A program made the translations under genes and the position numbers. From NCBI GenBank assembly GCA_947449495.1, contig CANFSB010000009.1:1-57726 (forward strand): DNA of 57,726 nucleotides, in the 5' to 3' direction. The notes under the pieces are model-generated. The model was not told the origin of the DNA and made no database searches. It was given only the letters and a program-made list of their open reading frames with translations. Source of the stretch: Pseudomonadota bacterium (GTDB lineage: Bacteria; Pseudomonadota; Gammaproteobacteria; Steroidobacterales; Steroidobacteraceae). Positions within the stretch are counted from its first letter, which is position 1, and each line of letters begins with the position of its first letter. This document shows, in pieces, positions 1 to 57,726 of this stretch.

Positions 1-623
1 GGCAACTGAAAACCCAGCTGGATCACACCCGCCACGAACACGCCGATGGACATGGTCAGGCCCGGGTTACTGCTGTGCGTGGCTGCCAGCAAGGTCGCAG
101 CGATCATCACCGTGTTCATCACCACACTGGTCAACGCGGGAATGGCGAAACGCCCATAACTGTTGAGCACGCCCGAGAACAGCGCCGTCAGCGAGATGAA
201 AAACAGATAGGGGAAGGTCCAGCGCAGCATCTGCACGGCCATCTCGTACTTGCCGGCAGTGCCGGTGAAGCCCGGTGCAAACAGGAAGATGATGAGCGGC
301 GCCGCTATCACACCGATGACGCTGAGCACCAGCAACACCGCGCCCAGCGTGCCCGACACACCGGCCACCAGTTCGCGCACTTCGTCGTGGCTACGCTGCA
401 CCTTGTGCTCAGAGATAACCGGCACAAACGACTGCGAGAAGGCGCCCTCGGCAAACAGCCGGCGCAGGAAGTTGGGGATCTTGAAGGCGACCAGAAAGGC
501 GTCCATGAAGGCACTGGCGCCAAAGCTCTGGGCATAAATGATTTCGCGCAGCAGGCCAGTGACCCGCGAGAGCAGCGTGGCCAGCCCGACGATGCTGGTT
601 TTACGAAAGATGGCGCCACTCAT
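1..623 (-). CDS. murJ: Lipid II flippase MurJ, N-terminal part (cut by window edge)
   Basis: This integral membrane protein flips the peptidoglycan precursor lipid II across the inner membrane. About 207 codons are present from an ATG at 623; the rest, over half of a protein usually near 510 residues, lies beyond the left edge. Reading the minus strand directly gives MSGAIFRKTSIVG at the start, then LLSRVTGLLREI, FKIPNFLRRLFAEGAFSQSFVP and FLFAPGF, which are hallmark MurJ/MviN segments with the arginines of the flippase cavity. There is no stop in the visible part. It is divergent from rpsT, an arrangement seen in many gammaproteobacteria, where ribF and ileS usually follow murJ outside this window. 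Identity is very secure. Confidence 0.96.
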   Translation of the reverse strand, partial: MSGAIFRKTSIVGLATLLSRVTGLLREIIYAQSFGASAFMDAFLVAFKIPNFLRRLFAEGAFSQSFVPVISEHKVQRSHDEVRELVAGVSGTLGAVLLVLSVIGVIAAPLIIFLFAPGFTGTAGKYEMAVQMLRWTFPYLFFISLTALFSGVLNSYGRFAIPALTSVVMNTVMIAATLLAATHSSNPGLTMSIGVFVAGVIQLGFQL

Positions 624-650
624 GCAGTACTCGAGACTACCAGAGCTTCA

Positions 651-679
651 TTGACAACGGGTACCGCGCTGCGCAGACT
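651..679 (+). promoter_or_regulatory. Probable rpsT promoter
   Basis: A perfect TTGACA -35 hexamer at 651-656 is followed after 17 bases by CAGACT at 674-679, a weak -10 match (3 of 6). It lies in the 94-base gap between divergent murJ and rpsT. The -35 is convincing; the exact -10 is not. Confidence 0.4.
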
Positions 680-717
680 AGGCGGCTTAGCAATATTCGG
701 CAGCGGCGGAGATAGGC

Positions 718-981
718 GTGGCGAACACCAAATCGGCAGAGAAAGCGGCGAAACAGGCGGAAAAGCATCGCGAGCGCAATGTTGCGTTGCGGTCCCGCAT
801 GCGTACCGCGATGCGCAAAGTAACCGATGCAATCGCCGACAAGGGCGACGCAACGGCGGCTTACTTGGCAGCAGTGCCGGCCATCGACACCATGGTCAAC
901 AAGGGCCTCGTGCACCGCAACAAGGCAGCCCGTCACAAAAGCCGCTTGGCCGCCAAGGTCAAGGCTCTGGCCAAGGCCTAA
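718..981 (+). CDS. rpsT: 30S ribosomal protein bS20
   Basis: This small basic protein binds 16S rRNA during assembly of the 30S subunit. The 87-residue product opens [13 protein letters not shown] and has the bS20 signature of alternating Lys/Arg/Ala helices, with [17 protein letters not shown] near the C-terminus. The start is GTG at 718 with GGAG about seven bases upstream. Rare starts are typical of rpsT, which in E. coli uses UUG as part of autoregulation; whether that holds here is inference. It is divergent from murJ and convergent with obgE. Confidence 0.98.
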
Positions 982-982
982 A

Positions 983-998
983 GCCCCCGCCGAGGGGC
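983..998 (+). terminator. Short GC hairpin between rpsT and obgE
   Basis: GCCCC (983-987) and GGGGC (994-998) flank a six-base loop directly after the rpsT stop, in the 27-base gap between convergent genes. There is no T-tract on either strand, so intrinsic termination is only a possibility. Confidence 0.3.
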
Positions 999-1008
999 GC
1001 AGCAGCCG

Positions 1009-2043
1009 TCAGGCCTGCGCCCGCTCTGCTTCGGCGCGCTCTTCCAGCGCCGTCATTACCGCCGCGCACAACTCCTTGGTGCCCGAGCCGGTAGCTCCAG
1101 AAATCAGGAATCGCGGTCCCTTGTGCCGCAGTCGACGGGCAATGTCCGCCGCTACCGTCTTGGCTTCTTCCGGCGTCAGCAAATCGCTCTTGTTGAGCAC
1201 CAGCCAACGCGGCTTGGCGGCCAGTTCCTTGCTGTACTTTTTCAGCTCCGCAATGATCGCGCGGGCTTCCTTGACCGGATCTGAGTCCGGGTCGGGCGGG
1301 CAGATATCGATCAAGTGCAGCAGCACACCGGTGCGCTGCAGATGCTTAAGGAATCGATGACCCAGGCCCGCGCCCTCTGCAGCGCCCTCGATCAAGCCGG
1401 GGATGTCGGCCATCACAAAGCTGCGGTGCTCGCCCACATCCACCACACCCAGGTTCGGGTATAGCGTGGTGAACGGGTAATCGGCCACACGTGGCCGTGC
1501 CGCCGAGACAGCTCGGATCAACGTGGACTTGCCCGCGTTGGGCAGGCCCAGCAGACCCACGTCGGCGATCACCTTGAGCTCCAGCCCCAACATGCGCTTC
1601 TCGCCCGGCAGGCCCGGGCCATACTGACGCGGCGCGCGGTTGGTGCTGGACTTGAAACGCTGATTGCCAAAGCCGCCCTTGCCGCCCTCGGCCACCTTGA
1701 TGGTCTGGCCCGGCTCGCTAAGGTCGCCCAACTCTTCGCCGGTTTCAGTGTCCTTGACGGTGGTTCCCACAGGCACATTTACATAGAGGTCTTCGCCGCT
1801 GCGGCCGGTGCGATCGCTGCCCGAGCCGGCGTCGCCAGAGCGGGCTTTGAAGGTACGCTGGATGCGAAAGTCGACCAGCGTGTTGATGCCCTCGACCGCG
1901 CGCAGGTAGACGCTGCCGCCATAGCCACCATCACCGCCATCAGGGCCGCCGAAGGGCACGAATTTTTCGCGCCGGAAGCTCACGCAACCGCGGCCTCCGT
2001 TGCCCGCCTGGATTTTGACCAGGGCTTCATCGACGAACTTCAT
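1009..2043 (-). CDS. obgE: Obg-family GTPase (ribosome assembly)
   Basis: Obg/CgtA is an essential GTPase that binds the 50S subunit and links ribosome maturation to the stringent response. The 344-residue protein starts [19 protein letters not shown], the glycine-rich Obg fold (about 1-158), with the signature [20 protein letters not shown]. The G domain follows with GLPNAGKST (Walker A/G1), DIPGLIEGA (G3) and NKSD (G4). The length is a little shorter than E. coli ObgE (390), which has a longer acidic C-terminal tail. It lies downstream of rplU-rpmA, the standard order, but a terminator-like hairpin sits between rpmA and obgE, so readthrough or a separate promoter is likely. Confidence 0.98.
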
Positions 2044-2061
2044 GTATGGACTCCAGAGACG

Positions 2062-2089
2062 AAAACCCCGGCACGGGGGCCGGGGCTTT
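2062..2089 (-). terminator. Intrinsic terminator after rpmA
   Basis: On the minus strand GCCCCGGC pairs with GCCGGGG (plus-strand arms 2079-2086 and 2066-2072) and is followed by TTTT (2065-2062). It would end or attenuate rplU-rpmA transcripts before obgE. Confidence 0.6.
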
Positions 2090-2118
2090 CGGTATCGACC
2101 AGTGGGCCGGACTGCCGG

Positions 2119-2376
2119 TCAGTTCGGCAGAACGCTCACGTAGCGGCGCTGCTCCGGACCTTTACGGCCGAAGTGCACACGACCATCGACCAGCGCGAAC
2201 AGGGTGTGGTCTGTTCCCACGCCCACGTTCTCACCGGCGCGCACGGGCGTGCCGCGCTGACGAATGAGGATATTGCCGGCCAACACGGCCTCGCCACCGA
2301 AGCGCTTCACGCCCAGTCGCTTGCTGTGTGAGTCACGACCGTTGCGTGTACTGCCGCCTGCTTTTTTATGTGCCAT
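2119..2376 (-). CDS. rpmA: 50S ribosomal protein bL27
   Basis: bL27 contributes its N-terminal tail to the peptidyl-transferase centre. The 85-residue sequence begins [22 protein letters not shown] and contains [18 protein letters not shown] and [10 protein letters not shown], diagnostic for the family. Unlike Firmicutes it has no cleavable N-terminal extension. It follows rplU by 25 bases in the usual rplU-rpmA operon. Confidence 0.98.
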
Positions 2377-2401
2377 TTTGCGTCTCCGAAATGCGGGGCA
2401 A

Positions 2402-2716
2402 TCAGCCCGCCGCGATGCCCGTGATCGTAACCAGTGTGTACTTCTGGCGGTGGTTCTTCATGCGCAAGTAGTGCTTGCGGCGGCGGAACTTGACGATGGG
2501 CTTCTTTTCGCCCTGACCGTGACGCTCGACCGTGGCAGTGACCGTGCTGCCCTGCAGCAGCGGCGCACCGATTTTGATGTTGGCGCCGTCGGCAATCAAC
2601 AGCACCTCATCAAACACCACCGAGCTGCCTGCTTCGGCGTCGAGCAGTTCAACACGCAGCGAGCTGCCGATTTCGACCCGATACTGCTTACCGCCAGTGG
2701 CAATGACCGCGTACAT
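2402..2716 (-). CDS. rplU: 50S ribosomal protein bL21
   Basis: bL21 binds 23S rRNA in the large subunit. The 104-residue protein starts [17 protein letters not shown] and ends with the family motif [24 protein letters not shown]. It is the first gene of the rplU-rpmA unit and sits behind a near-consensus promoter at 2793-2821. In most gammaproteobacteria the divergent neighbour would be ispB; here the neighbour is an unrelated secreted beta-propeller gene in the same orientation, and ispB lies about 33 kb away. Confidence 0.98.
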
Positions 2717-2792
2717 GTAGAACCCTGCCTTTCAATGATGATTCGCAGTGCACGCGCCCAGTGGGCGTTTCACGTCCTGCGAAAGGTCGCGC

Positions 2793-2821
2793 ATTCTACT
2801 CAGGCGCTGGGTTGGGGTCAA
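2793..2821 (-). promoter_or_regulatory. rplU-rpmA promoter and leader hairpin
   Basis: On the minus strand TTGACC (2821-2816), a 17-base spacer and TAGAAT (2798-2793) form a strong sigma-70 promoter. The leader before the rplU start contains a small hairpin, CGCCC/GGGCG with a three-base loop (arms 2755-2759 and 2763-2767). Whether that hairpin regulates is unknown. Confidence 0.75.
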
Positions 2822-2838
2822 TTAATGCTAGCGCCCGC

Positions 2839-3885
2839 TCAATAAAATGCGAGCGACTCTATACCCTCACCACCTTCGTAGGCTTGGACGACGCGTCCGC
2901 TGGCCAGCTCCAGACGGGTCAGCAGGCCACTGTCGTGGCTTGCGACCAGCACCGTGCGCCCGTCAGCCGCGAACGCGACCCCTTGGGGACCCTTTGCCAC
3001 GGCGATCTGCCGCTGGCGGGCCATATTCTGGCTGTCGATGATCCAGACCTGACCGCTGGCATAGGCTGTAGCCAGCAACCAGCGGCCATCCTGCGAGACC
3101 TGCAGCTTGATCAGACGCGTACGCTTGATATTGGTCGGTGCCAAGTCCCGCAGAGGCACTGTCTTTTCGGGCTTAAGACTGACCGTATCAAACACATGGA
3201 TGGCCCCCTGACCATTGTCAGCAATGAACAACCGTCGCCCGTCGCGGCTGAGCGCCATACCCTCTGTGCCGCTACCGTTACCCGTACCCGGCGCCTGAGC
3301 TGTGACGTCGAGGCTGGCAATGAAGCGGCGCTGTCGCAGATCAAACACCTGCGGCGCGGACTGCTTGTTAGAAACGTAGAGCCGTAACTCGTCCGACTGC
3401 AGCAGCAACTGATGCGCGCCAACACCCGGAACAACGTAACTGTCCACCACCTGCCGGCTGGCTAGATCGATGCGCAGCAAGGTGTTATCCAGATCGCAGA
3501 CCACCCACAACGAGCCATCACGTGTCGCCACCAGCCCATGGGGTGCGCGATGCCCGCCCAGATCGATGACTGCAGCCACACTGCGGCTGAGCAGATCGAC
3601 AACGAGAACTTTGTTGTTGGGGTTGCGATTGGCGCCGTATATGCCATCGCCATAGAGCGGGACATAGGCAACGGGTTGCAGCGGATCGAGCGCCAACTCG
3701 TGGACTGTAGGGCTGGGTCCATCAAGGTGTGCGATCTCGCTGACACTCACCGGATCATAAAAACGGATACGGTTAGCCACCTTGTCTACGGCAATCAGTC
3801 CTTGCGGCGCCGCCATAACGACCGGGGTGCACAACAGCAACACCGGGACCATCCAGACGCGGAACCATCCGTCTCGTAATCGCAT
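2839..3885 (-). CDS. Secreted YncE-like beta-propeller protein
   Basis: This is a 348-residue exported protein. I take the ATG at 3885 because TCAGGGGGTATC places a strong ribosome site just before it; upstream in-frame codons would run into the divergent gene. The N-terminus RLRDGWFRVWMVPVLLLC followed by AAPQG is a Sec signal peptide. The rest is repeated blades with motifs such as VLVVDLLSRSVAAVIDLGG, LWVVCDLDNTLLRIDL, RRLFIADNGQGAIHVFD and VWIIDSQNMARQRQIAV, as in YncE/YVTN-type seven-bladed propellers. It is divergent from the octahaem cytochrome gene and separated by 60 bases, suggesting joint control and a periplasmic partnership. The substrate is unknown. Confidence 0.85.
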   Translation of the reverse strand: MRLRDGWFRVWMVPVLLLCTPVVMAAPQGLIAVDKVANRIRFYDPVSVSEIAHLDGPSPTVHELALDPLQPVAYVPLYGDGIYGANRNPNNKVLVVDLLSRSVAAVIDLGGHRAPHGLVATRDGSLWVVCDLDNTLLRIDLASRQVVDSYVVPGVGAHQLLLQSDELRLYVSNKQSAPQVFDLRQRRFIASLDVTAQAPGTGNGSGTEGMALSRDGRRLFIADNGQGAIHVFDTVSLKPEKTVPLRDLAPTNIKRTRLIKLQVSQDGRWLLATAYASGQVWIIDSQNMARQRQIAVAKGPQGVAFAADGRTVLVASHDSGLLTRLELASGRVVQAYEGGEGIESLAFY

Positions 3886-3945
3886 GATACCCCCTGACAT
3901 GATCGAGCTTGATTGTGTGCCTTGGCTTAAGATTCGCTCCCAACC

Positions 3946-6150
3946 ATGCAACAAATTACTCATCGTCGACAGGCATTTGCCTCTGCTGTAAAGGCTGTGC
4001 TGTTGTTGTGTCTGGTGGCGCTGAGCGCTTGCCACTCTGGCAAGGACTCGAAAAATAGTCCGGCTAGTAGCGACCACGCCGGCGCGGCCAGTTTTGTCGG
4101 CAGTGAACGCTGCGCCGCTTGTCACACGCAGGCTTTCCAAGCCTGGCAGACGTCGCAACATCAGCAGGCGATGCAAACAGCCAGCGCGGACAGCATCAAA
4201 GCGCCTTTTGCAGGCGAATCATTGCAACATCAGGGCAGTGTCTCAGGCTTCCGCCAGGAACACGGGCAATGGTTGATCCACACCCAAGGCAGCGATGGCC
4301 ACGAGGCCGATTTCCCGGTGCAATACACGTTCGGCGTGATGCCCTTGCAGCAGTACTTGCTGGCCCTGCCCGGTGGCCGCCTCCAGGCCTTCACGGCAGC
4401 CTGGGATACACGGCCGGCCGCAGCCGGCGGACAGCGGTGGATCGACCTCTATCCGGGACAACCGGCAACACCCGGCTCACCGCAGCATTGGAGCGGATAC
4501 CAGCAAAACTGGAACTTCATGTGTGCGGACTGCCACGCCACACATGTGCTGAAAAACTTCAACGTCACCGACAACACCTTCAACACCACTTGGTCGGAAC
4601 TCGGCGTGGGTTGTGAGGCCTGTCATGGTGCGGGCTCTGCGCATGTGCAATGGGCCACCAACAGTCCGCGCGACAGCTCAGACCTTCAAAAAGGTCTGAG
4701 CATCCGTTTGGACGAGCGCAAAGGGATCAGCTGGCAACCGCACCCGGTGACCGGCAAACCGCAGCGCAGCTCACCCCGCAGCACAGCACAGGAGCTCGAT
4801 GTCTGCGCGCGATGCCACTCGCGCCGGGCGCAACTGACCGATGCCGTCACGGCCGCAGATCCTTTAACTCAGGGCTTTACGCCAGCCCTGATCGATGAGG
4901 ATTTGTACTTTGACGATGGTCAGATGCGTGAGGAGGTCTATAACCACGTGTCTTTTCTGCAGAGCCGCATGCAAGCCCATGGGGTCACTTGCAGTGACTG
5001 CCATGAACCCCATTCACAGACCCTGCGTGCGCCGGGCGATGGCGTGTGCCTGCAATGCCATGCCAGCGCCAGCTACGCGCAAACCAGCCATCATTTTCAT
5101 CCGGTGGAGTCAGCCGGCGCACGCTGCGCTAACTGTCACATGCCGGTGCGCACTTATCTGCAGGTAGACCAACGTCACGATCATTCATTGCGCATACCGC
5201 AACCGGCAGTCTCTGCCGCTGTCGGTGCACCCGACGTCTGCACCAGCTGTCACAGCAAGCGTGACAGTCGCTGGGCGCAGCGCATTATCGACCAACACTA
5301 TCCCCATGCCGCACCGGCCTTTCAGACCTTCGGACTGGCATTCGCAGCACTGCGTCAACATCAGCCGGGCGCCGCTGCCGCAGTTACCGCCATCGCCCGT
5401 GACAGCGAGCAACCGGCGCTGGTGCGCGCCAGCGCTCTGCGCAGGCTGCAACAGGCCGGGGCAGACATCGACAGCCAAGCTCTGTCTCTTGCGGCCACAC
5501 ACAGCGACGCCCTGTTGCGCATGGCCGCCGCAGAGGTCGCCAGCCGCGCACCCAGGTTGCTGCCCTCTCTGCTAGCCGACTCACAACTGGCCGTGCGTCT
5601 GATGGCCAGCCAGCAACTGACCGACGCGTCCGGACAGGCCGCGCAGTCAGCGTTAAAGGCATATCAGGACAGCCAGCGCTATAACGCCGATCGCCCGGAG
5701 CACCGGACCAATCTGGCCGACTCGCTACGCCAGCAGGGCAACCTGGTTGGGGCAGAAACACAGTTCCGCGCCGTCATCGCCCAAGACAGCGGCTTTACGG
5801 CAGCCTATCTGGGTTTGGCGGAGACCCAACGGGCGCAGGGACAAGAGGGCAAGGCAGAACAAACGTTGCGCGCAGCAAGCCAGAAAGGGCGCGAAGAATT
5901 GGCCAGAGTCATGCTGGCCTTGGGACTGTCGCTAGTCAGACAGCAGCGCTATGACGAAGCCCTGCAGGCCTTGGCCGATGCCGAGCGGCGGGATCCGGAC
6001 GACGTGCAAATTGCCTATACCTATTGCGTCGCCCTGCAGGAGCGAGGCCTGACCCGACAAAGCAAGGCCGTGTTGCAACGAGCCTTAAAGCGTCATCCCG
6101 GACAGACCGATCTGCTGCAATTGCTGCAAACCTACGGACCAGCACCTTGA
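3946..6150 (+). CDS. Octahaem c-type cytochrome lipoprotein with HEAT-like and TPR repeats
   Basis: A 734-residue exported electron-transfer or redox-enzyme candidate. The signal peptide ends in a lipobox LSAC (Cys29), so it is probably anchored as a lipoprotein. Eight CXXCH haem sites are visible at about residues 56, 193, 223, 287, 349, 368, 394 and 432. Residues about 450-560 look like short helical HEAT-type repeats, and 560-730 are TPR units (AETQFRAVIAQDSGFTAAYLGLAE, DEALQALADAERRDP). The layout resembles cytochrome c554-type multihaem proteins fused to TPRs, a class annotated mostly without assigned function. It is divergent from the beta-propeller gene. No dedicated maturation gene lies beside it. 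Confidence 0.9.
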   Translation: MQQITHRRQAFASAVKAVLLLCLVALSACHSGKDSKNSPASSDHAGAASFVGSERCAACHTQAFQAWQTSQHQQAMQTASADSIKAPFAGESLQHQGSVSGFRQEHGQWLIHTQGSDGHEADFPVQYTFGVMPLQQYLLALPGGRLQAFTAAWDTRPAAAGGQRWIDLYPGQPATPGSPQHWSGYQQNWNFMCADCHATHVLKNFNVTDNTFNTTWSELGVGCEACHGAGSAHVQWATNSPRDSSDLQKGLSIRLDERKGISWQPHPVTGKPQRSSPRSTAQELDVCARCHSRRAQLTDAVTAADPLTQGFTPALIDEDLYFDDGQMREEVYNHVSFLQSRMQAHGVTCSDCHEPHSQTLRAPGDGVCLQCHASASYAQTSHHFHPVESAGARCANCHMPVRTYLQVDQRHDHSLRIPQPAVSAAVGAPDVCTSCHSKRDSRWAQRIIDQHYPHAAPAFQTFGLAFAALRQHQPGAAAAVTAIARDSEQPALVRASALRRLQQAGADIDSQALSLAATHSDALLRMAAAEVASRAPRLLPSLLADSQLAVRLMASQQLTDASGQAAQSALKAYQDSQRYNADRPEHRTNLADSLRQQGNLVGAETQFRAVIAQDSGFTAAYLGLAETQRAQGQEGKAEQTLRAASQKGREELARVMLALGLSLVRQQRYDEALQALADAERRDPDDVQIAYTYCVALQERGLTRQSKAVLQRALKRHPGQTDLLQLLQTYGPAP

Positions 6151-6216
6151 GGCGGCCGCTGCTGCATTTTTGCACTATGTTTGGCCAATATCCCCCGTGC
6201 TCACCGGATACCCACC

Positions 6217-6915
6217 ATGAACCCATCGACCCCCGCCCTCGTGTTCCCGGCTACTGCGCCGACGCTGCTGCCGGTCAACGGTGACCCGCGGCACTTTCCT
6301 GTGCGACGCATCTTCTGCGTCGGGCGTAACTACCTCGCGCACGTCCGTGAACTGCAAAATACCGAGAACGAGCCCCCGTTCTTTTTTCAGAAGCAGCGCG
6401 AAATGATCGTGCAGCACGGCGCAACGGTGCGCTATCCGGGTCTCACCAACGACTTCCAGCATGAATTAGAACTGGTAGTCGCCTTGCACTCCGGCGGACT
6501 CAACATCTCTACCGACGCGGCCAACCAACATATTTTCGGCTACGCCATCGGCCTGGATATGACGCGCCGCGATCGGCAGAACGACATGAAGCGCATGCAA
6601 AAGCCTTGGGAAGTATCCAAGTCTTTTGAAGACAGCGCGCCCTGCGGTGCCATCACACCCGTATCGCAAAGTGGTCTGCTCAGCACTGGCGGGCTACGCC
6701 TGCACGTCAACGACCAGTTACGGCAGAGCAGCGATCTCAATTTGCTCATCTGGCCCATCCCCAAGCTCATTGCGGCGCTGTCCGAGCAGGTCGAATTGGC
6801 TGCCGGAGATCTCATCTACACCGGCACACCCGAGGGCGTTGGGCCGGTCCAGCGGGGCGATGTACTGGAAGCCGAATTCGACGGCTTGTCACGCCTGCGG
6901 GTCACGATCGTCTGA
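6217..6915 (+). CDS. Fumarylacetoacetate-hydrolase-family protein
   Basis: FAH-family enzymes hydrolyse C-C bonds in acylpyruvates, often at the end of aromatic degradation. The 232-residue length matches the short fumarylpyruvate/acylpyruvate hydrolases. Visible motifs are IFCVGRNYLAHVRE, the metal-binding HELELVVAL (Glu83, Glu85), GYAIGLDMTRRDRQ (Asp114) and DLIYTGTPEGVGPVQRGD. I use ATG 6217 rather than the in-frame TTG at 6181, because homologous sequence begins after it. It is followed after five bases by the deacetylase-fold gene. The exact substrate cannot be read from sequence. Confidence 0.9.
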   Translation: MNPSTPALVFPATAPTLLPVNGDPRHFPVRRIFCVGRNYLAHVRELQNTENEPPFFFQKQREMIVQHGATVRYPGLTNDFQHELELVVALHSGGLNISTDAANQHIFGYAIGLDMTRRDRQNDMKRMQKPWEVSKSFEDSAPCGAITPVSQSGLLSTGGLRLHVNDQLRQSSDLNLLIWPIPKLIAALSEQVELAAGDLIYTGTPEGVGPVQRGDVLEAEFDGLSRLRVTIV

Positions 6916-6920
6916 GCGTC

Positions 6921-7757
6921 ATGACAGAACCACGCGTTACGGCCCGCACCTGGCCTGAACACTGTCCGCTCGCCGTCAGCATCAACGTGATGCTGGAGAG
7001 CTGGGCCGATGATGACGCGCCTGGCATAGGCCCCATGGGCAATCCCCTGCCCGGGCGCACCGCTGACTGGCAAGCGCGGTCGTGGGCCGCCTACGGGCCA
7101 CGAACTGGCGCATGGCGATTACTCGATGTCCTGGCCGCCCGGCGCGTGAAGGCCGTGTTTTACGTCAGCGGATTGCTGGCAGAGCGCAACCCACAACTAT
7201 TGGCGGCAATCCACGCTGCAGGGCATCCCATTGCAGCGCACGGCTGGGTCCAAGGTACTTTGCCGGCCACGCAAACGCCCGAGCAGGAAGCCACCGATAT
7301 CGACCGTTGCATTGCCGCGCTGACCGCAAGCAGTGGTCAGCGACCTGCAGGCTGGATTAGTCCCCGCTGCACCCCCAGTGCAGTCACGACGCAATTGCTG
7401 GCTGCCCGTCAGATGCGTTGGCACGGCGATTTTTTTGATGCCGATATGCCCCGCATAGAACAGACAGTCGCAGGCCCTATTGTCGCCTTACCGTTCAGCA
7501 TGGAGATCAACGATCTGCCGCTGACCATCCGTTACGGCAATGCGGCAGAACTATTCACTCAATCGTTGCAACGCATCATAGAAAACAGCACTCGGGTCGT
7601 GCGCAAAGCCTGCTTAGATGTCACGGTCCACGCACACGTGTTTGGGAGGCCAGCAGGCGCTATCGAGTTTGATCTCAGCCTGCAACTGCTGCAGTCGCGA
7701 CAGGACATCGCTTTTTTGACTGATCACGCAGAGTTAGCCGATCTAACGCTCGCCTAG
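6921..7757 (+). CDS. Polysaccharide-deacetylase-fold protein, PuuE/allantoinase-like
   Basis: A 278-residue protein of the NodB-fold carbohydrate-esterase-4 superfamily, closest in pattern to the PuuE allantoinase-like branch. Features are AVSINVMLESWADDD, VKAVFYVSGLLAE, HPIAAHGWVQG, GWISPRCTPS and VTVHAHVFGRPAGA, where the last resembles the HPHVSGRP segment of that branch. There is no signal peptide, so it is cytoplasmic, consistent with an amide or ureide hydrolase rather than a cell-wall enzyme. It is probably cotranscribed with the FAH gene. Its stop overlaps the convergent symporter gene by 15 bases. The real substrate is unknown. Confidence 0.8.
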   Translation: MTEPRVTARTWPEHCPLAVSINVMLESWADDDAPGIGPMGNPLPGRTADWQARSWAAYGPRTGAWRLLDVLAARRVKAVFYVSGLLAERNPQLLAAIHAAGHPIAAHGWVQGTLPATQTPEQEATDIDRCIAALTASSGQRPAGWISPRCTPSAVTTQLLAARQMRWHGDFFDADMPRIEQTVAGPIVALPFSMEINDLPLTIRYGNAAELFTQSLQRIIENSTRVVRKACLDVTVHAHVFGRPAGAIEFDLSLQLLQSRQDIAFLTDHAELADLTLA

Positions 7758-8990
7758 CTCTGCCCGCAACGCCGTGCGGTCCAGTTCATTTTCCCAGCGC
7801 GCCACGGCCAGCGTTGCCACAACGTTACCTATCAAGCTGGTCACCGCGCGACAAACGCTCAACACGCGGTCGATCCCGACCAGAATGGCCAACGACTCGA
7901 TGGGTATGCTGGGCACAGCCGCCAGTGTCGCCGCCAGCGTGATGAACCCGACACCCGCCACACCGCTGGTACCCTTAGACGTAAGACTGGCAACACCAAA
8001 CAGGACCAGCTGCTGCGTCCAGTCCAGATGAGTGCCTGTTGCCTGCGCCAGGAATAGCGCAGCCAGCGTAATGTAGATGCAGCTGCCATCGAGATTAAAG
8101 CTATATCCGGCCGGCAGCACCACCCCGACCACCGAGGAGCTGGCACCCAACTTTTTAAGTTTGGTTACCAGCGCTGGGAACACCGCCTCGGTTGAGCTGG
8201 TGCTCAACACAATAAGCACCTCTTCACGCAGATAGCGCAGCAAAGGCCACATGCCGCAGCCGCACCAATAGGCTATCGGCCCCAGAACCAACGCCACAAA
8301 GACCAGTGAAGCGCCGTACAAACTCAGGACCAGTAGCGCCAACTTCCATAGCGTGGCCAACCCGAACCGGCCGATCGTAAAGGCCATGCCACCAAACGCC
8401 CCCACAGGCGCCAGTCGCACGACCCAGCTCATCACCCCGAAAAGCAGCTTCAACAGGTCGTCGATAACAGCAGTGATGCGCTGTCCGGCGGAACCGATCT
8501 GGGTGCACACCACGCCGCACAAGACCGCCACCAGCAGCACTTGCAGGAAGTCGTTGCCGACAAGGACGGCCAACAGGTTGTCGGGAATCAGGGCCAGCAG
8601 GCGCTCGGACCAACTGTGGCCGGCGGCGCGCTGCACATAGCCCGCAGCGATAGAAGGATCCAGCGTGGCGACATCCAGATGTAGGCCTGCGCCAGGCTGC
8701 ACGATATGCGCAGCCAACAAGCCCACCAGAATGGCTAGGCTGGAGACCACTTCGAAATATATGAGGGCTTTGGCTCCAAGCCGGCCTAGGTGCCCGAGGT
8801 CCCGGCTTTGCGCAATGCCCAATACGACAGTGCCGAAGATGATTGGCGCCACCAGCATCTTGATGAGCTTGATGAAGCCATCGGCCAGAGGCTTACATTG
8901 CACCGCCACATCAGGCCACAACAGCCCGGCGGCGATGCCCAACACCATACCCAACGCTACCTGCGCATAAAGCGGCCGCAGGTAGCGCAT
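7743..8990 (-). CDS. Dicarboxylate/amino acid:cation symporter (DctA/GltP family)
   Basis: A 415-residue inner-membrane secondary transporter that imports C4-dicarboxylates or acidic amino acids with protons or sodium. Family marks are LKMLVAPIIFGTVVLGIA-like sequence near residue 45, the serine-rich re-entrant loop STSSTEAVFPALVTKLKKLG, the NLDGSCIY transmembrane-7 motif and TSKGTSGVAGVGF in the second hairpin. The size matches DctA (about 430). Its start is 34 bases beyond the end of the TonB receptor gene on the same strand. Pairing with FAH and deacetylase genes suggests uptake of an organic acid; which one is not determined. Confidence 0.92.
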   Translation of the reverse strand: MRYLRPLYAQVALGMVLGIAAGLLWPDVAVQCKPLADGFIKLIKMLVAPIIFGTVVLGIAQSRDLGHLGRLGAKALIYFEVVSSLAILVGLLAAHIVQPGAGLHLDVATLDPSIAAGYVQRAAGHSWSERLLALIPDNLLAVLVGNDFLQVLLVAVLCGVVCTQIGSAGQRITAVIDDLLKLLFGVMSWVVRLAPVGAFGGMAFTIGRFGLATLWKLALLVLSLYGASLVFVALVLGPIAYWCGCGMWPLLRYLREEVLIVLSTSSTEAVFPALVTKLKKLGASSSVVGVVLPAGYSFNLDGSCIYITLAALFLAQATGTHLDWTQQLVLFGVASLTSKGTSGVAGVGFITLAATLAAVPSIPIESLAILVGIDRVLSVCRAVTSLIGNVVATLAVARWENELDRTALRAELGER

Positions 8991-9024
8991 GGTCTCAACT
9001 TACTCCGTAACGGCCAGCTGCCGT

Positions 9025-11469
9025 TCAGAAGCGATAGTTAAGTGTCACGCCATAAGAGCGGGGTGCCGAAATCGACGCCGAATAGCGCTGACCGGCATTG
9101 CCGCTCAAGGTGAAGTCACTGGCCACAATCCTGGCGTCGCCGCTAGCAACAGCGTTAGATGGCGTGCGGTTATCGGTCAGGTTGTTGACGTAGGCAGTCG
9201 CCGAGAAGTCACCCTTACTCAAGGTGCTGCGGAAATTCAGCGTGGTTTTCGGGGCGATCCACGAGAAGTTCGCATCATCGATGAGCAGCTTGTCGTTGTA
9301 GTTGGCATCGGCCCTATTTGCCCAAGTCACGCCATTGGCAAACGGTGTGGTCAGGGTCGCACCCACATTCAAGGCATTCTTGGCGATCAGCGGCACCGAG
9401 TTGCCGGTGATGTCTACGCAAGCCGAGGGCACGGTCTTGGCAATCGGCAGACCAAATCGCACGATGTCTGGCGAGCAGGCATCTGCGTACTTGGTGTCGG
9501 TGTAGGCATAGGCCATGCTGACGCTAAAGTTCTTGGAAACCTCATAGGCCAGCGACAGCTCCACACCCTTACCGTCGACAGCACCGGCGTTATAGAACAC
9601 GCGCGTGGTGTAGTCGGATGCAACCGTCGAGATCGTCGGCTGCGAGCCTGCCGTAGCAATCTGGAAGTTGGTAACCGTCACATAGTTCTTCCAGTCGAGC
9701 TTATAGACGGCCAGGTCAAAGCGCAGCTTGCGATTCAACGTCAGTCCCTTGATACCGACCTCGTAGTTCCACAACTGCTCTTCGTCAAACTTCAAAAACC
9801 CGTTGAGCTGGGCGGCCGTTCCGGCCGCAGTGGCAATGGCCTGCTTGTTGGGGGTCAAGGTATCCACGTTCACGCCAGCGGGATTGTTGCCGCGCGCCAC
9901 CTGCGCATAGGTGGTGATATCCGGGGTGAGACGATAGGTCAGCGAATAACGCGGCAGCGTTGTCTTGGTGACCTGCGTGAAGCCCTTGTTGATCAACGGC
10001 GAGAAGTTGGTGACATCCTCTTCCTGGTAGCGCACTTCGCCCGACAATGTCAGTTTGTCAGTCAGCGAATACTGCGCCGAACCGAATACGCCCTTGTTGA
10101 TCGTCGCATCAGCGAAAGTCTGAGCAACTACCAGCGTGGTCGCATTGTTCTGAATCAGGGTCAGGAAGTCATAGTCGTAGTACGACGCGCCAAGTGTCGC
10201 ACGCAGACGGCTGCCATTAGGCGAGATCCACACTGCCTGATAGAAGCGCTCATGAGTGCGCGAATCGTCCAAGCCGTTGTTGATGGGATTGACCGCCAGC
10301 TTGGTGACGGTGTTGTAGTAAGGAAGCAGATTGGTACGGTCGTTATCATCAGCACGCTGCTGATGATCGTTGGACTGAAAGCCGCTCACCGTCAAATTGC
10401 TGTTATCGGGCAGCTCAAAACTGATGTCCGCCGAGTAGCGGTTACGGTTCTGATTGGTCAACGGATCACTGATGCAATTGGCCGTGTACACGGTCGGTGT
10501 CAGCGGCGCAGGTCGAGCCACACTCGCACCAGTGAAGCAGAAGTTGCGATTGAATGCCGAAGACGGGACGGCAAAGTCCACGGCGCCCAGCACCAGCTTG
10601 GCGCTGGTCTTGGCATTGACGTTCGGGGCAACGCTGGACGGCAGCAGCACCCACTGCGGATCGTTCGGATCCACCAGGTAGTTGGTCGACGTGTCGTCAT
10701 CGGTGACCAGCTTCTGGTAGCGCAGCGTTGCCGTGACCCAACTGAAAGGCGAGAAAGTGATCTTGGCCGAGCCGTACTGGGTGTTAGTACCGCCTAGCCC
10801 AAAACCATCCGACGAAACCGGTGAGTCCGGACCCTTGTACTTGTTGGTCAGACCAGAGATCAGAACGCCCAGCTTGTCGCTCACCACGGGGCCTGTCAGC
10901 AAAAATGACCCGCTTTGCAAGCCATCGGTGCCGCGCGTTAATTCCACCTTGCCTGACAGGTCGTGCATGTTGGTCGGCGTCGAAAGATAGTTAATGGCGC
11001 CGCCGAATACAGCGCGACCAAACTGTGCGCTCTGCGGGCCGCGATACACCTCGACACGGCCCACATCAACCAGCTGAGACACAGCCTGCTGACCTAAGAC
11101 AGGCATACCGTCATAGAAGGTTGAGACCTTTTGACGGTTGGGCGAAATCTCGGTGGACTTGATGCCACGGATGCCAGGAAGAGAGCTGTTTCGCTCGCGT
11201 GCTTGGGTGTACTGAAAACCAGGGACGGTTGCCGCCAATGAGCCCAGATCGGTAATGCCGGCTTGTTGCAGCGCATCGGCGCTGAGACTGGTGATGGCAA
11301 TAGGCACATCAACCAAACGCTCCTCGCGCTTACGCGCAATCACGATGACCTCTTCCAGCGACTGACTGCCACTGGCAGCAGGCGCATCGGCCGCATAAAG
11401 GGGTGTCGTCGATACGACAGAGACTGCACAGGCCAACGCAACGAAACGGCGGATCTGAATACTCGACAT
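9025..11469 (-). CDS. TonB-dependent outer-membrane receptor
   Basis: An 814-residue outer-membrane beta-barrel driven by TonB-ExbBD. It has a signal peptide (ACAVSVVSTTPLYAA), a TonB box region LEEVIVIARKREER, a plug domain with PGIRGIKSTE and VEVYRGPQSAQFGRAVFGGAINYLS, and a C-terminal barrel ending in aromatic SYGVTLNYRF, as expected for BAM recognition. The ATG at 11469 has a GGGGAG ribosome site. The plug and barrel resemble the large Caulobacter/sphingomonad-type group that imports plant or aromatic compounds more than siderophore receptors, but ligand prediction is weak. Its promoter carries an inverted repeat (11507-11537). An MFS transporter lies upstream in the same orientation. Confidence 0.95.
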   Translation of the reverse strand: MSSIQIRRFVALACAVSVVSTTPLYAADAPAASGSQSLEEVIVIARKREERLVDVPIAITSLSADALQQAGITDLGSLAATVPGFQYTQARERNSSLPGIRGIKSTEISPNRQKVSTFYDGMPVLGQQAVSQLVDVGRVEVYRGPQSAQFGRAVFGGAINYLSTPTNMHDLSGKVELTRGTDGLQSGSFLLTGPVVSDKLGVLISGLTNKYKGPDSPVSSDGFGLGGTNTQYGSAKITFSPFSWVTATLRYQKLVTDDDTSTNYLVDPNDPQWVLLPSSVAPNVNAKTSAKLVLGAVDFAVPSSAFNRNFCFTGASVARPAPLTPTVYTANCISDPLTNQNRNRYSADISFELPDNSNLTVSGFQSNDHQQRADDNDRTNLLPYYNTVTKLAVNPINNGLDDSRTHERFYQAVWISPNGSRLRATLGASYYDYDFLTLIQNNATTLVVAQTFADATINKGVFGSAQYSLTDKLTLSGEVRYQEEDVTNFSPLINKGFTQVTKTTLPRYSLTYRLTPDITTYAQVARGNNPAGVNVDTLTPNKQAIATAAGTAAQLNGFLKFDEEQLWNYEVGIKGLTLNRKLRFDLAVYKLDWKNYVTVTNFQIATAGSQPTISTVASDYTTRVFYNAGAVDGKGVELSLAYEVSKNFSVSMAYAYTDTKYADACSPDIVRFGLPIAKTVPSACVDITGNSVPLIAKNALNVGATLTTPFANGVTWANRADANYNDKLLIDDANFSWIAPKTTLNFRSTLSKGDFSATAYVNNLTDNRTPSNAVASGDARIVASDFTLSGNAGQRYSASISAPRSYGVTLNYRF

Positions 11470-11506
11470 GGCAATCTCCCCTATGAGCTAAAACTTTTGT
11501 CTTTTA

Positions 11507-11537
11507 CGATATTTTATCGATTACGTTTGTAATATCG
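11507..11537. promoter_or_regulatory. Inverted-repeat operator candidate upstream of the TonB receptor
   Basis: Nested palindromes are visible: ATTAC (11520-11524) and GTAAT (11529-11533) around GTTT, flanked by CGATATT (11507-11513) and AATATCG (11531-11537). The site also contains TTTTATCGA (11512-11520), shared with the motifs at 25223 and 31256. It lies 38-68 bases upstream of the receptor start. Confidence 0.5.
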
Positions 11538-11611
11538 CTTTTAAAAGAAGATAGACCTAAATATTGTAAGATATGTGCAAGCCCTTGCTGACACTGCAAA
11601 TAGGCTGCTGG

Positions 11612-12865
11612 CTAGGGTTGCAGTTGTTTCCCGCGGGTTTCGGGCAGCAGTAAAGCGGCGACCACCATGGTCGCGTAGGCCACGCCGGCAAATACACCGA
11701 TCGCACGCCCCAAGGGCATGGTGGCCGACAGCGCGCCAACCAAGGCCGGAAACAAAGCGCCCAGCGCACGCCCCACGTTGTAGGTGAAGCCCTGACCTAC
11801 TCCCCGCACGGCCGTCGGGAACTGCTCGGTAAAGAACGGCCCCTGAGCACTGAAGACTCCGGACGCAAAAAAGCCCAACGGAGCGCCCAAGAACAACATG
11901 GCCGTGTTGCCAAACGGGATCAGCGTATAGGTGAGCACAATCACCATTGCGCCCACAGCGAATATAAGAAAGGTATAGCGCCGACCAACGATGTCGGCCA
12001 GATAGGCGCCAGTCATATAACCGCAAAAAGAGCCGCCGATGAGTACGGCGAGATAGCCAGACGTATCAAGAATAGAAAGATGACGCTCGCTGCGCAGATA
12101 AGTCGGCAGCCAAGTTGTCACGGCAGCGTAGCCACCCTGCGCGCCGGTCCCCAACAATCCGCCAAGCAAAGTAACCCGCAGCAATGGCGGCTTAAAAATC
12201 GACCACGCAGAGGTCTTTGGGCCGCCGTTTGCGCGAGCCTCTCGCGCCTGCAAATAGACTGCCGGCTCCTGCACCAGACGGCGCACAAAAAAGATCAGCG
12301 CTGCCGGCGCAATGCCAACAAAGAACATCGCGCGCCATGCCCACTCCGGCGGCAGCAACGTAAAGAACACAAAGCTAAAGCCCGCTGCGAGTCCCCAGCC
12401 GACCGCCCATCCGGCCTGCATAGAACCCAGGGCTTTGCCGCGGTGTTGCGCGCGAATAGTTTCGCCCAGCAGCACAGCGCCCGCAGCCCATTCACCGCCA
12501 AAGCCCAAACCCATTAATCCGCGAGCTACAAACAGTTGCTCAAAGTTTTGGGCAAAACCTGACAGGAACGTGAAGATCGCAAACCATGCGATTGAGATTT
12601 GCAGGGTGCGGACGCGACCGATGCGATCAGCCAACCAGCCGGCACCCCAACCACCCACCGATGACATCAGCAAGGCAGCAGTCGCCAATTGCCCGGCCTG
12701 ACCGCGACTGATGCCCCATAGGCCGATCAGCGCAGGGATGACGAAGCTGTAGAGCTGAACATCCATCCCGTCCAGCGCCCATCCGGCCACGCAAGCCTTG
12801 AAGGTGCGACGCTCACCCCGACCCAGCTCAAGATACCAGGCCGGCCCCCAGCCTGCCTTTTTCAT
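11612..12865 (-). CDS. MFS transporter, AAHS/sialate-symporter-like
   Basis: A 417-residue 12-helix major facilitator. The motif GWLADRIGRVRT between helices 2 and 3, RGLMGLGFGGEWAAGAVLLGE in helices 4-5, and the late ADIVGRRYT fit proton symporters for aromatic acids or sialic-acid-type substrates (AAHS, NanT-like). The start ATG overlaps the stop of the DoxX-like gene by one base (TGATG), so the two are translationally coupled. It ends 142 bases before the receptor start, so receptor plus MFS could form an outer- and inner-membrane import route. The substrate is unassigned. Confidence 0.88.
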   Translation of the reverse strand: MKKAGWGPAWYLELGRGERRTFKACVAGWALDGMDVQLYSFVIPALIGLWGISRGQAGQLATAALLMSSVGGWGAGWLADRIGRVRTLQISIAWFAIFTFLSGFAQNFEQLFVARGLMGLGFGGEWAAGAVLLGETIRAQHRGKALGSMQAGWAVGWGLAAGFSFVFFTLLPPEWAWRAMFFVGIAPAALIFFVRRLVQEPAVYLQAREARANGGPKTSAWSIFKPPLLRVTLLGGLLGTGAQGGYAAVTTWLPTYLRSERHLSILDTSGYLAVLIGGSFCGYMTGAYLADIVGRRYTFLIFAVGAMVIVLTYTLIPFGNTAMLFLGAPLGFFASGVFSAQGPFFTEQFPTAVRGVGQGFTYNVGRALGALFPALVGALSATMPLGRAIGVFAGVAYATMVVAALLLPETRGKQLQP

Positions 12866-13266
12866 CAGGTGCGCTTCAGGTCAGTCAGCGCAACAAACGC
12901 CAGGGCGGCCATCAGAGCCACATGTTCAGTTGCCATATGCAGGGCGTTGAGATGCTCGCCCCCCTGCAAATTCCAGAAGTGATGCACCAAAGGGATGGTC
13001 AATGCCGTAAACACGATCAACGCACCGGCACCGAGCCAAGAGAGCTTACGTGATAGCACCAGCAGCGTTGCGCCCAGCTGCACCACCACTGTTGCCGCAT
13101 TGAACAAGCCCGCAGGCTCTAGTCCAAAGTGCGCCATCTCGGCCATGCCGCCAGAAAAATCAAACAACTTAGTCAGGCCACTCTCCCAGAAAGGGAAAGT
13201 AAGCAAGAGCCTCAACACGATTTGTGTAATCGGTCCCGATGGCAGCATCTCAGCTAACTTGCTCAT
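12865..13266 (-). CDS. DoxX-family membrane protein
   Basis: A 133-residue protein with about four hydrophobic helices. It contains the DoxX-type N-terminal pattern VLRLLLTFPFWESGLTKLFDFSGG, then FGLEPAGLFNAATVVVQLG and a C-terminal EHVALMAALAFVAL helix. The start is set at 13266, where AAAGGGGCG precedes ATG; the open frame continues upstream but without signal. DoxX proteins are small inner-membrane proteins of varied, often redox- or stress-linked, roles. It is coupled to the downstream MFS gene and divergent from the DUF6152 gene. Confidence 0.8.
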   Translation of the reverse strand: MSKLAEMLPSGPITQIVLRLLLTFPFWESGLTKLFDFSGGMAEMAHFGLEPAGLFNAATVVVQLGATLLVLSRKLSWLGAGALIVFTALTIPLVHHFWNLQGGEHLNALHMATEHVALMAALAFVALTDLKRT

Positions 13267-13420
13267 ATCTAACGCCCCTTTGCTGCAGTCCGGCTGCAGG
13301 TTCTTTGAATCCAATAAACCGAAAACCTTGCAAACTCTGTGGACACCTGCCGCTACATCACAATGTTTGCATCCTCTTGCGGCATTACAGTCGCCAAGTT
13401 CATTGATTGAGGTGACTGAC

Positions 13421-13813
13421 ATGAAACTCGGTATCGCGGTTTTTGGGTGTGCGGCTTTGCTGGGCTCAACCGCTCAGGCCCACCATTCGTTTGCGATGTT
13501 CGACAACCAAAAGGACGTCACCATCGAAGGCACGGTCAAGAACTTTCAATGGACCAATCCGCACACGTGGATCCAACTGATGGTCAAGGACGCCAACGGC
13601 ACTGAAGCCGAGTGGAGCATCGAGGGCCAGAGCCCCAATGGACTGGTGCGCCAAGGCTGGCAAAAGCTATCGCTCAAACCTGGCGATCGTGCAGTAGTGG
13701 TCATTCACCCGTTGAAGGACGGCAGCAACGGCGGCAGCGTCGTACGCGTTACGGTTAACGGCACATTGGTTGGCCGTCCCGGCGGACCTGGCGGCCCGCC
13801 GCCCGCCCCCTAA
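13421..13813 (+). CDS. DUF6152-family exported protein (copy 1)
   Basis: A 130-residue periplasmic protein. Residues 1-20 form a Sec signal (LGIAVFGCAALLGSTAQA). The mature protein starts HHSFAMFDNQKDVTIEGTV, then FQWTNPHTWIQLMV, AEWSIEGQSPNGLVRQGW and a beta-rich HPLKDGSNGGSVVRV, the standard DUF6152 layout. It ends in a Gly/Pro tail (GRPGGPGGPPPAP) absent from the other two copies. The ATG at 13421 has GAGGTGAC upstream. Function is unknown; OB-like or lipocalin-like beta structure is my inference. It overlaps the convergent lpdA stop by four bases. Confidence 0.88.
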   Translation: MKLGIAVFGCAALLGSTAQAHHSFAMFDNQKDVTIEGTVKNFQWTNPHTWIQLMVKDANGTEAEWSIEGQSPNGLVRQGWQKLSLKPGDRAVVVIHPLKDGSNGGSVVRVTVNGTLVGRPGGPGGPPPAP

Positions 13814-15207
13814 AGGTGGATTGCCTTGCTGTAGGCGGCCAATGTCGCCTCGTGCATGGCTTCAGACATCGTCGGATGCGGGAAAACAGTTGCCATGATC
13901 TCGGCCTCGGTGGACTCCAAGGTCATGGCAATTACAAAGCCGTGAATCATCTCGGTGACTTCGGCACCGAGCATGTGAGCACCTAATAACTGACCCGTGC
14001 TCGCATCAAAGATTGTTTTGACAAAGCCATCTGTTTCGCCAGACGCCACTGCTTTGCCGTGATTGCGGAAGGGATATTTGCCGACTCGAATCGTGCGGCC
14101 TGCAGCCTTAGCCTGCGCCTCTGTCAATCCAACGGAAGCAATCTGCGGTTGCGAATAGGTGCACCCCGGTATTGGTGAAGCCACATGCGCCACGCCAACT
14201 CCTGCGAGCTTTTCTACACAACGAATGGCCTCATGACTGGCCTTGTGTGCCAACCATGGAGGGCCGGCCACGTCACCAATCGCGTAAATCCCCGGCACAT
14301 TGGTCTGACCGTATTCATCAGTGACGATCTGACTGCGCTCTGTCACAACACCCAAGGGCTCCAGCCCTAACGACTGGGTGTTGCCCTGTATGCCTATGGC
14401 GACAATGGCTCGGGCCGCTTTCAGCATCTCACTCTTACCGTTGAGGTCCAACTGCAACTCGACGCCGCCAGTCACACTGGTCAACCGGGTTACCTTCGCG
14501 CCAATCTTGAAGTGGATGCCGCGCGCCTCGAAGCTCTTGAGAGCAGCCAGCGACACCTCTTCGTCTTCGACCGGCAATATGCGCGACTGCGCCTCAATCA
14601 CTGTGACCGATACGCCCAAAGCCCTATAGAAACTGGCGAACTCGATGCCAATGGCGCCAGAACCGATGACCAGCAGCGATGCTGGCAACTCGGTAGGCAC
14701 CATGGCCTCTCGATAAGACCATATGTTTTGACCGTCAGCCGCCAAGCCCAGTTCGGGCACAGTGCGCGGACGCGCACCGGTCGCGATGATCACGTGCTTG
14801 GCTTGAACACTGCGTGTTCCACCCGCCTTAAGAGCAACCGACACCGTTCGGGCGCCGGCACTCTTTTGCAGCTCAGCAGTGCCCTCAATGACCTCGACTT
14901 TGTGCTTCTTCATCAGAAATGCAATGCCGCTATTGAGTTGTGCAGACACCTTGCGTGAGCGCGCAACCATGCTCGACAAGTCAAAACTTCTTCCCGAAAC
15001 CGAGATGCCGAATTGGCCTAGGTGATCCAGGCTCTCATAGGCCTCGCCTGCCTTGAGCAATGCCTTGGTCGGAATGCAGCCCCAATTGAGGCAGACGCCG
15101 CCGAGAGCCTCGCGCTCGACGATCGCCGTCTTGAGCCCCAACTGTGCGGCACGTACCGCCGCAACATAGCCACCAGGACCTGCACCGATGATCAGGACAT
15201 CAAACAT
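13810..15207 (-). CDS. lpdA: Dihydrolipoyl dehydrogenase (E3)
   Basis: This flavoenzyme reoxidises the lipoyl groups of 2-oxoacid dehydrogenases with NAD+. The 465-residue protein has the FAD motif GAGPGGYVAAVRAAQLG, the redox disulfide GGVCLNWGCIPTK (Cys39/Cys44), the NAD-binding GSGAIGIEFASFYRALG, YAIGDVAGPPWLAHKA, and the C-terminal catalytic HPTMSEAMHE. The length matches the family. It is not next to other dehydrogenase subunits; E1alpha, E1beta and E2 genes lie at 32.3-35.5 kb on the other strand, so it may serve that complex. Alternatively it is a general or sulfatase-locus accessory E3. Confidence 0.95.
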   Translation of the reverse strand: MFDVLIIGAGPGGYVAAVRAAQLGLKTAIVEREALGGVCLNWGCIPTKALLKAGEAYESLDHLGQFGISVSGRSFDLSSMVARSRKVSAQLNSGIAFLMKKHKVEVIEGTAELQKSAGARTVSVALKAGGTRSVQAKHVIIATGARPRTVPELGLAADGQNIWSYREAMVPTELPASLLVIGSGAIGIEFASFYRALGVSVTVIEAQSRILPVEDEEVSLAALKSFEARGIHFKIGAKVTRLTSVTGGVELQLDLNGKSEMLKAARAIVAIGIQGNTQSLGLEPLGVVTERSQIVTDEYGQTNVPGIYAIGDVAGPPWLAHKASHEAIRCVEKLAGVGVAHVASPIPGCTYSQPQIASVGLTEAQAKAAGRTIRVGKYPFRNHGKAVASGETDGFVKTIFDASTGQLLGAHMLGAEVTEMIHGFVIAMTLESTEAEIMATVFPHPTMSEAMHEATLAAYSKAIHL

Positions 15208-15225
15208 GATGCAAAAGCGCCGTGA

Positions 15226-16893
15226 TCATTGCTGGCCGCGGGAAAGCACGGCACCACGGGCAGCAGCCTCTGCGACTGGCTCACCTTTCTCGACGGTGTA
15301 CCCCTGCAGTGCATTACCGCCGCCAGGCAAGCGGTCTCCACCACCACCGGCTGCGGGACCACCGCGCGGCGGACCACCACCCGGCGGACCACCACCCGGG
15401 GGACCACCGCCGGGAGGACCGCCACCGGGAGGACCGCCGACTGCACCGGCACGACCATTGCCACCCCATTCAGACAATGAAGCCGGCGCTCTGGGAGCCG
15501 CGTCCAAATCAGCAATCAAGCGAGCCACGATCTGAGGATTGGCCGCGGCCACGTCATTGCTCTCGTTTGGATCTGCGACGACATCAAACAACATCGTCAC
15601 CTTGTCATCGGGGCCAGCCCCACCAGGCGCTGGCGGCGCTGCACCGGAACCAGGGCCACCCGGACGCGGACCCTGAGCTGCATTGAGCAAGGCTGCTGGC
15701 GCACGCACAATCTTCCAAGGCCATTGATAAGCCGACTCGTAATAGGCACCAGCGCGCTGAGCGTGGTTGCCCATGACCATTTGCGCAGGTTTGGCGACCT
15801 GATCGCCACGCAAGGATTTCATAACGTCATGACCGACGATGCGCTTGTCCTGCGGCACTTTGCCACCCGCAGCCGTGATCAAGGTCGGAAACCAGTCGAG
15901 TACCGTGATGACCGAATCGAGCTTCTTGCCACCTTCGAGGTGACCGGGCCAATAGGCGATAGCCGGCACACGCTGACCACCTTCAAACGAAGTGCCTTTG
16001 CCCATCCGCAGTCCACCTGAGGTACCGCCCCCGCGGGTCTCCGGGCCGTTGTCGCTGACCCAGAGGATGAGCGTGTCTTTGGCCATGCCTTCTGACTCAA
16101 TGGTTGCCAGCACACGGGCAATCTGCGCATCCGCGTGATCCACCATCGCAGCGTAGGTGCGACGAATGGGATCTGCTATGTCGGCATACTTGGCCACTAC
16201 CTCTGCGGGTGCCTGCAAGGGTGTATGCGGCGCGTCATAAGCCAAATAAAGGAACAGTGGCTTTTTCTTGTCTCGTGACTTGATCTGCGAGATAGCGTCG
16301 GCAGTGAACAGATCCGTGGTGTAGCCCTCTTCACGAACCGAAACGCCATTACGCTGCCAATCGAGATTACCGTCGGGAGTCAGATGGGTGTAATGGTCGA
16401 TGAACCCACCCAAGAAACCGTAGTAGTAGTCAAAGCCACGCTTGAACGGCAGGTATTCGGTCTTGGCCTGACCAAGGTGCCACTTGCCTACCATGACGGT
16501 CTGATATCCCACCCGCTTGAGATGCTCCGGCAACAGCGTTGCGTCTAGTGGCAGCACTTTGTCCAGCGCGATGGGCGCATCCACACCGGTCTCAAGTGAC
16601 GAGCGTCCGCTCATCAAAGCAGCGCGCATCGGGCTGCACACGGCATAGGTGTAATAACGATTGAGCTCAACACCGCGCTTGGCCAGCGCATTGAGGTTAG
16701 GCGTGCGGATCTCAGCGCCGTGATAGCCCACATCACCCCAGCCCAGATCATCATTAACGATGACCACGATATTTGGCTTGGTAGCGGCCAGGGCTGCTGG
16801 CGCTGCGCATGAAAGCCCGAGCACTGCCATCAGATATGCCGAGCCGCGCCACAGCCATGCCGGCTGCGAGGAACAAGACTTTGCACTAAACAT
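15226..16893 (-). CDS. Exported formylglycine-dependent sulfatase with PPGGG tail
   Basis: A 555-residue arylsulfatase-family hydrolase of sulfate esters. A signal peptide (about 1-36) precedes the metal site NIVVIVNDDLGWGDVGYHG. The active-site CSPMR (Cys86) followed by AALMSGR fits the C-x-P-x-R sulfatase signature that is converted to formylglycine. MVGKWHLG, DAPHTPLQAP and WVSDNGPETRGGG supply further catalytic residues. Near residues 490-530 a run of PPGGG repeats interrupts the C-terminal region before a short ending. No maturase is seen in the window. It is divergent from a DUF6152 gene. The substrate is unknown; family neighbours act on sulfated glycans or aryl sulfates. Confidence 0.92.
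   Translation of the reverse strand: MFSAKSCSSQPAWLWRGSAYLMAVLGLSCAAPAALAATKPNIVVIVNDDLGWGDVGYHGAEIRTPNLNALAKRGVELNRYYTYAVCSPMRAALMSGRSSLETGVDAPIALDKVLPLDATLLPEHLKRVGYQTVMVGKWHLGQAKTEYLPFKRGFDYYYGFLGGFIDHYTHLTPDGNLDWQRNGVSVREEGYTTDLFTADAISQIKSRDKKKPLFLYLAYDAPHTPLQAPAEVVAKYADIADPIRRTYAAMVDHADAQIARVLATIESEGMAKDTLILWVSDNGPETRGGGTSGGLRMGKGTSFEGGQRVPAIAYWPGHLEGGKKLDSVITVLDWFPTLITAAGGKVPQDKRIVGHDVMKSLRGDQVAKPAQMVMGNHAQRAGAYYESAYQWPWKIVRAPAALLNAAQGPRPGGPGSGAAPPAPGGAGPDDKVTMLFDVVADPNESNDVAAANPQIVARLIADLDAAPRAPASLSEWGGNGRAGAVGGPPGGGPPGGGPPGGGPPGGGPPRGGPAAGGGGDRLPGGGNALQGYTVEKGEPVAEAAARGAVLSRGQQ
15356..15438 (-). repeat. 15-base tandem repeat encoding PPGGG in the sulfatase
   Basis: Five full units and one partial unit of a 15-base repeat (plus strand begins GGACCACC) keep the reading frame and encode consecutive P-P-G-G-G blocks. 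Unit-to-unit changes are mostly at third codon positions. It matches the coding repeat at 18398-18590 in the opposite strand sense. Confidence 0.9.
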
Positions 16894-17068
16894 GAGAGCA
16901 GACCCCTTTTATTTTTCAGCCCACCGGCCGGAACACAAACAGACTCTCTTTATGGGCGCTCATTGTGGACAAATTACGGATCCAGATCAGACGCGCCCTG
17001 TCCGTATTTGATTCGCAATTCCTGCCGATACTCGCCGATACCAGATTCAAATCGAATAGAGGTCCTGC

Positions 17069-17452
17069 GTGAAACTCAGTCCGTTATTTTGTGCTGCCGC
17101 GCTTGGCCTTGCGTTCGCGAGCAGCGCCACAGCTCACCATTCATTTTCAATGTTCGACCAAACCAAGACGCTGACCCTGACAGGAACCGTCAAGAGCTGG
17201 CAATGGACCAACCCGCATACCTGGCTGGTTGTAGTCGTTAAAAATGACAAGGGCGAAACCCAAGAGTGGAGCATCGAGGGTCAAAGCCCTTCGGTACTAC
17301 GCGGCGAGCAAGGCTATTCGCGCGACATCATGAAAACCGGAGACAAGATCGTCGTGCGCATACATCCGCGCGGCGACGGCACTCTGGGCGGCAGCCTGAT
17401 GGGCGTGACCGACCAAGACGGCAAGGCCCTCAACCAGCAACCGCAGAATTAA
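17069..17452 (+). CDS. DUF6152-family exported protein (copy 2)
   Basis: A 127-residue periplasmic protein starting with GTG at 17069 behind AGAGG. The signal peptide LSPLFCAAALGLAFASSATA is followed by HHSFSMFDQTKTLTLTGTV, WQWTNPHTWLVVVV and EWSIEGQSPSVLRGEQGY, closely matching copy 1 through the mature domain but without its Gly/Pro tail. It is the first of three same-strand genes (17069-19162) with two members of the WEG/PHSD exported family. This makes a DUF6152 plus exported-family unit opposite the sulfatase. Function unknown. Confidence 0.88.
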   Translation: MKLSPLFCAAALGLAFASSATAHHSFSMFDQTKTLTLTGTVKSWQWTNPHTWLVVVVKNDKGETQEWSIEGQSPSVLRGEQGYSRDIMKTGDKIVVRIHPRGDGTLGGSLMGVTDQDGKALNQQPQN

Positions 17453-17477
17453 CTTACTGCATCACACAAGCAACCCC

Positions 17478-18224
17478 ATGTCACTCATCAGCAGTTCCCA
17501 GCGTCCTATCGGCCTCACTGCAGCAACCGCAGTCCTGCTGCTGGGTGCTACAGCCAGTATCAGCAATGCGCAGACGCTCACCCCAGATCTCTCCGGCATC
17601 TGGTCGATAACCCGCTACGAAGCGGCGCTCAAGCCTTCCGACAAGAGCGCCATTCCGCTCTCACCTCAAGGCATGAGTCTTTATGCAGCCAACCAGCAGG
17701 CGCTGAAGGCCAAGACGCCCACTGCAGACACGGCGACAAGCCTGTGCGTGCCTCAGGGTGTGCCGCGGTCTTTGACTACGCCCTATCCTTACCGGCTGTA
17801 CCAATCTGGCGCTCAGATCACCTTCATCCATGAAGCCAATAGGGCATTCAGGCTGGTGGCTGTAACTGGCAAACATGCGGACCCGCAAAACTGGGACCCA
17901 TCATTTATGGGTGATGGTATTGCACGCTGGGAGCAAGACACTCTCGTCATTGAAACCACCAACTTCAACGACAAAACATGGCTCGACGACACAGGGTTAC
18001 CGCATAGCGACCAATTGCGCGTAACGGAACGACTGCGGCTTGTCAGCAAGGGCGAGCAACTCGAGGACACAATCACCATCGAGGATCCGGGCGTCTTTAC
18101 CCGTGCTTGGACAACCAAGCTCAGTTTCAAACGTCGCAACAACATTCAGATCGTCACCGATTCAATTTGCGGCCAACCACGCCGCGACGTATCCGACATA
18201 CCGGGCGCAAAGGCATTCCGATGA
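17478..18224 (+). CDS. Exported WEG/PHSD-family protein (copy A)
   Basis: A 248-residue exported protein of a family I recognise only as a recurring hypothetical. After a signal peptide comes DLSGIWSITRYEAALKP, PLSPQGMSLYAANQQA, CVPQGVPRSLTTPYPYRLYQ, QITFIHEANRAFRLV, then the best-conserved stretch MGDGIARWEQDTLVIETT, KTWLDDTGLPHSDQLRVTERL, and TIEDPGVFTRAWTTKLSF. The alternating pattern suggests an antiparallel beta barrel (lipocalin-like), which is inference. It begins 26 bases after DUF6152 copy 2, and its TGA overlaps the next ATG (ATGA), indicating a coupled operon. The biochemical role is undetermined. Confidence 0.8.
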   Translation: MSLISSSQRPIGLTAATAVLLLGATASISNAQTLTPDLSGIWSITRYEAALKPSDKSAIPLSPQGMSLYAANQQALKAKTPTADTATSLCVPQGVPRSLTTPYPYRLYQSGAQITFIHEANRAFRLVAVTGKHADPQNWDPSFMGDGIARWEQDTLVIETTNFNDKTWLDDTGLPHSDQLRVTERLRLVSKGEQLEDTITIEDPGVFTRAWTTKLSFKRRNNIQIVTDSICGQPRRDVSDIPGAKAFR

Positions 18225-19162
18225 TCCGCAAAGAAACGCTGCTTCTGGGTTGCACCGCGCTGGCCTCGCTCTGGCTGGTGCCGACCGATCTGGTCGCGCA
18301 GACACCACCCAACACCGCTACAGCTACAGCCAGCGGCACCACATCAGAGCTCAATAGCTTCGCTGGCTACTGGCGCGAACCGCGGCAAGCGCGTCGCGGC
18401 CCTCCCGGCGGTGGTCCTCCGGGTGGCGGTCCTGGTGCCGGCGGCCCTCCCGGTGGTGGTCCTCCGGGTGGCGGTCCTCCGGGTGGTGGTCCTCCCGGTG
18501 GTGGTCCTCCCGGCGGTGGTCCTCCCGGCGGCGGTCCTGGTGCCGGTGGCCCTCCTGGCGCAGGCGGTCCTCCGGGTGGTGGGCCCGGCGCAAAGGTGAG
18601 AACAGCTGCAGCAGGCAAGATGCTGCCCTGGGTTGAACAGCGTTATCAGGCATACAACGCCGCAATGGCTGCTCAACAGTTGCCGATCACCAACGCCAAT
18701 CAATGCTTGCCTTGGGCAGTGCCCGGAATCGGCATTCCCGGTGGCGTGGCTTATGGGATGAACATCGTCACTTCGCCGACCGAGGTCGTATTCCTATACG
18801 AGCTCGATCATCAGGCACGCATCGTTTATCTAAACCAAGCCCATCCCAAAGATCTCAAGCCCAGCTACTTTGGTCATTCCGTGGGGCACTGGGAAGGCAA
18901 CGCTCTGGTTGTGGACTCGATTGGCTTCAACGACAAAACAGAAATATTCGATGGAATTGCGCACACAGCTCAGCTGCATGTGGTGCAGCGCCTCAGCATC
19001 AACAGCGCAGGACGGCTTGAAGAAGCTGTGACATTTGAGGATCCCGGCGCCTACAAGGCTGGCATCAGCTTCACCCACGTGTTTGAGCGCGGTGCTGCAT
19101 TCCAAGAATATGTCTGTTCAGAGAACAACCACGAGATCGACTTGGCAAAACCCCTGCCCTAA
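18221..19162 (+). CDS. Exported WEG/PHSD-family protein with PPGGG linker (copy B)
   Basis: A 313-residue member of the same exported family. The ATG at 18221 overlaps the previous stop, so the long upstream frame is not used. Signal peptide: about 1-27. Residues 60-123 are almost wholly Gly/Pro repeats (PPGGG, PGAGG), inserted right after the FAGYW start of the domain. After that come LPWVEQRYQAYNAAMAAQQ, NQCLPWAVPGIGIPGG, SVGHWEGNALVVDSIGF, HTAQLHVVQRLSI and VTFEDPGAYKAG. The repeat looks like an expanded spacer, as in the neighbouring sulfatase. Last gene of the plus-strand trio. Confidence 0.8.
   Translation: MIRKETLLLGCTALASLWLVPTDLVAQTPPNTATATASGTTSELNSFAGYWREPRQARRGPPGGGPPGGGPGAGGPPGGGPPGGGPPGGGPPGGGPPGGGPPGGGPGAGGPPGAGGPPGGGPGAKVRTAAAGKMLPWVEQRYQAYNAAMAAQQLPITNANQCLPWAVPGIGIPGGVAYGMNIVTSPTEVVFLYELDHQARIVYLNQAHPKDLKPSYFGHSVGHWEGNALVVDSIGFNDKTEIFDGIAHTAQLHVVQRLSINSAGRLEEAVTFEDPGAYKAGISFTHVFERGAAFQEYVCSENNHEIDLAKPLP
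18398..18590 (+). repeat. Tandem Gly/Pro-coding repeat in copy B
   Basis: About 193 bases of 15-base units (CCTCCCGGTGGTGGT and variants) encode PPGGG, with two PGAGG-type interruptions. The frame is preserved throughout. The variation in third positions argues for selection on the peptide, and the regular period makes the tract prone to length change by slippage. Confidence 0.92.
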
Positions 19163-19173
19163 TTCGACCTCAC

Positions 19174-19199
19174 CCCAACCGAGTGACTACTCGGTTGGG
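19174..19199. terminator. Bidirectional terminator-like hairpin
   Basis: A perfect 11-base stem, CCCAACCGAGT (19174-19184) and ACTCGGTTGGG (19189-19199), encloses a four-base loop between the convergent exported-family genes and overlaps the stop of the minus-strand gene. There is no long T-tract on either side. Confidence 0.55.
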
Positions 19200-19969
19200 A
19201 CCTGCATGTCGCGGTTGTTCTGGGCACACACGTATTCAAGCAGCCGTGTCTCGGTCAACTTGCGAAAGTGCTTCGTCACCGTCCATGGCGCCACCAGCGC
19301 ACCCGGGTCGGTTACCACCAACTGCAACTCCATCGCACCAGGCGCAGTGATGGTGTAACGCTCAACCACCTGCAGTGCATCGGTATGCGGGATGCCATCC
19401 CAGTTCAATTGACCACGGGCACTTAGACCCACCGTATCAACAACCAGCGTCTCACCTTCCCAATGGCCTACCGAATCTCCATACCAGTTGGCTTGCAACT
19501 TGGCGGGATGGGTTGAGTTCATACGGATGCGCCGCGACTGGTAATCAGCCTCGTAAAGTATGTAGGTGACCTTGTCAGTGCGTAAAAACTGAAAGGGATA
19601 GGGAATCTCTATAACGGTAGGCGTGCCATCAGGCCGGCACTCTGCTGTGTTGGTGGCCAGCGGCCTGCCAACCTTGAGCGCCGCATCACGCTTGGCCATT
19701 ACCTCCATCGCCCAAGGCTGCAGATACTTGGCGTAATCGTTCCAGCCCTCTTCCGAGCAGCATCCCTCGAGGGGAGCGCCGGGCGGTCTGCGGCCACGAC
19801 CTGCGTTACGCCAAATCCCGTCAAAGGCTGAATGTGCGCCCGAGACTGCTCCCTGCTGGGCACCCGATGGGGTCGCCGCATTGAGCTCGGCAGACAGAGG
19901 CAGACTGACTGCCAGAATGACGGCTGCAACTGCTGCTCTCACCGTCGCGTAATGTTGGGTCACTTTCAT
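19187..19969 (-). CDS. Exported WEG/PHSD-family protein (copy C)
   Basis: A 260-residue exported protein with signal peptide AAVAAVILAVSLPLSAELNA. The mature part contains FDGIWRNAGRGRRPPGAP, a Cys pair CCSEEGW not seen in the other copies, NDYAKYLQPWAMEVMAK, ECRPDGTPTVIEIPYPFQF, VTYILYEADYQSRRIRM, SVGHWEGETLVVDTVGL, GIPHTDALQVVERYTI and VVTDPGALVAPWTV. The ATG at 19969 overlaps the TGA of copy D (ATGA), so the two are translationally coupled. It is convergent with copy B. The function is not known; relatedness to the other four copies is plain from the shared motif order. Confidence 0.8.
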   Translation of the reverse strand: MKVTQHYATVRAAVAAVILAVSLPLSAELNAATPSGAQQGAVSGAHSAFDGIWRNAGRGRRPPGAPLEGCCSEEGWNDYAKYLQPWAMEVMAKRDAALKVGRPLATNTAECRPDGTPTVIEIPYPFQFLRTDKVTYILYEADYQSRRIRMNSTHPAKLQANWYGDSVGHWEGETLVVDTVGLSARGQLNWDGIPHTDALQVVERYTITAPGAMELQLVVTDPGALVAPWTVTKHFRKLTETRLLEYVCAQNNRDMQVPTE

Positions 19970-20679
19970 TTTCCGGCCTTCCCTGAGAAGTTTCGGTGTT
20001 GCTCGCCGCAGGCGTATTCGACGATGCCCACATCATCTTTCTTGGCAAAGGTCATGCGAGTCGTCCACGGCTTCTGGTAATAACGTGAATCGCTGATGGT
20101 CACGTCAACCTGCAAGCGACGACCACCGGCCAGCGTTTGCCAACGCTCCAGGGTCTGCAACTCGTCACTGTGTTGAAGACCAGAATCGTCCAACCAGGTC
20201 TCGCCATTGAAAGCGATGCTCTCGATAACAAGCACTTTGCCTTCCCAACGGGCGTTGGCATTACCCATATAGTTTTCGATCAGCAGGTTTGGATCGAGAG
20301 GCGGACCGCCTACTGGCAATGCGCGATAGACATGCCGTGCTTCATGGATAAAGGTGACTTGGCCGGGAGTCTGCACAATCTCGAACGGATAGCGAGCCGT
20401 CAGCAAACGGGGAACACCGTCAGGCAAACAATACTTACGAGTCAGATCTTGGATCTTGGCCGACTTGAGGCCAGAAGCCACTGCTTGGTAAGCCGCGCGC
20501 CCCTCTGGCGTTAGCGGCGGCGCGGAGCCATCCACAGCGCGCAACGAACTGATCGATCGTTCTGCCAGCCAGATACCTGAGAACTCGTCCGGACCAGCAA
20601 CTGCGTTGGCAGCTATTGCACAGGTCTGCGACACCAGCAGCACCATGGCAATAGCAGCACCCTTACTGAACATGCCCAT
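19966..20679 (-). CDS. Exported WEG/PHSD-family protein (copy D)
   Basis: A 237-residue exported protein. The ATG at 20679 has AAGGGTGG upstream; an internal ATG two codons later is also possible. Signal peptide: AIAMVLLVSQTCAIAANA. Conserved segments are FSGIWLAERSISSLR, PLTPEGRAAYQAVASGLK, YCLPDGVPRLLTARYPFEI, VTFIHEARHVYRALP, NARWEGKVLVIESIAF, ETWLDDSGLQHSDELQTLERW and TISDSRYYQKPWTTRMTF. It is closest in pattern to copy A. First gene of the C-D pair, beginning 101 bases after the stop of the BaeR-like regulator on the same strand. It may be read through from, or regulated by, that system, but this is not shown. Confidence 0.8.
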   Translation of the reverse strand: MGMFSKGAAIAMVLLVSQTCAIAANAVAGPDEFSGIWLAERSISSLRAVDGSAPPLTPEGRAAYQAVASGLKSAKIQDLTRKYCLPDGVPRLLTARYPFEIVQTPGQVTFIHEARHVYRALPVGGPPLDPNLLIENYMGNANARWEGKVLVIESIAFNGETWLDDSGLQHSDELQTLERWQTLAGGRRLQVDVTISDSRYYQKPWTTRMTFAKKDDVGIVEYACGEQHRNFSGKAGK

Positions 20680-20780
20680 GAAACCACCCTTGATATTGTT
20701 ATCGCCCGAGGCCTTAAAAAGACCAATTTGTGGGTCGAGACTGGCTTCGCAATGTGTAGAGAATGAGGATGCGCCGTGAG

Positions 20781-21455
20781 CTAAGCCTCGTACTTGTACC
20801 CAACGCCATAGACCGAGCGCAGCGGCTTCTCATCAAGTTCCAATGAGTCCAACTTCCGGCGCAGTTTTTTAACATGGCTGTCAATCGTCCGATCGTTGAC
20901 GATACGAAAGTCGTTGTAGACCCTGTTCATGATTTCATCGCGGGAAAAGATGCGGCCGGGCGCATCCATTAACACTCGCAGCATCTCGAACTCCAAGGCA
21001 GTAAGCGCTACAGCTTTGCCCTTGGCGCTGGCTCGATAGGTGTCCCGATCCAGAACCAATGCAGCGCGCTTGGCCGGCGGCTTGTCGCCTTGTACCCGAC
21101 GCAGCAATGCATGGGCTCGCGCCACAACCTCTTTGGCAGAAAATGGCTTGCAAATGTAGTCGTCGACGCCCAGATCGAAACCGGCCAACCTATCCTGCTC
21201 CTCGCGCCGTGCGGTGATCATAATCACCGGAACAGTCGACTCTTTGCGCAACTCCCTGCAAACCGTCAGCCCGTCACACCCCGGCAACATCAAGTCAAGC
21301 AACACCAAACTGGGGCTGTTCTTGCGCAGCCAAGGCAAGACCTCCAGACCGTTGGCAATACGATGAGTGCGCCCACCTGCAGCATGCAAGTACTCCGCAA
21401 GCACCGAGGCGATCTTGTCCTCGTCCTCTACAATCAGAATCAGTGCACCGTTCAT
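20781..21455 (-). CDS. OmpR/PhoB-type response regulator, BaeR-like
   Basis: A 224-residue DNA-binding response regulator. The receiver domain (LILIVEDEDKIASVL, phospho-acceptor VLLDLMLPG at Asp54, MITARREEQDRL, DDYICKPFSAKEVVARA) is followed by a winged helix with ALTALEFEMLRVL and DRTIDSHVKKLRRKLDSL ending VYGVGYKYEA. The DYICKPFS and VNDRTIDSHVKKLRRKL segments closely follow E. coli BaeR, an envelope-stress and efflux regulator. Its ATG overlaps the stop of the sensor kinase gene (ATGA). Natural targets in this organism are unknown; the downstream exported-family genes are candidates. Confidence 0.9.
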   Translation of the reverse strand: MNGALILIVEDEDKIASVLAEYLHAAGGRTHRIANGLEVLPWLRKNSPSLVLLDLMLPGCDGLTVCRELRKESTVPVIMITARREEQDRLAGFDLGVDDYICKPFSAKEVVARAHALLRRVQGDKPPAKRAALVLDRDTYRASAKGKAVALTALEFEMLRVLMDAPGRIFSRDEIMNRVYNDFRIVNDRTIDSHVKKLRRKLDSLELDEKPLRSVYGVGYKYEA

Positions 21456-22975
21456 AGCTTGACCACCGGAATCAGTTTGATGTCAAAACGCAAGCCGCCA
21501 AGCGGAGATTGGGAAGCCACGATTGTGCCGCCATGGGCAGCGACAATGGATTGCGCAATGGCGAGACCCAATCCAGAGCCACCACTGGAGCGATTTCGAG
21601 ACGATTCGCCGCGGTACATTCTCTTAAACAAATGCGCCAGCTCAAAAGCTTCAACCGATGGCGAACTATCCTCAAACCTAATGACAATCTGCTCGGCCTC
21701 ACGCTGCACGGTAATGCGCACACAGCCGCTTTGGTCGGTGTAGCGCAAGCTGTTTTCCAGCAGATTCATGAACACCTGTCGCAAACGGTCTGGATCACCA
21801 ATGGTCTGCAGCTTGTCGCCGTCTTTAACGCTGTACTCAAGGGCGAGCTGTTTTTGGACAAAGCGTGTTTTCGATAGATCCACGCAAGAGGCTAACAAAG
21901 CCCCAACATCCAAGTCGGTCGGATGTAACGACGCAATACCGCCATCGAGTAACGATAATTGATGCAAGTCATCAATCAGCCGCGACAACCGCTTTGCCTC
22001 TTCTTGCAACGAGCGAAAGCCCTCTGTTGTGGGCGCTCGTAGTCCATCGATTACCGCTTCAGATTCAGCCAACAAGATCGCGACCGGCGTGCGCAACTCG
22101 TGCGAGATCTCGGCCAACCATTGTCGCTGCAGATCTTGGTTGCGCTTTAGCGCAGCCGCCAGTTGATTGAAGTCTGCCGCCAGATCACTAAGTTCATCAT
22201 TCGATTCCAGCGGCAACTCTTCCACTGACTGGCCGTCTGCCAGCAAACGTGCGGCCAAGCCAATTTGCTGCACCGGACGTGTCACGAGCCTGGCAATGAA
22301 GAATGCGGGCAGCATGGCCAGCAGAACGCTACCAGCAAGAATCAAGCCTCTGGCAGTTAAGAACCGCTGTCTGAACTGCTGGTCATAGGGCGTCGCCTTG
22401 TTCAGCGCAAGGCCCAGAATGCCGACAACCGATTGACCACTGTGTATGGGCCATTGCCGCATACCGGCGTCGAGCGGCGCTGTACCAATGAGCAAGTGCT
22501 GCTGTGCGTCGAGTAATACGAACCGCAGCGGCAAGGGTGCAGGAATGGACTCTGGAAACTCATTGCCCTTGAACTGCTCGAACAAGGCTTCCAGCTCAGC
22601 GATATCACCGGGCTTATGCCCAGCAGCCACCATTGCCAACTCTGCCCAGCGGCCATGGTTTTCTTGAAGCGCATTCCAACCGCCGCTCTTGGCGTATTCA
22701 AGTTCAAGATTGTCCGCGAACACCTGCGCGCGTTGGTCATTGAAGGAGTTCATGTACTCCGCAAAGCCCTTGTCGAAGGACCAGCCCACCAGCAGCGAAA
22801 ATGCGAAGACCACCAACAGCGACTGCACCAGCAGCAGCAGAAATACCTTGGACCGGATGTTCAGGCGCCGGGGCGTAGCCCGGCGCCGCTGGAAGACCTG
22901 GCGGCGAAAGCCCAAAGCTCGGGATGCAGACGCTGCCGGGCTGCTGTCAGGACGCTGTGTTGCCTCGGGCTGCAT
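21452..22975 (-). CDS. Sensor histidine kinase, BaeS-like
   Basis: Partner kinase of the adjacent regulator. A first membrane helix (VFLLLLVQSLLVVFAFSLLVG) and a second (GLILAGSVLLAMLPAFFIARLV) frame a periplasmic sensor of about 140 residues. HAMP follows, then the H-box WLAEISHELRTPVAILLAE, N-box VFMNLLENSLRYTDQSG, and G-boxes RFEDSSPSV and SGGSGLGLAIAQSIVAAHGG. The open frame extends upstream to a TTG at 23095 and an ATG at 23083. I prefer ATG 22975 because ACAGGTCCCC precedes it and the extra N-terminus has no recognisable domain; this choice is uncertain. It is divergent from the OFA transporter gene. Confidence 0.88.
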   Translation of the reverse strand: MQPEATQRPDSSPAASASRALGFRRQVFQRRRATPRRLNIRSKVFLLLLVQSLLVVFAFSLLVGWSFDKGFAEYMNSFNDQRAQVFADNLELEYAKSGGWNALQENHGRWAELAMVAAGHKPGDIAELEALFEQFKGNEFPESIPAPLPLRFVLLDAQQHLLIGTAPLDAGMRQWPIHSGQSVVGILGLALNKATPYDQQFRQRFLTARGLILAGSVLLAMLPAFFIARLVTRPVQQIGLAARLLADGQSVEELPLESNDELSDLAADFNQLAAALKRNQDLQRQWLAEISHELRTPVAILLAESEAVIDGLRAPTTEGFRSLQEEAKRLSRLIDDLHQLSLLDGGIASLHPTDLDVGALLASCVDLSKTRFVQKQLALEYSVKDGDKLQTIGDPDRLRQVFMNLLENSLRYTDQSGCVRITVQREAEQIVIRFEDSSPSVEAFELAHLFKRMYRGESSRNRSSGGSGLGLAIAQSIVAAHGGTIVASQSPLGGLRFDIKLIPVVKL

Positions 22976-23145
22976 GGGGACCTGTCGGACGGTGGGTAAT
23001 CGGAAGTCACTGTGTACTCGCCAGAGCGCCTCAGGGTCAATCGACAAGCAATCCGGCCCGCAACGTTTTCGCATTGCTTCCATATTCGTTGGCAATTGGG
23101 GTCATAGCATCGACACAGTCGCATACAACAAAGAACAAAATCGCT

Positions 23146-24426
23146 ATGGCAACCACAACGCAGCCCGATCCCCAAGCTAACGTTGGCTCCAGCCGAAACC
23201 GTCAGCTGTTGCTAGGCATCATCACGATGATGGCGGTTTCCAGCCCGCAATATGTGTGGACGTTGTTTGTGCCTGCAATTAAGGATGGAATGGGTGTGCC
23301 GCTCTCGCAGCTGCAGATCACCATCGCCATTTTCAGCGTGTGCATGTGTGGTCTGGGGCCCATCCACGGCTATCTCGCTCAGCGCATCTCTTCCCGCGTG
23401 TTCATCGGAATAGGCGGGCTTCTTGCCGGCCTCGGCTGGGTGCTATCAGCCATGGCCACCAGCCTGCCGATGCTCTACCTCAGTTACGGTGTCATCACCG
23501 GCATTGGTGTCGGCATGGTCTATGTGGCTGGCAGCGACCTTGCCGCACAGTGGTTTCCGGACCGGCGCGGTTTAGCCGTTGGCTTGGTGGCCGGTAGCTA
23601 CGGCTTTGGCGCCGTCGTCACCACTTTTCCGATTGATGCCGCTATCAAGTCCGGCGGCTATCAGCACGCTCTGACGATCTACGGCGCACTACTGGGCGTG
23701 ATCTGCCTGCTTGCAGCGCTGGGCATGCGCAAGCGCACCGCATCTGATGTGGTACCTGCTGCTGCAAACAACGTTGCCAACATCCGCAGCTACACGCCCA
23801 AAGAAATGCTCAGTACACCGGTGTATTGGCTGCTCTTCACCATGATGACCCTGGTAGCTACCGGCGGCCTGATGGTTATTTCTCAGATGAGCGTGTTCGC
23901 CAAAAGCTTCGGAATCGGTCCGACAACACTGGTGCTAGGCGTTGCAGCTCTGCCTCTAGCACTAACCCTCGACCGTATTGCCAATGGATTCACACGGCCC
24001 TTGTTCGGTTGGATCTCGGACCATATTGGCCGCGAGAACACCATGGCCGTGGCTTTCTTCATGGAAGCGGTTGCCATCGTGCTGTTGATGTTGGTCGGAC
24101 ACGAACCGGTGCTGTTTGTGCTGTTGTCTGCCGTCGTCTTCTTGGGCTGGGGCGAGATCTTCTCGCTGTTCCCCGCCACACAAGCAGACATGTTCGGGCC
24201 CAAGCACCAAGCGACTAATCTAGGCTTCCTTATGGTCTCAATTGGTGTGGCCTCGGTCTTCGGCGGCCCGCTGGCTTCATTGGTGTTTGAGCAAAGCGGC
24301 TCGTGGACACCCGTGTTTTATATCGTCAGTGGCTTGGACTTCATTGCCGCAGTACTGGCTCTGGCAGTACTCAAACCGATTCGCCGCAATTGGCACTCAA
24401 AGCCATTACAGGACACAGCTGTTTAG
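23146..24426 (+). CDS. MFS transporter, oxalate/formate antiporter (OFA) family
   Basis: A 426-residue 12-helix transporter. Start ATG 23146: the longer upstream frame overlaps the kinase gene antisense and lacks homology. Features are VWTLFVPAIKDGMGVPLSQLQ, SVCMCGLGPIHGYLAQRISSR, YVAGSDLAAQWFPDRRGLAVG and GFTRPLFGWISDHIGRENTM, matching OxlT-like carriers that exchange small monocarboxylates or dicarboxylates. It lacks an obvious ribosome site. Its end overlaps the convergent GntR gene by four bases. The neighbouring catabolic operon suggests it imports that pathway's organic-acid substrate, which is inference. Confidence 0.88.
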   Translation: MATTTQPDPQANVGSSRNRQLLLGIITMMAVSSPQYVWTLFVPAIKDGMGVPLSQLQITIAIFSVCMCGLGPIHGYLAQRISSRVFIGIGGLLAGLGWVLSAMATSLPMLYLSYGVITGIGVGMVYVAGSDLAAQWFPDRRGLAVGLVAGSYGFGAVVTTFPIDAAIKSGGYQHALTIYGALLGVICLLAALGMRKRTASDVVPAAANNVANIRSYTPKEMLSTPVYWLLFTMMTLVATGGLMVISQMSVFAKSFGIGPTTLVLGVAALPLALTLDRIANGFTRPLFGWISDHIGRENTMAVAFFMEAVAIVLLMLVGHEPVLFVLLSAVVFLGWGEIFSLFPATQADMFGPKHQATNLGFLMVSIGVASVFGGPLASLVFEQSGSWTPVFYIVSGLDFIAAVLALAVLKPIRRNWHSKPLQDTAV

Positions 24427-25208
24427 CTTGTCTGCTGCTCCGGGGCAGCTGGAGAACTCATGATTACGGCAAACGTCATGCCGTAATGGTTCTCCAGCAG
24501 CTTCACTGCATCGACAGACCGTCGGGACAAGCAAGCCTCTACGATCGCCTTGTGCTCATCCAGCTCATTACGTTCAGAGATTTGTTGGGCTGCAAGTAAT
24601 CGATAGCGCTCGGCGGCATCAAATAACTGCTCAGAGATGCGCCGCGTCCAGCGAGAGCCACAGCCGCTCACCAAAGCGCAATGAAATTCCCTGTGCAGAC
24701 TTTCCCAACTCGTATCGGCGACAGCCAAATTCTCGTCAGCGACACGACTGGCTCTGGAGAGTCTATGCAGCGCCAGCACCAGGCCCTCTTCCCAGGCCAC
24801 GTCGTAACGACGAATCGACTCGCTGATGGCAGCTCCATCAATGGCGCAGCGAGCAAGCACCAGTTCCTGCAGGTCACTTTCGCTCACCGGTGCGACGCGA
24901 AAGCCCTTCTGATCTTCCAGGGCTACGAAACCTTCGGACAGCAGCCGGTTCAGCGCTTCTCTGATGGGACTGCTGGCGATGTTGAAGCGCTTGCGCAAGT
25001 CCTCAGCCCGCAGTTTTACGCCCGGCTTGAGGCGCCCAGACAGCACTTCCGCGCGCAATTCCCGATACACGACAGTACTGAGAGTCGTAGAGCTTTTTTT
25101 GGCCTCAACGGCCGGATCGGTCGACTTGGTTCTGTTTATGGTCACAGTCGTGCCTAGCGGAAATGAAGCAGCAGAATAATTCAAAAGTCCCACGAAGCCA
25201 TAACTCAT
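24423..25208 (-). CDS. GntR-family transcriptional regulator, FCD subfamily
   Basis: A 261-residue regulator. The winged helix (about 45-110) shows VVYRELRAEVLSGRLKPGVKLRAEDLRKRFNIASSPIREAL, then LLSEGFVALEDQKGFRVAPVS. The all-helical FCD ligand domain carries LVLARCAIDGAAI, REFHCALVSGCGS and DEHKAIVEACLSR, including the His residues that usually bind a metal and a carboxylate ligand. FCD regulators typically repress sugar-acid or organic-acid catabolic genes. The gene is divergent from the operon beginning at 25328, and the intergenic AT-rich motif (25223-25237) is a likely operator for both directions. Confidence 0.92.
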   Translation of the reverse strand: MSYGFVGLLNYSAASFPLGTTVTINRTKSTDPAVEAKKSSTTLSTVVYRELRAEVLSGRLKPGVKLRAEDLRKRFNIASSPIREALNRLLSEGFVALEDQKGFRVAPVSESDLQELVLARCAIDGAAISESIRRYDVAWEEGLVLALHRLSRASRVADENLAVADTSWESLHREFHCALVSGCGSRWTRRISEQLFDAAERYRLLAAQQISERNELDEHKAIVEACLSRRSVDAVKLLENHYGMTFAVIMSSPAAPEQQTS

Positions 25209-25222
25209 CGCCGGAAACCTTA

Positions 25223-25237
25223 TTTTTATCGACTTTA
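25223..25237. promoter_or_regulatory. AT-rich motif, candidate GntR operator (site 1)
   Basis: TTTTTATCGACTTTA lies in the 119-base divergent gap between gntR and the dehydrogenase operon, and 14 of 15 bases recur at 31256-31270. A loose inverted repeat (TTAT..ACT / AGT.ATAA) extends to about 25246. Confidence 0.5.
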
Positions 25238-25327
25238 CAGTTATAATTTCCCAAATTTAGAGATTCCAGCCAGTAGTGCGGGCAGATCTAACTTCCGCCA
25301 CACACCCCTTATGAGGAGCTTGAAAAC

Positions 25328-26347
25328 ATGAAACTCGGTATTGCAGGACTGGGCTGGTGGGGCGGCACGTTAGTCGACGCAGTCGAGCACAGCCCTGGAC
25401 TCTCCTTCGTAGCGGCCTATACGCGTTCACGCTCGGAACAAGACCAGCAGCTCGCAAGCAAGCATGGGCTACGCCTCAGCGAGAGCTATCAAGCAATGCT
25501 CGATGACCCGGAAGTGGAAGGCGTGGTACTGGCCACACCGCCAATCGCCCATTGCGAGCAAATCCTTGCCGCAGCGGCCGCAGGCAAACATGTTTTCTGC
25601 GAGAAGCCCTTTGCAATGTCGCGTGACGAGGCGCTGCGATCCGTCACCGCTATGGACAAAGCTGGGCTGACTCTCGGACTCGGCTACAACCGACGGTTTC
25701 ACCCTTCCTGGCAAGACCTTAAACAGCGCATCGCCAGCGAAGAGCTCGGTGTAATCCTGCATGCTGAGTGCACCATGTCGGGACCCAACGGCCTGACTCT
25801 GGCCAAGAACGCTTGGCGCGGCAGCAGTGAACAGGCGCCCTGCGGCGGCCTGTTCCCAATGGGCGTTCACGCCATCGATGGATTTATCGATCTGTTTGGC
25901 GATATCAGCTCTGTTTTTTGCCTCAGCAATCGTCGCGCCGTGCCACCTGGCAACGACGACAACACCTCGGTGCTGTTGCGAACCAAGGCAGGTATGTCTG
26001 CGTACTTGGGGACGATGATGGCCACAGCGCCTACGTTCCGCTTCCAGGTCTACGGCTCCAAGGCCATGGCCTTGCTCGGCGGCACCGTGCACGTCGCAGG
26101 TCAGTCGTCACAGCACCGTCGCTCAGGCTTGTTCGGCAGCTACATCGTGCAGCCCATCAAAGGTGAGGCTCAGTCGCTGGATGTGCCGGTCTTTGACGTC
26201 AACTGTGCGGAGCTGGAGGCTTTCGCCCGTGCGGTCTCTGGCGCAGAGCCCTATCCCATCTCCACGGCCCAGATGATCCATGGTGTCGCCGTCACTGACG
26301 CCATCGTCCGCTCATCTCAATCGCAATCATTTGAGTCGGTCGTCTGA
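25328..26347 (+). CDS. Gfo/Idh/MocA-family oxidoreductase
   Basis: A 339-residue NAD(P)-dependent dehydrogenase of the glucose-fructose-oxidoreductase/inositol-dehydrogenase family. The Rossmann motif GIAGLGWWGG opens the protein, GVVLATPPIAHCEQIL and the signature CEKPFAM (Glu92-Lys93-Pro94) follow, and the C-terminal domain holds GGLFPMGVHAIDGFIDLFG with the usual His/Asp pair. A GAGGAG ribosome site precedes ATG 25328. It is the first gene of a four-gene plus-strand operon and the likely first target of the divergent GntR. The substrate (sugar, inositol-like or carbohydrate acid) is not deducible. Confidence 0.93.
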   Translation: MKLGIAGLGWWGGTLVDAVEHSPGLSFVAAYTRSRSEQDQQLASKHGLRLSESYQAMLDDPEVEGVVLATPPIAHCEQILAAAAAGKHVFCEKPFAMSRDEALRSVTAMDKAGLTLGLGYNRRFHPSWQDLKQRIASEELGVILHAECTMSGPNGLTLAKNAWRGSSEQAPCGGLFPMGVHAIDGFIDLFGDISSVFCLSNRRAVPPGNDDNTSVLLRTKAGMSAYLGTMMATAPTFRFQVYGSKAMALLGGTVHVAGQSSQHRRSGLFGSYIVQPIKGEAQSLDVPVFDVNCAELEAFARAVSGAEPYPISTAQMIHGVAVTDAIVRSSQSQSFESVV

Positions 26348-26375
26348 CCGCACCCAGTAACGGAGTTTTATAACC

Positions 26376-27575
26376 ATGGATCTTGGCAAATACGGACATC
26401 TGACCTACTCGACGCTGGTGCACCCTGGCGATACGTGGGAAGAAATGTGGGCCAGCCTCACCAACTATGTACCCAAGGTGAAGGCTCGGGTCTGCCCAGA
26501 CAAGCCATTTGGCGTGTCGCTGCGCATTTCCAATTCATCAGCCGAAACCCTGATCAACTCGCCGGAAGAGCGCAACAAGCTCAAGGCGTTCCTGGCGGAC
26601 AATGACCTCTACCTGTACACGGTCAATGCCTTTGTGTTCGGCCCGTTTAAGAACCAAATCGTTAAGGAAAAGGTTTACGAGCCGGATTGGCGCACAGAAG
26701 AGCGCTTGCGCTACTCGATGAATGTCGCAGACATCCTCGCAGAAGTCGGCGCACCCTTCGTCAACCCATCAATCCAGAGTCCGCCGCTAGGATTCAAGCC
26801 GCGCGTCACCGATGCCTCGGTCGTTGAGGCCTATGCGCACAACGTACGACGCATGGCAGCCCATCTGCACCGGCTGCGTGAGCGTACCGGACGCACGATT
26901 ACGCTGGCCCTCGAGCCAGAGCCCTATTGCTATCTGGAAACCACTGCCGAAACCGTTGAGTTCTTTACTAAGGTGCTGCGATCAGCGCAGTCGCTGCAGG
27001 CACTGGGCAAGGACCTTGGCATCAGTTCAGAGGAAGCCAGGGTCGTACTGCGTCGGCATGTCGGCACCGTTTACGACATCTGCCATCAAGCGGTCGAGTT
27101 CGAAGACATCACTGCCTCACTGCAAAGTCTCGTGGATAACGACGTTCCGGTATTCAAGTTGCAAGAAGCTGCAGCCATGCAAATGCCAAACGTGACGCGT
27201 GAAACCGTCGAAGAGCTGCGCAAGTGGTCAGACAGCGTCTACCTGACCCAAACCATCGAACGCCGGGACGGCAAGCTGACGCGCTTTCTCAACCTCGAAG
27301 ATGCCTTCGCGGCCTTTGAGAAAGATCCGACCGGTCATCGTGAGTGGCGCACCCACTACCATGTGCCGGTGTTTCTGGAATCACTGGGTGATCACTTCAA
27401 GACCACACGCTTTGCGATCGCCGAAGCACTGGCCTTTCACAAGGCCAACCCGCTCAGCAGCCAACTGGAAATCGAGACCTATACCTGGGACGTGCTGCCC
27501 GCACACCTTAAGACCGGCGACATCGTTGACTATGTGACGTTGGAGTTGGAATGGGTTCAGAGCCAACTCAAATGA
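26376..27575 (+). CDS. EboE-like xylose-isomerase-type TIM-barrel protein
   Basis: A 399-residue TIM-barrel protein. The N-terminal pattern GHLTYSTLVHPGDTWEEMWASLTNYVPKV, PDKPFGVSLRISNSSAETL, LYTVNAFVFGPF, VYEPDWRTEERLRYS and the later ALEPEPYCYLETTAE match what I recall of EboE, a protein of the eustigmatophyte/cyanobacterial ebo metabolite-transport clusters related to sugar isomerases. None of the other ebo genes is near. VYDICHQAVEFED and a distal THYHVPVF could give metal-binding His/Glu residues. It sits between two dehydrogenase genes in one operon and ends in an ATGA overlap with the next, so it probably isomerises or cleaves a pathway intermediate. Confidence 0.8.
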   Translation: MDLGKYGHLTYSTLVHPGDTWEEMWASLTNYVPKVKARVCPDKPFGVSLRISNSSAETLINSPEERNKLKAFLADNDLYLYTVNAFVFGPFKNQIVKEKVYEPDWRTEERLRYSMNVADILAEVGAPFVNPSIQSPPLGFKPRVTDASVVEAYAHNVRRMAAHLHRLRERTGRTITLALEPEPYCYLETTAETVEFFTKVLRSAQSLQALGKDLGISSEEARVVLRRHVGTVYDICHQAVEFEDITASLQSLVDNDVPVFKLQEAAAMQMPNVTRETVEELRKWSDSVYLTQTIERRDGKLTRFLNLEDAFAAFEKDPTGHREWRTHYHVPVFLESLGDHFKTTRFAIAEALAFHKANPLSSQLEIETYTWDVLPAHLKTGDIVDYVTLELEWVQSQLK

Positions 27576-28459
27576 AGTTGGGCTTCATCGGTTTGGGGCG
27601 CATGGGCTCCGGCATGGCTGGCCAACTGTTACGTGCCGGCTTTGCGCTGCAGGTCTTTGACCCGGACCTGCGACAGAGCGCGCGCATGGTCGAACAGGGT
27701 GCAACAGCAGCCAGCAGCCTCGGGGCGCTGGCACAGAGCGTCGATGTTCTGATCAGCATGCTCCCCAGCGATGAAGCGCTGCTTGAGGCCACCACTGCCG
27801 CAGGCGGCCTGGTCGACCAGTTGTTGCCTAAGTCGATCCACATGGTCTGCGGAACCCATAGCGTCGCCGCTGTGGCCCAACTGATTACGGCTCATCAGGC
27901 GGCGGGTCAGAAATTGGTGGCCTGCCCCGTCCTAGGTCGCCCGGACCTTGCTGCCACCGGCAAACTGGGCTTAGTACCCGGGGGCGACCCGGAACTGACA
28001 ACAGCTCTACAGCCTGTCTTTGCTGCCTTGGGTGACCGCGTGTTTCCTGCCGGTAATGACCCCCTTGCGGCCACCGCTATGAAGATCGCCAACAACTTTG
28101 TGCTTGGCTGCGCCATCGAAGCCATGGGCGAAGGTATGGCGATGGTGCGCAAATACGCAGTCGATCCAGTGGTTTTCCATCAGGTATTGGTCGGCGGGCT
28201 GTTCAACTGCACGGCCTACCAAGCCTATGGCGACCTGATTGCCAAACAGGACTGGGGCCGTGTGGGCGCGTCGGCAGTCATTGGACTCAAGGATGCAAAT
28301 TTGGCTATTGATGCTGCGGCAGCCGTCGACGTTAGATTGCCCAGCGCAGAGATCTGGCAACAGGGGCTGCAAGCAGCTATTGCCCGAGGCGAAAGCCAAC
28401 TCGACTGGTCTGTCATGGCGCGTGAGCAATTTCGCGCCGCCGGACTTGAGCAGGACTAA
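27572..28459 (+). CDS. 3-hydroxyisobutyrate-dehydrogenase-family oxidoreductase (first copy)
   Basis: A 295-residue beta-hydroxyacid dehydrogenase. I start at ATG 27572, which overlaps the previous TGA. The cofactor motif GFIGLGRMGSGMAGQLL is typical. The substrate-binding segment reads HMVCGTHSVAAV, where the family usually has D-x-ST, a notable change. The catalytic lysine is in TAMKIANNF, and KDANLAID follows. It is likely to oxidise or reduce a 3-hydroxyacid or aldehyde acid, but the altered substrate loop means the specificity may differ from known members. It is separated by five bases from the cupin gene. Confidence 0.9.
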   Translation: MKLGFIGLGRMGSGMAGQLLRAGFALQVFDPDLRQSARMVEQGATAASSLGALAQSVDVLISMLPSDEALLEATTAAGGLVDQLLPKSIHMVCGTHSVAAVAQLITAHQAAGQKLVACPVLGRPDLAATGKLGLVPGGDPELTTALQPVFAALGDRVFPAGNDPLAATAMKIANNFVLGCAIEAMGEGMAMVRKYAVDPVVFHQVLVGGLFNCTAYQAYGDLIAKQDWGRVGASAVIGLKDANLAIDAAAAVDVRLPSAEIWQQGLQAAIARGESQLDWSVMAREQFRAAGLEQD

Positions 28460-28464
28460 GCGCT

Positions 28465-28809
28465 ATGTTGTTTAAATCATTGAGCGAAGCGCTGCCCTAT
28501 CAGGCACCCAACCATACCGGTGTGGATTCGGTACGCCTGCTGGGCTTTGAAAACGGCGGTCCGCAGCATTTCTGGGTTGGCCACTCCATCGTGCAACCAG
28601 GCGGCTTTGCCGGTCCAGATAGCTCACCTCTGGAAAAGGTGTATGTGGTGCTCAGTGGCCACCTGGAGCTTCACGTCGATGGGCAGATTCGCCAGCTCGC
28701 ACCGATGGATTCCTGCCGCATCGCACCCAATGAAGAGCGACTGTTGCGCAATGCGACTGCCGAGCCCGCCACACTGCTGGTAGTGATGCCTTACAGCGTC
28801 ACGACCTGA
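28465..28809 (+). CDS. Small cupin-domain protein
   Basis: A 114-residue single-domain cupin. HFWVGHSIVQPGGFAGPDSSPLEKVYVVLSG is the first conserved motif, although the usual His pair is reduced (a His in VGHSI but D/S in the next positions). HVDGQIRQLAPMDSCRIAPNEERLLRN is the second. It may be a lyase, isomerase or ligand-sensing accessory of the operon. It is the last gene of the 25328-28809 operon and overlaps the convergent CobW-like gene by 19 bases. No specific function can be assigned. Confidence 0.82.
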   Translation: MLFKSLSEALPYQAPNHTGVDSVRLLGFENGGPQHFWVGHSIVQPGGFAGPDSSPLEKVYVVLSGHLELHVDGQIRQLAPMDSCRIAPNEERLLRNATAEPATLLVVMPYSVTT

Positions 28810-29909
28810 GTTACTTTTGCCGCAACCTGCGGCGCGTTCAATCTTGCTTTGGCTGTGCGGGACGCAATGCGTTCCAGCAGCTCTATCATCTCGATGACGG
28901 CATCTCTGGCGATGCCTTGAGCGATGAACACCACGCGTGTACGCGTATCGGCATCGGGCCAGGCGTCGAGCCAAGTGAGGTTGTGCAGCAGATGCTGAGC
29001 GCCCTGCACCAGCGCCGGGCGACCGGGCTCGTCGGCAATGTTAACCAAGCCTTTGACGCGCAGCAGGTTGGGCCCCAGATTGTTTTCCAGTGCGGCAAGC
29101 AACAGGTGCAAGGCTTCGCGCTCCATCGGCTGCTCTTTCACAAAGCAAAACGAGGCGATGTCCTGCAGATGGACAGCCGCTGAATGCGAACTGTGATCGT
29201 GGTCATGGTCGTGTGAATCACACCCATAGGCTTCGGCATTGAGCCAGGCCAAGGCCTGCTCACTGCTGCAAAAAGGATCATGCCCGGCCGCATGCAACAG
29301 CGTCAGCAACGCGGCATCGTCCTCTGGCACCGCCTCAATAACAGCCGCAGGATTCACAGTGCGCAAGGTCGCACGCACCACAGCCAGACCATCTGTTTGA
29401 GATTGCAAATCAAGCTTGGTGACCACGATATGATCCGCCATGGCCAACTGTCGAACGGCTTCATCGTGCCGCGACAAAGTCCCCGGACCATTAACCGCAT
29501 CATAGGTGGCGACCACCCGCGCCAGCTTGAAGTGGGCCTCTAGCGAGGGCTCTGACAACAGGGCCTGAAGAATGGGGGCAGGATCTGCCAAACCGGAGGT
29601 CTCGATGACCACGTGCTCAAACGCCGCGACTCTCCCGGCAGTGCGCGCACGATGCAGTTCGCTAAGTGTTTCCAGCAAATCACCGCGAACGGTGCAGCAC
29701 ATGCAGCCGTTTTCAAGGACCACGATGTTGTCATTGCTGGACGCCACCAGCGAATGATCGAGACTGACCTCACCAAACTCGTTAATGATGACAACGGTAC
29801 GCGCCATGCCGCCATGTCGCACCGCCCTGGACAGCAGTGTCGTCTTACCACTACCCAGAAAACCGGTGAGCAAGGTCACCGGTACGCGAGTGTCGATGTG
29901 ATCGGGCAC
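28791..29909 (-). CDS. COG0523 (CobW/ZNG-type) GTP-binding metallochaperone
   Basis: A 372-residue G3E-family GTPase that hands metal ions to target enzymes. It has the Walker A GFLGSGKT (16-23), the metal-binding ENGCMCC (CXCC, Cys69/71/72), IETSGLADPAPI, TKLDLQ, and a His/Asp-rich loop HDHDHDHSSH before the CobW C-terminal domain. The start is GTG at 29909. It is the downstream neighbour of the M24 hydrolase gene (18 bases), so the likely client is that enzyme or the EboE-like protein. Metal identity (Zn, Co or other) is not fixed by the sequence. Confidence 0.93.
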   Translation of the reverse strand: MPDHIDTRVPVTLLTGFLGSGKTTLLSRAVRHGGMARTVVIINEFGEVSLDHSLVASSNDNIVVLENGCMCCTVRGDLLETLSELHRARTAGRVAAFEHVVIETSGLADPAPILQALLSEPSLEAHFKLARVVATYDAVNGPGTLSRHDEAVRQLAMADHIVVTKLDLQSQTDGLAVVRATLRTVNPAAVIEAVPEDDAALLTLLHAAGHDPFCSSEQALAWLNAEAYGCDSHDHDHDHSSHSAAVHLQDIASFCFVKEQPMEREALHLLLAALENNLGPNLLRVKGLVNIADEPGRPALVQGAQHLLHNLTWLDAWPDADTRTRVVFIAQGIARDAVIEMIELLERIASRTAKARLNAPQVAAKVTQVVTL

Positions 29910-29927
29910 GGGAGCGTTCTACCTTTT

Positions 29928-31181
29928 CTAGAAAACCTCGCAACCCGGCAGACCGCAACTGATCAGCCGGTCTGAAGGGAAGTTGGTGATGATCTCACAG
30001 CCATCCTTGGTGACCACGACCTCTTCTTCAATGCGCGCTGCGCCCGAGCCGTCGGATGCGCCGCACCAGGTCTCCAGCGCAAACACCATGCCCTCCTTAA
30101 GCGGCTGAGTCTGGCCTTTGTAACGCTTGGAGAAGATGGGACGTTCCCACAGCGACAAGCCCACGCCATGGCCGTACTGCAACAAGAAGGCCTCAGCCTC
30201 ATCTTTGTAGCCAAACTCCTGTGCATCCGGCCACACCTGCGCCACTTCATCGGGCGTGACGCCGGGGCGGATCATGTCGATAGACGCACTGATCCACTTC
30301 GACGCCTTTTCATAAGCTTCTATCTGATAGCGATTGGGTTCGCCGCATATGAAAGTACGGTAGTAGCAAGTCCGGTAGCCGTTGAACGAATGCATGATGT
30401 CAAGAAACACCATGTCACCGGGTTGGATGATGCGATCCGAGAAGGTGTGCGAATGCGGACGTCCGCGCGATCCCGATACGGAGTTCACGCATTCAACACG
30501 CTCTGACCCCAAGCGAAATAGCCGGTCATGGGCGATGGCTACCAACTCGTTTTCACGGGTGCCGGGACGTACTGCCTTGATGATATCGACATAGGTGGCA
30601 TCGACCATGGCAGAGGCCACTTTGAGCAACTCGATCTCATCGGGCGTCTTGATCTCACGCGCGTCCAGCAAGGCTTGCTGGCCATCAACGATCTCTATGC
30701 CCTCGGCCTCAAGCGCACGCAACATAGGCAATTCCATGATGTCGATGCCGATCGGCTGTTTGTCGATGCCGTAGTGCACGAGCGCTTTTTTAATCTGTTT
30801 GGCAAAGCTGCTCTCAACCTTCATGGATGGCCGCAGCGCACCCTGCATCGTTGAAATCGGCGCAGCCACATTGTCCGCAATCCAAGGCGAGGCGATGCGC
30901 TTGGAGGGCGCGGCCGGATCCCACAGGTAAGGGGGGCCCTCGACAGGGCACAGCGTATAGCGCATGAACTTGTCGCGCGCCCATTCGCCGATGTGAGTAC
31001 CGGTCACATAGCGGATGTTGTCGAAGTTGAAACAGATAACGCCACCGAGACCGGCAGCTTTGATCGCCGCTTGAGCGCGGCCCAGTCGCTCGCGCCGTAA
31101 GCGCTCGTAATTGATGCCACCCTCCCAATCCGTGGCCATGGTTCCGTAGTTGGCAGTGACGTGGGGGCGGTTGTATTTCAT
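29928..31181 (-). CDS. M24-family (Xaa-Pro peptidase/creatinase fold) hydrolase or lyase
   Basis: A 417-residue pita-bread-fold enzyme with the two-domain layout of creatinase, prolidase and DddP-type proteins. The C-terminal ligands read D261 (FLDIMHS), H338 (YGHGVGLSLWE), E370 (FALETWCG) and E385 (RIEEEVVV). At the position of the second canonical Asp the sequence is GYRTCYYRTF, giving Cys272. That suggests a mononuclear or altered metal site, as in non-peptidase members. Peptidase activity is therefore doubtful; a C-N or C-S bond-cleaving catabolic role is plausible. It is followed by the metallochaperone gene and is divergent from the second 3-hydroxyacid dehydrogenase. Confidence 0.85.
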   Translation of the reverse strand: MKYNRPHVTANYGTMATDWEGGINYERLRRERLGRAQAAIKAAGLGGVICFNFDNIRYVTGTHIGEWARDKFMRYTLCPVEGPPYLWDPAAPSKRIASPWIADNVAAPISTMQGALRPSMKVESSFAKQIKKALVHYGIDKQPIGIDIMELPMLRALEAEGIEIVDGQQALLDAREIKTPDEIELLKVASAMVDATYVDIIKAVRPGTRENELVAIAHDRLFRLGSERVECVNSVSGSRGRPHSHTFSDRIIQPGDMVFLDIMHSFNGYRTCYYRTFICGEPNRYQIEAYEKASKWISASIDMIRPGVTPDEVAQVWPDAQEFGYKDEAEAFLLQYGHGVGLSLWERPIFSKRYKGQTQPLKEGMVFALETWCGASDGSGAARIEEEVVVTKDGCEIITNFPSDRLISCGLPGCEVF

Positions 31182-31255
31182 GACGTAGAGTCACTCCAGG
31201 CAGGGCGTAAGATGAGAAAGAAGCCTAAGCCCTAAAATTATCTTTTTTTTATGTA

Positions 31256-31270
31256 TTTTTATCAACTTTA
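31256..31270. promoter_or_regulatory. AT-rich motif, candidate GntR operator (site 2)
   Basis: TTTTTATCAACTTTA, 14 of 15 identical to 25223-25237, lies in the divergent gap between the M24 gene and the dehydrogenase at 31302. It is followed by AGCGATATT, whose reverse complement appears in the inverted repeat at 11507-11537. Confidence 0.5.
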
Positions 31271-31301
31271 GCGATATTTTAAGAAATTGAAGGGAGCCCG
31301 T

Positions 31302-32219
31302 ATGAGTACAAAGCTGGAGCGTGTTGGCTGGATAGGCGCCGGGCGCATGGGCTACCCGATGGCAGAGCGCCTGCTCGATGCTCAGGTGCCGGTCACTATT
31401 TGGAACCGTACACGTAGCAAAGCAGAACCACTGGCCACCAAAGGGGCACACATCGCCTCAGCAGTGGCCGAATTGGCAAGCCTCGACGTAGTGTTTTGCA
31501 TCCTCGCGACTGCTGCAGATCTGGAGTCGGTTCTGTTTGGCGATCAGGGACTGCTTAGTGGCCCACAGCAGCCTTCGGTCATCGTCGACTGCTCAACGAT
31601 TGGCCTCGGAGAATCTGCAGCAATACGCAGCAAGCTCAGCGCAAAGGGCATCGCATTCATCGCAGCGCCAGTCAGCGGCAATGGCAAGGTTGTTGCCTCA
31701 GGGCAGCTGTCCGCCATTCTCTCCGGACCAGCAGCTGCCTTTGAAAAAGCGCAGCCCAATATGCAGATCATCGCAGCCAAGGGCGTGTCGTATGCCGGTG
31801 AAGGCGACGTGGCCCGCATCTGCAAGATCGCCCATAACGTCATGCTAGGCATCGTCGCGCAGGCGCTTTACGAGACGACCTTGCTGGCGCAGCAGGCCGG
31901 CGTACCGCGCAGTGCTTTTCTGGAGTTCCTGAACAACAGCGTGATGGGCTCTTTGTTCACTCGCTACAAAACGCCCAGCTTGGTCAATCTGGACTGGACG
32001 CCGACGTTTACCAGCACACTGCTGCGCAAAGATCTCGACTTGGGTTTGCAACTAGCCCACGGCATGCAATTGCCCTTGCCGATCACCGCAGCGACTCGCG
32101 AACTGGTTCAAGCTCACATCGGCTTGGGTCATGGCGAACTGGACTTCGCCTCGATGCTGCAGACGATGGCGAGTTTTGCCGGGCTTAGCTTGCACAGCGA
32201 AAACAACAGCCAAACCTAA
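31302..32219 (+). CDS. 3-hydroxyisobutyrate-dehydrogenase-family oxidoreductase (second copy)
   Basis: A 305-residue beta-hydroxyacid dehydrogenase. ATG 31302 follows AAGGGAG. It has VGWIGAGRMGYPMAERLL, the canonical VIVDCSTIGLG substrate loop (unlike the first copy), PVSGNGKVVASGQL and the catalytic lysine in ARICKIAHNVML. It probably catalyses NAD(P)-linked oxidation of a 3-hydroxyacid feeding the dehydrogenase complex 55 bases downstream. It is divergent from the M24 gene, with an AT-rich motif shared with the gntR operator region between them. Confidence 0.92.
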   Translation: MSTKLERVGWIGAGRMGYPMAERLLDAQVPVTIWNRTRSKAEPLATKGAHIASAVAELASLDVVFCILATAADLESVLFGDQGLLSGPQQPSVIVDCSTIGLGESAAIRSKLSAKGIAFIAAPVSGNGKVVASGQLSAILSGPAAAFEKAQPNMQIIAAKGVSYAGEGDVARICKIAHNVMLGIVAQALYETTLLAQQAGVPRSAFLEFLNNSVMGSLFTRYKTPSLVNLDWTPTFTSTLLRKDLDLGLQLAHGMQLPLPITAATRELVQAHIGLGHGELDFASMLQTMASFAGLSLHSENNSQT

Positions 32220-32273
32220 GCCACTGAGCGATTCATCTTTCTTGCAACCTTAAGCCTCAGCTTGTGAAACTGT

Positions 32274-33278
32274 ATGAGCAAAAAAATATCACCTGACGAT
32301 ATCTCCGCAGAAGTTCGGCTTGAGCTCTATCGCACGCAAGTGCGCCTACGTGAAGCAGAGCAACGCGCCTTCGATCTCTTTCTGCAGAATCTGGTCAAAG
32401 GCACCAGCCACCTGTCGCTGGGCCAAGAGGCCATCGCCGCCGGCTTCGCAGTTGCAATGCAGAAAGGGGATCTGAGCTTCTGCACTTACCGCGGTCACGC
32501 GCACACGCTGGCACGTGGCGTTCCAGTTGAAAAAGTACTGGGCGAACTCATGTCGCGTGATAACGGACTGATGCGCGGCAAGGGCGGCTCCATGCATCTG
32601 ACCTCGGTCGAGCATGGCGTCATGGGCTCTTACGCCATCATCGGCGCACACCTGCCCATCGCCTGCGGCGCCGCTTGGCGTGCCCAGTATCGCGGCGACA
32701 GCGACGTCTCCGTGTGCTTCTTCGGCGACGGCACCACCAACATTGGCGCGTTCCATGAGGCGCTTAACTTTGCTGCCATTTGGAAATTACCGGTGGTTTT
32801 CGTGTGCGAAAACAATCTGTACATGGAATACACGCCCATCGCGGATGTCACGGCCGTGGAACACCCTGCCGCTGACCGTGCAGCGGCCTACGGACTAGAG
32901 CGCATCATCATTGACGGCAATGATGCTGACGAAGTTCTGCGTACAGCACGCAGCGCCTACGAGCGCGCAAGACGTGGCGATGGCCCCTCGCTCATCGAGG
33001 CCATGACCTACAGACACTCTGGTCACAGTCGCGCCGACCCGGCCAAGTACCGCCCTGAGGGCGAACTGGAGCGTTGGAAAGAGCGCGATCCCATCAAGAT
33101 GTACCGTGCCAGGCTGCTCAATCTCGGTGTCAGCGAGACGGTGCTCAACGCGATCGAGCAAGAAATCAAGGACGAGATCGAGGCTGCAACAGTGGCCTGC
33201 AAGGCTGCACCGCCTCCCTCGACAGACATCATCTTTACCGACGTTTATGCGGATGGAGGCTGGGCGTGGCGGAACTAA
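32274..33278 (+). CDS. Thiamine-diphosphate-dependent dehydrogenase E1 alpha subunit (AcoA-like)
   Basis: A 334-residue E1alpha of the acetoin/pyruvate/branched-chain 2-oxoacid dehydrogenase group. It shows SLGQEAIAAGFAVAM, YRGHAHTLARG, GKGGSMHLT and the ThDP motif GDGTTN (151-156) to ENN (179-181), then YRHSGHSRADPAKYR. The split alpha/beta form and the size match AcoA or PdhA. It decarboxylates a 2-oxoacid, or oxidises acetoin, passing an acyl group to the E2 lipoyl arm. The next gene overlaps its end by 13 bases, so alpha and beta are made together. Confidence 0.92.
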   Translation: MSKKISPDDISAEVRLELYRTQVRLREAEQRAFDLFLQNLVKGTSHLSLGQEAIAAGFAVAMQKGDLSFCTYRGHAHTLARGVPVEKVLGELMSRDNGLMRGKGGSMHLTSVEHGVMGSYAIIGAHLPIACGAAWRAQYRGDSDVSVCFFGDGTTNIGAFHEALNFAAIWKLPVVFVCENNLYMEYTPIADVTAVEHPAADRAAAYGLERIIIDGNDADEVLRTARSAYERARRGDGPSLIEAMTYRHSGHSRADPAKYRPEGELERWKERDPIKMYRARLLNLGVSETVLNAIEQEIKDEIEAATVACKAAPPPSTDIIFTDVYADGGWAWRN

Positions 33279-34246
33279 CCTATCGTGACGCGGTAGCCCG
33301 CGGCATCGCCCAAGAAATGGCTCGTGATCCCGACGTTGTGCTCATTGGCGAAGACATCGCCAAAGCCGGCGGCGTATTCAAGGCCACAGTTGGACTGTAC
33401 GAGCAGTTCGGTCCACGACGTGTGCGAGACACGCCCATCTCAGAGCAGGCGATACTCGGCGCTGCCATGGGTGCTGCCATGACCGGTCTTAAGCCCATCG
33501 CAGAGATCATGTTTGCCGACTTTGCGGCGGTCTGCTGGGACTACTTTGCCAACGAGTTTCCCAAGAGCCGCTACATGACCAATGGCCAGGTCAAGACACC
33601 GCTGGTCGTACGTCTGGGTAACGGCGGTGGCGCCCGCTTTGGTGCCCAGCACAGCCAGAGCGTTGAGAACTGGTGCATGATGATTCCCGGTCTCAAGGTC
33701 GTTGTGCCCTCCAGTCCGGTTGACGTCATCGGACTGATGGCCGCTGCGGTACGTGACCCGGATCCGGTCATTTTTCTGGAGCACAAATCGCTCTACGCCA
33801 CCAAGGGCGAAGTCCCCGATGGCGAAATCGTCGACACACTGGGCACCGCCAAGATTCTGCGCCATGGAAAAGACGCAACGATACTGGCGCTGGCCCTGAT
33901 GGTCCCCCGTGCGCTAGAGGCGGCCAATCGCTTGCACGCTGAACATGGCATCGACTGCGAAGTCATAGACGTTCGCTCGCTGGTTCCCTTAGACACTCAG
34001 ACCATCTTGGCGTCGGTAGCCCGTACACACCGCGTGTTTACGGTCGAAGAAAACCCTCGTCTGTGCGGCTGGGGTGCGGAGCTCATGTCGATCATCGCCG
34101 ACGAGGCCTTTTACGACCTCGATGGCCCGCTGGTTCGCATCACGACACCGCATATTCCACTGCCGGCTGCAGACGTGCTGGAAGACTTGGTTATTCCCTC
34201 TTCTGCACGCATCGTCGAGACGGTGTTGCGCACCTTGTCCAACTAG
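33266..34246 (+). CDS. Thiamine-diphosphate-dependent dehydrogenase E1 beta subunit (AcoB-like)
   Basis: A 326-residue E1beta. The start is GTG 33266 with GGAGG seven bases upstream, inside the end of E1alpha. Conserved segments are VLIGEDIAKAGGVFKAT, RVRDTPISEQAILGAAMGAAMTG, FADFAAVCWDYFANE, RLGNGGGARFGAQHSQS, PSSPVDVIGLMAAAV and VIDVRSLVPLDTQTI. It pairs with E1alpha to form the heterotetramer. It ends 12 bases before E2, giving an E1alpha-E1beta-E2 operon. Whether the substrate is acetoin or a 2-oxoacid cannot be told from motifs alone. Confidence 0.92.
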   Translation: MAELTYRDAVARGIAQEMARDPDVVLIGEDIAKAGGVFKATVGLYEQFGPRRVRDTPISEQAILGAAMGAAMTGLKPIAEIMFADFAAVCWDYFANEFPKSRYMTNGQVKTPLVVRLGNGGGARFGAQHSQSVENWCMMIPGLKVVVPSSPVDVIGLMAAAVRDPDPVIFLEHKSLYATKGEVPDGEIVDTLGTAKILRHGKDATILALALMVPRALEAANRLHAEHGIDCEVIDVRSLVPLDTQTILASVARTHRVFTVEENPRLCGWGAELMSIIADEAFYDLDGPLVRITTPHIPLPAADVLEDLVIPSSARIVETVLRTLSN

Positions 34247-34257
34247 GCAGCACGCAT

Positions 34258-35547
34258 ATGGACATCTTGATGCCGCAGTTGGGTGAAACCGTCACCGAAG
34301 GCACTGTCTCACTGTGGGTGAAGGCAGTTGGTGACACTGTGCAGCCAGGCGATCCTCTGTTTGAAATTGAAACAGACAAGTCGTCGATGGAAATACCTGC
34401 GACCTGCGCCGGCGTACTCACAGATATACGAGTACAGAAAGGTGTAGTAGTCGCTGTGGGCACGGTGGTAGCCATCATCACAGAGACCGCAACTGCCGGT
34501 CAGCGCGACTCACTGCCTAGTGCAGCGCCCTTACCTGCCGCTGGTGCGATCATTGCGCCAGCGACTGCTGTGGGCGTTCAGCGCCAGCTCGATCCCCATC
34601 AGGCTGTTGTAACACCCAGAGAGCATTACGGTCCTGGGCGTCGCGCCGATGGAGTAGCGATCACACCTCTGGCTCGACGACTGGCCAGCTTAGCCGGCGT
34701 GGATCTGGGTCAACTCAAAGGCACTGGACCCAAGGGTCGCATCACTGCCCGCGATGTTGCCGCAACCAACGCAAAACCCTCCGCCAGGCCTGCCTTTGCC
34801 AGTGGCGCTGCCGCCTCAGACATCGTCGCGTTGTATGCCGATGTACCGCATGACGTGCTGCCACTGGACGGGATGCGCAAAGCCATCGCACGTCGTCTGC
34901 TCGAATCCAAGCAAACGATTCCGCATTTTTATCTGACGGTGCCCGTGTTCCTCGATGCGCTCAACACACTGCGTGAAGATGCCAATGCAGCATTGAGCGA
35001 AAGAGCCGCGGGTCAAAAACTCTCTGTCACCGACCTGATCATCAAGGCGCTGGCTGTTGCGTTACAGCAAGTACCGGAAGCCAACGTCATTTGGGCAGAA
35101 GACCGCATCCTGCAACTTCGCCGGGCCGATATCGGCATTGCAGTGGCTATCGAGGGCGGTTTGGTTACTCCAGTGATTCGTGACGTGGGCAGCAAGTCGG
35201 TCACGACCGTATCTGCCGAGCTCAAGGCGCTAGCCAATCGAGCCCGGGGGCGCAAATTGCAACCTGCCGAATACCAAGGCGGTTCAATTGCCATCTCCAA
35301 TTTGGGCATGTTCGGCATTCAGGAGTTTTCAGCCATTATCAATCCGCCGCAATCGGCGATTTTGGCTGTCGGCGCCGCACAACGGGTCGCGGTAGAAACA
35401 GACACCGGCGGCGTACGATTTGCCAGCCAAATGACGGTCACCCTCTCTTGTGACCATCGCGCTATAGACGGAGCAGTTGGCGCCCGCTTGCTGGCCGCTT
35501 TCAAATCAGCGATCGAGCACCCACTGAGGCTTTTCGTCCAGTTCTGA
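34258..35547 (+). CDS. Dihydrolipoamide acyltransferase E2 of 2-oxoacid/acetoin dehydrogenase
   Basis: A 429-residue E2. The single N-terminal lipoyl domain carries the modified lysine in ETDKSSMEIPA (Lys41). A peripheral-subunit-binding domain (ITPLARRLASLAGVDLGQLKG, GRITARDV) and the catalytic core follow, with the active-site SCDHRAIDGA (His400, Asp404). It moves the acyl group to CoA and forms the core of the complex. No E3 gene is adjacent; lpdA at 13.8 kb is the only one in the window. It is the last gene before ispB and marks the right end of the putative inserted block. Confidence 0.93.
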   Translation: MDILMPQLGETVTEGTVSLWVKAVGDTVQPGDPLFEIETDKSSMEIPATCAGVLTDIRVQKGVVVAVGTVVAIITETATAGQRDSLPSAAPLPAAGAIIAPATAVGVQRQLDPHQAVVTPREHYGPGRRADGVAITPLARRLASLAGVDLGQLKGTGPKGRITARDVAATNAKPSARPAFASGAAASDIVALYADVPHDVLPLDGMRKAIARRLLESKQTIPHFYLTVPVFLDALNTLREDANAALSERAAGQKLSVTDLIIKALAVALQQVPEANVIWAEDRILQLRRADIGIAVAIEGGLVTPVIRDVGSKSVTTVSAELKALANRARGRKLQPAEYQGGSIAISNLGMFGIQEFSAIINPPQSAILAVGAAQRVAVETDTGGVRFASQMTVTLSCDHRAIDGAVGARLLAAFKSAIEHPLRLFVQF

Positions 35548-35609
35548 CGGCACTCCCTTGCCCCCCCTGTGGGCTGCTACGATGCGGGCAGTTCGGGAAG
35601 GGGTACTGC

Positions 35610-36596
35610 ATGACATTGGACGAGATTCGCGCCCTGGTTGGCGCGGACTGGCGGGCAGTCGACACGGTGATCCGGTCGCGCCTCAAAAGCGCCGTTCCGC
35701 TGGTCGATCAGGTCGCAGAGCACATCATTGCCGCCGGCGGCAAGCGCCTGCGCCCGCTAGTGGTACTGCTGTCGGCCCATGCTGTGGCTGGTGGCAAGCC
35801 CCCGGCTCACGGCCTGCATCTTGAAGCGGCCGCCTTCATCGAGTTCATCCACACCGCCACTCTGCTGCACGACGATGTGGTCGACCACTCCGACCGGCGC
35901 CGCGGCCGCGCCACTGCCAACAGCCTGTTTGGCAATGAAGCCAGCGTGCTGGTCGGCGATTTTGTCTATTCGCGCGCCTTCCAGATCATGGCCGCCACCG
36001 GCTCGCAGCGCGTCATTGAAGTCATGGCTGACGCCACCAATGTCATCGCCGAGGGCGAGGTGCTGCAGCTGATGAACGCGCAGGACCCAGACACCACCGA
36101 AGAGCGCTACCTCGAAGTCATTTACCGCAAGACCGCACGGCTATTTGAGGCAGGTGCGCAGGTGGCGGCAATACTGTGCGAGGGGAGTGAGGCTCAGGAG
36201 GCGGCACTGGCGACCTATGGCCGCCACTTGGGCGCTGCCTACCAACTTATTGACGATGTACTGGACTACCGCTCAGACCCCGCCACGCGCGGTAAGAACC
36301 TGGGTGAGGATCTGGCCGAAGGCAAGCCCACGCTGCCGTTGATCCATGCGCTGCGTAACAGCAGCGGTAGCGACGCCGCACGCATCCGTGAGGCGATCAC
36401 CGCAGCCCGCGGCGGTGAGGCCGACTTGGCGCACATCATCGCCTGCATCGATCGTACCGGCGGTATCGACTACACCCGCGAACGGGCCCTGGCCGAAAGC
36501 GACCGCGCCGTGGCAGCACTGGCTGCCCTGCCGGCATCGCCCTGCCGCGACGGTCTGGCAGCGTTGGCCCATTTGGCTGTCGGCCGGGACCGCTGA
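35610..36596 (+). CDS. ispB: Octaprenyl diphosphate synthase
   Basis: This trans-prenyltransferase makes the side chain of ubiquinone. The 328-residue protein has GGKRLRPLVVLLSA, the first aspartate-rich motif LLHDDVVDHSDRRRGR, the second LIDDVLDYRSD and GKNLGEDLAEGKPTLPLIHAL, all typical of polyprenyl synthases. Start ATG 35610 follows GGGAAGGGG. In most gammaproteobacteria ispB stands divergent from rplU; here it keeps the right orientation but the rplU promoter is about 33 kb to the left. Chain length (C40 or near) is inferred from similarity to IspB. Confidence 0.95.
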   Translation: MTLDEIRALVGADWRAVDTVIRSRLKSAVPLVDQVAEHIIAAGGKRLRPLVVLLSAHAVAGGKPPAHGLHLEAAAFIEFIHTATLLHDDVVDHSDRRRGRATANSLFGNEASVLVGDFVYSRAFQIMAATGSQRVIEVMADATNVIAEGEVLQLMNAQDPDTTEERYLEVIYRKTARLFEAGAQVAAILCEGSEAQEAALATYGRHLGAAYQLIDDVLDYRSDPATRGKNLGEDLAEGKPTLPLIHALRNSSGSDAARIREAITAARGGEADLAHIIACIDRTGGIDYTRERALAESDRAVAALAALPASPCRDGLAALAHLAVGRDR

Positions 36597-36606
36597 CCCG
36601 CATCCC

Positions 36607-37119
36607 GTGAACGCGCCGAGCCCCACCACAGCAGGCGGCGCGCGCTGGACCTGGCGTCAGAGCAGTGCCGTAGCGGCCGCGCTGGTTCTGGGTGTGCTGC
36701 TGGGTGCGCCGTTTCTCAGCAGTTCGCAGCCCCTGCCGCTGATGTCCGACGGCGGTCGCGTCGTGGCCGTCGCCGCGCTAGAGACCGCCCTCGACACGCT
36801 GCCCACCGGCCAGCAGGGCACCGACTCCATGGGCACCTTCGTTGGCATGAGCTTTCGCGGCAATACTGGCGGTTGGTGCCGCAGCTTTGCCACGCAGCGC
36901 GGTCCAGCAGGCCTTGCCTGTCGTGAACGCGGCGACTGGGTTATCGAAGTGCTGGCCCGTAACCCGAGGCCGCGCGATGGCCGTGCTCCAGATGGCTATC
37001 GCCAATCCGGGGCGCCCTTCCCGGAAGCCATTCGCCAAGCAGTCGTAGCGCGTCAGGTTGGTGAAGCGCTGTCTGCACAAGACGAAGCAGCGGCCATCGC
37101 CGCACGATGGCGCAATTGA
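36607..37119 (+). CDS. Anti-sigma-factor-like membrane protein, no partner seen
   Basis: A 170-residue protein starting with GTG at 36607, 10 bases after ispB. One membrane helix (SAVAAALVLGVLLGAPFL) precedes a periplasmic domain with LMSDGGRVVAVAALETALDTL, VGMSFRGNTGGWCRSFA and GPAGLACRERGDWVIEVL. That Cys-containing pattern resembles the C-terminal half of certain anti-sigma factors in proteobacteria. There is no zinc-binding N-terminal anti-sigma domain and no sigma-factor gene nearby, so the regulatory role is doubtful. Alternatively it is an envelope protein of unknown role. Confidence 0.65.
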   Translation: MNAPSPTTAGGARWTWRQSSAVAAALVLGVLLGAPFLSSSQPLPLMSDGGRVVAVAALETALDTLPTGQQGTDSMGTFVGMSFRGNTGGWCRSFATQRGPAGLACRERGDWVIEVLARNPRPRDGRAPDGYRQSGAPFPEAIRQAVVARQVGEALSAQDEAAAIAARWRN

Positions 37120-37132
37120 GTGCCATCTTTGA

Positions 37133-37161
37133 TTGAAGGCCGCGGCCGTGTGGCATACACT
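37133..37161 (+). promoter_or_regulatory. tRNA-Pro promoter
   Basis: TTGAAG (37133-37138), a 17-base spacer and TACACT (37156-37161) precede the tRNA by 16 bases. The GC-rich discriminator after the -10 (TCGCGG) is typical of stringently controlled stable-RNA promoters. Confidence 0.65.
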
Positions 37162-37177
37162 TCGCGGCCTCCAGATT

Positions 37178-37297
<120 letters not shown>

Positions 37298-37299
<2 letters not shown>

Positions 37300-38782
37300 A
37301 TTCGCCACCGGTAGTGGCGGCACAGCCCTCACCGGCTTCTCTCGTCAGGCGCTGTGCCGCAGCCAATGCCTGACTGCGGCGCCAGTTCCATTCAAACCAG
37401 CGATCGGGCGTTGTCAGTAGCGACTTGAGCTGCGGTTGCCGTAGCAGCCGGCAGCGCAGCGAATTGCCCTGTGTGGCATCGAGCTTAGCCAACTGCCGCT
37501 GCAGTGCCGGCACGGCATCCAGTGGCAGCTCATCCACCAGATATCGCCAATCGACTTCATGACCGCGGGCGGAGCGATCCAGGTTCGCATCCACCACCCA
37601 GGCCGGGATATTCCAAAAGCACAGCACCAGCGCCATCAGCGCCATCACTGTGGTGATGCGTCGCAGCGCGCGACGCAGCAACATCCGCAACATCAATTCT
37701 CGCAGCAGCACCAGCAAGGCCGCGGCAATGGCGATGATGCACAGCTGCACGCACACACGCTGCACCGTCCAGCCATAGGCCTCTTCATAAGCCGCCAAAC
37801 GCTGCCAGGCCGACAGCAGCAGCAACAGACACTGACCCAGCAGCACTGCAGAGACAGCGCGCACACGCCCTTCTGCAGCACCTCGCAACGCCCTGCGATC
37901 GAGTACCAGCAGCAGCGCAGCAGACACACTGACCACCACGATCAGCTGACCAAAGCCGCGATGCACGGCCTGTGCATAGGTGATGCCGCTACCGGCAATG
38001 GCACCGGGATTGCCAAACAGCGTGCCCACCTGGAGCACGAGAAACACAGCAAACAGCGCAACCACAGAACCCAGAACGATGAGCCGCTCCGTTGCCGTGC
38101 GGGTCCCCGCAATATCAGCCGCCACAGCAGGCTCGCGCTGCGGCACCGGATCCCGCGAGGCAATGGCCAAGACACCTGCCATCAACAAGGACATCACCAA
38201 CCAGAACAGCAGGCGCGGCAGGAACGATAGATCCTGCAACGCAGCGCTCAACTGGGAGCGCAAAGTCTCAAATGTAGTGTCGGCTTCAGCCAGCAACAGG
38301 AAGAACACCAGCACCAGTGGTACTGCAAACAGCACACCGCGCAGCACCGGCAGATGCCGCTCAGCCCGCAGTTGACTGATGGCACCGAGAGCCGCATCCC
38401 GCGTACCGCTAGCCACCAGCCCCAAAGCACGCAGTGGAGCCAACGCCAGCCAGAACGGGTGAAGTGCCGCACCGCGCCAACCGGCACGATGCAGGACCGA
38501 CAGCGCGCAACACCAACCCAGCGCCAACAGTGACAACACCAACACCACGGGGTTACTGCTGACGGCGCTGACCGAGGCAAGTGTCAGTGCCATCCAGTCC
38601 ACGAACGGCACGGCACGCCATAAGCTGCGCTGCAAGCGCTGCTCAGACAGCCAGGTCGCCAGCACGATCACCAACAGACTCAGGCCAATATTGATTCCCG
38701 GGCGCTGGGCACCAAACACTACAGCGGCGGGCACAGCCGCCGCGGCCAAAGCAGCAGCCCACAAACGTGCCGGGTTGTTCAT
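37298..38782 (-). CDS. DUF4173-type polytopic membrane protein
   Basis: A 494-residue inner-membrane protein. I start at ATG 38782 (MNNPARLW) because the upstream frame lacks hydrophobic or conserved sequence. About eleven hydrophobic segments are visible, with the DUF4173-like block LLFWLVMSLLMAGVLAIASRDP, then TERLIVLGSVVALFAVFLVLQVGTLFG and GITYAQAVHRGFGQLIVVVSVSAALLLVLDRRA. A soluble C-terminal tail (VDWRYLVDELPLDAVPALQRQL) ends the protein. Function unknown. Convergent with the tRNA gene; divergent from nfeD. Confidence 0.82.
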
Positions 38783-38898
38783 GCGCACACCATAGCAATC
38801 GCACCTAGCGCTTAAGAGCAGGTAATGATTCCAGACTCTACGCCGGTCCGAATGCTTCGGCGTACACTCAACTGCCTCGATCAACCTGTGGAGTTTCT

Positions 38899-39324
38899 AT
38901 GAACACAGCCACACTTTGGTGGGTTGCAGCAGGCGTGCTGATCGCCGCCGAACTGCTGACCGGCACGTTCTATCTACTGATGGTTTCAACAGGCTTGGCT
39001 GCAGCCGGACTGGCAGCGATTTTGGGCGCGGGAGTTATTGCACAATTGATTATCAGCGCATTGATAAGCGCCGGAGCCACCTTGGCCTGGCGCACCTGGC
39101 GCAGTCGCCATCCTGACCGCCAACCTGCCAATTCCAACCGCGATGTGCACCTAGATCTGGGTGAAACCGTGCATGTAGAGAACTGGTCGACGGACAACAC
39201 CGCCACAACCCACTACCGTGGTGCCCAGTGGCAGGTTGCACTGGCGGCAGGCCACAGTGCCACCTCAGGGTCGCAGCGGATTGTCGGTGTGGAAGGTAAT
39301 CGACTCATCGTTCAACCCGCCTAA
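38899..39324 (+). CDS. NfeD-family membrane protein
   Basis: A 141-residue protein with an N-terminal hydrophobic hairpin (WWVAAGVLIAAELLTGTFYLL and GLAAAGLAAILGAGVIAQLI) and a C-terminal OB-fold domain (LDLGETVHVENW, YRGAQWQVAL, VGVEGNRLIVQ). GTGGAG precedes ATG 38899. NfeD proteins accompany SPFH/stomatin proteins and help organise membrane domains. The SPFH gene follows after 34 bases, confirming the pairing. Confidence 0.92.
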   Translation: MNTATLWWVAAGVLIAAELLTGTFYLLMVSTGLAAAGLAAILGAGVIAQLIISALISAGATLAWRTWRSRHPDRQPANSNRDVHLDLGETVHVENWSTDNTATTHYRGAQWQVALAAGHSATSGSQRIVGVEGNRLIVQPA

Positions 39325-39358
39325 ATTCAGGCACCCGTCAACCAACAGAGGTTTTGCC

Positions 39359-40264
39359 ATGGAAATCGCCATCGTACTGGTCGTACTGGCCATCATCTTT
39401 GTAACCCAGACCGTCAAAGTCGTGCCGCAGCAGCATGCATGGGTGGTTGAGCGGCTGGGCAAGTACAACGGCACGCTCACGCCAGGCTTGAGCTTCGTGC
39501 TGCCGTTCATTGACCGCATCGCACAAAAGCACATCCTCAAGGAAATCCCTTTGGATATTCCCAGTCAGATTTGCATCACACGCGACAACACGCAATTGCA
39601 GGTCGACGGCATCCTCTACTTCCAAGTCACAGATGCAATGCGCGCCAGCTATGGCTCGAGCAACTATGTGGTGGCCATCACGCAGCTGGCACAGACCTCA
39701 CTGCGTTCAGTGATAGGCAAGCTGGAGCTGGACAAGACCTTTGAAGAACGCGACATCATCAATGCACAGGTTGTGCAGGCCATCGACGAGGCAGCGCTCA
39801 ACTGGGGCGTCAAAGTGCTGCGCTACGAGATCAAAGATCTCACCCCACCCAAAGAAATTCTGCATGCCATGCAGCGACAGATCACTGCGGAACGTGAGAA
39901 GCGCGCATTAATCGCCGCTTCAGAGGGTCGCCGCCAGGAACAGATCAACATCGCCACCGGTGAGCGCGAAGCGTTCATTGCGCGCTCCGAGGGCGAGAAG
40001 CAGGCCGCCATCAACAATTCGCAGGGCGAAGCCGCAGCGATCACCGCTGTGGCAGAGGCCACTGCAGCGGCCATCGAGCGAATTGCCGCGGCGATCCGCC
40101 AGCCCGGCGGCAGCGACGCCGTGCAACTCAAAGTTGCCGAGAAGGCCGTGGAAGCCTATTCACGCGTGGCCGCTAATGCGAATACCACACTGGTGGTGCC
40201 ATCAAACATGACGGAAGTATCTGCGTTGATCACCTCTGCCATGAAGATGATCAAGGTGAGCTGA
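39359..40264 (+). CDS. SPFH/stomatin-family protein (QmcA-like)
   Basis: A 301-residue membrane-anchored band-7 protein. A single N-terminal helix (MEIAIVLVVLAIIFVTQ) is followed by VKVVPQQHAWVVERLGKYNGTLTPGLSFVLPFIDRI, DIPSQICITRDNTQLQVDGILYFQV, LRSVIGKLELDKTFEERDIIN and a long helical EREKRALIAASEGRRQEQI-type coiled coil. It forms oligomeric scaffolds with NfeD. The upstream in-frame extension lies within nfeD and is not used. The exact process it serves here is unknown. Confidence 0.93.
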   Translation: MEIAIVLVVLAIIFVTQTVKVVPQQHAWVVERLGKYNGTLTPGLSFVLPFIDRIAQKHILKEIPLDIPSQICITRDNTQLQVDGILYFQVTDAMRASYGSSNYVVAITQLAQTSLRSVIGKLELDKTFEERDIINAQVVQAIDEAALNWGVKVLRYEIKDLTPPKEILHAMQRQITAEREKRALIAASEGRRQEQINIATGEREAFIARSEGEKQAAINNSQGEAAAITAVAEATAAAIERIAAAIRQPGGSDAVQLKVAEKAVEAYSRVAANANTTLVVPSNMTEVSALITSAMKMIKVS

Positions 40265-40274
40265 TACTGAGCCA

Positions 40275-41105
40275 ATGTCAGCGCCCCCCGAACAACCGCC
40301 ACCGCGCCAACTGCTGGGCACCGTTATGGTGCTTGGCAGCGGAGCAGCACTGCGGCTGCAGGTAGAGCATGTGCAGTTCGGCCTCAGCGCCAGCGACACC
40401 ACAACACGCGCGACCGAAGCCGCAGCGATGTTCGATGCGTTGTCAGAGCGCCTGTCCAACAGCCAAGCCGAACAATTACAGCAGCACTTTCTGGCCTTGC
40501 TGGAACAAAAGCGCGATTACGAACAGTCCACGGCAGGACTGCGCGAGCAAGTGCAAAGTGCCATCAAATTGCGCCGTCGCGACGATCTGGCGGGGATGCA
40601 CGCCGTACTGGACCGAACCGCACAAGTCAGCGCGCGTGTCACACAGCGCATTGGCGAGTTGCAACGTCTCATCGAAGACATTCTAGCCAGCCCGTCTGCC
40701 CACCCGGCGCGTCACGACTTGCAGACCGGTGCCGCGCCGAGCGTCAGCGCATTTCCGGCCCAGCTGGAGCGGCGTATTGCCGAGCGCCGCTGCAGCCAAC
40801 GCGACTCAAACGACGCTACGCCGCGCAGCGATCGTCGCTCGTCCCGCCTGGCATCCGTGCTGGGCACCAGCGTCACGTTGACCGGCCGCGGCGTGATCTG
40901 CCGACTGGAAGCCCGCAGCACCGGCCGTATCGTGCTGAGCATGGATACGGCACATGCGGTGACCTTGATAGACGCTCAAGGTGCGGACCGTGTGTTGACC
41001 CCCGACACCGATGGCAGCGTGCAGCTACTGCCGCCAGAGCAAGACGCTCAATTGCTGGTGGGCGACAACCCGGGCCATGCCATCGCACTGCATCGCAGCC
41101 TCTGA
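40275..41105 (+). CDS. Conserved-looking protein of unknown function, helical middle
   Basis: A 276-residue protein that I do not recognise. No signal peptide. An N-terminal beta-type segment (LGTVMVLGSGAALRLQVEHVQFGLSAS) is followed by a helical, coiled-coil-prone region (about 45-140: AAAMFDALSERLSNSQAEQLQQHFLALLEQKR), an Arg/Ser-rich linker, and a second beta segment with LASVLGTSVTLTGRGVICRLEAR. It starts 10 bases after the SPFH gene, so cotranscription with nfeD-SPFH is likely. A PilZ- or SH3-like terminal domain is possible but unsupported. Confidence 0.7.
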   Translation: MSAPPEQPPPRQLLGTVMVLGSGAALRLQVEHVQFGLSASDTTTRATEAAAMFDALSERLSNSQAEQLQQHFLALLEQKRDYEQSTAGLREQVQSAIKLRRRDDLAGMHAVLDRTAQVSARVTQRIGELQRLIEDILASPSAHPARHDLQTGAAPSVSAFPAQLERRIAERRCSQRDSNDATPRSDRRSSRLASVLGTSVTLTGRGVICRLEARSTGRIVLSMDTAHAVTLIDAQGADRVLTPDTDGSVQLLPPEQDAQLLVGDNPGHAIALHRSL

Positions 41106-41120
41106 TCCGCGCTCACCGCG

Positions 41121-41639
41121 TCAGTTCTTGTAGGGCTCAATCGTGCTGCCTGCAACCGTATAGGCCGCAGCCCCCAAACGCGTGGTCTTGCTGCCAATCT
41201 TCATAGGACCACTGACCCAGTAGGGCGTGGTCAATGACTTGATCGCAAACGGTTGCGCCGGTATTGAATACACCACTTGATTGGGCGGTGGTGGCGGCAG
41301 GTGGATGCAAGCACCGTAATACGGCACCAAAAAGAACTCCGTCACCCGCCCCTTGTCGTCCTGACTGATAGGCACAACATAGCCAGGCAGTTTAATCAGC
41401 TTGCCCTCCATAGACGGGTTGGGCGTAAACGACAACTGCTGAGCCAGGGCTTGCCCTGGCGCCTCATCGAGAAAGTTGTGATTAGCAGGCAACGGGGGCG
41501 GCAAACCTTTGACCTGTTCCTGCTCACTGAGTAAGTCTGTCCATTGCAGAGCCTGCGGCTTGCCGGGCGCAGTGCCAGAGGCTGCAAGCGCAACGCCTTG
41601 CAGCAACAGCAACAACCAACTTGTCTTAGACCATTTCAT
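41121..41639 (-). CDS. DUF3299-family exported protein
   Basis: A 172-residue exported protein. Start ATG 41639 has GGAG upstream, and a signal peptide (TSWLLLLLQGVALAASG) follows. The DUF3299 hallmark is VSYVVP-like LPGYVVPISQDDKGRVTEFFLVPYYGACIHLPPPPPNQVV, followed by YWVSGPMKIGSKTT. The Cys/His in ACIHLPPP resembles a metal or thiol site. It lies downstream of the ABC permease and ATPase genes, an association seen in other genomes with this DUF. The role is undetermined; metal handling is one suggestion. Confidence 0.88.
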   Translation of the reverse strand: MKWSKTSWLLLLLQGVALAASGTAPGKPQALQWTDLLSEQEQVKGLPPPLPANHNFLDEAPGQALAQQLSFTPNPSMEGKLIKLPGYVVPISQDDKGRVTEFFLVPYYGACIHLPPPPPNQVVYSIPAQPFAIKSLTTPYWVSGPMKIGSKTTRLGAAAYTVAGSTIEPYKN

Positions 41640-41673
41640 GCATCGACTCCGGTCACTCTGCCTGCAACAGATG

Positions 41674-42882
41674 TCATACGCGCAAGGTGAGACCATCGGC
41701 TAGCGTATTGCGATAGGCGCGCCAGGCAGGCACGGCACCTATAAGCACTGAAGCCAGTACCACAGCAACAGCCAGAGCCAACTCGACAGTCCCCGCGCCC
41801 TCGCCGGCCAAGGCAATACCAAAACGCTGCTCGAGCAACGGGGCAGCCAGCCTTAACCCACCGTGCAACAAGCTGATACCCAGCAGTACCCCACCAAATC
41901 CAGTCAACCCAGCTTCACTCATCAGCAGCACCGCAATATGCGCGGGTCGAGCGCCAACGCTGCGCAGGATAGCCATCTCACGACGGCGCTCATTGAGGCT
42001 GGTCAGCAAAGCGGTAAGCAAGCCGAGCAAGCCGGCGAACACCACAAAACCTGATACTACATAGAGCGCAGTCTCGACCAAGCCCACCACCTGCCACAGT
42101 TGCTGCAACGTCACGCCGGGCATGATCGCCAGCAGTGCCTCGCCTCGCCAAGCGTTGATGTCGCGCTGAATCTGAAACGCTGCAACGCGATCTCGCAGAC
42201 CCACCACAAATGCCGTGATCGACTCCGGCTCCAAGCTTGCACCGGGCCCGGCGTGCATCGCTTCGATGGCCTGCAGTGAGACGTGCACGGTGCGATCTAC
42301 CGGTGTACCGGTGCGGCGCAGGATGCCCACCACCACCACCGGATGCCCCTCATGGAGCGTAATGTCACCCTCACCCAAACCATGCGAGAGCACCAGCGCC
42401 TGCCCCAGCTGGTAGCCCAGCGCCCGCGCCACCTCTGCGCCCAACACCGCCTCGGCTACGCCGTCAAACGCACGCCCCGCAGCAAACGCTAAAGGCCGTT
42501 GCTGACCGTATTTGTAATGAGCGAAGTATTCACCAGTCGTGCCCAGCACACGAAAGTCACGATGCGAATCGCCCAGTGCCAAGGGGATGGTCCAGGCCAC
42601 CTGCGGATGAGCTGCCACTTTGCTGTAGGTTTGCCACGACACGTCGGCAGTGGCATCGCCAAGATGAAACACCGAATACAACAGCAGATTCACCGGACCA
42701 CTACGAGCACCGACAATCAAATCCGCATCGCTGATAGTGTTGGCAAAGCCTGTACGCAAGTCACTGCGCACTGTGTTGACACCCAACAACAAGGCCACGC
42801 TGACCGCAATGCCCAGCACGGTCAGCAGCACCGTGCCACGGCGATTCCATAAACTCAGCAGTGCCAAACGCAGAACGATCAT
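41674..42882 (-). CDS. ABC transporter permease, FtsX/MacB-like
   Basis: A 402-residue permease with four membrane helices around a large periplasmic domain. The first helix is LLTVLGIAVSVALLLGVNTV, the last three lie in VSGFVVFAGLLGLLTALLTSL, AVLLMSEAGLTGFGGVLLG and LALAVAVVLASVLIGAVPAWRAY. ERRREMAILRSVGARPAHI is the coupling segment. It probably drives lipoprotein or envelope transport mechanotransmission, not classic import. Its ATG overlaps the ATPase stop (ATGA). Together with DUF3299 it makes a three-gene unit. Confidence 0.9.
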   Translation of the reverse strand: MIVLRLALLSLWNRRGTVLLTVLGIAVSVALLLGVNTVRSDLRTGFANTISDADLIVGARSGPVNLLLYSVFHLGDATADVSWQTYSKVAAHPQVAWTIPLALGDSHRDFRVLGTTGEYFAHYKYGQQRPLAFAAGRAFDGVAEAVLGAEVARALGYQLGQALVLSHGLGEGDITLHEGHPVVVVGILRRTGTPVDRTVHVSLQAIEAMHAGPGASLEPESITAFVVGLRDRVAAFQIQRDINAWRGEALLAIMPGVTLQQLWQVVGLVETALYVVSGFVVFAGLLGLLTALLTSLNERRREMAILRSVGARPAHIAVLLMSEAGLTGFGGVLLGISLLHGGLRLAAPLLEQRFGIALAGEGAGTVELALAVAVVLASVLIGAVPAWRAYRNTLADGLTLRV

Positions 42883-43589
42883 GAACTGGCCACCCGGTTG
42901 ATCTCGGCCAGCGACACCACACGATCAAACAGCGGCGCCAAACTGCGATCGTGACTGACAAACACTAGGGTGGTGCCGGCGGCGGAGCATTCGTGCAGAA
43001 GCAGCTGCAAGAACGCCGATCGAGCATCGGTGTCGAGCGCAGAGGTCGGCTCATCTGCAATTAGCACCGGAGGTCGGCCGATCAGCGCCCGGGCCACAGC
43101 AACCCGCTGCTGCTGACCTTGGCTCAACTGTGCAGGGGTACGCGACAGCAGCGACGCATCTGCCAAACCCAACGCAGCGAGTAGATGCTGGGCCTGCATA
43201 GGTTCGGTAGTGCCCATATTTGCAACTTGCGCACAGCGCTGCGGCGAAAAGCGCAGCGGCAGAAGCACATTGTCTAGCACCGACAAATACGGCAATAGAT
43301 TGAACATCTGGAACACAAAGCCAATATGCGCGGCCCGAAAGCGATCGCGCTGCGCACGACTCAGTTGCTGCAAAGGCTGACCTAAGATATCGAGGTGGCC
43401 GGCACTGGCTTCAAGCACACCGCCTATCAGGCCCAATAGCGTGCTCTTGCCGCTGCCACTGGCCCCTTGCAAAAAAAGCCGCTCACCGCGCTGCACTTGC
43501 AAGGCAGCAATATCCAGCACGGGCGATTGACCCGGCCATGCAAAGCGCAGGTTCTCAACACGGATAGCCGGTATTGCAGCGTCGTTCAT
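42879..43589 (-). CDS. ABC transporter ATP-binding protein (MacB/LolD-like)
   Basis: A 236-residue ATPase. Walker A GASGSGKST, Q-loop VFQMFNLLPYLSVLDNVLLP, signature LSQGQQQRVAVARAL, Walker B VLIADEPTSALD and H-loop FVSHDRS are all intact. The NLLPYLSVLDNVLLPL stretch is typical of the LolD/MacB/FtsE branch. Start chosen at ATG 43589; the GTG directly before it at 43592 is equally possible. It is first in the operon with the FtsX-like permease and DUF3299 genes. Confidence 0.93.
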   Translation of the reverse strand: MNDAAIPAIRVENLRFAWPGQSPVLDIAALQVQRGERLFLQGASGSGKSTLLGLIGGVLEASAGHLDILGQPLQQLSRAQRDRFRAAHIGFVFQMFNLLPYLSVLDNVLLPLRFSPQRCAQVANMGTTEPMQAQHLLAALGLADASLLSRTPAQLSQGQQQRVAVARALIGRPPVLIADEPTSALDTDARSAFLQLLLHECSAAGTTLVFVSHDRSLAPLFDRVVSLAEINRVASS

Positions 43590-43852
43590 CACCTGCTGAT
43601 CATGCCGTGGACGGCCACGCTGTGCAGCGGGAACTTAACCACTTGCCGCCCTGGGCTGGCGTGTTGTGCTGCGCTACCGTTTCACCCTCAAACCGGTTGC
43701 TAAAGCCAATCAAAAAGCCCGTAAAAAAAGCCATTTTTACTGCGCTTGGCGCTTTACGAACCCCGCTCATTGGTTATGCTCGATCGGGCATGGCCTGTTG
43801 CGCCAACGGCGCGACACCCCATGCTTACACGTCCACGCAGGGAGATACACGC

Positions 43853-45478
43853 ATGACCACGCCCTTCGGCAAAGCCCCCGCCACACTCGTCGCCTTCACG
43901 GTTGCGGCACTGCTTCAGGCCTACGTTCCCACAGCGCAGGCGCAGGCCTCGCCCGAACTCAAGCAGGCCGTTGCGGCTGGCATCGACAAGCGCGCCAAAC
44001 TCGTACAGGAAATGGTCGACACCGTATTCAGCTTTGCAGAACCGGGCTTTCAGGAGTTCAAGACGTCGGAGTACATCACCGGCATCCTCGAAAAGAACGG
44101 CTTCAAGATCACGCGTGGCGTCGCAGGCATCCCCACAGCATGGACGGCCACCTGGGGCGACAGCGGCCCCGTGATTGCCCTTGGCAGCGACATCGATGCA
44201 CTGCTGGGCCTGTCGCAATATCCGGGCATCAAAGACGTCAAGCCCATGGTCGCTGGCGCTCCCGGCCATGGCGAAGGCCACAACTCAGGCATGCCGCTGA
44301 TCGTCGCCGCCGCACTGTCCACCAAAGAAGTCATGGAAAAGAATGGCATCAAGGGCCGTTTGATGGTCTGGCCTGGCGTGGCAGAAGAACTGCTGGCCAC
44401 CAAGGCGTTTTATGTGCGCGACGGCTTGTTCAAGAACGTCGACGCGACCATCTTCACCCACGTCAGCAGCGACTTCAGCACAGGCTACGGCCCGGGTGGC
44501 AACACAGGTCTGGTATCGGTGGAATACACCTTCCGTGGCCGCTCAGCGCATGCTGGTGCCGCACCCTGGCTGGGTCGCAGTGCGCTGGATGCCGTTGAAG
44601 TCATGAACATGGCTTGGAACATGCGCCGCGAGCATCTGCCTATTACGCAGCGTTCGCACTATGTCATCACCAACGGCGGCGGCCAACCCAACGTGGTGCC
44701 CGACGTCGCCTCAGTCTGGTACTACTTCCGCGAGCAGGACTTCGAATCGATCAAGAACCTGTACCAGACCGGCAATACCATCTCTGAAGCTGCAGCCATG
44801 GCTACCGAAACCAAGGTAACGCGCCGGGTGCTCGGTTATGCCGCGCCCAACTACGGCAACAAGCCGATGGCCGAGGCCGCCTTCGAGAACATCAAGGCCG
44901 TCGGCATGCCCAAGTGGAGCGCGGACGATGTGGCGTTTGCGCGCATGGTCGGCGAAGCCAATCGCGTCGTCGATTTCAGCCGGCCCGGCGCCAATGAGCT
45001 CAAGCCCTTGGCCACCGAAGTCACACCGCTGCGCGCACCCACCGGCAACGGCGGCAGCGGCGGCTCTGATGACATCGGTGACATCATGTGGTCGGTGCCC
45101 ACTATCACCATCCGCTACCCGTCCAACATTCCCAATGTGGCCGGTCACCACGTCACCTCAGCCATGGCCATGACTACGCCGATCGCGCACAAAGGTGCAG
45201 TGGCCGGTGCCAAGGCAGTAGCCATGACCGTGCTCGACCTCATGACCACACCGAAGCTGTTGGCTGACGCCAAGGACTACTTCAATAACGTGCAGACTAA
45301 GGACGTCAAGTACACACCTGTGCTGACCGCCGAGGACTCCCCGGGCGTGCACCTCAACAAGGAACTGATGGATCAAATGCGTCCGAAGATGCAGAAGTTC
45401 TATTACGACCCGAAGAAGTACAACAGCTACCTGGAGCAGCTGGGCATTCCCTATCCGGGCGTGCCTGCCAGCAAGTAA
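43853..45478 (+). CDS. Exported M20-family amidohydrolase, AbgB-like
   Basis: A 541-residue metallo-amidohydrolase. Start ATG 43853 has GGGAG upstream, and a signal peptide (LVAFTVAALLQAYVPTAQAQA) follows. Metal-site segments are ALGSDIDALLGL, GHGEGHNSG and GRLMVWPGVAEE; the dimerisation domain has GRSAHAGAAPWLGRSALDAVEVMN. The family includes p-aminobenzoyl-glutamate hydrolase, which is cytoplasmic in E. coli, so export is distinctive. It is roughly 60 residues longer than AbgB. It may act on amide-linked nutrients in the periplasm. Confidence 0.9.
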   Translation: MTTPFGKAPATLVAFTVAALLQAYVPTAQAQASPELKQAVAAGIDKRAKLVQEMVDTVFSFAEPGFQEFKTSEYITGILEKNGFKITRGVAGIPTAWTATWGDSGPVIALGSDIDALLGLSQYPGIKDVKPMVAGAPGHGEGHNSGMPLIVAAALSTKEVMEKNGIKGRLMVWPGVAEELLATKAFYVRDGLFKNVDATIFTHVSSDFSTGYGPGGNTGLVSVEYTFRGRSAHAGAAPWLGRSALDAVEVMNMAWNMRREHLPITQRSHYVITNGGGQPNVVPDVASVWYYFREQDFESIKNLYQTGNTISEAAAMATETKVTRRVLGYAAPNYGNKPMAEAAFENIKAVGMPKWSADDVAFARMVGEANRVVDFSRPGANELKPLATEVTPLRAPTGNGGSGGSDDIGDIMWSVPTITIRYPSNIPNVAGHHVTSAMAMTTPIAHKGAVAGAKAVAMTVLDLMTTPKLLADAKDYFNNVQTKDVKYTPVLTAEDSPGVHLNKELMDQMRPKMQKFYYDPKKYNSYLEQLGIPYPGVPASK

Positions 45479-45487
45479 AGGCAGGCT

Positions 45488-45514
45488 TGGCGGGGCTGAC
45501 TCTTAGCCCCGCCA
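45488..45514. terminator. Bidirectional terminator-like hairpin
   Basis: A perfect ten-base stem TGGCGGGGCT (45488-45497) and AGCCCCGCCA (45505-45514) with a seven-base loop sits between the convergent M20 and DUF6702 genes and covers the end of the latter. There is no clear T-tract. Confidence 0.55.
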
Positions 45515-46051
45515 GTCAAATGCGCCGCGTTGGTGACTTGCATCCAGCGCCAACAGCCGCGGCGTAGCATCAAAGGCCACGTAAACGTTGTGTACCTGGT
45601 CCGGGTACACATCCAGCAATAACATCGATAACACGTCATAGCGTCCGGCAACCTTGGGCGCTGGCACTTCGCGGTATACCACCACGTTATCGCCATCAGT
45701 CTCTGCACCGATGGTCCGCACTGGCAGCACACCCAGATCCGGTGCCAGCAGACTCACCTGCCGCTCCACCTCCAGCGCTATCCGAGCCCGGCCCTCAACA
45801 GAAGAAGGTTCGATGCGCACCTGTGGTGTACGCAGCGCCAACAGCTCCAGCATGTCGTGATAGTGAAGATAGTGTGCCAACTCCCAGGTGCCAGCCTGTG
45901 AGTTGTGGCTCAAGCGCGTGAACAACACATGAGCACGATGCGCCAGTGCCGGACTTGGCAGCAGCAGAGCTACACCTGTTGCCAGCGGGGCCACGGCACA
46001 GGCGCCAAAACGTCTCAGCGCCTGACGGCGACTTTGCACAGGAGCTGTCAC
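45503..46051 (-). CDS. DUF6702-like exported protein with twin-arginine-type signal
   Basis: A 182-residue exported protein. SRRQALRRFGACAVAPLATGVALLL is a signal with an RR-like motif. The mature start HRAHVLFTRLSHNSQAGTWELAHYLHYHDMLELLA fits DUF6702, a family of peptidase-associated periplasmic proteins. GTG 46051 overlaps the stop of the M1 peptidase gene (GTGA), so the two are coupled. The linkage to an M1 peptidase is a common context for this DUF. The precise role is unknown. Confidence 0.78.
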   Translation of the reverse strand: MTAPVQSRRQALRRFGACAVAPLATGVALLLPSPALAHRAHVLFTRLSHNSQAGTWELAHYLHYHDMLELLALRTPQVRIEPSSVEGRARIALEVERQVSLLAPDLGVLPVRTIGAETDGDNVVVYREVPAPKVAGRYDVLSMLLLDVYPDQVHNVYVAFDATPRLLALDASHQRGAFDWRG

Positions 46052-48516
46052 TGAATGGGCTTCAGCGGCGCCGCAGCACCGTCATCCTTGGGCGCAGCCT
46101 TGTCGGACTTAATCTCGGTCATCATGTCCAGCATCAAGTTGCGATCGCGCGACTTGCCCTTGAACACCTCAAGCTTGGTCGGCGTGATGCGTCGCGGAAA
46201 AATGTTGTTGGTAAAATCGGCATCACCGGTTTGATGGCGAGCATCGACCTCTACCGCAACCACCCGCTTGGGACGCACGATCAACTGCGATACCGCCGAG
46301 GCGTCATAGCGCCACACCTCGGCAGGCACCATGTACGATTCGCTGCTGCCATCAGCAAAGTGCAAGGTCAACGGCAAGGGTGTGACCAAGCCACCCATGT
46401 TATGGAAGTCTACGAAGTAGAAATACTCGTTGGCTTTAAGCGCGCGATCCAGTGCCTCACGCTCCCAAGGCTTGAGCTTCTCTCTAAAATCCTTGTACTC
46501 GTTACGGTCCTTATTGGTGACCGTGAACTCATCATTCTCGTTATAAAAGTCTTTGAGAGACGGATCTCGCTCAACCTTGCTCGGACCGTCTTGCGTACGG
46601 GCACGCTCTTCGCCCAGAGCGCGCGGATATTTCTGCTCAAATCGCTCACGCGCGAGCGGGAATTCTTTATCAGGATCTTGGCTCGAGAGCTGGTACTCAC
46701 GCACTGCCGCGACATCCACATCGACATAGTCGGTGCCATAAAACCAACCACGCCAGAACCAGTCCAGATCCACGCCCGAGGCATCTTCCATCGTACGGAA
46801 GAAGTCTGCTGGCGTCGGGCGCTTGAACTTCCAGCGGTTGGCGTACTCGCGAAACGCATGATCAAACAACTCACGACCCATGACGGTCTCACGTAGCACC
46901 GTCAAGGCAGCAGTGGGCTTGGTGTAGCCATTAGGACCAAACTGCACGACCGATTCGGAGTTAGTCATGATCGGCACTTGATTGGCTGACTTCATGTAGT
47001 CAGGAATGAAGTCGAGTACGTTGGTCTTGTTGCCAAAGGCAGGGAACTTGTCTTCCCAGGCAAGCTCGGCCTGATATTCCAGGAAGGTATTGAGACCCTC
47101 GTCCATCCACGTCCACTGGCGTTCATCAGAATTGACGATCATCGGGAAGTAGTTGTGGCCCACCTCGTGGATCACCACACCAATCAGACCGTATTTGACG
47201 TCGCTGGAATAAGTGACCTTGCCCGACTTCTCATCCTTGCTGGGCCGGTAGCCATTAAAGGACAGCATCGGATATTCCATGCCGCCGCGATCCCACGTAT
47301 TGACCGATTGGGCAGTGGGATAGGGATAAGGGAAGGACAGCTTGGAATAGCTTTCCAGTGTGTGAATAACAGCCTGCGTTGAATAACGCGACCACACCGG
47401 CTCGGCTTCGTTGGGATAGAACGACATCGCCAGCACCTTGGGCGCCTGCGCATCGGCTTGCTTATAACCCATCGCATCCCAAATGAACTTGCGCGAGCTG
47501 GCCCAAGCAAAGTCGCGCACGTTCTGTGCCTTGAAGCGCCAGGTGCGCGTACCGGAGGGCTTGCCCTTCTCTGCAGCCAAAGCCTCCGCTGGCGTTACAA
47601 CGAATACCGGCGCAGTAGCGGTTTCGGCTTTTTTGAGCCGCGCACGCTGCTCGGCGGTGAGCACTGCGTCAGCGTTCTGCAGCACGCCAGTTGACGACAC
47701 CACGTGATCAGACGGCACAGTGATCTCAACTTCATAGTCACCGAACTCAAGCGTGAACTCGCCGCGCCCGAGGAACTGCTTGTGTTGCCAGCCCGTGTAA
47801 TCGGTATAGGCCACCAGACGCGGGAACCATTGCGCGATGAAGTACAGGTAGGTGTTGTTGTCGGGGAAGTGTTCGTAGCCGCTGCGACCACCGATCGCGG
47901 CCTCGTTGATGATGTTGAACGACCAGTTCATCTGCAGCGCAATGGTTTGACCCGAACGCAGAGGCGTCTCTAAATCCACACGGGCCATCGTGTCACTGAT
48001 GGCTGTATGCAGCTTACGACCGTTGCTGGTGACATCACCGAGCTCCACGCCGAAGGGCGTGTCTTGAAAGGCCTGCTGACGACGCAGCGCGCCATAGCTG
48101 ACGCTGTCACCGGCACCGGCTGCACCACCGCGTGCACCGGTGGTTTGTGTGGTCTCGGTGAGTCGGGACACAGATCCATCTTTGAAGGTGTTCTGATCCA
48201 GCTGTAACCAGATATAGGTCAGCGTATCGGGCGAGCGATTGGTGTAGCTGATCACCGCCGAGCCGGTGAGCCTGTGCTTGCTCTCGTCTAGCGACACTTT
48301 GATGCGGTAGTCGGCGCGCTGCTGCCAATAGCGTGCACCCGGTGCACCCGAGGCTGAGCGCGTTTCACCCGGCGTCGGCAATACGGTTTCCAGTTGCGCG
48401 AACTTACGATCCGCATCGCCCGGCGTGCCCTTGACGCCCGCCGCGCCCGCCGCGCCCGCCCATGCAGCGATGGCTATGAGTGCGCTGACCCCAATCAATC
48501 CGAAATGATTTTTCAT
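46048..48516 (-). CDS. Exported M1-family metallopeptidase
   Basis: An 822-residue zinc aminopeptidase-type protein. Signal peptide: about 1-26. The N-terminal beta domain contains YRIKVSLDESKHRLTG and VSYTNRSP-like VISYTNRSPDTLTYIWLQL. GGMEYPM (411-417) is the exopeptidase loop, a variant of GGMEN. The zinc site is HEVGH (450-454) with Glu473 in MDEGLNTF, the standard HExxH-x18-E. A long C-terminal region (about 480-822) follows. It probably cleaves peptides in the periplasm. Coupled to the DUF6702 gene. Confidence 0.93.
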   Translation of the reverse strand: MKNHFGLIGVSALIAIAAWAGAAGAAGVKGTPGDADRKFAQLETVLPTPGETRSASGAPGARYWQQRADYRIKVSLDESKHRLTGSAVISYTNRSPDTLTYIWLQLDQNTFKDGSVSRLTETTQTTGARGGAAGAGDSVSYGALRRQQAFQDTPFGVELGDVTSNGRKLHTAISDTMARVDLETPLRSGQTIALQMNWSFNIINEAAIGGRSGYEHFPDNNTYLYFIAQWFPRLVAYTDYTGWQHKQFLGRGEFTLEFGDYEVEITVPSDHVVSSTGVLQNADAVLTAEQRARLKKAETATAPVFVVTPAEALAAEKGKPSGTRTWRFKAQNVRDFAWASSRKFIWDAMGYKQADAQAPKVLAMSFYPNEAEPVWSRYSTQAVIHTLESYSKLSFPYPYPTAQSVNTWDRGGMEYPMLSFNGYRPSKDEKSGKVTYSSDVKYGLIGVVIHEVGHNYFPMIVNSDERQWTWMDEGLNTFLEYQAELAWEDKFPAFGNKTNVLDFIPDYMKSANQVPIMTNSESVVQFGPNGYTKPTAALTVLRETVMGRELFDHAFREYANRWKFKRPTPADFFRTMEDASGVDLDWFWRGWFYGTDYVDVDVAAVREYQLSSQDPDKEFPLARERFEQKYPRALGEERARTQDGPSKVERDPSLKDFYNENDEFTVTNKDRNEYKDFREKLKPWEREALDRALKANEYFYFVDFHNMGGLVTPLPLTLHFADGSSESYMVPAEVWRYDASAVSQLIVRPKRVVAVEVDARHQTGDADFTNNIFPRRITPTKLEVFKGKSRDRNLMLDMMTEIKSDKAAPKDDGAAAPLKPIQ

Positions 48517-48561
48517 TTCCGGATCCTAGACCGGAATGGCTGTGCATCCCAGTCCCCCAAG

Positions 48562-49536
48562 TCAGCCCAGGGCACTTCTCGCGGCCGCATATTCGTTGCT
48601 CAGGCGCATCACCTGTGTAGCCACGGGCTCAACGGCCGCAACTGCACCGACCCCCTGACCTGCCCCCCAAATGTCTTTCCAGGCCTTGGCACCGGTGGCC
48701 GCACTGGCAAAGTCCATCGAAGGCGGGTCCTGATGCTCCAACTGATCCGGGTCGAGCCCGGCTGCAACCAAGGAAGGGCGCAGGTAGTTGCCGTGCACAC
48801 CAGTAATAGCGCGCGTGTATACGACATCCTCTGCGGTCGCATCCACCACGCCCTGCTTATAGGCGGCGCTGGCTCGCGCCTCCTGTGCAGCGATAAACAT
48901 CGAACCGCAATAGGCGAAGTCTGCCCCCAACACTTGGGCAGCCAACACCGCCCGTCCGGTGGCAATGGCTCCAGCCAATGCTAGCGGCCCGGCGTACCAA
49001 CTGCGGATCTCTTGCAGCAACGCAAACGGCGATTGGCGACCGGCATGACCACCGGCACCTGCCGCCACTGCGATCAAGCCTCCTGCCCCCTTCTCGATGG
49101 CCTTGTGGGCGAAGCGGTCAGAGATGACATCGTGCAATACCAACGTGCCTGCCGCCCGACACGCGTCATAGACATCCGTACGTGCGCCGAGCGAGGTGAT
49201 CATCAAACGCACGCCACGACGCAGGCAGGTCTCCAAGTCTTTTTCGAGACGGTCGTTGCTGCGGTGCACGATTTGATTGACGGCAAATGGCGCTGCCGGT
49301 GACTGCGGATTGGCCTGGTCGTGCGCAGTTAGCTCTTCGCTGATCTGCTGCAACCATTCATCCAGCTGCGACTGAGGCCGGGCATTAAGCGCAGGGAAGC
49401 TACCAACAATGCCAGCCTTACATTGGGCAATGACCAACTCCGGCCCCGATACGATAAACATGGGGGCCGCAATCACCGGTAAACGCAAACTGGCCTTGAG
49501 GCTCGCTGCCGTGAACATCTGTGCTGCGGAAGTCAT
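48562..49536 (-). CDS. Nitronate monooxygenase-family flavoenzyme
   Basis: A 324-residue FMN-dependent TIM-barrel enzyme oxidising nitronates, or a 2-nitropropane-dioxygenase relative. PVIAAPMFIVSGPELVIAQCKAGIVGSFPALNAR opens the barrel; AAGAGGHAGRQSPFALL is the catalytic His and phosphate-binding region, and LALAGAIATGRAVLAAQVLGADFAYCGSMF follows. Its ATG overlaps the stop of the upstream crotonase-family gene (ATGA). Linkage to an enoyl-CoA hydratase is often seen in fatty-acid-type operons, so the true substrate may be a CoA ester. Confidence 0.92.
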   Translation of the reverse strand: MTSAAQMFTAASLKASLRLPVIAAPMFIVSGPELVIAQCKAGIVGSFPALNARPQSQLDEWLQQISEELTAHDQANPQSPAAPFAVNQIVHRSNDRLEKDLETCLRRGVRLMITSLGARTDVYDACRAAGTLVLHDVISDRFAHKAIEKGAGGLIAVAAGAGGHAGRQSPFALLQEIRSWYAGPLALAGAIATGRAVLAAQVLGADFAYCGSMFIAAQEARASAAYKQGVVDATAEDVVYTRAITGVHGNYLRPSLVAAGLDPDQLEHQDPPSMDFASAATGAKAWKDIWGAGQGVGAVAAVEPVATQVMRLSNEYAAARSALG

Positions 49537-50288
49537 GACGGCGCGCCACTGCGGCCTAAGAAGCGCTGAAAGAACTGCCGCGCTTCGGGCGAACTCAACT
49601 GCTGGGCAAACAACGCTGCCTCTTCATCGATACGTGCCAACACCTGCGCCGGATCTCCGCGAAGCAAGCGCCGCGCCAAAGCCAGTGCCTGCGGCGGTTT
49701 GGTAGCCAATGCCTCGGCCACGTTGACGATGCTGGCCAGCACTTCACCCTCAGCGACTACCGCATTGACCAAGCCCGCTTGCAGCGCCTTGGGTGCATCA
49801 AAGCTTGCACCCAGACACAGCAACTCGAAGGCCCGGGCATGACCCATCAGCCGCGGCGCCAGCAGCGACGAGGCTGCTTCGGGAACCAGACCTAGATCAA
49901 CAAACGGCGTACGAAACACGCTGCGTGGCGATGCCACGACATAGTCGCAGTGCAACAGTAAGGTGGTGCCAATGCCGATGCACAGGCCATCAACACCGGC
50001 CAACAGCGGCTTGCGCAGTTGCGCCACACACCGCAGGAAGCTCACCACTGGCTGCACCGCAGTGGTCTGCCAGTCTTTGGCAACGAACTCGCTGATGTCG
50101 TTGCCTGCGGTGAACACTCCCGGATGACCGATGAGCACGTGGGCGCAGGTCGCGTCATCCGCCTCGCCGTGTTCCAACGCGAGACGCAGCGCGTCGTACA
50201 TCGGGTCGTGCAAAGCATTGCGCTTAGCAGGCCGATTGAGCATCAACGTCTGATAGCCCAGATGCTGTTCAACGTGGATGTCCGTCAT
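49533..50288 (-). CDS. Enoyl-CoA hydratase/isomerase family protein
   Basis: A 251-residue crotonase-fold enzyme. Start ATG 50288 overlaps the stop of the upstream membrane-protein gene. Motifs are LNRPAKRNALHDPMYDAL, VFTAGNDISEF, the oxyanion segment AGVDGLCIGIGTTLLLHCDYVVA, and FVDLGLVPEAASSLLAPRLMG. The GLVPEAASS version with one acidic residue resembles the delta3-delta2 isomerase branch rather than classic hydratases with two glutamates. It acts on CoA thioesters in fatty-acid or aromatic catabolism; direction unassigned. Confidence 0.9.
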   Translation of the reverse strand: MTDIHVEQHLGYQTLMLNRPAKRNALHDPMYDALRLALEHGEADDATCAHVLIGHPGVFTAGNDISEFVAKDWQTTAVQPVVSFLRCVAQLRKPLLAGVDGLCIGIGTTLLLHCDYVVASPRSVFRTPFVDLGLVPEAASSLLAPRLMGHARAFELLCLGASFDAPKALQAGLVNAVVAEGEVLASIVNVAEALATKPPQALALARRLLRGDPAQVLARIDEEAALFAQQLSSPEARQFFQRFLGRSGAPS

Positions 50289-50779
50289 GCACTGCCTCCG
50301 GAAGAAACGACCGATCGACGCAAGCGCGGGCGCCAGACTGCAAGCAGCGTGCTGGCGACAGCCACCAGCCCCAGTAACCACAGGCCCCGTGTCTGGGTAC
50401 GCAGCACCTGCTGCAGCTCTACGCTCACCACTTGACCAGCGGCAGCCGCGGCGGCCAACTCTGCAGCACGACGCGCGCCAGCGCCCACACTGAACAACGT
50501 ACCTTCAAAAATTGCCAAGCCAAGGCCGGCTTTGAGCCACACCCAGCGCGCCTCGTGATAGAGGCTATTGATTGCCGTAGCAAGCAATCCACTGAACAGC
50601 GCCAGCCCAAGCGACGGCACCAACAACGCGCGCACCAGCATCGCGATATCCGAACGCAGCACGGCAGTCGCGGCAGGATCTGCTGTGGCGGCGCGGGCAT
50701 CGAGTACCAAGCAGGCCACCAATGCGCCGAGCACTCCTGCGGACCCCAGAACGTGCAAGGCTTTGAGTAACTTTTGCAT
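50285..50779 (-). CDS. Four-helix membrane protein, DUF2269-like
   Basis: A 164-residue inner-membrane protein with about four helices (LLKALHVLGSAGVLGALVACLVL, LVRALLVPSLGLALFSGLLAT, LKAGLGLAIFEGTLFSVGAG, LWLLGLVAVASTLLAVW). The LKALHVLGS start resembles the DUF2269 or copper-resistance-type membrane proteins. GGTGGGGG precedes ATG 50779. First gene of a three-gene coupled operon with the hydratase/isomerase and nitronate monooxygenase genes. No functional motif seen. Confidence 0.75.
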   Translation of the reverse strand: MQKLLKALHVLGSAGVLGALVACLVLDARAATADPAATAVLRSDIAMLVRALLVPSLGLALFSGLLATAINSLYHEARWVWLKAGLGLAIFEGTLFSVGAGARRAAELAAAAAAGQVVSVELQQVLRTQTRGLWLLGLVAVASTLLAVWRPRLRRSVVSSGGSA

Positions 50780-51088
50780 GGACCCCCACCAAAAAAGCGT
50801 TATCTGCTTGCGACAACTACGGATGCGACGATCTCAGGGACTCGGCCATTGTCCAGCCATGGTGCCAGCAAGTAGCCAAGCCAGCATAACCCGCAGCGGT
50901 TAGGCGGTTGTCTGAATCCCTCGGCGGCTGATCCTCCGCCAAGCCTCGGGGCCGGCAGGGCAGATGCTCTCCCGGCCCCTATTTTTAAGCGGGCGTTGGT
51001 ACTGTCAAATACCTTTGCATCTGGCACCGGTTGCCACCTAGGCTAGTTCTCTGTGCCATACGGTCGCATTCAAAAAGGGGAATCCACC
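50780..51088. other. Intergenic region with unexplained structure potential
   Basis: This 309-base gap between divergent genes holds no convincing protein gene. Besides the terminator-like hairpin at 50948-50986 there is a GGCGG/CCGCC hairpin near 50923-50940. A possible promoter, TTGCAT with an 18-base spacer and TAGGCT, lies about 50 bases before 51089. I could not match the sequence to a known riboswitch or small RNA. Confidence 0.45.
50948..50986 (+). terminator. Terminator-like hairpin in a divergent gap
   Basis: GGGGCCGG (50948-50955) pairs with CCGGCCCC (50972-50979), followed by TATTTTT on the plus strand. No plus-strand gene ends upstream of it, which implies an untranslated RNA or an attenuator. 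Confidence 0.55.
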
Positions 51089-51802
51089 ATGCTTACCACC
51101 TGCCCACCTGGCCGCGGCGTATTGCGACGCAAGGCATCTCTGGCCAGCCTGTTGATCGCTTTGGCTACAGCACCATTGGCGCTATGCAGCGCAGCGATAC
51201 CCGACATCAAAGTGCAGGCCAGCCACGATGGCTTGGTACAGATCAAGATCAAGGGCATTGATCAAGCCTACGCGGCACCGGGTGCAACCCTTGCTGCCTA
51301 TCGCAAAGTAATGATCGATACGGTCGACGTCTCTTTCCGCAAGGATTGGAAGCCCAACCGCACCGGCTCCACTTTTCCGCTGGACATTAAAGATCGCGAG
51401 GCGATCCGCACGAGTGTGGCAAAACTCGTGCGCGAAGAATTTACGCGGGAGCTGCAGACCAAGAGCCGCTATCAAGTGGTTAATGCCCCAGGCCCAGATG
51501 TGTTGCGCGTCAAGGCCGACATCGTCGATTTGTATGTCAACGCGCCGGAAAGTCGCGAAGCAACTCTGACGCATACCTACGTGATCTCGGCCGGCGAAAT
51601 GACACTGGTTGCTGCGCTGTATGACTCGGAGAGCGGCTCGATCATTGCTCGCGTCGTGGATCGAGAAGAAAGTCGCGGCACCGGCCAGTTAATGCTGACC
51701 AACAGCCTGATCAACGAGATGGAGGCGCGACGCACAGCCATCCTGTGGGCCCGCATATTGCGGGCACGCCTAGACTCTGCTCAGGCTATCGGCAAGCCCT
51801 GA
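51089..51802 (+). CDS. DUF3313-like exported protein
   Basis: A 237-residue exported protein. Start ATG 51089 follows AAAAAGGGGAA. Signal region: ASLLIALATAPLALCSAA. The mature domain has YAAPGATLAAYRKVMIDTVDVSFRKDW, AKLVREEFTRELQTKSRYQVV, PDVLRVKADIVDLYVNAPES and MTLVAALYDSESGSIIARVVDREE, the DUF3313 layout usually found in small lipoproteins. The lipobox-like LCSAA region is imperfect, so free periplasmic localisation is possible. Convergent with the DUF6152 gene. Function unknown. Confidence 0.85.
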   Translation: MLTTCPPGRGVLRRKASLASLLIALATAPLALCSAAIPDIKVQASHDGLVQIKIKGIDQAYAAPGATLAAYRKVMIDTVDVSFRKDWKPNRTGSTFPLDIKDREAIRTSVAKLVREEFTRELQTKSRYQVVNAPGPDVLRVKADIVDLYVNAPESREATLTHTYVISAGEMTLVAALYDSESGSIIARVVDREESRGTGQLMLTNSLINEMEARRTAILWARILRARLDSAQAIGKP

Positions 51803-51835
51803 GTCGAGCCGGCAGCGGGCCGCAGCGACCTCGGG

Positions 51836-52219
51836 CTATTGCCCGGGGCCGCCGTTAATCACTGTGCCATCAGCCAGCTTTACCGCGACCAAGCTGCCGC
51901 CCACTGCGCCATCTCGAAGTGGGTTTACGGTGATGCTCACCTTGTCGCCCACCTTCATAGCCGTGCGCTTGAGCCCTTTACTCACCAGTTGCTGAGGACT
52001 CAGGCCTTCGATTGCCCAGCGCTGTTCGGCACCTTTAGCATCGATTACTTTGAGCTCGAACCAGCTGTGCGGATTGGTAAAGTGCACTTCGGTCAGTTCG
52101 CCTTCCACCGTCACCGTCCGCGTCAAATCAAAGGCAGCGAAGGAATGATGGGCTATAGCCAGTGGCACAACACTCGCCATAAGGCCTAGCAGCAGTAGCT
52201 TTTGCTTCAAATGCTTCAT
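51836..52219 (-). CDS. DUF6152-family exported protein (copy 3)
   Basis: A 127-residue periplasmic protein. Signal peptide: KLLLLGLMASVVPLAIA. The mature part HHSFAAFDLTRTVTVEGELTEVHFTNPHSWFELKV, QRWAIEGLSPQQLVSKGL and VTINPLRDGAVGGSLVAVKL follow copies 1 and 2 throughout. It stands 18 bases downstream of the second TonB receptor gene on the same strand, so receptor and DUF6152 protein are probably made together. AGGGA precedes ATG 52219. Confidence 0.88.
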   Translation of the reverse strand: MKHLKQKLLLLGLMASVVPLAIAHHSFAAFDLTRTVTVEGELTEVHFTNPHSWFELKVIDAKGAEQRWAIEGLSPQQLVSKGLKRTAMKVGDKVSITVNPLRDGAVGGSLVAVKLADGTVINGGPGQ

Positions 52220-52237
52220 GACTGTATATCCCTGTGA

Positions 52238-55120
52238 TCAGCGGCGGTACCGCAGGCCCAAAGTGAAGTAACGACCCACCTTGTCGTAGTCGGGGGCCAA
52301 GGGCGCCTGGCTGGGGGATACGCTGGCCGAAGTAACTAACGGCGGCGCTTTGTCGAACAGGTTGTTGATGCTGAGGAAACCCTGTAACGAACCCTTGCCC
52401 ATGAGTTCCCCAAATGCGTACTGCACCGAGGCATTGGCATAAATCACACTGGGCACGCTGTTGTCATAGATGTCGGTCGCACTGTAGGTGTTGTCGACTT
52501 TGGCACTGTCGAAATAGCGACCCTGCAGATAGCCAGAGAAGCGGCCATTGACGTAATTGGCCGTTGCCGTCAAACGCCAGCGCGAATTACCAATCTCACC
52601 AGCGCGATCCACCGTCACAATGCCGTTATTGGTGTCAAGCTTGTCCAGATACGTGCCCAACAAGCGCAACTGCATATCACCACCGAGGCCATCCGACAGG
52701 CTGGCCAACGCAAACTTATAGCCCAGTTCCACGTCAGTGCCGTTGGTCTTGGTAAATGCCAAGTTGAGCGTCTTATTAAAGACGTTACTGATGACACCGG
52801 CTGCATCGCGTGAGATCAGTGCACAAGCATCAGAGACCACTGCTGTAAACGGTGCCTTGCCATAGCAGGCACTAACGATGTTCTGACCGCCGAACGAACC
52901 GATGGCGTTCTTAAGGTCGATGCGATACCAATCCGCAGACAGATGAAAGCCCGTACCAGCGGGTTGCCAAGTGATGCCGACGGTTTGGGTATCAGCCTGC
53001 TCTGGCTTGAGATCCGCATTGCCCACCGTGGTGGTAGGCACCGACGAAGTCGGACTGCCGGTGCGGCCATAATCGACAATAGCACCGACAATCGAAACGC
53101 CAGGCGTAAACAACTCGACCAGGTTAGCCGCGCGGATGTCGCGCGAGCGCGTACCGCGCAACAACACCCCTTCAAACGGAGCCCAAGTTAGACCTGCCTT
53201 CCAACTGGTGACACTACCGCTAGTGCTGTAGTCGGTAGCACGCACCGCCGCGTTGAAATCCAGTGCCTGGAACAACGCATGGTCCTTGGCCAGCGGCACA
53301 ATCGTCTCTGCGAAATATTCCTTCACATCGTACTGACCATTGAGCGGCTTGCGGTTGGCGAACTGCCAACCACCGGTTTGAAATGCCGGCGTCGATGTTT
53401 GTGCTGTCGCATCAGAGACCTGATCGACGCTCTCCTTGCGGTATTCAATACCACCGGCCAACGACACCGGGCCGGCCCAAATTGCAAACGGCTCGCCTTG
53501 AATCGTTGCACCGCCAGTGTCCTGGCGAATAGTCGCAGTAGCCTGACTCATGCCCATCACATAGGCTGCGACCTGTGACGTGAACGACCCAGGTCCAAAT
53601 GGATTGGCCGCAACACAACCCGTATCGGCGCCGCGACCCTGATAGGTGGTCGCCGTCACAAGGGCAATATCGGCAGCAGCCGTACTGTTGATGCGGCAGA
53701 TAGGCGTACCGCCCGGGCCCATCACACTATCAACAGCTGCACGCAGATTGGCCTGCTTAATGTTATTGGGCACTCGATCGTAGTAATCGGTGCTGCCGCT
53801 GGTGACCCAAGCCTTCCACTTCCAGCCGCTCACTTCGCCGTCTAAGCCAGCCGAACCACGCTTGACAGTGGCTTGCGACTCGCCAATCGAGTAAAGACCG
53901 AACTCGGGGTTGGCACGACCGAGGCCGAAGGTGGTCAGCGCATTGGCGGTCATCAGCGACACAATGGAGGCCGGCAAGAACGGATTGTCCTTGCGGATGG
54001 TAAACACCGGATCGCCGTTGGGCGTATACGACGGCTGGGTGTTTACGGTCGAGGAAGAATTGGCATACGCGAGCTCTGCGAAGCCACGAACATTGTCCGT
54101 GAAATCGAAGGTGGTGCGCCCGAACACACTCTGACGGTCCACCGGCGCAGTCAAATTGTTGAGCGGTGACAACACCGCACCACTGCCCCCGACCATCGTG
54201 TTGTTGCTCAAATAGGTGCCATAGGTAAATGGCTGCACCGCTCCACCGGGCCCGAACTGAATGCCACGCAGTGCCGCCGTAGCACCGGTGGTGGGTAACG
54301 GTGCACCAGTGGATGCCACGATGACACCACCGTTGGTAACACCCGAGGCCGTCACACCAGGCACCGTGATACGCGTATAGGTGACGCCATCAATGGCGCC
54401 GCTGACCCAGCCGTACTGATTACGACCCCAACTGCGCGCACCGGCCGTCACCGGATCGGTTAGCTTGCTGCCTTCTGCAGCGAGCATGAACTGGCCACGA
54501 CCGCCGGCATAACCACTGCCCCACGCCAACGAGAATGAAGACTCACGTTGATCATTGTGAGCCGATTGGCCGTACTGCACGTTGGCCTCAAGCCCATCAA
54601 GCTTTTTCTTAAGCAGGAAGTTGGTAACGCCAGCAACTGCGTCGGAACCCCAGGCGGCCGATGCACCACCGGTAACCACTTCAACGCGCTCAACGAGTGC
54701 CGTTGGAATGGTGTTGAGATCCACCAAACCTGTCGTCGTACTGGCTACGACACGACGCCCATCAACCAGCACCAACGTGCGCGTGGCGGTCTGCGTCGGC
54801 GAACCCGGATTGAGATTGCGCAAGTTAGCGTAGCTACCACCAGCTGAGGCCGAGAACGGCACTGCAGTGGCAGTAGGACGCATAGCAGGCAACTCAAACA
54901 ACACTTGACTGATACGTACCGCAGCGCGGTTTTCAATTTCATCTGCACCCAGGTATGTCGTGGGTGTGGGCGCTTCAAAGCCTGTGCGCTGGATGCGCGA
55001 GGCAGTGACTGCAACTTCGTCTAGTGCATCGGCAGTTTGAGCCTGTGCAACAGCAGTGGCGAGCGCGGCAGCAACTGCCAACGCAATGCTGCGGTTAAGT
55101 GCGGTGTTGCGGGTTGTCAT
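52238..55120 (-). CDS. TonB-dependent outer-membrane receptor (large)
   Basis: A 960-residue outer-membrane receptor. A signal peptide (IALAVAAALATAVAQAQ) precedes the TonB box region DEVAVTASRIQRTGFEAPTPT and the plug with NLRNLNPGSPTQTATRTLVLVDGRRVV, DLNTIPTALVERVEVVTGGASAAWGSDAVAGVTNFLL. The barrel ends in YFTLGLRYRR. The RTLVLVDGRR and TGGASAAWGSDA plug type is frequent in receptors with unknown, often hydrophobic or aromatic, ligands in Steroidobacter- and sphingomonad-like bacteria. CGGAGA precedes ATG 55120. It is divergent from an exported-family gene, forming a second module. Confidence 0.95.
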   Translation of the reverse strand: MTTRNTALNRSIALAVAAALATAVAQAQTADALDEVAVTASRIQRTGFEAPTPTTYLGADEIENRAAVRISQVLFELPAMRPTATAVPFSASAGGSYANLRNLNPGSPTQTATRTLVLVDGRRVVASTTTGLVDLNTIPTALVERVEVVTGGASAAWGSDAVAGVTNFLLKKKLDGLEANVQYGQSAHNDQRESSFSLAWGSGYAGGRGQFMLAAEGSKLTDPVTAGARSWGRNQYGWVSGAIDGVTYTRITVPGVTASGVTNGGVIVASTGAPLPTTGATAALRGIQFGPGGAVQPFTYGTYLSNNTMVGGSGAVLSPLNNLTAPVDRQSVFGRTTFDFTDNVRGFAELAYANSSSTVNTQPSYTPNGDPVFTIRKDNPFLPASIVSLMTANALTTFGLGRANPEFGLYSIGESQATVKRGSAGLDGEVSGWKWKAWVTSGSTDYYDRVPNNIKQANLRAAVDSVMGPGGTPICRINSTAAADIALVTATTYQGRGADTGCVAANPFGPGSFTSQVAAYVMGMSQATATIRQDTGGATIQGEPFAIWAGPVSLAGGIEYRKESVDQVSDATAQTSTPAFQTGGWQFANRKPLNGQYDVKEYFAETIVPLAKDHALFQALDFNAAVRATDYSTSGSVTSWKAGLTWAPFEGVLLRGTRSRDIRAANLVELFTPGVSIVGAIVDYGRTGSPTSSVPTTTVGNADLKPEQADTQTVGITWQPAGTGFHLSADWYRIDLKNAIGSFGGQNIVSACYGKAPFTAVVSDACALISRDAAGVISNVFNKTLNLAFTKTNGTDVELGYKFALASLSDGLGGDMQLRLLGTYLDKLDTNNGIVTVDRAGEIGNSRWRLTATANYVNGRFSGYLQGRYFDSAKVDNTYSATDIYDNSVPSVIYANASVQYAFGELMGKGSLQGFLSINNLFDKAPPLVTSASVSPSQAPLAPDYDKVGRYFTLGLRYRR

Positions 55121-55364
55121 TTTTATAGTCTCCGTTACTTGCCATTGCTCTGAGAGGCCACACCGACGGCAGCGTAGAATTCGGTCGACTTACCGATACG
55201 CCGCGACTTGTAGCCATAGTGGGCCAAGGATAACGACCCACTTCCGACGCACAAGCAGAATGGTTCCGCCAGCCGAAATGAGCTTAGAAAAGCGCATCAC
55301 TCTCAGGAGCAGCAAAATTGCCTGCTCTATAGTCACTTCACACCGTCAACTTGGAGGGGACTCT

Positions 55365-56222
55365 ATGCTTGCTCTGAACTTCGGCGCATTGCGCTACAAA
55401 GCCGCGCTGCTGACTGTGGGCCTGCTTGCCCTCACCGTGCTGAACTGCACTGACGCAGTTGCACAGGTCCGAAAGGTAGAGCCTGCAGTTAAGCTCTCTG
55501 CAGCGCCCGCCAAAGGCAACTGGAGCATGCTGGCCGCTGGCAACCTCAACGCCAAACGCCCCAAAGCCACAGTGAACTTCATGGGCACATGGCTCATACA
55601 GCGCACAGCAACCAACGGCCCGCCGCCGGATTGGGAGTTCTTTCCGCTGCCAAAATTCACTGCAGCCGCGCAGACGATTTACAACGAAAAGCTACAAGCT
55701 GATAAAGACGGCAAAGCCTATAAAGATGATGCCGGTAGCTGCTACCCGCCAGGCATGCCGCGATTTCTGACGCGTGTCTGGCCCATTCAGGTCATACAAC
55801 TGCCCACTGCCATCGTGATGATTCAGGGCTTTGAGAACCAAGTCCGCTGGATCTATCTCGACGGTCGTAAGCACCCGGATCCCGACTTCACGCTGCCATC
55901 CTTCAATGGCGACTCTATTGGCCACTTTGAGGGCAAGTCCTTGGTGGTTGAAACGCGCAACTTTGAGCCAAACCATCACTGGATACAGGCAGGCGTTCCG
56001 GTCGGTGAACAGCTCAAGATAATGGAGCGCTGGACCTTGGAAAGTGATGGCAGCGTGTTGGCCATTGAGTTGACAATGACCGATCCGCAATATTGGGAAG
56101 GCAACTGGGTGAACACCAAGCGCTACAACTTGCGCGATGACCGCGACATCTTCGAGGTGCATTGCATCGCCGCAGAGATGGCTAAGCTGCCCAGCGCACA
56201 ACCCTCGCAGCTAGTGAAGTAG
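55365..56222 (+). CDS. Exported WEG/PHSD-family protein (copy E)
   Basis: A 285-residue exported protein, more divergent than copies A-D. Start ATG 55365 sits behind GGAGGGGA; the longer frame upstream is not used. Signal: LLTVGLLALTVLNCTDAVAQ. Family segments are MGTWLIQRTATNGPPPDW, PKFTAAAQTIYNEKLQ, SCYPPGMPRFLTRVWPIQVIQ, VRWIYLDGRKHPDPDF, SIGHFEGKSLVVETRNF, VGEQLKIMERWTL and LTMTDPQYWEGNW. It keeps the overall order but has lost the PHSD core. It is followed eight bases later by the flavin amine oxidase gene, suggesting cotranscription. Confidence 0.78.
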   Translation: MLALNFGALRYKAALLTVGLLALTVLNCTDAVAQVRKVEPAVKLSAAPAKGNWSMLAAGNLNAKRPKATVNFMGTWLIQRTATNGPPPDWEFFPLPKFTAAAQTIYNEKLQADKDGKAYKDDAGSCYPPGMPRFLTRVWPIQVIQLPTAIVMIQGFENQVRWIYLDGRKHPDPDFTLPSFNGDSIGHFEGKSLVVETRNFEPNHHWIQAGVPVGEQLKIMERWTLESDGSVLAIELTMTDPQYWEGNWVNTKRYNLRDDRDIFEVHCIAAEMAKLPSAQPSQLVK

Positions 56223-56230
56223 CCCGGCCC

Positions 56231-57726
56231 ATGCTTACACGCCGACGGCTACTGGAGCTGGCTGCTGCTGCCGGAGGCAGCGCGGCACTGGTGCAACTGG
56301 CCGGCGCAATGCAGGCACTACCAGACAGTGCGTCAGCCCCTGCGCTGCGCCTAGGAGCACCGCGGGGCCCGCGCAAAGTCATGGTGCTGGGAGCCGGTAT
56401 TGCAGGGCTGGTGTGCGCCTATGAGTTGCAGCGCGCGGGCTATCAGGTGCGCCTGCTTGAAGCATCACAGCGCATTGGCGGGCGCGTACTGACACTGCGT
56501 CATGGGGACGTCGTGGACGAGATTGGCAACCGCCAAGTCTGTCGTTTCGATAAGGACCCCAACCTGTATTTCAACGCGGGTGCCTCGCGCATTCCAGTCT
56601 CGCATCGACGCCTGCTCGACTACTGTCGTCAATTCGGTGTAGCGCTGGAAACGCACGTCAACTACAACCCTTCGGCATGGGCGCAATACAACGCTGCGCA
56701 GGGCAGCCTGCGTTTGCGCCAACGCGAATACAACGCCGATGCGCGCGGTTTTATGACCGAACTGCTGTCGCGCTCCTTACCCCAAGCCACACTCGATACG
56801 CCACTTGATGCCGCCGACAGAAGTCGGCTGGCCGACTTCATCACTCAATTTGGTGATCTGGGAAGCGATGGCCGTTATCGCGGCTCCCCAGCACGCGCGG
56901 GCTACGCCAGCGGCGGCTTGTTTGACGCCGGTGTCGCCAAACCCGTCACATCCGCAAGCGCCTTGCTGCGCTCGGGACACTGGCAGACCAACATGCACTT
57001 CGGCGAAGGCGAGGCACAATCCTCCGTCTTGCAGCCCGTGGGCGGCATGGACCGGATCCCCTTGGCATTCGCCCACCAACTCAAGGGCCGAATAGACTTG
57101 GGAGCCCAGGTGGTTTCCATTCACTGCAACGAACGCACGGTAGATGTGCGGTGGACGCAGAACGGAAAAACCCACCAAGAGCGCGTCGACTACTGCCTGA
57201 ACAGCATTCCGGCACATTTGCTGGCGGGTCTGGACACCAATCTTCCCCAACCACTGGTAGCGCGACTGGCAACACGCCCGCGAGGCAAGCTCGCCAAAAT
57301 TGCCTTTCAGATGCGCGAGCGCTTCTGGGAACAGGAGGGCATCTATGGCGGTATCAGCTGGACCGATCAGGATATCGGTCAGATCCAATATCCATCGCAC
57401 GGCTTTCACAGCCGCAAGGGCATCGTGGTCGGTGGCTATTACCTGCAACAAGACGCTGCAGACCGCTTTCACTTGATGTCAGCAGCAGAGCGGATCAGTG
57501 CTGCTACAACGCAAGGCACTGCCGTGCACCCGGACTATGCAAGCCACATAGAAAACGGTGTCAGCGTGGCGTGGTATCGCATGAACCATCAACTCGGCTG
57601 CACTGCGCGCGATGTGGACCACGATACCTTGGCTGTATTGCGTGAGCCCGTGGGCCGGCACTACCTCATCGGCGATCAGATTACTGCCCATCCAGGCTGG
57701 CAGGAATCTGCCGTGCTGGCTGCCCA
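56231..57726 (+). CDS. Flavin monoamine oxidase-family protein, Tat-exported (cut by window edge)
   Basis: A partial flavoenzyme of about 498 visible codons, open to the right edge. ATG 56231 begins LTRRRLLELAAAAGGSAALVQLAG, a twin-arginine signal for export after folding with FAD. The dinucleotide motif KVMVLGAGIAGLVCAYELQRAG, LLEASQRIGGRV and FNAGASRIP place it in the amine oxidase / L-amino-acid oxidase superfamily. Further FAD contacts appear in VGGMDRIPLAFA, and the last visible YLIGDQITAHPGWQESAVLAA is the C-terminal FAD segment, so only a few tens of residues are missing. Likely cotranscribed with copy E; the amine substrate is unknown. Confidence 0.92.
   Translation, partial: MLTRRRLLELAAAAGGSAALVQLAGAMQALPDSASAPALRLGAPRGPRKVMVLGAGIAGLVCAYELQRAGYQVRLLEASQRIGGRVLTLRHGDVVDEIGNRQVCRFDKDPNLYFNAGASRIPVSHRRLLDYCRQFGVALETHVNYNPSAWAQYNAAQGSLRLRQREYNADARGFMTELLSRSLPQATLDTPLDAADRSRLADFITQFGDLGSDGRYRGSPARAGYASGGLFDAGVAKPVTSASALLRSGHWQTNMHFGEGEAQSSVLQPVGGMDRIPLAFAHQLKGRIDLGAQVVSIHCNERTVDVRWTQNGKTHQERVDYCLNSIPAHLLAGLDTNLPQPLVARLATRPRGKLAKIAFQMRERFWEQEGIYGGISWTDQDIGQIQYPSHGFHSRKGIVVGGYYLQQDAADRFHLMSAAERISAATTQGTAVHPDYASHIENGVSVAWYRMNHQLGCTARDVDHDTLAVLREPVGRHYLIGDQITAHPGWQESAVLAA

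Follow-up and report, generated by a model that had tools for sequence, protein, structure and literature searches.

A family of exported calycin-like proteins paired with DUF6152: a proposed periplasmic system for ligand and metal

Introduction

The 57,726-nucleotide stretch of Steroidobacteraceae DNA analysed here in full (the window) carries a cluster of four related open reading frames, with a fifth near 55 kb, and raises the question of what these proteins do and with which partner. A sequence-only reading had described them as a cluster of four unannotated exported proteins plus a fifth and, from their position beside TonB receptors and a sulfatase, had suggested ligand binders of the periplasm or cell surface. 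The five genes, which we call copies A to E of an unnamed family F, are as follows.

17478 to 18224, plus strand: copy A, exported protein of 248 aa with a predicted calycin-like fold, 'second-of-pair' subtype (open reading frame, alignment, model, tree)
18221 to 19162, plus strand: copy B, partner subtype, with a Gly-Pro-rich insert and an ATGA overlap with A
19187 to 19969, minus strand: copy C, sister of B
19966 to 20679, minus strand: copy D, same subtype as A, with an ATGA overlap with C
55365 to 56222, plus strand: copy E, divergent from the TonB receptor at 52238-55120

Results

We found that all five open reading frames are present, align over their length, and open with a hydrophobic leader followed by an AxA-like site (5/5, read from the sequence); no lipobox was found in the sequences of A to E. 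The frame of copy B could be extended to a TTG at 18107. Over the full-length alignment, A is 39% identical to D, 27% to B, 28% to C and 25% to E. A search of the genome with a profile of the five copies returned 40 matches, A to E among them, down to an E-value of about 1e-5; the kinship of the five is therefore not due to chance. In addition, dN/dS between species is 0.07-0.10 for A to D, which indicates purifying selection and thus real genes. Computation therefore supports a family of selected genes with an export signal, and a periplasmic location of the exported proteins is likely. The family is also far larger than a cluster of four plus one: about 38 copies occur in the 2.58-Mb genome.

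Only some of the motifs first proposed as common to all five copies withstood alignment. The stretch G..W/F-E..LV(V/I)(E/D)(T/S) and the GxW columns are shared, but C-x-x-G-x-P-R is present only in A, D and E (C reads CRPDGTPT and B reads CLPWAVPG), and a literal PHSD occurs in copy A only. The truly common columns of the family alignment are GxW, two cysteines, one arginine, and an aspartate before the last strands; across 117 rows, G40 is conserved in 100%, W42 in 99% and the two cysteines in 99%. The family was rightly taken as unannotated, as Pfam and NCBIfam hold no model for it: A, C, D and E gave no match to these curated models up to E 10, and copy B gave only a chance match to its Gly-rich sequence.

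The arrangement of the cluster is as the sequence-only reading had it: A-B on the plus strand and D-C on the minus strand converge tail to tail, and each pair is coupled by an ATGA overlap that we could see in the sequence. The hairpin reported between the pairs does exist as a perfect inverted repeat, but it lacks a T-run and was not reported by a terminator scan. In a second species, both the A-D cluster and the adjoining kinase-regulator pair are kept in synteny. The surrounding features are the following.

19174 to 19199, no strand: inverted repeat between the convergent pairs, 11-bp perfect stem (19174-19184 / 19189-19199), 4-base loop GACT
20781 to 23095, minus strand: two-component pair upstream of D-C and on its strand, made up of a response regulator (20781-21455) and a histidine kinase (21452-23095, recognised by its H-box, ELRTP)
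15226 to 16893, minus strand: sulfatase, one of three in the genome
9025 to 11469, minus strand: TonB-dependent receptor
52238 to 55120, minus strand: TonB-dependent receptor, between a DUF6152 gene and copy E

An AlphaFold2 (AF2) model of copy A (pLDDT 86.1, pTM 0.81) predicts a small, soluble barrel that fits the calycin pattern of 8-10 antiparallel, up-and-down strands; the lipocalin signature GxW lies at its first strand (strand 40-44). The outer-membrane beta-barrel that had been considered for these proteins is thus rejected. The best Foldseek matches of the model reached E 4e-4 (CRABP2/CRBP/FABP), and in a VIA comparison CRBP1 aligned over 124 residues with the top Z-score, 9.2; the 50 best VIA matches listed are without exception FABP/CRBP proteins, a fatty-acid transporter or NanoLuc. 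Sequence searches of the PDB found only short ubiquitin-repeat matches with copy A (phmmer), and the best match of the 117-row family profile was streptavidin, at E 0.21. The modelled likeness of F to calycins is therefore one of superfamily level, without sequence similarity. Calycin barrels also include enzymes and inhibitors.

Immediately upstream of copy A, and overlooked by the earlier reading, lies a gene for a DUF6152 protein, one of three in the window.

17069 to 17452, plus strand: DUF6152 gene (PF19649, E 1e-32) that ends about 25 bp before A; its mature protein is predicted to start at 17135 with HHSFSMFD
13421 to 13813, plus strand: DUF6152 gene in a frame open from 12995; the start is probably at 13421, ahead of MKLGIAVFGCAALLGSTAQA followed by HHSF
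51836 to 52219, minus strand: DUF6152 gene, downstream of the TonB receptor at 52238-55120

The first of these scores 112.6 bits against PF19649, above the Pfam gathering cut-off of 27, and is predicted to form an operon with A and B. Both F and DUF6152 proteins consist of a signal peptide and one soluble domain. The association holds throughout the genome: 18 of its 22 DUF6152 domains lie within 400 bp of an F copy or are fused to one, where 3% would be expected by chance (P 3.5e-24). Among same-strand neighbours in 104 loci, DUF6152 precedes F in 40 and follows it in 31, so that unfused genes occur in either order. In contrast, DUF6152 is N-terminal in all 32 unique fusions, which leaves its N-terminus free; this single order could reflect descent from one ancestral fusion. 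For 11 of the 40 F matches, no neighbour is an F or a DUF6152 gene; several of these matches lie at contig ends.

Across 40 relatives, which are not independent genomes (9 are from one genus), 15 have both F and DUF6152, none has F only, one has DUF6152 only and 24 have neither; copy number of F correlates with that of DUF6152 (rho 0.97) but not with that of TonB receptors (rho 0.09). A relative of 1.6 Mb has 43 F and 47 DUF6152 domains, mostly fused. These data indicate that the constant partner of F is DUF6152, and not TonB receptors or sulfatases. The TonB-receptor and sulfatase setting, proposed earlier as a mark of the family, did not survive: only 5 of the genome's 27 receptors have a module within 2 kb (P 0.03), and about 38 F copies stand against just 3 sulfatases. 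We therefore rejected an obligate TonB partner and a sulfatase link, and also a common pathway around F: the neighbouring genes are heterogeneous and therefore indicate no ligand.

In F-F pairs, the first and second genes belong to different clades (8 changes against 17.1 when shuffled; 0/500), a split also seen in a separate, careful tree; computation thus supports inheritance as pairs as well as partnership. F and DUF6152 occur together in freshwater Gammaproteobacteria, Caulobacterales, sphingomonads (among them Sphingobium SYK-6, which degrades lignin) and Acidobacteriota. We found no paper on the F gene of SYK-6 in the literature on that strain; the literature describes SLG_10860 of this strain as an iron TonB receptor, and we found no link between it and F.

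DUF6152 itself has the features of a candidate metal site. His-His directly follows a signal-peptidase-like site in 117 of 119 sequences, with A, S or G at -1 in 115, which would place a histidine at the mature N-terminus, as in a histidine brace; H1, H2, N26, P27 and H28 (the histidine of an NPH motif) are invariant in 60 rows. There is precedent for reading a histidine conserved behind the signal-cleavage site as the mark of a metalloprotein (PMC12537917). The predicted fold is an OB fold, and fold searches found general OB folds (PriB, SSB, LysRS, and CcmE at low rank), among which there was no functional hint. The literature searched contained no paper naming DUF6152 or DUF6644 and no experiment on any family member.

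Discussion

The predicted barrel of F and its partner with a predicted mature His-His together look like a previously undescribed periplasmic ligand/metal system. We propose, with a probability of roughly 55%, that A to E belong to a two-part periplasmic module in which F and DUF6152 handle a ligand and a metal. The F barrel would enclose a small hydrophobic or aromatic compound, and DUF6152, with its predicted OB fold and mature His-His and a third invariant histidine, would hold a transition metal beside it. With the two adjacent, presumably in a physical complex, ligand and metal would be captured, carried or presented jointly; the outcome is probably binding or transfer and not catalysis. 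Different ligand specificities may have arisen as F was duplicated time and again, its two subtypes often being passed on as a pair. Of the original suggestion of ligand binders, then, the core is retained, for a barrel of the kind that classically binds small molecules is predicted in an exported, duplicated family; its TonB/sulfatase setting is not.

Catalysis would be the outcome if F and DUF6152 formed a new class of periplasmic metalloenzyme, with a histidine-brace-like centre (copper or another metal) on the OB fold and the F barrel as an exchangeable substrate chamber, dozens of substrate variants per genome serving to oxidise small aromatic or terpenoid compounds. We regard this as unlikely, though it accounts for several observations: a signal-exposed N-terminal histidine with an invariant internal histidine is the brace signature (PMC10952591, PMC12537917), the DUF6152 N-terminus is free in all fusions, catabolic or oxidative genes occur among the neighbours (PQQ dehydrogenase, tannase, amidohydrolases, metallo-beta-lactamase-fold proteins), and calycin barrels can catalyse, with NanoLuc among the best fold matches. 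However, neighbours differ from locus to locus, F has no demonstrated conserved catalytic set, and DUF4198 and DUF6702, N-terminal-histidine families found by signal strapping, bind metal with little or no enzyme activity (PMC12537917).

The metal-type N-terminus of DUF6152 would also fit a role in metal acquisition or detoxification, with F binding a metal chelator in a siderocalin-like manner, or protecting against one, and DUF6152 receiving the metal. TonB receptors near some copies and a MerC gene adjoining a DUF6152 locus in one genome (G029) point the same way, but the independence of F from TonB-receptor number makes this improbable, as does the neighbour tally, in which no siderophore or metal-transporter family recurs. 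To our knowledge, moreover, known metal systems use far fewer variants than about 40 per small genome. More improbable still is that F barrels act in pairs as sensors of small molecules and signal to two-component or other regulators: D-C does lie directly downstream of a kinase-regulator pair that is kept in the second species, and the bile-salt sensor VtrA/VtrC is a calycin heterodimer of the periplasm whose genes overlap (PMC4933562), yet F has neither a membrane anchor nor a DNA-binding domain, and among 111 neighbours the families that recur include neither kinases nor regulators. We give least credence to the reading that comes closest to the earlier suggestion, in which F proteins bind carbohydrate at the outer membrane or cell surface in a SusD-like role, alongside TonB receptors and a sulfatase. 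Both kinds of gene lie within a few kb of F in the window, and a sulfatase-like gene adjoins F in G029 as well, but the number of F copies is unrelated to that of TonB receptors, sulfatases number three per genome, and F is a predicted calycin with no lipobox.

With the proposed ligand/metal module, F and DUF6152 become a two-part system that can be tested and for which a metal site is clearly predicted. F, which has no Pfam or NCBIfam model, probably represents well over one percent of this bacterium's genes (judged from about 38 F copies and 22 DUF6152 domains in 2.58 Mb). If the proposal is true, a large set of functionally uncharacterised exported proteins in environmental genomes would be accounted for, and the metalloproteins with an N-terminal histidine could gain a new fold.

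The closest solved folds to F, in two structural comparisons, are the animal intracellular lipid-binding proteins (FABP, CRBP and CRABP), with which the model shares a helical segment after the first strand. Unlike these, F is exported, about 250 aa long, with long loops and two conserved cysteines; it lacks sequence similarity to them and occurs in bacterial paralogue sets paired with DUF6152. VtrA/VtrC resemble F in that they are bacterial, form a calycin barrel in the periplasm and come from overlapping genes that are transcribed together; their chamber is hydrophobic (PMC4933562). However, they are transmembrane proteins and VtrA carries a cytoplasmic DNA-binding domain, whereas neither F nor DUF6152 has such an anchor or domain, and each F protein is predicted to form its own barrel. 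Some F copies adjoin TonB receptors, as in SusCD-type systems, but SusD is a helical (TPR) lipoprotein and F a predicted beta barrel. Finally, DUF6152 resembles LPMO, CopC, DUF4198, DUF6702 and the anglerases (PMC12537917) in being exported, with an expected mature N-terminal histidine and further conserved histidines. It lies outside the four families that the study characterised, and differs in its predicted OB fold, in its tie to a calycin partner, and in how consistently the histidine is kept: 117 of 119 sequences, against 65% in DUF6702 and 79% in DUF4198 (PMC12537917).

Copies A–E and their surroundings

The sequence-only reading had placed five related exported proteins in the window, and we found all five open reading frames, with leader peptides and mutual alignment, at the positions it gave. 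They are listed here together with the DUF6152 gene that we add:

17069-17452, + strand: DUF6152 (PF19649) gene, upstream of copy A
17478-18224, + strand: copy A
18221-19162, + strand: copy B
19187-19969, - strand: copy C
19966-20679, - strand: copy D
55365-56222, + strand: copy E

The ATGA overlap can be read in the sequence for both A-B and D-C, and the two pairs converge. The hairpin claimed between them exists as a perfect 11-bp stem (19174-19184 / 19189-19199), but it lacks a T-run and was not reported by a terminator scan of the window. The shared motifs do not hold for all five in the form claimed: C-x-x-G-x-P-R is limited to A, D and E, and PHSD occurs literally in A alone. DUF6152-A-B looks like a single transcript and kinase-regulator-D-C like another; the D-C pair may therefore report to the adjoining kinase's regulator. 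A (P)PGGGPPGGG low-complexity tract is common to copy B, the sulfatase (15226-16893) and a DUF6152-F fusion at another place in the genome (L013:1434-2564); it has the look of a repeat that spreads among exported proteins or is prone to slippage.

An expanded family with two old subtypes

The family of A–E, here called F, is not covered by any Pfam or NCBIfam model. Across 117 relatives, its core comprises GxW (100/99%), two cysteines (99% each) that by inference form a disulfide, R125, G145-S-G-W-G153, L156-V157, E184-R185 and D203-P204. A profile built from A–E gave 40 matches in the window's own 2.58-Mb genome; two contig-end matches appear to be fragments of genes that are also matched elsewhere (C38 with C25, C139 with C18), which leaves a total of about 38 genes. 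Counts in eight other genomes of the genus range over 14-36 matches. In the wider family and order, F is patchy and absent from most genomes, but G029, a 1.6-Mb order-level relative, has 43 matches; in a class-wide sample of 114 genomes, F occurred in one besides the window's own. In the genome collection searched, the named relatives are freshwater Gammaproteobacteria, Caulobacterales, sphingomonads (Sphingobium SYK-6 among them) and many Acidobacteriota. We also observed a long F-like subfamily of about 490-520 aa, with an N-terminal extension and a weak profile match, either adjoining DUF6152 or away from it (L022:6883-8352, L017:3244-4818, L020:7389-8402).

In F-F pairs, first and second genes fall in different clades (8 tree changes versus 17.1 when shuffled). 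In a careful tree, the second members of pairs shared one clade of 16 sequences with A and D (97/96). B and C fell in another (95/94) together with the first gene of a pair from Alphaproteobacteria; the second gene of that pair groups with D (97/91). By these placements, A-B and D-C go back to an old two-type pair. In a second species of the genus, the entire stretch between the TonB receptor and a point beyond the histidine kinase is conserved. Identity is 72% for A and D, 82% for B and C, and 81-91% for neighbours; A and D thus change fastest, yet are under purifying selection (dN/dS <0.1).

F is predicted to be a calycin barrel

The AlphaFold2 model of copy A, made with 117 sequences (mean pLDDT 86.1, pTM 0.81), has a short first strand at GxW, a helix (63-77) and eight more strands. 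Foldseek against the PDB returned CRABP2, CRBP and FABP (best E 3.9e-4), and VIA-align matched human CRBP1 (Z 9.2, 124 residues). All 50 of the 50 VIA-align entries listed were CRBP/FABP, fatty-acid transporter or NanoLuc luciferase structures, which are all calycin-type barrels. PDB sequence searches with F found nothing; the likeness is at fold level. The model speaks against an outer-membrane barrel and for a soluble calycin barrel, likely with a small-molecule cavity inside. Because calycins include enzymes, the fold alone does not settle F's function.

DUF6152 is the near-constant partner of F

DUF6152 was the commonest neighbour over 104 F loci. Same-strand neighbours comprised 40 DUF6152-F, 31 F-DUF6152 and 30 F-F, with gaps mostly of -4 to +40 bp, strongly negative values in some pairs reflecting start-codon miscalls. 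In the window's own genome, 18 of 22 DUF6152 domains either are fused to F or have an F domain no more than 400 bp away (by chance, 3% of the genome would qualify; P 3.5e-24). Among 40 genomes, 15 have both, none F only, one DUF6152 only and 24 neither. Copy numbers of F and DUF6152 correlate at rho 0.97, versus 0.09 for F and TonB receptors. Because the genomes are related, P values are not those of independent samples, and TonB counts near 32 are lower bounds; even so, the contrast is large.

Plasmid records from Novosphingobium and Sphingobium show the same F/DUF6152 neighbours; one of them also has DUF6644, the other a TonB receptor. DUF6644 membrane proteins, another family of unknown function, are found repeatedly next to F and DUF6152 among sphingomonads and their relatives (L104:6600-7061, L076:4381-4950) and may belong to the system. 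The locus L010:12136-18998 has a DUF6152-F fusion and, after it, an ankyrin protein, DUF1552 and a DUF1592/1588/1585/1595 protein; this combination is familiar from Planctomycetes-type genomes.

In the small genome of G029, 43 F matches and 47 DUF6152 domains, mostly fused in proteins of 330-380 aa, take up an extreme share (L112, L114-L143). Of the 34 unique F proteins seen there, at least 27 are fusions, in loci picked by their DUF6152 domain and thus under-sampling F alone. Also in G029, F-DUF6152 genes have as neighbours exported proteins that carry a 'GPYDVV/GPYEVVENWP' motif and lack a Pfam match (L118, L126), and a MerC (mercury resistance) gene adjoins a DUF6152 gene (L120:986-1399), the sole direct metal link among the neighbours seen.

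A predicted histidine-tipped OB protein

AlphaFold2 gives DUF6152 an OB fold (pLDDT 91.6), and fold searches returned PriB, SSB and other OB proteins. His-His is present in 117 of 119 unique proteins, the other two appearing truncated at the start. In 115 the pair is preceded by A, S or G, and at position -3 the usual residues are A, V or S, which by sequence reads as a textbook signal-peptidase site. DUF6152 is N-terminal in all 32 unique fusions, although unfused genes occur in either order; this is consistent with the N-terminal histidine having to be free, but the fusions may have one common origin. In 60 aligned sequences, numbered from the predicted mature N-terminus, H1, H2, N26, P27 and H28 are invariant and E48 nearly so; rows were cut at HH[SAG], making H1 and H2 constant by construction, and their independent support is the 117/119 count together with the cleavage-site residues. 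In the literature library searched, no paper names DUF6152.

A proposed two-part exported module

Our data support F and DUF6152 as an exported two-part module, a calycin barrel with a histidine-tipped OB protein. By inference, a ligand would sit inside F, beside a metal on DUF6152. Genes adjoining F show no recurring pathway; judging by its catabolic neighbours (TonB receptors, metallo-beta-lactamase-fold proteins, amidohydrolases, PQQ dehydrogenases and tannase), the most probable ligands would be small organic compounds. The earlier observation stands, and its interpretation is supported in part: a role as ligand binders is likely, but TonB and sulfatase partners are not the rule.

Metalloproteins have been discovered through a conserved histidine that follows the signal cleavage site (PMC12537917). 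DUF6152 is not one of the four families reported in that work. New here are the predicted calycin fold of F, the scale of its expansion, and its near-obligate partnership with DUF6152, together with the metal-site prediction.
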